Assembly: GCA_009691905.1 (NCBI GenBank)
Contig: SIAF01000013.1
Coordinates: forward strand, 1 to 32,150
Origin: Planctomycetaceae bacterium
Lineage (GTDB): Bacteria > Planctomycetota > Planctomycetia > Planctomycetales > Planctomycetaceae
Direction of reading: 5' to 3'
DNA length: 32,150 nt
Shown: piece after piece, positions 1 through 32,150 of the stretch
Layout: each line of letters starts with the position of its first letter
How positions within the stretch are numbered: the stretch's first letter is position 1
Made by a program: the position numbers and the translations under genes
The notes under the pieces: model-generated
The model's database searches: none
Told to the model about the DNA's origin: nothing
Seen by the model: the letters and a program-made list of their open reading frames with translations, nothing else

Positions 1-409
1 TCGCGGTCTTGAGCCGCACATGGACCGCAGTTCGGGATGCAATGTTCGCCTCTCAGATTCCAACGCTACCCCGAACTCACGGGCCGATTCGTAGTCGTCC
101 AATTGCAAATGCCGCATAAAAATGTGGGATTGAATGGATCGCACCCGTTTAATGCGGCAGTTCGACGAGAAGTATGGCACGATGATTCGTCTGCGGTGGG
201 GAGACATCGGGAAGACGCCGGGACGCGGAAACCGATCTGCCCATAATACCCAGAACCACGGTGAGTTTTCACGATCAAAATGGAGCGATTCAGACTTTTT
301 GTCTTAAAAAGTTTCCGAGCGTCGTGCGCAGGCGATCTATCGAGTGATCCGATATTTCTGCTGCCACGCTCGCCGGCTGCAACCGGCTGGCTTCAAGTCT
401 CAGCCCGGT

Positions 410-1204
410 TTAGACTTCGGTGACGATATCGGCGGTCAATGCACGGCGAAAGTTTTGCACGGCCTGGATATCGATCTCGGCGTCGCGGCGACCGTTGCGG
501 CAGGCAGCCGACCGAATGCCGACGATGTCGGGGGCGACCGACCGCACGTCGCCCAGATCGGACCGCGTCAGGCGACCGGCGAGCGCAAACCACAACCCGC
601 AGTGCCGCGCGTATTCGGCAAGATCGCGTATCGCAACGACGCTGAGCCAATCGAAGACACCCTGCCCCCCCTTGGTGCAAGTGTCGATCAACACGCCACG
701 ACAGTTCAGTTCGACGGCCGCACTCACGACTTCCTGCGGATCCACAGCCTTGGCGTCTCGCCAGTCGGCATACGCGACTGCCACCCAAGCCGGCGGCGTC
801 GTGAGATTTCCCTCGAAGCTGCCGAAGTTCCAGAAATCCTGCACCATACGAAACCGGTCGCGCCAGCCAGGGTCGACACTCAATTGTGCCGTGCCCAGCT
901 TGCAGAAGTCGATTCCTCCGGGCAATCGCACCGGTTGCAACAACGGGTAGTCGACCACCTCTCCCAATGCGACGCTGACCGGCAGCGAGGGGGCCAACTC
1001 GTCGCGGACGGCGATTACCGCCGAGATCTGGGGGATTTGGGCCATTCCCAGGGAGCCACGGGAGGGCTCTTTGATATCGAGAATATCGCAGCCACCGGCA
1101 ATTGCCGAGACCGCCTCGTCACGGTTTCGGACACTGACCAACAGTGCCGGCGACCGACTCTCGGGGCACTCGTTGCTCGAATCAAACGGCCGAAACTGCC
1201 TCAC
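410..1204 (-). CDS. mfnB: (5-formylfuran-3-yl)methyl phosphate synthase-like protein (MfnB / DUF556 family)
   Basis: 264-aa ORF with LLVSVRNRDEAVSAIAGGCDILDIKEPSRGSLGMA near the N-terminus and TIM-barrel motifs (KLGTAQ, VAVAYADW, GVLIDTCTKGG), matching recalled MfnB family motifs. Start codon is GTG. Confidence 0.8.
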   Translation of the reverse strand: MRQFRPFDSSNECPESRSPALLVSVRNRDEAVSAIAGGCDILDIKEPSRGSLGMAQIPQISAVIAVRDELAPSLPVSVALGEVVDYPLLQPVRLPGGIDFCKLGTAQLSVDPGWRDRFRMVQDFWNFGSFEGNLTTPPAWVAVAYADWRDAKAVDPQEVVSAAVELNCRGVLIDTCTKGGQGVFDWLSVVAIRDLAEYARHCGLWFALAGRLTRSDLGDVRSVAPDIVGIRSAACRNGRRDAEIDIQAVQNFRRALTADIVTEV

Positions 1205-1357
1205 AAGTCGTAACCTCTTGCTTCATTTTCGTTTGGAGCCTATAATGCCGACGCGCCTGCATCGTAGAGAGTCGACACATGATTCGCTACGGTTCCCAGG
1301 CACACGAGCCACACCAACATGGCAGGCTCGAGATTGACCAGGCGAGTGAAGTTTCCA

Positions 1358-1411
1358 TGAATTCTCGACCTTATTACCGTCCTCCGAGCAGGCTCGGCTA
1401 ACGAGAATTCA
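1358..1411. repeat. Inverted repeat in the typA upstream region (tgaattctcg ... cgagaattca)
   Basis: Perfect 10-bp arms at 1358-1367 and 1402-1411. A weaker flanking pair (gtgaagtttcc / ggtaaacttcc) lies further out. Confidence 0.55.
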
Positions 1412-1542
1412 GCGCTCTCGGTAAACTTCCGCGTTCTTTTCCGCCGCTCTCGGCTCAGCGGTGTCCAGTCCCTCCCGGAGGCAATTGTCTTCCGGACCCC
1501 AATGTCCCCGTTCCCGCCCCTGCTTTTCCTTCGCGAGAGATC

Positions 1543-3372
<1,830 letters not shown>

Positions 3373-3506
3373 AATCGCTTCCGAGAATTGGAGTAACCCG
3401 CTGGTGATGCTAACCTAGCCGACTTGAACCGGGCAGGCGCGATTCCCGCAGGGGGATCGGTTTGGCAGGGCCTGCCTGTTACCGCTCGGCGAGGATCGAC
3501 CCGGAC

Positions 3507-6500
3507 ATGCGTCAATTTCGGAAGCTGCTCGTCGCCAATCGCGGCGAGATTGCCATTCGCGTGCTGCGCACGGCCCATGAACTGGGCATTCGCACCGTCG
3601 CCATTTATTCGCACGAAGATCGTTACGCTCTGCATCGCTTCAAGGCCGATGAGGCGTATCTCGTGGGCAAGGCGGGCGAGCCGTTGCGGGCGTATCTCGA
3701 CATCGACGGGATGATCGCCGTCGCCAAACGCTACGAGATCGATGCCATTCATCCGGGGTACGGGTTCCTGTCTGAGAACCCCGACTTCGCCCAGGCCTGC
3801 CTCGATGCGGGCATCACGTTTGTCGGCCCCAGCGGGAAGATCCTCGAACAACTGGGCGACAAAACCGCCGCACGCGAAATCGCCAGGATCGCCAACGTCG
3901 CAATTTTGGCCGGAACCGCCAAGTCGGTGCGGCATCTCGACGACGCCCGCCGCGCAATCGAGAGGCTGGGCTACCCCGTCATTCTCAAGGCGGCGAAAGG
4001 GGGAGGCGGGCGAGGGATGCGGGTCGTGCTCGCCGCCAAAGACCTGGCCGGCGCACTCGAACAGGCCCAACGCGAGTCGCAAACCGCGTTTGGCAGCAAC
4101 GAGGTGTTCGTCGAGAAGTACATCTCCCGCGCGCGGCATATCGAAGTCCAGCTTCTGGGGGACGCGCACGGCCATCTCGTGCATCTGTTCGAGCGGGATT
4201 GTTCGCTCCAAAGGCGGCACCAGAAAGTTGTCGAAATCGCGCCGTCGCCCAACCTCGATCCCGCGCTGCGCGACCGCATCTGTGCCGCGGCGCTCGCGGT
4301 GGGTCGCGCCGTCAATTACCAGAACGCGGGGACGGTCGAGTTTCTGGTCGATGCCGAATCGAGCGAGTTCTATTTCATCGAGGTCAACCCCCGCATTCAG
4401 GTCGAACACACGGTCACCGAAGAAGTCACCGGATTGGACCTGATCAAATGCCAGATTCTCGTGGCGCAGGGAGTGCCGCTGAGCGACCCGGAAATCGGTC
4501 TGGGCGCTCAATCGGCCGTCCAGACGCGAGGCTACGCAATCCAGTGCCGCGTCACGACTGAAGACCCGTCGAACAATTTCATGCCCGATTACGGGCGGAT
4601 CACGCACTACCGTTCGGCCAGCGGGATGGGAATTCGGCTGGATGCCGGCACGGCGTTCTCCGGGGCGGTGGTCACGCCGTTTTATGATTCGCTGCTGGTC
4701 AAGGTCATCGCCAAGGGGCTGCGGTTTGTCGATGCGGCCAAACGGATGGAGCGCTGCCTGCAGGAGTTTCGCGTCCGCGGGGTTAAAACGAACATCCCCT
4801 TTCTGCTCAATCTCATCACGCACCCCACGTTTCTCGACGGAAGCTGCACGACGAAGTTCCTCGACGAAACGCCGTCCCTGTTCCAGTTCATCCAGCGAAA
4901 AGACCGAGCGACGAAGCTGCTCAAGTTTCTGGGAGACGTGATCGTCAACGGCAACGCACTGGTCAGTTCGAAGCCGGCCAAAATCCCCCACACCCCGGCG
5001 CCTGTTCCCGCGGTCGATGCGACGCAGCCGATCCCGCCCGGCATGCGGCAGAAGCTCAAAGAGCTGGGGGCCGAGAAATTCAGCCGCTGGATTCGCGACC
5101 ACAAACCGCTGCTGGTCACCGACACCACCTTTCGCGACGCGCACCAGTCGCTGCTGGCGACGCGGATGCGAACATACGACATGCTGCGCGTCGCCGACGC
5201 CTACGCGCGGCACTGCCCGCAACTGTTTTCGCTGGAAATGTGGGGGGGAGCGACATTCGACACGTCGATGCGGTTTTTGAAAGAGTGCCCCTGGCAGCGG
5301 CTCACGCAAATGCGCGAGCGGGTGCCCAACATCCTTTTTCAAATGCTGCTGCGGGCGTCGAACGCGGTCGGGTATACGAACTACCCCGACAACGTCGTCG
5401 AGGCGTTCGTCAAAGAGGCGGCCGGCGCGGGGATCGACGTCTTCCGTATTTTCGACGCGCTCAACTGGGTTCCCAACATGCGGGTGGCAATCGACGCCGT
5501 GCTCGAAAGCGGTGCGATCTGCGAAGCCGCGATCTGCTACACGGGCGACATCCTCAATCCTCAGCGGCCCAAATATAACCTGGACTATTACGTCGATCTG
5601 GCAAAAGAGCTGGAGAAAATGGGAGCCCACATCCTGGCCATCAAGGACATGGCCGGCCTGTGCAAGCCGTACGCCGCCGAGTTGCTTGTCAAGACGCTCA
5701 AGCAGGAAATCGGCATTCCGATTCACTTTCACTCGCACGACATGAGCGGCGTGCAGGGGGCCTCGATTCTCAAGGCGGCCGAGGTCGGGCTCGACATCGC
5801 CGACGGGGCGCTGGCTCCCCTGTCGGGGCTGACGTCGCAGCCGAACTTGAATTCGCTGGTCGAAGCCCTGCGGCACCGGCCGCGCGAAACGGGCGTCGAT
5901 CCCGAGAAACTCAAGTCGCTGGCCTACTACTGGGAGGCGGTGCGAAAGTTTTACGCTCCTTTCGAGACCGGCATGGTGGCCGGCGACGTCGATATTTACC
6001 TGCACGAAATGCCCGGCGGGCAGGCAACCAACCTGTACCAGCAGGCCGCGTCATTGGGCCTCGCCAATCGCTGGGCCGATCTTTGCCGAACGTATGCCGA
6101 CGTCAACTTGTTGTTCGGCGACATCGTCAAAGTCACTCCGACCTCGAAATCGGTGGGAGACATGGCATTGTTTCTGCTGGCCAACAATCTCAAAGCCGAA
6201 GACGTGCTCGACCCGAGCCGCGACTTTGCCTTTCCCGAATCGGTGGTCGACCTGATTGCCGGACGGATGGGGCAGCCGCCGGGGGGCTTTCCGTCGCAGG
6301 TCAAAAAACGCATCCTGCGCGACGTGAAACCGGTGAAAGGCCGCCCCGGCGCCAGCCTGCCCCCCGCCGATTTCGCCGCGACCGAGAAATTGCTCAAGCG
6401 GAAGCTGCACCGCCCCCCGACATCGAAAGAAGTCGTCTCGCACCTCTTGTATCCGCGGGTCTTCGAAGAGTTTGCCGCGCATCAGGAGGCCTACTCGGAT

Positions 6501-6956
6501 GTGAGCGTGCTGCCCACGTCGACGTTTCTCTACGGTCACGAGCCGGGCGACGAAGTCGCGATCGACATCGAAGAGGGCAAGACGCTGATCCTCAAGTTCC
6601 TGACGGTCGGCGACCCGCATCCTGACGGACATCGCACCGTGTTCTATGAACTCAACGGCCAGCCCCGCGAGGTTAACGTCATCGACCGATCGCTCGAGCC
6701 GCAAGAGGTGGCCCGCCCCAAGGCCGACCCGGCCGACCCTCAACAGGTGGCGGCACCGATGCCGGGCCTGGTGGTGACGGTCGGCGTGCTCGTCGGCGAC
6801 AAGGTCACGGAAGGCCAGAAGCTGGTCACGATGGAAGCGATGAAAATGGAAACGACGCTGTACGCCGAAACCGAAGGCCGCGTCGCCGAGCTGTTCATCA
6901 AGCCCGGCACGCAGGTCGAGACCGGCGAACTGCTGCTCAAGCTCGAACGACCGTGA
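3507..6956 (+). CDS. pyc: Pyruvate carboxylase (single chain: biotin carboxylase, carboxyltransferase, biotinyl domain)
   Basis: Start reassigned to ATG 3507 (MRQFRKLLVANRGEIAIRVLRTA). Contains KAAKGGGGRGMR, EVNPRIQVEHTVTEEVTG, TTFRDAHQSLLATRMRT and C-terminal biotinylation motif MEAMKME. Confidence 0.96.
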   Translation: MRQFRKLLVANRGEIAIRVLRTAHELGIRTVAIYSHEDRYALHRFKADEAYLVGKAGEPLRAYLDIDGMIAVAKRYEIDAIHPGYGFLSENPDFAQACLDAGITFVGPSGKILEQLGDKTAAREIARIANVAILAGTAKSVRHLDDARRAIERLGYPVILKAAKGGGGRGMRVVLAAKDLAGALEQAQRESQTAFGSNEVFVEKYISRARHIEVQLLGDAHGHLVHLFERDCSLQRRHQKVVEIAPSPNLDPALRDRICAAALAVGRAVNYQNAGTVEFLVDAESSEFYFIEVNPRIQVEHTVTEEVTGLDLIKCQILVAQGVPLSDPEIGLGAQSAVQTRGYAIQCRVTTEDPSNNFMPDYGRITHYRSASGMGIRLDAGTAFSGAVVTPFYDSLLVKVIAKGLRFVDAAKRMERCLQEFRVRGVKTNIPFLLNLITHPTFLDGSCTTKFLDETPSLFQFIQRKDRATKLLKFLGDVIVNGNALVSSKPAKIPHTPAPVPAVDATQPIPPGMRQKLKELGAEKFSRWIRDHKPLLVTDTTFRDAHQSLLATRMRTYDMLRVADAYARHCPQLFSLEMWGGATFDTSMRFLKECPWQRLTQMRERVPNILFQMLLRASNAVGYTNYPDNVVEAFVKEAAGAGIDVFRIFDALNWVPNMRVAIDAVLESGAICEAAICYTGDILNPQRPKYNLDYYVDLAKELEKMGAHILAIKDMAGLCKPYAAELLVKTLKQEIGIPIHFHSHDMSGVQGASILKAAEVGLDIADGALAPLSGLTSQPNLNSLVEALRHRPRETGVDPEKLKSLAYYWEAVRKFYAPFETGMVAGDVDIYLHEMPGGQATNLYQQAASLGLANRWADLCRTYADVNLLFGDIVKVTPTSKSVGDMALFLLANNLKAEDVLDPSRDFAFPESVVDLIAGRMGQPPGGFPSQVKKRILRDVKPVKGRPGASLPPADFAATEKLLKRKLHRPPTSKEVVSHLLYPRVFEEFAAHQEAYSDVSVLPTSTFLYGHEPGDEVAIDIEEGKTLILKFLTVGDPHPDGHRTVFYELNGQPREVNVIDRSLEPQEVARPKADPADPQQVAAPMPGLVVTVGVLVGDKVTEGQKLVTMEAMKMETTLYAETEGRVAELFIKPGTQVETGELLLKLERP

Positions 6957-6966
6957 GTCAACCTCA

Positions 6967-7791
6967 ATGGCCCTTGATCTCGATCGCCTGCAAAACGAAT
7001 CGTTTGTCGCCGGCGTCGAATGGCATAAGACTCTGGAATCGACCAACGACCTGGCGATGCAGCGGGCTGCACAGGAATCGCTCGAAACCCCGTTTCTGAT
7101 TCTGGCTGACGAGCAGACGACCGGTCGCGGGCGCGGGAACAACCGCTGGTGGTCAGGGACCGGAGCGCTGACGTTTTCGCTGGTCATCGACCCGCAAACC
7201 CCCGCCGGCAACGGCAACTCGCCCCAGCGAGCCGGTGGGTTCATCCCACCGGTTTACTGGCCCCGCGTCGCGCTAGTCGCCGGCGTCTCACTGTGCGAAG
7301 CTCTCGAGATCCTGGCGCCACAGTTGGATTACGGCCTCAAGTGGCCCAACGACGTGCTGATTGCGGGGAAGAAAGTGGCCGGCATTCTCGTCGAGATCCC
7401 GCCGGCTCGGCCGCCGATCCCACGCCGGCTCGTCCTGGGGATGGGGGTCAACGTCAACAACTCGCTCGCCGAGTCGCCGCCGGAGATTCAATCTGTCGGC
7501 ACCGCCCTGTGCGATGCGACCGGTCTCGAATTTGATCGGACGCAGGTTCTGTTGGCGTGGCTGGACCGATTTTCGGCCAATCTGTCGGCACTGGCTGCCG
7601 ACAGCCCCGCGTTGCCGGCCGGCTGGCAATCGCGGTGCGTGCTCACGGGCCAGACGATCGAGCTGCAAGCCGGCGACCGCGCGGTGCGCGGCGTTTGTCG
7701 CGGAATCGACGTCGACGGGGCCTTGCTGGTTGACACGCCGACAGGGCCGGAGAGACTGTATGGAGGGGTGCTCGTGCGGGTGTTGGCTTGA
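6967..7791 (+). CDS. birA: Biotin--[acetyl-CoA-carboxylase] ligase
   Basis: ESTNDLAMQRA, ADEQTTGRGRGNNRWWSGTGALTFSLV, LKWPNDVLIAGKKVAGILVE and GMGVNVNN; canonical BPL catalytic motifs without an obvious N-terminal HTH. Confidence 0.92.
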   Translation: MALDLDRLQNESFVAGVEWHKTLESTNDLAMQRAAQESLETPFLILADEQTTGRGRGNNRWWSGTGALTFSLVIDPQTPAGNGNSPQRAGGFIPPVYWPRVALVAGVSLCEALEILAPQLDYGLKWPNDVLIAGKKVAGILVEIPPARPPIPRRLVLGMGVNVNNSLAESPPEIQSVGTALCDATGLEFDRTQVLLAWLDRFSANLSALAADSPALPAGWQSRCVLTGQTIELQAGDRAVRGVCRGIDVDGALLVDTPTGPERLYGGVLVRVLA

Positions 7792-7823
7792 GGGACCGCG
7801 CGGCCGGTGGTCTGAGGAAACGT

Positions 7824-8402
7824 ATGCAGGCATTAAAACCAATCGTTCGACCGGTCGCGCTGCTGATGCTGGGCGTTGTCGCATCGGTTCTCGCCGCCGA
7901 TAGTCTCCCCGCGCTCAAATCGGGCCTGCAAGTCGGCGAGAAAGTCCCCACATTCTACGTGCGGGCCATCACCGGGCCGCTCAAGAACAAATCGGTCTGC
8001 TACGTCTGCCGCAACGGCGATCGGCCGGTCGCGATGGTGCTCGTGCGGGAGGTGACTCCCGAGCTCAAATCGCTGCTGAAAGGGATCGACGAACTGATCG
8101 ACGGCCATCGGGCCGAAGGGCTGCGCGGGTTCGGCGTCTTTCTTTCGGGCGAAGGCAAAGAGTTGCTGCCCGTTGTCCAGACGCTGGGGTTTGACGAAAA
8201 ACTGAATCTGCCGCTGACGATTTCCGCCGCGCCCGCCGACGGCCCGGCAGGCCAGAACGTCCACCCCGACGCGGCGGTCACCGTCATTCTTTATCGCGAT
8301 CTGAAAGTCACGGCGAACTTCGCCTACCGCGCCGGCGAGTTGACTGCCGAAGAAATCAAGCGCGTGCTGGCGGCGGTGCAGACGCTGGCCGAGAAGGGTT
8401 AG
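7824..8402 (+). CDS. Secreted thioredoxin-like-fold hypothetical protein
   Basis: ATG 7824 gives a signal-peptide-like N-terminus (MQALKPIVRPVALLMLGVVASVLAADS). Then VGEKVPTFYVRAITGPLKNKSVCYVCRNGDRPVAMVLVRE resembles a redoxin-like core. Confidence 0.6.
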   Translation: MQALKPIVRPVALLMLGVVASVLAADSLPALKSGLQVGEKVPTFYVRAITGPLKNKSVCYVCRNGDRPVAMVLVREVTPELKSLLKGIDELIDGHRAEGLRGFGVFLSGEGKELLPVVQTLGFDEKLNLPLTISAAPADGPAGQNVHPDAAVTVILYRDLKVTANFAYRAGELTAEEIKRVLAAVQTLAEKG

Positions 8403-9862
8403 CCCGCCGGCTGCCCTCCCTCGTCGGCCGGCCCGCGCAGGCCGAGTGTCAGCAAAATGCCGAACGCCATGATCCCTGCGGCAGCCCAGTAGGGCCAGGC
8501 GATGTCGATTTCATTGAGCTTCAGCCCGCTTACGGGGCCGAGAATCCGCGCGAGGGCCGACATGCTTTGCCCCAGGCCCAGCACCCCCCCTTGCTGAGTC
8601 GCCGCCGTGTGCCGCGACAACAACGATTGCAGCGAAGGGTTGAGCGACGAGAAGCCGATGACGCACAGCGGCAGGACGGCATACAGCATGACCGTTGAGT
8701 CGGCGCCGGCCGTGACGCCGATCAACGCCAGTCCCGCCGTCATGAGCAGCGTCCCGGCGATGCTCATGAAGCGTTCGCCCAGTTTGGGAACCAGACGGCG
8801 CACGAGCAGTCCCTGGATGAGCGAGAGGATAAAACCGATGTACGCGAACACGAGGTAATTGTCGCGGTCGGCCAGCCCCAGAAATTCGGTCAATAGCGAG
8901 AGCGTGCTTTCGAACTGGGCGAAGGCAAACGTCGTGAGAAACATTGTCAGCAAAATCAGCCCGACCGCCGGCGTCGAAATCGCCGCCCGCAGGCTGGTGA
9001 TATCGAGCCAGTGCCGCGCTTCGGCACGCGACCCGGGCTGCAGCGATTCGGGCAGCAGAAAAATCGCCGACAGCAAGGCGAGGGCCGAGAGCACTCCGGC
9101 CACGTACCCCGGAGCCGCACTGGGGGCCTCCAGCCGGTGCAGCGTGACTCGCTGCTCGCTCGAAAGTAATTCGGCAATCTGCGAGTCTCGCGAATGTTCG
9201 AGCTCGTCCCGTTGCGCGCGGGTGGTGCTGCGGCCCAGCGCTTTCCGCTCGAGGGAATACGCGTCAACGACTTTGGCGATCTGGGTCGACTGCCCGGGAG
9301 TGACCTGCAGGGCCTGGGCGACCGCGCTACCGGATTTCGAGCCGAAGTCACTGAGATCGCCCGGCACGAACGCCGCCCCCAGCAGCGGCCCGAACGTGAA
9401 CCCGATGCCGAACGCCGCGCCGATCAGGGCCATCCCCCTGGCACGCTCTTTCGGACCGGTCACGTCAGCGATGTACGCCTGGGCGGTGGGAATCGTCGCG
9501 CCGGCGATTCCGGCGCCGATGCGATTGATAAACAGCCACGGCAGCACCCCCAGGCCCAGGAGGCTGCCCGTGCTGCCCACCGAGGTGCAGTAGCCGAACA
9601 GTGTGTAGAAGAACGCCGAACCGGCCAGCCCCAGTATTAGAATCGGTCGCCGCCCGACCCGGTCGGAAACCCGCCCCCACAGCGGAGCGAACAGAAACTG
9701 CATCGCCGAAAATGACGCCATCAACGCGCCCAGCGTCCAGCCATCGGCATCGAAGTGCTTCGCATACCGGGGCAGCAGCGGCAGCACGATCCCGAAGCCC
9801 AGCAGATCGATGAAGACCGTCAGAAAAATGATGAGCAGCGGCGTACGTCGCGAAGCAGGCAA
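8399..9862 (-). CDS. MFS transporter (TetA/drug efflux-like) with an inserted extracytoplasmic helical segment
   Basis: 487 aa; FIDLLGFGIVLPLLPRYA, LWGRVSDRVGRRPILILGL, GATIPTAQAYIADVTGPKERARGMALIGAAFGIGFTFGPLLG, LLPES. Confidence 0.92.
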   Translation of the reverse strand: MPASRRTPLLIIFLTVFIDLLGFGIVLPLLPRYAKHFDADGWTLGALMASFSAMQFLFAPLWGRVSDRVGRRPILILGLAGSAFFYTLFGYCTSVGSTGSLLGLGVLPWLFINRIGAGIAGATIPTAQAYIADVTGPKERARGMALIGAAFGIGFTFGPLLGAAFVPGDLSDFGSKSGSAVAQALQVTPGQSTQIAKVVDAYSLERKALGRSTTRAQRDELEHSRDSQIAELLSSEQRVTLHRLEAPSAAPGYVAGVLSALALLSAIFLLPESLQPGSRAEARHWLDITSLRAAISTPAVGLILLTMFLTTFAFAQFESTLSLLTEFLGLADRDNYLVFAYIGFILSLIQGLLVRRLVPKLGERFMSIAGTLLMTAGLALIGVTAGADSTVMLYAVLPLCVIGFSSLNPSLQSLLSRHTAATQQGGVLGLGQSMSALARILGPVSGLKLNEIDIAWPYWAAAGIMAFGILLTLGLRGPADEGGQPAG

Positions 9863-9911
9863 GTGTGAACCTCAGGGGGAGACGGTGAACGGCGGCGGTG
9901 GATCGTGGATA

Positions 9912-9945
9912 GAAGATAGAAGATAGAGGATCGTCGATCGAAGTT
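9912..9945. repeat. Short degenerate tandem repeat (gatagaagatagaagatagaggatcg)
   Basis: Direct reading of the intergenic sequence upstream of the MFS gene. Confidence 0.5.
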
Positions 9946-9987
9946 CGAGGATCGCTGCGTCGTCCCGGTGGCGCCGTGATGCGCAGC

Positions 9988-11028
9988 TCAGTCGCGCACG
10001 ACAGACAGGCCCAGCAACGACAACAGTCCGCAGTCATATTGCGGACCAAACTCGAACGAGCGTTTGATTCTGAGGTCGAGATCGAGAGGATTATGGCGTT
10101 CTGGCGGAAAGGCGCCGATGCGCGCCAGATAGGGCAGTCGCGCCGGCGGGAAAGGGTAATCGCTGCCGTGGAGAATGCGGCTGCGCAAGGCAGGGGTCTC
10201 GCCGCTTAAGCGCCTGAGCGAATGCCAGCGAATCAGGCTGGCCATGACCGATGTATCGCCGTAGAGATTGTCATAGCGGTGCATCATCTCGACGAAGTGC
10301 GGATAATAGTTGTCGGGGTCCCAGAAGGCACAGGTTCCGCAATGCGCGGCGATCACCGGCACTCCCTGGTCGAGCGGACGCGCCAGGCGGCGCGGGTCGG
10401 TGAACTGCTGGGACACGACAGTGCATGAATGTTCGTAGCCTGTATGAAACATCAGCACGACGCCGAGCTCGCGGGCCCGGCGATAAAACGGCTCGAACGC
10501 CGGTAAGGCCGGGTCGACCCCTTGAATGGCGGTGTGGATCTTGACGAGCCGCGCACCAGCCGACCGGCAACGCTCGAGTTCGGCAATCGCGTCGCGCCGC
10601 CATGGATTGATCGAGCAACCGGGAAGGATTCGAGGACAATCGCGCGCCAACTGCAACACATAGTCGTTGGAGACATAAAAGTGCGTGCCGCCATCGTCGC
10701 GGGAACCATCGGAGCGATAGACGGCGTCCTGTGCGAGTACGACGGCATAATCCAATTGTGAAGACACGACATGCCGCAGCAGCCGATTTCGCATTTTTTC
10801 GCTGATCGTCTCGCCACGCTCGTGCGGCAGGCGGGTCAGCCACATGACCAGCCGTGTGAGCCAGGCGCGGCGGGTTTTGTGCGAGAGGTAACCTTCGGCG
10901 GGATTTTCGCCCCAGCAGAAGATGTGCGTATGGACGTCGGCGACCGGTGGGCGGTTCGCCGGAACCCAGGGCGAGAGTTCGGATTCGGATGCTGGTGAAA
11001 TCGCAAAGGTCGGTAAGGCAGCCGGCAT
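9988..11028 (-). CDS. Amidohydrolase-family metal-dependent hydrolase (TIM barrel)
   Basis: 346 aa; VADVHTHIF metal-binding N-terminus, LVKIHTAIQG, VLMFHTGYEHS, VIAAHCGT, RILHGSDYPFP. Confidence 0.82.
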   Translation of the reverse strand: MPAALPTFAISPASESELSPWVPANRPPVADVHTHIFCWGENPAEGYLSHKTRRAWLTRLVMWLTRLPHERGETISEKMRNRLLRHVVSSQLDYAVVLAQDAVYRSDGSRDDGGTHFYVSNDYVLQLARDCPRILPGCSINPWRRDAIAELERCRSAGARLVKIHTAIQGVDPALPAFEPFYRRARELGVVLMFHTGYEHSCTVVSQQFTDPRRLARPLDQGVPVIAAHCGTCAFWDPDNYYPHFVEMMHRYDNLYGDTSVMASLIRWHSLRRLSGETPALRSRILHGSDYPFPPARLPYLARIGAFPPERHNPLDLDLRIKRSFEFGPQYDCGLLSLLGLSVVRD

Positions 11029-11057
11029 TCAATTCAGGGCGATAACCGTCGGAAAAA

Positions 11058-12494
11058 CTAACGCCGCGGTTGCTGAACGCCGGTGCCGCCTCCGTTGGGA
11101 TTTCCCGAATTGATGAAGCTGAAGGTGAACACGTCGGTAATCGCCGAGAACGTCGGCACCATCGACAATCGAACGTAGCGGCGATCTCCCGAGACGACGG
11201 CCATCGCGCTCAGCGCCACTCCTTCCGAAAGAATTGAAATCACAGGCTGATAGCCGACTCCGCCCGCGGCGCCCCCTGCGACGGCCCCGTCACTTCGTCC
11301 CGGGCCGTACGAGCGCCGCCCGACCATCCCGCCGCGATTGGAGCGAGCGCTTGAGGGCGCTTTGCGATCGACATCGAGCAGCGCCACCGCGGCCGGTTCG
11401 ATGAGCCGCCCTTGTTGCAGCGTCACCCGCACGACTTTATCGTGCTCGGCCAGTTGCACGACGAATCGCTCTTCCAGTTCGTAGGGCGTCCCCTGGTAGC
11501 GCACGATGCGCACGACGGCTCGTTTACTGACGACCTCCCCCTGAATGTACCGGACGGTGACACGATATTCGCCGGGCATGCCGCGCGGGCAAACGTATTT
11601 GTCAAAGGCGTCGCGCGAGTCGGCCCCCATCCCGTCGTGGACGAACACGCCTCCGCCGGAGGTCGTCGGATTATCGCTCGAACACGTCGTTCCCGAAGGC
11701 TCTTCAACCAGCAGATCGAGATCGGCTTTCCCGCTCCACGACAATTCGATCAGCAGGTCGCGTTCGAGGGCCTCGGCAAGAGCGCGGGCCAGTCGATCGG
11801 CCTCGGCGGCGCGCCCCTCGCGACGAAGTTGGCCTTCGAGCGCGCGGACGGTTTCCTCGGCCTCGCGGTGCAGGGCCGGGTGGTTCTTGTTCCAGGCGCG
11901 CGTCAGAATTCCAGAGGCCGCCCAGGCGACGGCAACCGGATCGTGGCGATCGCGCGCTAACTTGAGCGCCAGCACGTACGGCTCAAGCCGGGTGGGGTCG
12001 ACCGTTGACGCCTGCCGGTACAAATCGAGAGCCCGATCGTTGGCGCCATATCGCGTCAGAAACGCCGCTGAGTACAGAAGGTTGCCGACATTGACCGCGC
12101 TGAAATCGACGCCCGAAAGCAGCACACGCTCGATTTCGTTTTGCGGTCGGCCGGCCTGCTTCATCGCCAGGGCCAGAACGGTGTACATCCACGGTTGCGA
12201 ATGTCCGTGAATCAGTGCCGCTTCAATGCATGCGATGAGATGCTCGGGCTTTCCCGCCTTGTGCAGCCGCATGACGACATCGCCGATGGCGGCCGGATCG
12301 GGGTGGTGCGTTTTGAAGTATTGATCCCAAACCTCGGCGGGGGGGCCTTCGCCGGGAATCGTCGGGATGACCTCCTTTTTCTGCTTTTGACCATCGATCC
12401 AGTCCCTCAGCCGATTACGTTTGGCGGCTTTGGGGTCGACCGGGGGCTCAACGAAAGCAGCGGAACCAGCCTTTTCAGGCTGATTCCGCTGCAC
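11058..12494 (-). CDS. TPR plus YfaP/DUF2135-like domain protein; probably the C-terminal half of the adjacent VWA protein in the -1 frame
   Basis: 478-aa ORF with helical repeat region (ALIHGHSQPWMYTVLALAMKQAGRPQNEIE) and LSWSGKADLDLLVEEPSGTTCSSDNPTTSGGGVFVHDGMG. The annotated ATG has no visible Shine-Dalgarno, and the frame stays open upstream to the A9 run. Confidence 0.75.
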   Translation of the reverse strand: MQRNQPEKAGSAAFVEPPVDPKAAKRNRLRDWIDGQKQKKEVIPTIPGEGPPAEVWDQYFKTHHPDPAAIGDVVMRLHKAGKPEHLIACIEAALIHGHSQPWMYTVLALAMKQAGRPQNEIERVLLSGVDFSAVNVGNLLYSAAFLTRYGANDRALDLYRQASTVDPTRLEPYVLALKLARDRHDPVAVAWAASGILTRAWNKNHPALHREAEETVRALEGQLRREGRAAEADRLARALAEALERDLLIELSWSGKADLDLLVEEPSGTTCSSDNPTTSGGGVFVHDGMGADSRDAFDKYVCPRGMPGEYRVTVRYIQGEVVSKRAVVRIVRYQGTPYELEERFVVQLAEHDKVVRVTLQQGRLIEPAAVALLDVDRKAPSSARSNRGGMVGRRSYGPGRSDGAVAGGAAGGVGYQPVISILSEGVALSAMAVVSGDRRYVRLSMVPTFSAITDVFTFSFINSGNPNGGGTGVQQPRR

Positions 12495-12544
12495 TTTGGG
12501 AGACTTGGGAGAAGACGGCGACTTGGGTTTTACGGGATCAGGTG

Positions 12545-15082
12545 TTACTGAAGCGTCGCTCGTTTTTTTTTCCGCTCGCGCACGCTTTTGTTGTTGAATT
12601 GGCCCTTGCTGATTGGGGCCGGAGCTTTGGCATCGGATTGGGTCTCGTCGGCGACGTTGAACATACCGCCCCCGCCCATGCCACCACCACCCTGACCACC
12701 GCCGCCGCCACCGAACTGACCGCCGCCTTGACCGCCGCCGATTCCCCCGGCGCCACCCCCGCCCTGGCCGAGTCCGCCGGCCTGGCCGGACGTGATGGGA
12801 ATCACCAGGTCAGCCACAGGATAGACGCGGGTCGAAGTCCGATCGCTGGCATAAGCGGCGGTGACGATTTTCATAACCTCGTCTTCAATGACGTATGTCA
12901 ATGAGAACGGTTCCAGCAGCAGTTTCAAGGCACTGCGGAACGAGATGCCGGCCAGCTTAAGGGTGACGGGCGCGTCGATCAGGGTGCCGGCATCCAGCAG
13001 ACCGGGACGGTCGATAATGATGTTGATGTTGTGATAATCCTTGAGATACTTGATGACCTCTTCCAGCGGCGTCTCGTCGAAGTCGAATTCGGTCGTCTTG
13101 TCGAGCGTGCGGCGAATTTTTTCTTCGGCGGCATTGTACTTCTTCAGGTCGACAGCCGACCACTTCTTGCGACGTTCGGTCAAGGCCCGCCAGGTTTCAG
13201 GCGCCGGCCAGAGAATTGGGGGTTCATCGGGAAATGGCACATGCGATCTTTCGACCTGATACAAAGTCTCCAGGAACTTGTCCGACCGCAGGTAGCGCAT
13301 CCGCTGAATTTTGTCGAGCTGGCCGGCCGCCTCGGTGTCGAAAATCGCAGCCGCCGTCACACCAAGGTACGGAGCGGTTTCCCACGCGGCGCGGGCCACC
13401 GCCTCGGAACGTTCGAATGCGGCTTCGTTGCCGGTGAAGCCCTCATCCAGCAGCGACCGCACTTTGTCGATCAACTGTTCGAGTTCTTCCTCTTTTTGAA
13501 CCAGTTCGTCGACGGCCAGGATTCGCGCCTGCATGGCCGAGAACCGCACCTGCTGCTGTACCTCTTCGATGTCGCGGCGCTGTTTCTGGGTTGTCATCGC
13601 GTCGAGCGCGGCTTGCAGGCGCCGCCGTAGCGACTCGCGGCTGACCGGGTCGATATTGATCGACGAATTGACGGTGTTCAGAGTCCGCTTGAGATTGGCC
13701 AGGGCGCTGTCGGGATCCTGGGTCGCCAGTTTGCGTGTCGCCTCGATGTCCTGTTTGACCTGCTGCGTCAGCCTCTCTGTTGCAACGACCTTATCTGCCT
13801 CGTACGCTTCGAGCAGGTCGTCGTCTTTGACGGTCCCGCTGTCCTGCGCGGGAGCGGGCGGCGCGAACTGGACCGTTTGGGCCTTCACCTTATGAGAAGC
13901 CGTGAGAATCGCCTCGGCCTCAACGTTGGCCGGGTCGATCTCGCGAACCGCCCAGGCGATTTGTTCGGCTTGCTTCAAATCGCGGGCGGCAACAGCCAGT
14001 TGCCCGCGACCGACGAGTTGCTGGACGTAGTCTTCATATTCCTGACGGGCGATGTTCAGCATGTCGCGCCCGGCCACCGAGACGCACAAACCCTGGCTGC
14101 GGTCAGCAACGCTCCACAGACCTGCCAGAAAAGTATTTCCCGCCTGCGGTGGGGACGGTATGACCGTCCACGTCAAGGTTCGATTCGAGTCGGTCGAAAC
14201 CGCTTTCACATCGACCGTCTCGCCGATGCTGCCAAGCCCCAGTACGACCGAATCGCGATCGGCGCGCAACGGGGGAACGGCACCGGGCAGAATTCGTGTG
14301 ACCTCGGGCGTAATCTCAAGTGAGTCGGCATAAAACACCGGAGCGTCAGCGGCCTGAGCCAGTTCGCGACCCAGAGACGCGGCTGAGGTCTTCCGGTCGT
14401 CGATGACTTCGTCGACGAGAATGTAGCCGCCGGTGTGCGTTGCCAGCAGACCCAGCAGTTGCAAATCTGTCCGTGGGCCGACGGCATAGCTGTGCACCGC
14501 CACATGCCGCTCGCGCAGTTTGTCGACCAGTTGCTGAAGGGCGGCCACATCAATCAGCTTACCAGTGCTCATTCCGTCGCCGATGTAGATGATCGATCGC
14601 GCGCGGTCTCCTGAAAACATCGACAGCGAGTCGTTGAGCGCTGCTTCGAGACCGGTCGCCCCCAACGGGACGCGGCGTTTCAATTGCGCGAGAGCCGCCT
14701 GAGTTTGCGTCGCTGCCGGGGCATGAAAATCGTCAGAGAGAGATTTGACCTCAACGTCGACCGCGACCAGCTTCACGCGATCGCCGGCCGGCAGGGCCGC
14801 CAGGCAGGCTTCGAGAACTTCCAGCGCCTGTTCGCGATGGGCACCCGTCTGGCTCGCGGACGTATCCACCAGCAGCACGTGATCGTGCGCCGCCGGTGTC
14901 CCCAGAGCCGGGGCACGCAGGGACAGCGCGAAATAACCGTCGCCACCCGCAACGTCATACCGAATCAAACTGCCCGTCGGTCCCGCGACCGGCCGGCCTT
15001 CGTCGGCGACGCTCCCTAAGGCCAGAGCACCTAAACCGAAAACCAATCCGGTGCGAACCGCTAACCTGACGCGCGGATGCAT
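12545..15082 (-). CDS. Secreted VWA-domain protein with C-terminal STN (secretin/TonB short N-terminal)-like domain and Gly-rich tail
   Basis: Start reassigned to ATG 15082 (MHPRVRLAVRTGLVFGLGALALGSVADEG, signal-like). VWA: HVLLVDTSASQTGAHREQALEVLEACL and SIIYIGDGMSTG. STN-like: FDFDETPLEEVIKYLKDYHNINIIIDRP...PVTLKLAGISFRSALKLLLEPFSLTYVIEDEVMKIV. Confidence 0.82.
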   Translation of the reverse strand: MHPRVRLAVRTGLVFGLGALALGSVADEGRPVAGPTGSLIRYDVAGGDGYFALSLRAPALGTPAAHDHVLLVDTSASQTGAHREQALEVLEACLAALPAGDRVKLVAVDVEVKSLSDDFHAPAATQTQAALAQLKRRVPLGATGLEAALNDSLSMFSGDRARSIIYIGDGMSTGKLIDVAALQQLVDKLRERHVAVHSYAVGPRTDLQLLGLLATHTGGYILVDEVIDDRKTSAASLGRELAQAADAPVFYADSLEITPEVTRILPGAVPPLRADRDSVVLGLGSIGETVDVKAVSTDSNRTLTWTVIPSPPQAGNTFLAGLWSVADRSQGLCVSVAGRDMLNIARQEYEDYVQQLVGRGQLAVAARDLKQAEQIAWAVREIDPANVEAEAILTASHKVKAQTVQFAPPAPAQDSGTVKDDDLLEAYEADKVVATERLTQQVKQDIEATRKLATQDPDSALANLKRTLNTVNSSINIDPVSRESLRRRLQAALDAMTTQKQRRDIEEVQQQVRFSAMQARILAVDELVQKEEELEQLIDKVRSLLDEGFTGNEAAFERSEAVARAAWETAPYLGVTAAAIFDTEAAGQLDKIQRMRYLRSDKFLETLYQVERSHVPFPDEPPILWPAPETWRALTERRKKWSAVDLKKYNAAEEKIRRTLDKTTEFDFDETPLEEVIKYLKDYHNINIIIDRPGLLDAGTLIDAPVTLKLAGISFRSALKLLLEPFSLTYVIEDEVMKIVTAAYASDRTSTRVYPVADLVIPITSGQAGGLGQGGGGAGGIGGGQGGGQFGGGGGGQGGGGMGGGGMFNVADETQSDAKAPAPISKGQFNNKSVRERKKKRATLQ

Positions 15083-15403
15083 AACGCGACTCCATCGAAC
15101 TCGTGGATATCTGAGAACCGCAGTGAATTGATCGGACGACTGAGGCATTGGCATTGGCGCGCAACGCCGCAGACATACCTGCATTGTACAATGAGTCTCG
15201 ACCCGTGATGAAGCAAAATCTTCCAATTTTTCCCAATTTCACAGTTCGCGAGGAAACCGCCGTTGCACCTGCCGATCGTCAGTTTCGTAACGCGACGCCG
15301 ATGACGATCGTGCCTGATGCACCGGCCGGCCGCGAACCACACGCAATCCGCCCGGCGAGGGCCGGTTATGATGGTCGAGTCGGTCGGACGGGTGATCCGG
15401 TGT

Positions 15404-16072
15404 TCACTCGCGCGATAAAAGTCCGGTACGATGGACCCCCGATTGCTGGGCTTGGACGTACTCGTTCGTTTCTACATCCAGGCCGGTCAGCCAACCGGTG
15501 CCGCAGGCAAACGTGTCGATACAGACCCAACCGGGCAGCACCAGCGGGATGCCCAAAGTCTGCGGCGTATGGCCGCAGAAAATGCGCCGACCTGGCAGCA
15601 GCGGGGCCTCGATCCCGGTCAGATGCGTCCAGCGCAGCCAGTCGGGAACCTGTTTTTCGAGCGGCACTCCCGGTTCGAGATTGGCGTGAACGAACAGGTT
15701 GCGTTCTGTGAGCCAGTAATCGCGCCCGGACTTCAAGAACTCCCAATGCTCGACAGGAACATTTGCCAGCTCGCCGCCATACGAGTCGAGCGTCGCCTGA
15801 CCGCCGTAACGCAACCAGCCACGGGTCCATTCCCCTCCCGAGACGGCATTGAGCATCATCTCTTCGTGATTGCCGAGGATCAGAATGACCTGGCAATGCC
15901 GACCGAGTTCGAGCAACTGATCGACCGCTTGACGGGAACCCGGTCCGCGATCGACAACATCCCCCAGGACGACGAGCGTATCGTCGCGATCGGGACTGAG
16001 CTTTTCTAAAACTGTCTTGAGAGCGACGTCGCAGCCGTGGATGTCGCCGATAGCCAGGGTCCGTGCCGCCAC
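15404..16072 (-). CDS. Metallophosphoesterase (PPP-type serine/threonine phosphatase / ApaH-like)
   Basis: LAIGDIHGC, VVLGDVVDRGPGSRQ, LILGNHEEMML and FCGHTPQ; canonical PPP motifs. Confidence 0.9.
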   Translation of the reverse strand: MAARTLAIGDIHGCDVALKTVLEKLSPDRDDTLVVLGDVVDRGPGSRQAVDQLLELGRHCQVILILGNHEEMMLNAVSGGEWTRGWLRYGGQATLDSYGGELANVPVEHWEFLKSGRDYWLTERNLFVHANLEPGVPLEKQVPDWLRWTHLTGIEAPLLPGRRIFCGHTPQTLGIPLVLPGWVCIDTFACGTGWLTGLDVETNEYVQAQQSGVHRTGLLSRE

Positions 16073-16088
16073 CGCGTGTTGACTCCTT

Positions 16089-17309
16089 TCAGTACAATCG
16101 CGGCGTCACCCGGCCCTGTACCCGGCCGGGCAAGCCCATGATCCGCAGAAAGCCTTCGGCGTCGGTTTGATTGTACGAACCACCCGCTTCCATAGTCGCG
16201 ATCGCTGCATCGTACAGGCTGTTGGGGCTCGTTCGGCTGACGATCAGAATGTTTCCCTTGTACAGACCGAGGGTCACTTCACCGGTGACCGGTCGCTGCG
16301 TTTCGCGGATAAACGCGAGCATGGCGTCCATTTTGGCAGCATACCAGAAGCCGTAGTACACCATCTCGGCGACTTCCGGCGAGAGCCGGTCCCGCAGGTG
16401 CATCAGGTCGCGGTCGAGAGTCAGTTGCTCGATCGCGCGGTGAGCGACATAGAGGGCGGTCATGCCGGGCGCCTCGTAGACACCGCGGCTTTTCATCCCC
16501 ACGAAGCGATTCTCGATGACGTCGATCTGGCCGACCCCGTTGCGCCCGGCGATCGTATTCAGCCGGGTCACCATTTCGAGCGGTGAGAGTCGGGCGCCGT
16601 CGAGACGCACCGGCACGCCCGATTCGAAGCCGATTTTAGAATACTCCACCTTGTCGGGGGCGGCCTGAGGCGAGAGGGTCATGCCGAATTCGACCACATC
16701 GACGCCGTTGACGGTGGGGTCTTCCAACTGCCCCGCTTCGTAGCTGATATGCAGGCAGTTCTCGTCAGAACTGTAGGGTTTGCCGAGCGAGGCCTTGACG
16801 GGGATGCCCCGGGCATCGCAGTAAGCGATCATCGCCGTCCGTCCTGGAAAGGCCTGGCGAAATCGTTCCATACGCCACGGGGCGATCACTTTGACCGACG
16901 GATCGAGGGCTTCCGCCGCCAGTTGAAACCGGCATTGGTCGTTTCCTTTGCCGGTGGCGCCGTGGGCGTAAGCGGTGGCATGCACCTCGCGGGCCACCTG
17001 CAGGCAGACCTTGGAAATCAAGGGTCGCGCGATCGAGGTTCCCAGCAGATAGACGTTTTCGTACTTCGCCTGCCATTGCAGGACGGGGAAAGCAAACTCC
17101 CGGCACAGCTCTTCGCGCGCGTCGACGATTTGGGCCGAGCGTGCCCCGATGGCGCGGGCCTTGCCGAGAATCGCCTCGCGATCTTCGCAGAGCTGCCCCA
17201 GATCAACATACACGGCATGGACGTCGTACCCTTCGTCCATCAGCCAGCCCAGAATCACCGAAGTATCCAGCCCGCCGCTATAAGCGAGCACCACCTGTTC
17301 ACGTGCCAC
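16089..17309 (-). CDS. argG: Argininosuccinate synthase
   Basis: Probable GTG start at 17309 (VAREQVVLAYSGGLDTSVILGWLMDEGYDVHAVYVDLGQ). AYAHGATGKGNDQCRFQLA, YSSDENCLHISYEAGQLEDP, IDVIENRFVGMKSRGVYEAPG. Confidence 0.96.
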   Translation of the reverse strand: MAREQVVLAYSGGLDTSVILGWLMDEGYDVHAVYVDLGQLCEDREAILGKARAIGARSAQIVDAREELCREFAFPVLQWQAKYENVYLLGTSIARPLISKVCLQVAREVHATAYAHGATGKGNDQCRFQLAAEALDPSVKVIAPWRMERFRQAFPGRTAMIAYCDARGIPVKASLGKPYSSDENCLHISYEAGQLEDPTVNGVDVVEFGMTLSPQAAPDKVEYSKIGFESGVPVRLDGARLSPLEMVTRLNTIAGRNGVGQIDVIENRFVGMKSRGVYEAPGMTALYVAHRAIEQLTLDRDLMHLRDRLSPEVAEMVYYGFWYAAKMDAMLAFIRETQRPVTGEVTLGLYKGNILIVSRTSPNSLYDAAIATMEAGGSYNQTDAEGFLRIMGLPGRVQGRVTPRLY

Positions 17310-17601
17310 GGAAAACGCCTCGAAAGCAGTTGTTGATAAAGAATCGCCGGTCGTTCCGGCAGTCCGAAAGCAGGCGATTTCGCGAGAATTTGAGGAGACG
17401 CCTGCATCGGCCCGTTGAGAACCCGCTCCAGTATCCAAGGTTTGGTGGGATTTTGCCAGTAAGCAATCTTCATTGGTCCTCAATATTTCGCCAAAGCCGT
17501 GCAACCGGTCTTTCCGATACAACCGTTACAGACCGTACAACCGGACCAGGCAGGGCGCATCCGTGCGCCCGGGAACCGGTGTCGAACGCCTCGTAACGGC
17601 A

Positions 17602-19266
17602 ATGCACACCATGCAGTTGTGTCCGAATCGCGCGACCGTTTCGCCCAGACCCGGTGATTCGCCTTCAGGGACTGGTCGAGGCGTTGTTCGGGCACTCGTG
17701 TCCGGACTATTCGCTTCCCTGATTTGCCTTGGCAGCCTGACGCCTGTCATTGCTGACGATCAGGCCATGCACGATTTGCAAACGCGGATGGATGCCTTGG
17801 AGCGCCAGAATCAGTCTCTGCTCAGGGCGCTGCGCGAACGGCGGTTTCTCGACGACGACCCGGAAGCGGCAGAACTGTTTTCGGAAGTCGACGAGGGCGA
17901 CCAAGCCGGGTTTCAGCCGTCGCGCCGTCGCGCGCAGTTCGCTGCCGACAAATCAGAAAAAGCCTCCGCCGAAGAACCCGAATGGTACGAAGTCGGCAGC
18001 GACACGAAGATGACGGCGACCTGGAAAAATGGGCTGGAGATCGAATCGACCAATCACGACTTTCGAGTGCATATCGGGGGCCGTACTCAGTTCGACGCCG
18101 GTTGGTACCATCCCGATGAAAGCGTGCAAAACAGCTTGCCGATCACCAACAAGTTTCGCGACGGCGTCGATTTCCGACGAGCCCGGTTTCGTATTGACGG
18201 GGTGATGTACGAGACGATGGAATGGGCGGCCGAGTTCGACTTTGTGAACTCCGCCGGCGCCGGCCCGGCGGCGACGCCGATCAGTGTTGTGGCCCCCACC
18301 GATCTGTGGTGGCAGTGGAACGACGTCCCGCTGATGCAGCATTTTCGCGTCGGCAACGTGAAAGAGCCGATCGGCTTCGAGCACTTGACCAGCAGCCGAT
18401 TCCTGAACTTCATGGAACGTTCGTTTCTTCAGGATGCGTTCTTCGGCGGATTCAACAACGGTTTCACGCCCGGCGCCTATTTCTTCGGAAATACCGCCGA
18501 CGAGCGGGCCACTTATGCGATTGGGATGTTTGACGTGGCGACCAACGTCTTCGGCTTTAACTCGGGGCCGACCGAGTATTCGTGGACCGGCCGGCTGACG
18601 GCGCTGCCGTATTACGAGAACGATGGCCGCGGATTGTTGCACATCGGAATCTCGGGCAGACACTGGCTGCTCGATGAGCATCAGGCCCGGTTTAGAACGC
18701 GCGCTTCCGTTCGATCGGGCCCCAGCCCGCAATGGCCCGTCATTGCCGACACGACCTTGATCAACGCCGACACGAACCAGCAACTCAACACCGAACTCGT
18801 CGGGGTCTTCGGGCCGATGTCGCTTTCTGCCGAATACCTGACGAGCTGGCTGCAAAAGTCTCAGAATTCCATTGGGAAAAACGTGGGCACGGTCTTCTAT
18901 CAGGGGGGCTACGTCGAGGCCCTGTATTTTCTCACGGGCGAACATCGAGCTTACAACCGCAAGACCGCCGTCTTTGACCGAGTCGTGCCCTTCGAGAACG
19001 CCTTCTTCGCGAAAGGCGACGACGACGGTGCCACAGCGTCCGGCTGGGGGGCCTGGCAGCTTGCCGCCCGCCTTCAATATCTCAATCTGGACGACAAAGG
19101 AATCGACGGCGGAGTTTTGAAAGACACCACGCTGGGAATCAACTGGTATCTGAACCCAAATTTCAAGATCCAGGCCAACTACTTTTACCTCGATCGCCAG
19201 GGACCCAAAGATAAGGGCAATGGCGCCGTCCAGGGCTTTGGCATCCGGCTGGCGCACGACTTTTGA
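17602..19266 (+). CDS. Outer-membrane porin, phosphate-selective OprP/OprO-like
   Basis: Signal-like N-terminus (probable start at 17602), coiled-coil segment (LQTRMDALERQNQSLLRALRE), VHIGGRTQFDAGWY...RDGVDFRRARFRIDGVMYETMEWAAEFDF, and an aromatic beta-barrel C-terminus (QGFGIRLAHDF). Confidence 0.8.
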   Translation: MHTMQLCPNRATVSPRPGDSPSGTGRGVVRALVSGLFASLICLGSLTPVIADDQAMHDLQTRMDALERQNQSLLRALRERRFLDDDPEAAELFSEVDEGDQAGFQPSRRRAQFAADKSEKASAEEPEWYEVGSDTKMTATWKNGLEIESTNHDFRVHIGGRTQFDAGWYHPDESVQNSLPITNKFRDGVDFRRARFRIDGVMYETMEWAAEFDFVNSAGAGPAATPISVVAPTDLWWQWNDVPLMQHFRVGNVKEPIGFEHLTSSRFLNFMERSFLQDAFFGGFNNGFTPGAYFFGNTADERATYAIGMFDVATNVFGFNSGPTEYSWTGRLTALPYYENDGRGLLHIGISGRHWLLDEHQARFRTRASVRSGPSPQWPVIADTTLINADTNQQLNTELVGVFGPMSLSAEYLTSWLQKSQNSIGKNVGTVFYQGGYVEALYFLTGEHRAYNRKTAVFDRVVPFENAFFAKGDDDGATASGWGAWQLAARLQYLNLDDKGIDGGVLKDTTLGINWYLNPNFKIQANYFYLDRQGPKDKGNGAVQGFGIRLAHDF

Positions 19267-19311
19267 CAACGACCCGCTTCAAGGCCAGGACGGATTATTT
19301 CGTAGGGTGTG

Positions 19312-19346
19312 ACCAGTTCGCGCAGCGAGCGCAGGCACACCGTTCG
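19312..19346. repeat. Hairpin (ggtgtg ... cacacc) downstream of the porin; possible terminator or dispersed repeat
   Basis: cgtagggtgtgaccagttcgcgcagcgagcgcaggcacacc contains a ggtgtg/cacacc stem with an inner gcgc/gcgc pairing. Confidence 0.35.
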
Positions 19347-19394
19347 GGTTACACTGTGTTGGAACCCGTTCTTAATTCATGAGGAACGTGAGCG

Positions 19395-19961
19395 ATGGAG
19401 AGCCCCATTCGAATCCGAAAGATGGCCGCCGTTATCGCCCTGATCGGGGCTGTTTGCGCCACGCCCGCGGCAACTCGGCTGGCTTCGTTGGCCGCTGAAC
19501 CCGTCTGCGGAAATGGCGGCCCCGGCTGCCATTGTCGCGGCTGCGGCTGCGAGGTCTGGGATGGCGACCAGTGTGTCGTTGTCCCGGACACGAAGACCAC
19601 GAAAAAATGGGTCTACTCGACCAAGCTGGTTCCGTTTTGCGTCAAGGGCTGCCCCAATCTGTTCAAATGCCGACATGACGCCTGCGAGACGTGTCCCGAG
19701 TGCGAGTCGTGCGTCAGGTACAAACGAGTGCTGATCAAGCGAGAAGTGGTGACCAAGACCGAGGGCTTCAAATGCATCCCGCTGTGCGAAGCGTGCCGCA
19801 ACGCCAAGAAGAAGGCGAAGGAACACGAGAAGTCGAAGCCGTCGCCAATGGCCGAAACAAAATCGGGATCGTTTGAACCGGCCCCGGTGCCCGGCACTTC
19901 GAAGCCGGCCCCCTCGGCGGCACGCGATGCCCGGATCCCATCGATTTCCCCGGTACGCTGA
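19395..19961 (+). CDS. Secreted cysteine-rich hypothetical protein
   Basis: Signal-peptide-like N-terminus, then about 16 Cys in the mature part (CHCRGCGC, CVKGCPNLFKCRHDACETCPECESC, CIPLCEAC) and a charged/Pro-rich tail. Confidence 0.7.
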   Translation: MESPIRIRKMAAVIALIGAVCATPAATRLASLAAEPVCGNGGPGCHCRGCGCEVWDGDQCVVVPDTKTTKKWVYSTKLVPFCVKGCPNLFKCRHDACETCPECESCVRYKRVLIKREVVTKTEGFKCIPLCEACRNAKKKAKEHEKSKPSPMAETKSGSFEPAPVPGTSKPAPSAARDARIPSISPVR

Positions 19962-20098
19962 CGAGGACGTGAATTCACGAACAGGTTCGTGCGGTTGGCG
20001 CTCTGCGATCAGGCGGGACAGTCGAACCAGGACCGCGGCCTTGATGCCATGTCGTCGACCGGGGAATTGCGATTCGCGCCCTGCCGCAGCATTGATTC

Positions 20099-21607
20099 TC
20101 AGAAATCCCACTGCATGCGAATGTCGTACAGGTTCGTAACGCTTTGGCCGAATTTTGCGTTGATCAGATCGGCGCGAATGTATTCGAGCTGAATCTTCGT
20201 GTACGAATTGAGATACCAGTTGAGGCCGGCGGTGTAGTTGAACTCGCGGCCGCCCTGGATGTCGCGACTGTTGAGGTCGATGTACGAGACGCGGCTTGCG
20301 ACTTCCAGGCCGCCCCATGTGTGACCGCAGTCGTCATTGTTTCCGAAGTCGTGCAGCACCTTGATGCGATCGAGCGCTCCCTGCTTTTTGTTGTAGGGGC
20401 GGTGCTCGCCGGTCAGGAAGTAGCCCATCTGCGTGTAGAAGCCGGCGAAGTTGGCGCCGACGCCGGTGTTGCGGAGAGCGTTGAGGTACATGAATTCTGA
20501 CTGGACGGTAATCGGTCCTTCGACCCACAGCGCCTCAGCGCCCACCAGGTTGTAGTGATTCATGAAAAAGTTGCCGGTGTTGACGAAAAACGGCGTACCG
20601 TTAATCAAGGTCGGCGTCGAAGTTCCCGCCGTGCCGTTGGCTGCCGCGTCGTGTTGGCCGATGAAGAATTCCGGGATCGATCGAAACCCGCCGAAGCGAC
20701 CATTGGGGGCCACGTAGTTGTAGGCTGCGCCCAGATGCAAATAGCTCGCGCCGTCGTTCTCGTACCAGGGTAAGCCTGTGATCCGACCCACGCCGGCGTA
20801 ACCGCCGCTGGAAGCGATCGAGCCGCCGTACTGATCCTGGCCCGGTCGATAAACCGACGCCGCCCACGTCATCCGTTCGTCTTCTGAATAGTCGTACATG
20901 CCGACGGCAATATGCCGGAAGGGAGTGAACGCGTTGAACAGCAGCGACCGCTCGGGGAGCATCGTGTAGCGGAAGCTGGAAACGACTTCGAGTGAGAAAG
21001 GTTGCTTCCATTGACCGACGCGAAGATTGCCGACCACCGGTAGTTTGGTGACTTCGACCCAGACGTCAGTGAATGTCGGTCGGCCGGGGAAGGCAAAGTC
21101 CATCTGCACGAAATAATTCACGTTGGGTGCAATCGCGCCATTCGCGCTCAGTCGCGTGCGGCGGAAGTCGGCCCCGTCCTTCAAGATGCCGAATTCGTTG
21201 ATGTTGGTCTGGTCCTGTCCGTACCAGCCCGAGTCGGCCTGCACGACGCCGTGAAGTTCGGTGTTGGGGTACTTCTTCTTGCTGAGGCCGTCCTTGAATT
21301 CCTTGAAGTTTTTTTCCAGGCCTCTAATTTGGGCTGCCAGGCCGTCCGATGGCGGCAGACCACTGCCGGGCTCGTCACCCAGGTACCCGGCCTCGTCGAC
21401 CGGCGATGGCCGGTGTTGTTTCAAGCCGTCAATTTCGGCTTCGGCCTGTTCGAGACGCTCGAGCAGTTTCTGATAGTCAAGGGGGGTCGCTGGATTGTCT
21501 GCATCTTGAGAGGGTCGCTGCGCCAGAGCGGCGTGCGACGGTGGGCCGAACAGAATTACGGCGCAAAGCATGGCGCTGCCGAGCAGCGCAAAGGATTTGC
21601 GGCTCAT
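20099..21607 (-). CDS. Outer-membrane porin, phosphate-selective OprP/OprO-like
   Basis: Signal peptide (MSRKSFALLGSAMLCAVILFGPPSHAALAQ), coiled coil (LLERLEQAEAEIDGLKQ), GVVQADSGWYGQDQTNIN...DGADFRRTRLSANGAIAPNVNYFVQMDFAFPGRPTFTDVWVEV, C-terminal YDIRMQWDF. Confidence 0.85.
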   Translation of the reverse strand: MSRKSFALLGSAMLCAVILFGPPSHAALAQRPSQDADNPATPLDYQKLLERLEQAEAEIDGLKQHRPSPVDEAGYLGDEPGSGLPPSDGLAAQIRGLEKNFKEFKDGLSKKKYPNTELHGVVQADSGWYGQDQTNINEFGILKDGADFRRTRLSANGAIAPNVNYFVQMDFAFPGRPTFTDVWVEVTKLPVVGNLRVGQWKQPFSLEVVSSFRYTMLPERSLLFNAFTPFRHIAVGMYDYSEDERMTWAASVYRPGQDQYGGSIASSGGYAGVGRITGLPWYENDGASYLHLGAAYNYVAPNGRFGGFRSIPEFFIGQHDAAANGTAGTSTPTLINGTPFFVNTGNFFMNHYNLVGAEALWVEGPITVQSEFMYLNALRNTGVGANFAGFYTQMGYFLTGEHRPYNKKQGALDRIKVLHDFGNNDDCGHTWGGLEVASRVSYIDLNSRDIQGGREFNYTAGLNWYLNSYTKIQLEYIRADLINAKFGQSVTNLYDIRMQWDF

Positions 21608-21752
21608 CGATGGAGTCCTGAGTCAATGGCTGCTGTCTTGGGGGGGAGAGTCCAGTTGAGCGCTGGAGTGGCAAGGGTGTACGGCAAAGGGTTTTCGCTG
21701 TCAAACCCATTACAATGCGTCTCGATTACGATTCCGCCAGACACTTGGAAAC

Positions 21753-22145
21753 TCATATTTCCGTGGCGAATCGCGTCAATCGGTCAACGACAATTTCAAC
21801 CATCAGCGGATGCAGGCCCAGATGCGGGCAAAGCTCGAATTCGACCAGGGGAAATTGCTGCGCGAGTTCGCCGCGGAAACGTTCGAGATCTTCCCGGACA
21901 TGGGCGCCGGCCGACAGGAAATACGGCAGCAATTTGACCCGTTTCGCGCCTTGTGCGACGCAGCGTGCGCCGCCGGTACAGATGTCGGGAGGCGCCAACT
22001 CGAGATAGGCGGTCTCGACAATCGGGTACAGCCCCCGAGCGCGCAGGATTTCAGCCAGCTTCGGCAGATCGTCGTTGGCTTCCTGCCGCCGACTGCCGTG
22101 AGCGATCAGCAGGACGGCAACGGCTGGCGGCGGCAACGAGTCCAT
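21753..22145 (-). CDS. Small sirohydrochlorin chelatase (CbiX/SirB family)
   Basis: From ATG 22145: VAVLLIAHGSRRQEANDDLPKLAEIL, YLELAPPDI, VKLLPYFLSAGAHVREDL; the two catalytic His regions of CbiX-type chelatases in a protein of about 130 aa. Confidence 0.85.
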   Translation of the reverse strand: MDSLPPPAVAVLLIAHGSRRQEANDDLPKLAEILRARGLYPIVETAYLELAPPDICTGGARCVAQGAKRVKLLPYFLSAGAHVREDLERFRGELAQQFPLVEFELCPHLGLHPLMVEIVVDRLTRFATEI

Positions 22146-22160
22146 AGCGGCAAAATAAGT

Positions 22161-22211
22161 AGGGCGAAGCTCCCGCTGAACAAACGCGCCGCTGCAAAGG
22201 AGCTTCGCCCT
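22161..22211. repeat. Inverted repeat (agggcgaagctcc ... ggagcttcgccct)
   Basis: Perfect 13-bp arms at 22161-22173 and 22199-22211, just 5' of the chelatase start. Confidence 0.7.
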
Positions 22212-22365
22212 TTCCTCAAATTTATCCGACGGAATGCCGGTCGTCTGCCCCAACCTCAAGACACTTCCCGAACTCAAGACACTGGCAGAACAAAATCTCG
22301 GAAATGAACCGATCGAAGCTCGATCCAGTCACCCACCTGCGCTGTCGAGAGTCAAACCGTGCCGA

Positions 22366-22686
22366 CTACTTGACCATGTCCTTCAAGGCCTTAAGCGGCA
22401 GAACCCGAACTTTGCGGCTGGCGGGCTTTGCCGGCAAGTCGCGAAGGGTGCCCAGCACCATGACCCCCTTGCGGGCCGGCTGGGCGGGTTTGTTCACAAC
22501 CTTGATTTTCACCAAGCCGGGCAGGCTGATCACGCCCGGGCCCTTTTTGTTGATGTTTTTGCTCACGAGCGCCGCGAGGGCGTCGAGAACGCTGATCACC
22601 TGCTTCTTGCTCAACTCCGACGTTTCTGACAGGACTTTGAGGATTTCTGACTTACTGATCGACTTCGGCTTCGCGGCTGCGGCCAT
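22366..22686 (-). CDS. HU/IHF-family DNA-binding protein
   Basis: MAAAAKPKSISKSEILKVLSETSELSKKQVISVLDALAALVSKNI...GVISLPGLVKIKVVNKPAQPARKG. ATG 22686 is preceded by AGGAGG (cctcct at 22692-22697) at 5-nt spacing. Confidence 0.88.
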   Translation of the reverse strand: MAAAAKPKSISKSEILKVLSETSELSKKQVISVLDALAALVSKNINKKGPGVISLPGLVKIKVVNKPAQPARKGVMVLGTLRDLPAKPASRKVRVLPLKALKDMVK

Positions 22687-22691
22687 CTTCA

Positions 22692-22697
22692 CCTCCT
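22692..22697 (-). promoter_or_regulatory. Shine-Dalgarno of the HU-like gene (AGGAGG)
   Basis: Reverse complement of cctcct, 5 nt upstream of ATG 22686. Confidence 0.8.
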
Positions 22698-23001
22698 GAA
22701 AAACTGGGGATCCAAAACCTGTGTGTCTATTCCACCCATCGGGGCCCGTGTGGGTATCTAAATCGCGGCTTCGTCAATTGTCAATGACACGCACGCGGTT
22801 TTTCCCGAGAAATTTCAGGTTTTTGAACCATTGACGGCTACAAAGTCAAGCCTCAGCCGCCTGCCGAGAGGGTCGCAGCCAGTGTCGCAGGCTGGCCCTG
22901 CGCCGCGCGGCGGCAAAGCGCCTGACCGAACATTGCCGATTTTGCGCTGCGTTTGTTACACTCCGGGTTCGACTCGGACCCGATGCAGGACAACTCCCGG
23001 A

Positions 23002-23793
23002 ATGCCGCTTCTCACACAGGGTGAACTGGCCAATCTGAACTCCACGATGGAGAGCCGTACTCCGTTGGAGTTGATGGTCTGGGCAAAAACCATCTTCGGT
23101 CAGCGTGCGGCGGTGTTGTCGTCGATGCAGCAGGCCGGGTGCATGGTGTGCCACATGGCGGCCGTAAATCGCATCGAAATGCCGGTGCTGTTCGTCGATA
23201 CGGGGGTTCTCTTTCCTGAAACGCTTGCCACACGAGACCGCTTGATCGGTGAGTACGGATTGAAGGTGATCACGCTGTCGCCCAGGCTCACGATGGAACA
23301 GCAGACGGCTCAACTGGGAGTGCTGTACCTGACCCCGGACGGGCAGTCGCAATGCTGCGAGATGCGAAAAACCGACCCGCTCATGAGCATCGCCGGGCAG
23401 TACGACGCGCTCGTGGCCAGCCTGCGCCGTGGCGATGGCGAGCGACGCCGCAAGGTGCCGATTCTGGCGGTCGATCCGAAAATGAACTGTCTGCGAGTCA
23501 ATATCCTCGCCAACGTGACCGACCAGGAATTGTACGATTATCTCGAAAAGCACAAGGTCATCACCAACCCGCTGCACGCGCAGGGCTACAGCACGATCGG
23601 TTGCGTCCGCTGCACGACACCCGTTCTTTCCGACGAACCCAAACGAGCAGGCCGCTGGCGTCATCTGGGACCGTGGGCCATGTACTGCGGAATCAACCCG
23701 ACCGATCTCGATGGGGGAACCGAACAGGCGATCGATCTGCCTGCCGATCTGATCGATCAGATTCTGGGACGCAAGGTCGATTTTGCCATTTGA
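23002..23793 (+). CDS. cysH: Assimilatory adenylyl-sulfate/phosphoadenylyl-sulfate reductase, APS-type with predicted [4Fe-4S] cysteines
   Basis: VLFVDTGVLFPETLATRDRL, QCCEMRKTDPL and GCVRCTTPV...RAGRWRHLG; the CC...CxxC pattern of 4Fe-4S CysH enzymes. Confidence 0.88.
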   Translation: MPLLTQGELANLNSTMESRTPLELMVWAKTIFGQRAAVLSSMQQAGCMVCHMAAVNRIEMPVLFVDTGVLFPETLATRDRLIGEYGLKVITLSPRLTMEQQTAQLGVLYLTPDGQSQCCEMRKTDPLMSIAGQYDALVASLRRGDGERRRKVPILAVDPKMNCLRVNILANVTDQELYDYLEKHKVITNPLHAQGYSTIGCVRCTTPVLSDEPKRAGRWRHLGPWAMYCGINPTDLDGGTEQAIDLPADLIDQILGRKVDFAI

Positions 23794-23796
23794 ATC

Positions 23797-24807
23797 ATGC
23801 TCGAACAGGAACGGGATTTTGCCCTCGAAACAGTGCGTGCCGCTGTGCAGATCTGCCGGCTCGTGCAGAACGAAATTACTCCCGGGCGCTGGGATAAGGA
23901 AGACCGCACCCCCGTCACCGTCGCCGACCTGGCGGTGCAGGCTGTGGTCAGCCGGGCGCTCGAAGAGCGGTTCCCCGACGATCCGCTGATGGGCGAAGAA
24001 GAAAGCAAGGAACTTCGCGAGCCGAAATGGTCCGACCTGCTCAACCTGGTCACGCAGCACGTTCACGTCGTCCGACACGAACGACCCGCCACAACAAAAG
24101 TTCTCGATTGGATTGAGCGCGGCCAGCAGCCGATCGACGCGGGCCGAAGGTACTGGGTTCTCGATCCCGTCGATGGCACGAAAGGCTTCCTCCGCAAAGA
24201 GCAATACGCAATCGCCCTGGCGTTAGTCGAGCGCGGCGAAGTGCTGCTGGGGGTCTTGGCCTGCCCGAATTTGCCGAATTCGTACGACGTCGATGGTGCC
24301 GCCGCAGGACACGGTCAACTGTACGTTGCCGTTCGCGGGCAAGGGGCCCAGCGCTGTGACCTCGGTCCGGGAGACGCGATTACCTCCCGACGACCGATGC
24401 GGGTCAGCCCGGTCACCGATCCCGCCCAGGCCCAGTGGTGCGAACGGGTCGAGTCGAGTGACAAGAACCACGACGTGACGGCAAAGGTGGTCGCTCAGGT
24501 GGGGATGACGGCAGCGCCCCGGCGGCTCGACAGTCAGGCGAAATACGCAGTCGTCGCCCGCGGTGATGCGGTGCTTTATTTGCGCCACAGCCTCAGCGAT
24601 TACCGCGAGAAGGTTTGGGATCATGCGGCCGGCGTGCTCGTGACGCACGAGTCGGGGGGCCGGGTCACCGATATTCACGGCCGCCCCTTGGATTTCTCCC
24701 GCGGTCGGCAACTCGATGCCAATCAGGGAATCGTGGCAACGAACGGCGTCCTGCACCATCGGGTGCTGGCAGCGGTCCGCGACGTGCTGGGCCACCTCGG
24801 GAAATAG
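23797..24807 (+). CDS. cysQ: 3'(2'),5'-bisphosphate nucleotidase / inositol monophosphatase family (CysQ/HAL2-like)
   Basis: KEDRTPVTVADLAVQAVV, LMGEEES, YWVLDPVDGTKGFLRKEQYAIALALVERGEVLLGVLACPNLP, WDHAAGVLVTHESGGRVTDIHGRPLDFS. Starts 3 nt after the cysH stop. Confidence 0.9.
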   Translation: MLEQERDFALETVRAAVQICRLVQNEITPGRWDKEDRTPVTVADLAVQAVVSRALEERFPDDPLMGEEESKELREPKWSDLLNLVTQHVHVVRHERPATTKVLDWIERGQQPIDAGRRYWVLDPVDGTKGFLRKEQYAIALALVERGEVLLGVLACPNLPNSYDVDGAAAGHGQLYVAVRGQGAQRCDLGPGDAITSRRPMRVSPVTDPAQAQWCERVESSDKNHDVTAKVVAQVGMTAAPRRLDSQAKYAVVARGDAVLYLRHSLSDYREKVWDHAAGVLVTHESGGRVTDIHGRPLDFSRGRQLDANQGIVATNGVLHHRVLAAVRDVLGHLGK

Positions 24808-24867
24808 TCTGTGGTCGGCCGGTTCGCCCTGGTCGCGCCGCCGTCAACGCCGCCGCCGCGCCAAACT

Positions 24868-25049
24868 CCCCCCCCTTAGCAATTTTGAAGTTGCGCATTT
24901 TTTTTCGCGGTTTTTCGGCCACTTTTTGGAGATTTTTAGAGACTCGGATTCGGATTTTGATGCCCCCGGCATCGCGAAAATGCGAAAAACAAGGAAAATC
25001 GCGACTCTCAGTCTGAAAAACGCGCAACTTCAAAATTAGCAAGGGGGGG
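24868..25049. repeat. About 180-bp element with imperfect terminal inverted repeats (MITE-like or structured RNA/terminator)
   Basis: Left end cccccccttagcaattttgaagttgcgcattttt and reverse complement of right end cccccccttgctaattttgaagttgcgcgttttt differ at about 4 of 34 positions. Central hairpin gatgcc-ccc-ggcatc. Confidence 0.7.
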
Positions 25050-25320
25050 CGTCAGCCCCCTGAAGGGTCACTTTGCATGAGACACCGCATGATTTCCATT
25101 GCGGGTCCACCTACAATAACGCATCAATCAGGTCTGATGCAATTCCGATCGGGCTGTGCGTTCGAGCAGCACAGCAGATCCGCGCGCGGCGTTCGGCCGC
25201 AACGGCAGAGGGGAACCACCAATCTTTCGAATCAAACGAATGACGGAATTGAACGGGAGCGAGCAGAGAGAGCAGAGAATACGGTACTATATAATTCAAG
25301 CAGCCAAGGGTGAGATATTT

Positions 25321-25399
25321 TAGCGAGCCGTGTGCCGTAAAGGCCACGGGTTTCATCGGCCAAACAAGAACCCGCCGCCTTACGGCAGGCGGCTCGCTA
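25321..25399. repeat. Imperfect palindromic REP-like element (tagcgagccg...cggctcgcta)
   Basis: tagcgagccgtgtgccgtaaaggccacgggtt on the left versus reverse complement of right arm tagcgagccgcctgccgtaaggcggcgggtt. Confidence 0.75.
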
Positions 25400-25430
25400 A
25401 CCCGGATTATTCACGCTGATGTAGGGAGTC

Positions 25431-26072
25431 ATGACAACTTCACGGAAGAAGCCCGGTATCGCCTTTTGGCTCATCGTGGTCGCCGCAACCACGCTGCTTT
25501 ACGTCCTCTCGCAGGGACCGGCGATCTGGCTGGTCTGCAAGGGATACCTGCCTGAACGTTTCGCGGCTGTGATTTATTCCCCGTTGAACTGGATTGTCGA
25601 GCAGTGTCCTGAATCAACACAGGAGGTCCGTGGGGAATGGGCCTCATTTTGGATACCGCACGATTGGGAACCGGAATTCGATACCGAAACAGGCGAAGCG
25701 ATCATCGAAGACGTTTTCAAACAAATGGCGGAACAGCTTTCAAAAGCAAGCGAACAAAGTCAAGGATCGAGTGCGACAGAGGAAGCCGCCGGCCGCACGT
25801 TCAGTCTGCCGACGAAGGACGGCACGTTGGTCGTAACGATCGGCGACCCCGATGCCGACGTGAAGGTGTCCGACATGGAAGGCAAGGTTTCGATCACCCG
25901 TTCGGGAGAGTCTGTGCCGATCACGATTGCCGTCAACCCCGGCACGCATCGACTGAGATTCCAAACCGGCACTTCGGACTTGTTGGCGAGGAAAATCGTC
26001 ATCGAACCGGGCGGCAAGCGGGCGATTACCGCAGTGCTGGTGCTGCCGGACAGCGAGCCTGATGAGCAATAG
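25431..26072 (+). CDS. Hypothetical single-pass membrane protein with PEGA-like C-terminal region
   Basis: 213 aa; N-terminal TM (IAFWLIVVAATTLLYVLSQGPAIWLV). C-terminal IAVNPGTHRLRFQTGTSDLLARKIVIEPGGKRAITAVLV resembles PEGA-type beta domains. Confidence 0.65.
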   Translation: MTTSRKKPGIAFWLIVVAATTLLYVLSQGPAIWLVCKGYLPERFAAVIYSPLNWIVEQCPESTQEVRGEWASFWIPHDWEPEFDTETGEAIIEDVFKQMAEQLSKASEQSQGSSATEEAAGRTFSLPTKDGTLVVTIGDPDADVKVSDMEGKVSITRSGESVPITIAVNPGTHRLRFQTGTSDLLARKIVIEPGGKRAITAVLVLPDSEPDEQ

Positions 26073-26117
26073 TCGATCTTTGGTTTCCCCCAATATCACC
26101 ATTCAGGATCGCATGAA

Positions 26118-27455
26118 ATGAAGCGCATGGCACTGAGTCTCGGCGTTTGGTTGATAGCGGCCGTGGCATCGGGGGCCGAGGTCGAACTGCCCGTGTCAAT
26201 CGCGCAAAACTGGCACCAGTGGCGCGGGCCGCTGGCCACGGGCGTCGCGCCGCTTGCCAATCCACCGATCACCTGGGACGAAAACACGAACGTCCAGTGG
26301 AAAGTGCGGATTCCGGGTGACAGCACGGCAACGCCGATCGTTTGGGGAGATCAAATCTTTCTGACGACGGCCATCATGACCGACCGCGAGATTGAACTGC
26401 CCCCGCCGCCGGCCGACCCGCCCGAGAACCCTTTCAATATTCAGCGGCCAAAGAATTTCTACCGGTTCGTTGTGATGTGCGTCGATCGCCGCACGGGTGA
26501 GACCCGCTGGCAGCACATGGCCAAGGAGGAAGTGCCGCACGAGGGGCATCACCCCCACGCCAGCTTCGCGATGTCGTCTCCCATGACCGACGGCAAACAC
26601 CTCTACGTCAACTTCGGCTCGCGCGGCGTTTATTGCTACGACCTGGCCGGCAATCAGAAATGGGGCCGCGACCTGGGCAAGATGCATGTCTACAATTATT
26701 TCGGCGAAGGCTCGGCGCCGGTCGTCCATGGCGATTCGCTCGTCGTGAATCGGGACCATGAAGGCGGCTCGTTCATCACCGTGCTCGACGCTCACACGGG
26801 CGAGTCTCGCTGGAAGGTCGATCGCGACGAAAATACCTCCTGGGCCACGCCGCTGGTCGTTGATCACAATGGCCGCACACAGGTGATCGTCAGCGGGACG
26901 AATCGCGTCCGCAGCTACGATTCGAAAACCGGCGAAGTCATCTGGGAGTGCGGCGGCCAGGTGCTGCAATGCATTCCTTGCCCGGTCACCGACGGACGTC
27001 TGGTCTTCGTCATGACCGGCTACACCGGTAACGCCCTGTACGCCATTCCGCTCGACTCGAGCGGCGACATCACCGACACCGACAAGATCGCCTGGAAGCG
27101 CAACGAGCCGGGCACGCCCTATGTCCCCTCGCCGCTGTTGTACGGCGAATTGCTCTGTTTCACGGGCAGCATCAACGGCATCTATTCGTGCCTCGACGCC
27201 ACGACCGGCACCCCGATCATCGACCGCAAGCGGGTCGAGGGCATCTCGAACATCTATGCCTCGCCTGTGGCCGCCGCCGACCACATCTACCTCACCAACC
27301 GCGACGGCACGACCGTGGTCGTCAAACGCAACACTGAGTTCGAGATTCTAGCGACCAACAAGCTCGACGACCGCTTCGACGCCTCCGCCGCCATCGTCGG
27401 CAACCAAATTCTCCTGCGTGGAAAAGAGTTTTTGTATTGCATTGCAGCCGAGTGA
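26118..27455 (+). CDS. Secreted PQQ-binding-like beta-propeller repeat protein
   Basis: Signal-like N-terminus then WHQWRGPLATGVAPLANPPITWDENTNVQWKVRIPG, VVMCVDRRTGETRWQHM, VYCYDLAGNQKWGRDLG, VLDAHTGESRWKV, SYDSKTGEVIWECGG. Confidence 0.9.
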   Translation: MKRMALSLGVWLIAAVASGAEVELPVSIAQNWHQWRGPLATGVAPLANPPITWDENTNVQWKVRIPGDSTATPIVWGDQIFLTTAIMTDREIELPPPPADPPENPFNIQRPKNFYRFVVMCVDRRTGETRWQHMAKEEVPHEGHHPHASFAMSSPMTDGKHLYVNFGSRGVYCYDLAGNQKWGRDLGKMHVYNYFGEGSAPVVHGDSLVVNRDHEGGSFITVLDAHTGESRWKVDRDENTSWATPLVVDHNGRTQVIVSGTNRVRSYDSKTGEVIWECGGQVLQCIPCPVTDGRLVFVMTGYTGNALYAIPLDSSGDITDTDKIAWKRNEPGTPYVPSPLLYGELLCFTGSINGIYSCLDATTGTPIIDRKRVEGISNIYASPVAAADHIYLTNRDGTTVVVKRNTEFEILATNKLDDRFDASAAIVGNQILLRGKEFLYCIAAE

Positions 27456-27511
27456 TGACGGCCAAGATGAGTGAGGGCCGAAAAAGGAGACATTCCGATC
27501 TATCTGTTCAA

Positions 27512-27652
27512 CAGGGCCGGCGCACAAAAATACACCTGTTTTCTCGGCGTTTTTCGTGCATGCGCTCGCGATACACCGTATTCTCCCCTGCCTAATCAGC
27601 GCGGTGCCTCGCAAATACGCGAATTTCCGACGATTTTGATGCGCCGGCCCTG
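27512..27652. repeat. About 140-bp element with terminal inverted repeats (cagggccggcgca ... tgcgccggccctg) between convergent genes
   Basis: Perfect 13-bp arms at 27512-27524 and 27640-27652; similarity continues inward with a one-base gap (caaaaat / atcaaaat). Confidence 0.7.
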
Positions 27653-27724
27653 GTGACGCACGAATCTCAAGTCTGCAAGTCACGTCGCAGCCGCACGCCG
27701 CCGCTCTGACCCCGGCACCCCACG

Positions 27725-29107
27725 TCATTCCACGCGACCGTTCGGCATTTTTTGGTTTGTCGACCGCACAAACGCCCGCGCCGCCAGCAGCGCGATCGCC
27801 GGGACCAGCGGCGCCCGCATCCGCATGTCGGCCCAATACAGCGTATGGACCGCCGAGAAGGCGAGCAGCAGCAGCGGCAACGGCCACCACCGGGACCATT
27901 CGGCACGCCGGATGCGCACGAGACCGACCAGCATCGTCAGAAACACCGCCGCATAGAATCCGCCAATTGGCCATTGTTGTCGCGAGGACACAGGCCGCTG
28001 CGGCGTCGATAGCGGCGCGATGTTCCACAACCGTCCCAGCAGCGTCAGGCCCGTCCGCAGGGCCGTCGCCGGGTCGTCGCGGATGAACTGCCAGGCGCGG
28101 TCGTTCATCCAACGATCGCGGGCGATTTCGACGGCCGGTGAATAGCTGCGGCCAAACATTCGCGGATCTTCCTGTGCGAGACTCGATTCCAGATTCGCAG
28201 TCCATACGGCAAAGGACGCGTCGCTCATGACGGCTCCCCACGGACGATCGACCACTTCGTTGACATACACCTGATTGTGTGCCAACAGCAGCGTGTAGCC
28301 CCCGTGTGTCGTCGTCAATATCGGCTGACCCAGACTCTGTTGATTGCGGAAGACCCAGAGTGTAACGACCAACGCCGTCCCCAGGGCGACCTGGGTCGCC
28401 GTCCGACGCCAGTCCTCCTGCCGAGAACCCGGCTCGAGATCGTTCCGGCTGCGGGCACGCCAGAAACACACCAGCCAGCCCGCGGCGATGAACGCGCCGA
28501 AGACCCAGAACGTCGGGCGGCACAAACAGCACAGGCCAAAGACAACGCCGGTGCCCAATCGCCACCGACCGTCGGGCCGCCGCGCGCTGCAATACAACAG
28601 CAGCGCGGCCAGAAAAGCAGCCAGCGTTTCGGTCATCAGCGTGGCGGAATTGTAAATCAGCAGCGGATCGATTGCCGTCACCAATCCCGCCAGCGAGCTG
28701 ACCTTTCCCAATCCCAGCCGCCGGCCCGTGAGCACGACCAGCCACGCGGTCGCCGCGCCCAGGACGACGTGCAGCCCCCCGATTCCCGCAGACAACCATT
28801 GCGGCGCGCCTCGAAACGCAACGACCAGCATCGCCAGCAGACAGGGATACAGCGGAGGCCGGTACGCCGAAGGGGGCCGATGGTTGGAATACCCGAACCC
28901 ATCGCCGCTCACGAGATTCCGGGCGATTTCGAGGTACCCGTCGGGGTCGAGTTGGAGCTGGTTGAAGTGGGTCAAGGCCCACAGCCGCGCGCCAACCGCG
29001 ATCACGAGGAGCGCGAATAGCGCCCGGGGAATCGCAACACGCTTCCGCGCAATCGCCGCCAGAGGCAACTTATCGGAACTCAGGAATCGGCCGTTTTCGG
29101 AACGCAT
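27725..29107 (-). CDS. ArnT/PMT-like (GT39/GT83-type) integral membrane glycosyltransferase
   Basis: 460 aa, many TM segments. ARLWALTHFNQLQLDPDGYLEIARNLVSGDGFGYSNHRPPSAYRPPLYPCLLAML is the DxD/E-YR-P-LYP N-terminal signature of GT-C family proteins. Confidence 0.78.
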   Translation of the reverse strand: MRSENGRFLSSDKLPLAAIARKRVAIPRALFALLVIAVGARLWALTHFNQLQLDPDGYLEIARNLVSGDGFGYSNHRPPSAYRPPLYPCLLAMLVVAFRGAPQWLSAGIGGLHVVLGAATAWLVVLTGRRLGLGKVSSLAGLVTAIDPLLIYNSATLMTETLAAFLAALLLYCSARRPDGRWRLGTGVVFGLCCLCRPTFWVFGAFIAAGWLVCFWRARSRNDLEPGSRQEDWRRTATQVALGTALVVTLWVFRNQQSLGQPILTTTHGGYTLLLAHNQVYVNEVVDRPWGAVMSDASFAVWTANLESSLAQEDPRMFGRSYSPAVEIARDRWMNDRAWQFIRDDPATALRTGLTLLGRLWNIAPLSTPQRPVSSRQQWPIGGFYAAVFLTMLVGLVRIRRAEWSRWWPLPLLLLAFSAVHTLYWADMRMRAPLVPAIALLAARAFVRSTNQKMPNGRVE

Positions 29108-29158
29108 CGAGCCTTCTGAATCATTCGTTCATGCAGACCAGCGAGTGCGGGCCAAGCT

Positions 29159-29283
29159 AATGACGAATGTCGAAATCAGAATGACGAAACAATGACGAAG
29201 GCCGAATGTCGAAGCGTTTCTTTGTCATTCGGGCTTTCGAGCTTCGGAATTCATTAGTCATTCTGATTTCGACATTCGTCATT
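29159..29283. repeat. Long hairpin repeat with perfect 27-bp arms (aatgacgaatgtcgaaatcagaatgac / gtcattctgatttcgacattcgtcatt)
   Basis: Arms at 29159-29185 and 29257-29283 are exact reverse complements; the interior holds further aatgacgaa / gccgaatgtcgaa variants. Confidence 0.9.
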
Positions 29284-29393
29284 CGATACTTGCCCTCACC
29301 GGACTAATTCTAATTCATCCTGTTCCTGATATCATACCCCACGATGGTTGCCGGTCGGCGAGGCCGGTGGGATTCGGACTCGCCCTCCCAGCG

Positions 29394-29483
29394 TGTTGAA
29401 AAAGGGGGACAGGCACCTCGCAACGCTTGAGATTCACCGGTTTTCGTGCTGTGGACCGGAGCCAGTCCCCGTTTTTCACAGCC
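29394..29483. repeat. Imperfect inverted repeat (tgttgaaaaagggggacaggcacc ... ggagccagtccccgtttttcaca)
   Basis: The reverse complement of the right arm (tgtgaaaaacggggactggctcc) matches the left arm with a few mismatches. I recall similar 'ggggacaggcacc/ggagccagtcccc' sequences as dispersed repeats in planctomycete genomes. Confidence 0.75.
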
Positions 29484-29520
29484 TGCTACCTCATTACCGG
29501 CGCAGACACAGACGGTCTCG

Positions 29521-31770
29521 ATGAACCCGCCCCCCGATTCACAGCTCGCCCGTCTGGTCGACGGTCTCATTCGTTACCGGGCCGCACTGCTGGCGATCGG
29601 GACGCTCGTCACTATCGTCGCCTGGTTTCCCGCCTCGCGGCTGGCATTCGACCAGTCGATCGAGTCGCTGTATGCGCACGACGATCCGCATCTGCAAAGC
29701 TATCTGGAAAGCAAGGGCCTGTTCGGCGGCGACGAACTGGTCGGTGTCGTCTACAGCGATCCCGAGTTGTTCAGCGACGAGGGACTGGCGCGCGTTCGAG
29801 AACTGGCCGAAGAACTCTCGAATATTCCCGGAGTCCAGTCCCAAAGCACGCAGAACCTCGCCGACGGCCTTGCGCAGGCCAGTATCCCGTTTCTTAAAAA
29901 ACGCATGCAGCAGGTGCTGGAGTTTTTCCAGGGGATTCTGGTGGGCGAAGATCGTGAAACCACGGCCGTCGTCCTGCGGCTGACGGCCGAACAACCCAAT
30001 GCTCCGGTGCCCCGCGGCGCAACGATTGCCGAAATTCGCCGCATTGCCGCCGCACACCAGGAGCGATATGGCTTTGCGACCTACACCGTCGGTGAACCGG
30101 TTCAGGTACACGACATGTTCCGCTATGTGCAGGAGGACGGCCGGGTCCTGGGCTGGGTGTCGGCGTTGTTGTTGGTCGTCGTGATTCTGATTCTGTTCCG
30201 CAATCTGCGATGGGTGCTGTTGCCGATTCTGATCGTGCAGGCGACGCTGCTGTGGACGAAAGCGATTCTCGTTCTGAGCGGCATCCAGCTCAGCATGGTC
30301 AGCTCGATTCTGGAATCGCTGGTGACGATCATCGGCGTGGCGACGGTCATGCACATTTCGCTGGTCTATTGCGGAATGCGGGACGAGTTCGATCGGGTGT
30401 CGGCCTTGCGCCGGACGCTGGTGCTGTTGGCGGTCGACGTGTTCTGGGTTTGCGCGACGACGGCCGGGGGGTTCGCGGCACAGCTTTCGAGCCACGTTTA
30501 CCCGGTAAAAAGCTTCGGGCTGATGATGGCCCTGGGGTCGATGCTCGTTCTGGTCGCGATCGGGGTGTTTCTGCCGGGGGGAGTGTTGTTGGGGCGCTAC
30601 GCGGCCGATCCGCAAATCACACAGGCCGATCAGCACCTGGCGCGGTGGCTGGGGGTGTTGGGTGACTGGATCGAAAACTACCCCTGGCGGCTGTTGGGCG
30701 TGTGCGTCGTCGTGACGATCGTGTCGCTGGCCGGCATGACGCGCATTCGCGTCGAAACCGATTTCAGCCGTAATTTCCGCCGGTCGAGCCCCATCGTTCA
30801 GGCGATCGACTTCGTCGAAGACAATCTGGGGGGCGCCGGAACGTGGGAGGTCAATTTTCCAGCGCCGGCCAGGCTCGACGATGCGTACCTCGAACGAGTC
30901 CGCGAGTTGGCGCAGAAGCTGCGCGAGATCGAACTGATCGACGGCGAGCAGCGCGCGTCGCTGACAAAAGTGGTGGCACTGACCGACGGCCTCGACTTGA
31001 TTCCGCGAATTCCGCTGCTCACCGCGAATCACGCGCAGCAAACCACCGTGCTCGGGCACTTTCAACCCGAATTCCTGCCGAGCATGTATAACCCCGATCA
31101 ACTCCGCATGCGCATCGTGCTGCGTGCCAGAGAGCGGCAGCCGGCCGAACTCAAGGAACGCCTGATCCATGAAGTCGAGCGACTGGCCCGGGAGGAATTT
31201 CCTGCACCCGATCCATCGCAGAAGGCCCGCGCCGCAGGGTTGTTCGTGCTGCTGACCTATATCATCGAGAGCTTGCTGGGGGACCAATGGTCGAGTTTCG
31301 GCTGGGGAGCGGCGGGAATCATCGCGATGATGACCATCGCCTACCGCAGCCTGCGGATCGGCTTGATTTCCCTGGTGCCCAACCTGCTGCCCATCGCGCT
31401 GGTCATCGGCGCCATGGGGTGGCTTGATCTGCCGGTCAACATCGGCACGGCAATGATCTCGAGCGTGTCGATGGGGCTGACCGTCGATGCCAGCATCTTC
31501 TATATCTCGGCGTTTCGCCGAATGCAGAGGCAGGGGATGGATTTCTCGGCCGCGTTGAGGGCCACCCAGCACGATATCGGCCGGGCATTGATTTATTCGA
31601 ACATCGCGCTGCTGCTGGGCTTCCTCGTGCTCACGCTTTCGCACTTCATTCCGCTGGTGTATTTCGGGTTCCTCGTGAGCGTCGCCATGCTGGGAGGTCT
31701 GGCGGGGAACCTGGTGCTGTTGCCGCTGCTGCTGCGCGCCACGCGAACCAAAGCGGGAATCGGCAACTGA
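29521..31770 (+). CDS. RND superfamily (MMPL/HpnN/Patched-like) transporter
   Basis: Start reassigned to ATG 29521, past the repeat. Two TM blocks of RND type (VLGWVSALLLVVVILILFRNLRWVLLPILIVQ; IGLISLVPNLLPIALVIGAMGWLDLPVNIGTAMISSVSMGLTVDASIFYIS) and periplasmic loops. Confidence 0.88.
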   Translation: MNPPPDSQLARLVDGLIRYRAALLAIGTLVTIVAWFPASRLAFDQSIESLYAHDDPHLQSYLESKGLFGGDELVGVVYSDPELFSDEGLARVRELAEELSNIPGVQSQSTQNLADGLAQASIPFLKKRMQQVLEFFQGILVGEDRETTAVVLRLTAEQPNAPVPRGATIAEIRRIAAAHQERYGFATYTVGEPVQVHDMFRYVQEDGRVLGWVSALLLVVVILILFRNLRWVLLPILIVQATLLWTKAILVLSGIQLSMVSSILESLVTIIGVATVMHISLVYCGMRDEFDRVSALRRTLVLLAVDVFWVCATTAGGFAAQLSSHVYPVKSFGLMMALGSMLVLVAIGVFLPGGVLLGRYAADPQITQADQHLARWLGVLGDWIENYPWRLLGVCVVVTIVSLAGMTRIRVETDFSRNFRRSSPIVQAIDFVEDNLGGAGTWEVNFPAPARLDDAYLERVRELAQKLREIELIDGEQRASLTKVVALTDGLDLIPRIPLLTANHAQQTTVLGHFQPEFLPSMYNPDQLRMRIVLRARERQPAELKERLIHEVERLAREEFPAPDPSQKARAAGLFVLLTYIIESLLGDQWSSFGWGAAGIIAMMTIAYRSLRIGLISLVPNLLPIALVIGAMGWLDLPVNIGTAMISSVSMGLTVDASIFYISAFRRMQRQGMDFSAALRATQHDIGRALIYSNIALLLGFLVLTLSHFIPLVYFGFLVSVAMLGGLAGNLVLLPLLLRATRTKAGIGN

Positions 31771-31800
31771 TGGCGCTGCCGCTCGCTCGCCGCCATCGGT

Positions 31801-32049
31801 GCAGAACCCGAGCGCCTGATGCACGCAGAAAGCGAACCCGACTTTGACTAGCGCCAGACATTCAATAACCTGGGAACGCTGCACCTGTGGGCCGAGAACG
31901 GCGATTCCGTGACCGATATCGCCGGCGTGCTTGGCGCCCTGAGCTGGCTGGGCAATCACGTCCGCGCCCTCATTGACGAGCATGACGAGCTGGACAGCGT
32001 GGAGACGATCTCGGCCGACCTACCCCGAACAAGCAGAATCACGCCCTGA
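31801..32049 (+). pseudogene. Degraded ORF with an in-frame TAG (AEPERLMHAESEPDFD*RQTFNNLGTLHLWAENGDSVTDIAGVLGALSWLGNHVRALIDEHDELDS...)
   Basis: Manual translation: frame open on both sides of a TAG at 31849-31851, protein-like composition after it, no start codon with a visible RBS. Confidence 0.35.
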
Positions 32050-32120
32050 CTCTCGACGCGCTCCACCCGAGCCGGCTGCGCAGTCGGTCGCGACTGCATA
32101 GCTGTCGACCTGGGTTGGGA

Positions 32121-32139
32121 CGTCGAATTGGGTTCGACG
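32121..32139. repeat. Perfect 7-bp hairpin (cgtcgaa-ttggg-ttcgacg)
   Basis: Direct reading at the right edge of the window. Confidence 0.5.
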
Positions 32140-32150
32140 GGTTGTTGAAT

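Follow-up and report, generated by a model that had tools for sequence, protein, structure and literature searches.

A conserved A9 run and a terminator-like hairpin at the junction of a split planctomycete gene: likely transcriptional slippage with a plausible link to attenuation

Organization of the split gene

On the minus strand of the 32,150-nucleotide stretch of Planctomycetaceae DNA analysed here (the window), a run of nine adenines (A9) links a VWA/STN-like open reading frame (ORF1) to a second one encoding TPR and beta-sandwich regions (ORF2), which lies in the -1 frame (Table 1). Past the run, the ORF1 frame reads CGA GCG ACG CTT CAG TAA, and the frame reached with one extra A is open through to the ORF2 stop. 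With a start at ATG 15082, which is probably that of ORF1 and has a GGAG 8 nt upstream, the fused product would comprise ~1341 aa. The A9 junction with its -1 relation, the open frame upstream of ORF2 and a combined product of about 1340 aa had been put forward in a first-pass annotation of this DNA, and the minus-strand sequence bears them out.

Table 1. Features of the split gene, in window coordinates
Feature	Position	Strand	Basis or remark
ORF1, short product, ~845 aa	12545..15082	minus	ORF list
VWA domain	14423..14878	minus	Pfam VWA_3, residues 117-268 of 893-aa frame, E 3e-19
STN-like segment, end ...YPVADLVIPI	12782..13093	minus	by-eye likeness to STN segment of the source genome's secretin
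Candidate A9 slippage site	12563-12571	minus	AAA AAA AAA in ORF1 frame; read from sequence
ORF1 stop TAA	12545-12547	minus	15 nt 3' of the A9 run
ORF2 reading frame	11058..12809	minus	already open 5' of the A run and on to the ORF2 stop
First possible ORF2 start, GTG	12492..12494	minus	foot of hairpin; judged unused
Terminator-like hairpin within ORF2 frame (stem of 16 bp, 4-nt loop)	12457..12492	minus	ranks first among the hairpins and among the terminator-like sites found
U tract 3' of stem, TTTCGTTG	12449..12456	minus	T enrichment across relatives
TPR superhelix of ORF2	11766..12422	minus	AlphaFold2 helices 47-265 of 500-aa segment
Beta-sandwich of ORF2	11418..11762	minus	AlphaFold2 strands 267-381
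C-terminal strand segment of ORF2	11148..11243	minus	common to ORF2 and a secretin of the same genome

ORF1 comprises a hydrophobic, signal-like N-terminus, the VWA domain, the STN-like segment and a Gly-rich tail ending in KKKRATLQ. In a profile search, the STN-like segment gave a weak FecR_C match below the cut-off. The TPR assignment of ORF2 is supported by Foldseek matches to TPR structures and by TPR Pfam matches in relatives. The beta-sandwich is weakly DUF2135 (YfaP)-like; of 33 relatives, 4 match DUF2135, with an E of 0.03 at best, and the window's own protein does not. For the C-terminal strand segment, there is a second match in nearly every genome; the secretin L304 matches Pfam Secretin (E 8e-22) and also contains the STN-like motif of ORF1. 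The linker between the two halves is poorly conserved in sequence.

Runs of nine adenines are scarce in the source genome (31 overlapping matches, or roughly two dozen distinct sites, over the two strands of 6.36 Mb in 490 contigs), and an A9 at the junction is far above chance expectation. On the sense strands of the gene family's loci (587 kb), no other run of nine or more adenines was found. Among the other A9 sites of the source genome with frames examined, the dnaG-rpoD overlap alone looked similar, and it consists of two ordinary genes.

Conservation of the run and of the frame relation

Homologues of ORF2 are found in 143 of 152 Planctomycetaceae genomes, covering 52 genera. The run is present at 143 of the 145 Planctomycetaceae junction loci examined (134 A9, 6 A8G and 3 A10), and a single locus among the 145 shows an in-frame fusion. 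All 30 Isosphaeraceae junctions examined have A9 as well; with the 21 genera of this family, the split gene extends over 73 genera. In other, more distant families of the Planctomycetia, both halves lie in one chain without the A run, in keeping with the single-chain proteins mentioned in the first-pass annotation. In a tree with root and direction of gain or loss not fixed, each A9 family falls into a clade of its own, with at least three state changes; the A9 system was possibly gained twice, or was ancestral and then lost by fusion. Three single genomes were set aside as neither for nor against: L055 (N gap in ORF1), L145 (without run) and L017 (contig edge).

At the site, lysine codons number 400 AAA to 6 AAG, compared with 1956 to 2532 elsewhere in the same ORFs, and the nine-A length is constant in all three codon phases despite altered encoded residues. 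As judged by this comparison, the run is conserved by selection at the nucleotide level. The ORF2 frame is open across the linker in 148 of 148 loci, while the other two frames are open in 3 and 5. The frame relation is that of the window at 121 loci and the opposite at 5, including genus g4; L027, L037 and L111 show the opposite relation in single assemblies that could be in error, and the evidence is limited to g4. In the three species of this genus, A9 is kept and joining the frames requires the loss of one A or the gain of two.

A terminator-like hairpin downstream of the junction

The first-pass annotation missed a conserved hairpin in the ORF2 frame, which changes the regulation to be expected for the gene. 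Most relatives have an equivalent GC-rich hairpin followed by a U tract, its sequence diverged and its structure retained. Across loci, the stem has a median of 14 bp and lies a median of 49 nt past the ORF1 stop (middle half 41-64 nt). The hairpin zone scores a median of 33 against 16.5 in control zones, the junction hairpin is the best of its locus in 120 of 149, and compensatory changes are seen in 14 cells (0 of 500 shuffles). The strict hairpin cut-off, which takes no account of bulges, is missed by about one-third of the Planctomycetaceae loci and two-thirds of the Isosphaeraceae loci.

At least five T within 8 nt past the stem are found in 47% of cases versus 1% of control hairpins. The T content is 47-66% over these 8 nt and 8-19% thereafter, with an imperfect U tract in many loci, and coding could partly explain the enrichment. 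Fused relatives have neither the run nor the hairpin, and the A10 fused species is without a strong hairpin. A search of Rfam returned no match. Taken together, the comparison across loci indicates that selection maintains A9 and the two frames jointly with a terminator-like hairpin ~50 nt past the ORF1 stop.

Proposed mechanism and alternatives

Judged from sequence, programmed recoding at the run is near certain, and RNA polymerase slippage is its likely mechanism. With somewhat less confidence, we favour a scheme where one gene would give two proteins via programmed slippage at A9, slippage also deciding the transcription of ORF2; the terminator gate this calls for is plausible. RNA polymerase would mostly copy A9 faithfully. 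On the unslipped mRNA the ribosome would halt shortly past the run, leaving the hairpin free to form, and transcripts would mostly terminate there and yield the short VWA/STN-like protein. If the polymerase added one A (or dropped one in the opposite-frame lineages), the ribosome would continue in the ORF2 frame and cover the hairpin, transcription would proceed, and the long VWA-STN-TPR-beta-sandwich protein would be made. The chances appear even that the junction is such a slippage-gated attenuator in both families, where a stutter sets the ribosome's frame, the frame decides mid-gene termination, and one stochastic event fixes the length of both transcript and protein. The model presupposes that transcription and translation are tightly coupled in Planctomycetes. 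In E. coli, terminators are fully active beyond ~27-30 nt past a stop codon, and translation across them represses them (PMC4824070); the median distance of the hairpin from the ORF1 stop exceeds this threshold, yet the ORF2 frame overlaps the hairpin.

The same slippage could operate without translation gating, the hairpin merely protecting or terminating the short mRNA and the long mRNA arising by ordinary read-through. A U tract and a position 3' of the ORF1 stop are indeed what terminators have, but the hairpin lies within the ORF2 frame, and the middle half of its distances from the ORF1 stop, 41-64 nt, exceeds the limit within which ribosomes interfere in E. coli. Fused genes do not show the hairpin, and we regard an ungated hairpin as rather unlikely.

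Programmed -1 ribosomal frameshifting, with the hairpin as a terminator or mRNA 3'-end element, appears improbable, even though every A9 and A8G site holds a slippery heptamer, A AAA AAA or A AAA AAG. All A8 variants are AAA AAA AAG, which is very slippery in E. coli, and the six A8G sites suit -1 frameshifting too. However, an SD-like stimulator precedes the run at only 8 of 143 sites, and no frameshift-stimulating structure was found at the expected 5-9 nt downstream, structure peaking ~60 nt downstream and starting at a median of 63 nt after the run. Nine adenines are retained in every phase though seven suffice, and the opposite frame relation of g4 leaves no fixed -1 shift. The constant length, the ribosomal stimulators not seen and the opposite shift in g4 together argue for RNA polymerase slippage; of the two mechanisms that the first-pass annotation had offered, it fits better and -1 frameshifting less well. 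An upstream hairpin of the type that stimulates slippage was not found (z about -0.3).

Two ordinary adjacent genes, ORF2 starting independently downstream of a terminator, are very hard to reconcile with the data. A GTG does exist at 12494, and the halves are separated by a terminator-like element. This start, which had been taken for an ATG, has no Shine-Dalgarno sequence before it, as was correctly noted (upstream sequence AAGTCGCCGTCTTCTCCCAAGTCTCCCAAA). In relatives, the first ORF2 start codon lies 0-135 codons past the run, at times within a conserved domain, and its position is not conserved; on these grounds an independent start was rejected. The linker is also open back to the run at every locus, and fused homologues exist.

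A sequencing or assembly indel, formerly the main alternative, or a pseudogene is refuted as a general account, although homopolymers are error-prone and the assembly fragmented, since identical A9 and frame relation recur in dozens of genera, single-contig genomes included, with both halves conserved, and close relatives, far from being intact and free of the homopolymer, keep split and run in both families.

Significance and comparison with known systems

Productive transcriptional slippage is known for a small number of cellular genes, most of them in few species. The split gene occurs in 73 genera and almost all junctions read have the run, so that the present case would be among the best conserved of those known. 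No published description of the split-gene/hairpin system was found in the literature. The arrangement has the look of a switch of ancient origin, yielding both a short and a long protein from a single gene; if true, the pairing with a hairpin would be a new way of making the length of the transcript depend on the reading frame. In automatic annotation, these genes would probably be called frameshifted or listed as two, so the long protein may be absent from databases. The system is open to testing in cultured, genetically tractable Planctomycetes.

In stem-loop-stimulated slippage the hairpin is reportedly immediately upstream of the run, unlike the hairpin here, 50-110 nt downstream. The pairing of a homopolymer with a terminator-like hairpin is common to both (Penno 2015, cited in PMC5009743). 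Thermus thermophilus dnaX likewise has an A9, two products from one cellular gene and a short product ending just past the run, but there the long product comes from the faithfully copied A9 mRNA, whereas here such mRNA would yield the short product; the account of dnaX makes no mention of a conserved terminator within the gene (PMC1088944). In Shigella mxiE and spa13 and Citrobacter rodentium tssM1, slippage is required for the longer protein, as proposed here, and both forms of tssM1 are required (PMC1088944, PMC5009743, PMC4256274). Those genes are described in few species, whereas the present site spans two bacterial families and is paired with a terminator-like hairpin in ORF2. In the pyrBI attenuator and the tR2 position study (PMC4824070), terminator function depends on ribosome passage, as in our proposal; the outcome in those systems is set by the speed of coupling or the position of the stop, whereas here the reading frame set by slippage would decide, at a terminator in mid-gene.

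A homopolymer at the junction of two reading frames

Re-reading of the window confirmed the coordinates given in the first-pass annotation for the junction between ORF1, the VWA/STN-like frame of the short product, and ORF2, the downstream TPR/beta-sandwich frame. On the minus strand, the junction reads ...GTG CGC GAG CGG AAA AAA AAA CGA GCG ACG CTT CAG TAA. With the probable ORF1 start, the short product has 845 aa and the fused product about 1341 aa, in agreement with the ~1340 aa initially proposed. The nominal start of ORF2 indeed lacks a Shine-Dalgarno (SD) sequence, and is GTG instead of the annotated ATG.

Features of the ORF1-ORF2 gene in the window
Feature	Position	Strand	Basis or remark
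Probable ORF1 start, ATG	15082	-	GGAG 8 nt upstream
ORF2 frame (reached with one extra A), open through the run to the stop at 11058	12809..11058	-	window sequence
A9 run	12563-12571	-	read from window sequence
ORF1 stop, TAA	12545-12547	-	read from window sequence
Hairpin and U tract, GCAGCGGAATCAGCC-TGAAAA-GGCTGGTTCCGCTGC TTTCGTTG	12449-12492	-	strongest hairpin in 32 kb

Conservation of the run and of the split

Across the 59 genomes surveyed first, ORF2 stands as its own frame, about 410-620 aa long, throughout Planctomycetaceae, the family of the window, but most other families carry it within a chain of 1290-1620 aa, as the first-pass annotation had stated for planctomycete VWA proteins. 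In a family survey of 152 genomes, ORF2 is present in 143 (52 genera), and both homopolymer and split are kept across the family: among 145 junction loci, 143 carry an A run (134 A9, six A8 followed by G, and three A10), one has none and one ends at a contig edge. The window's frame relation occurs in 121 loci, its opposite in five. An intact close relative lacking the homopolymer had been named as a sign of error; the only fused frame among the 152 genomes, 1351 aa in the Schlesneria-like genome G152 (L087), is intact but has A10 in frame, an apparent case of a run without a split. This locus has no strong hairpin at the equivalent position; the gene could be in frame naturally, or the assembly could be in error.

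The run is conserved in a gene whose ORF proteins are mostly 40-50% identical, the flanking DNA not being alignable by eye. Lysine codons at the site are AAA in 400 cases versus AAG in 6, compared to 1956 versus 2532 elsewhere in the same ORFs, and the length is nine whether the first A falls at codon position 1, 2 or 3. The linker that follows the run has a median length of 59 codons; its ORF2 frame is open in 148/148 loci, and the other two frames in only 3 and 5 of them. Together with the first possible ORF2 start codons, scattered from 0 to 135 codons past the run, this indicates that ribosomes read the region in the ORF2 frame from the run onward.

The same arrangement is found in a second family, which we take, as a lead only, to be Isosphaeraceae (cf. 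Isosphaera pallida, Paludisphaera). ORF2 occurs there in 43/45 genomes (21 genera), with exactly A9 at all 30 junctions examined, one extra A needed in 28/28 determined cases and a stop close behind the run. In other families, no run of at least seven A was found near the linker in 26 fused loci and three cut by contig ends. The two A9 families form separate clades in the protein tree, which calls for three or more changes of state, the one in G152 among them; as the root is not fixed, a double gain and a single gain followed by losses would both fit.

Polymerase or ribosome

The first-pass annotation had offered two mechanisms, of which RNA polymerase slippage at the run appears the likely one. 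Nine As are maintained in the family although seven would be enough for -1 ribosomal frameshifting, an SD-like stimulator precedes only 8/143 sites, and no RNA structure is seen around the run at the usual frameshift spacing. In addition, three species of genus g4 keep A9 with the opposite relation, needing the loss of one A or the gain of two (ORF1 frame assigned by homology in two species and by reading the frame in the third). The six A8 variants (L020, L085, L125, L126, L138, L141) argue for frameshifting: all are AAA AAA AAG and offer the ribosome a good slippery site in A AAA AAG. They could represent a switch toward frameshifting. Many bacterial genomes avoid A runs from a length of nine, on account of slippage (PMC1088944). 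Another A9 in the window's genome, where the dnaG end overlaps the rpoD frame (L164, G000:C9:3416-3424), was judged to involve two ordinary genes.

A hairpin inside the ORF2 frame

Scanning RNA structure around the run revealed one sharp peak, in 50-nt windows starting 40-80 nt past it (mean z -1.05 to -2.49, versus 0 to -0.8 in other windows). The underlying hairpin is the strongest of its locus in 120/149 loci. The median distance to its start is 63 nt from the run and 49 nt from the ORF1 stop, downstream of both. Its stem, mostly 12-18 bp, is wholly different in sequence between genera; the g71 stem has 14 compensatory cells, a number reached in 0/500 shuffles, and the Gimesia stem has weaker compensatory support. 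After the last G-C pair, eight positions are 47-66% T, falling to 8-19% thereafter. Of the strong cases, 47% have at least five T in 8 nt, compared with 1% of the control hairpins. Fused relatives have nothing clearly above controls at this position. Elsewhere in the window, two adjacent 15-bp hairpins (19505-19589) and one at 7224-7260 also stand out.

We infer a slippage-gated attenuation, with regard to both termination and gating: a ribosome halted at the ORF1 stop would leave the hairpin free, and one in the ORF2 frame would cover it. In E. coli, a terminator is fully active when the stop codon lies more than about 27-30 nt before it, and is repressed when translated through (PMC4824070); the 41-64 nt separating ORF1 stop and hairpin are consistent with this spacing. 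It is possible that the hairpin is instead a plain terminator or protects the mRNA of the short form.

Domains and relation to a secretin

In Pfam searches, ORF1 matches VWA_3 (E 3e-19) and, weakly, FecR_C inside its STN-like segment; it also bears a Gly-rich tail. The gene pair is often cut, many assemblies (L070, L071, L081, L082, L095, L126, L128-L130) breaking off within or close to the Gly-rich region, a few hundred bases before ORF2. ORF2 of the window has no Pfam match of its own, and its relatives match TPR and, weakly, DUF2135. The AlphaFold2 model of ORF2 (pLDDT 79) combines a TPR superhelix with a beta-sandwich and a C-terminal strand piece, and its best matches by fold are TPR proteins. 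The window's genome encodes a secretin of about 1700 aa (L304:1210-6300, G000:C204) that has in common with the ORF1-ORF2 gene both the C-terminal piece, of 60 aa, and an STN-like motif; such a second match is found in nearly every genome surveyed. Since the C-terminal piece recurs in a same-genome secretin, the ORF1-ORF2 protein is likely to be part of the envelope, tied to secretin-type machinery. A family subgroup (g30, g55, g56, g72; L114-L144) has a shorter ORF2 devoid of the secretin-like piece.

Comparison with known systems

Neither this gene in Planctomycetes nor slippage coupled to an intragenic terminator is described in the literature searched, which covers few subscription journals. 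Genetic tools are available for P. limnophila, presumably our genome G116. The production of two products by slippage at A9-A11 is already known from dnaX, mxiE, spa13 and tssM1.
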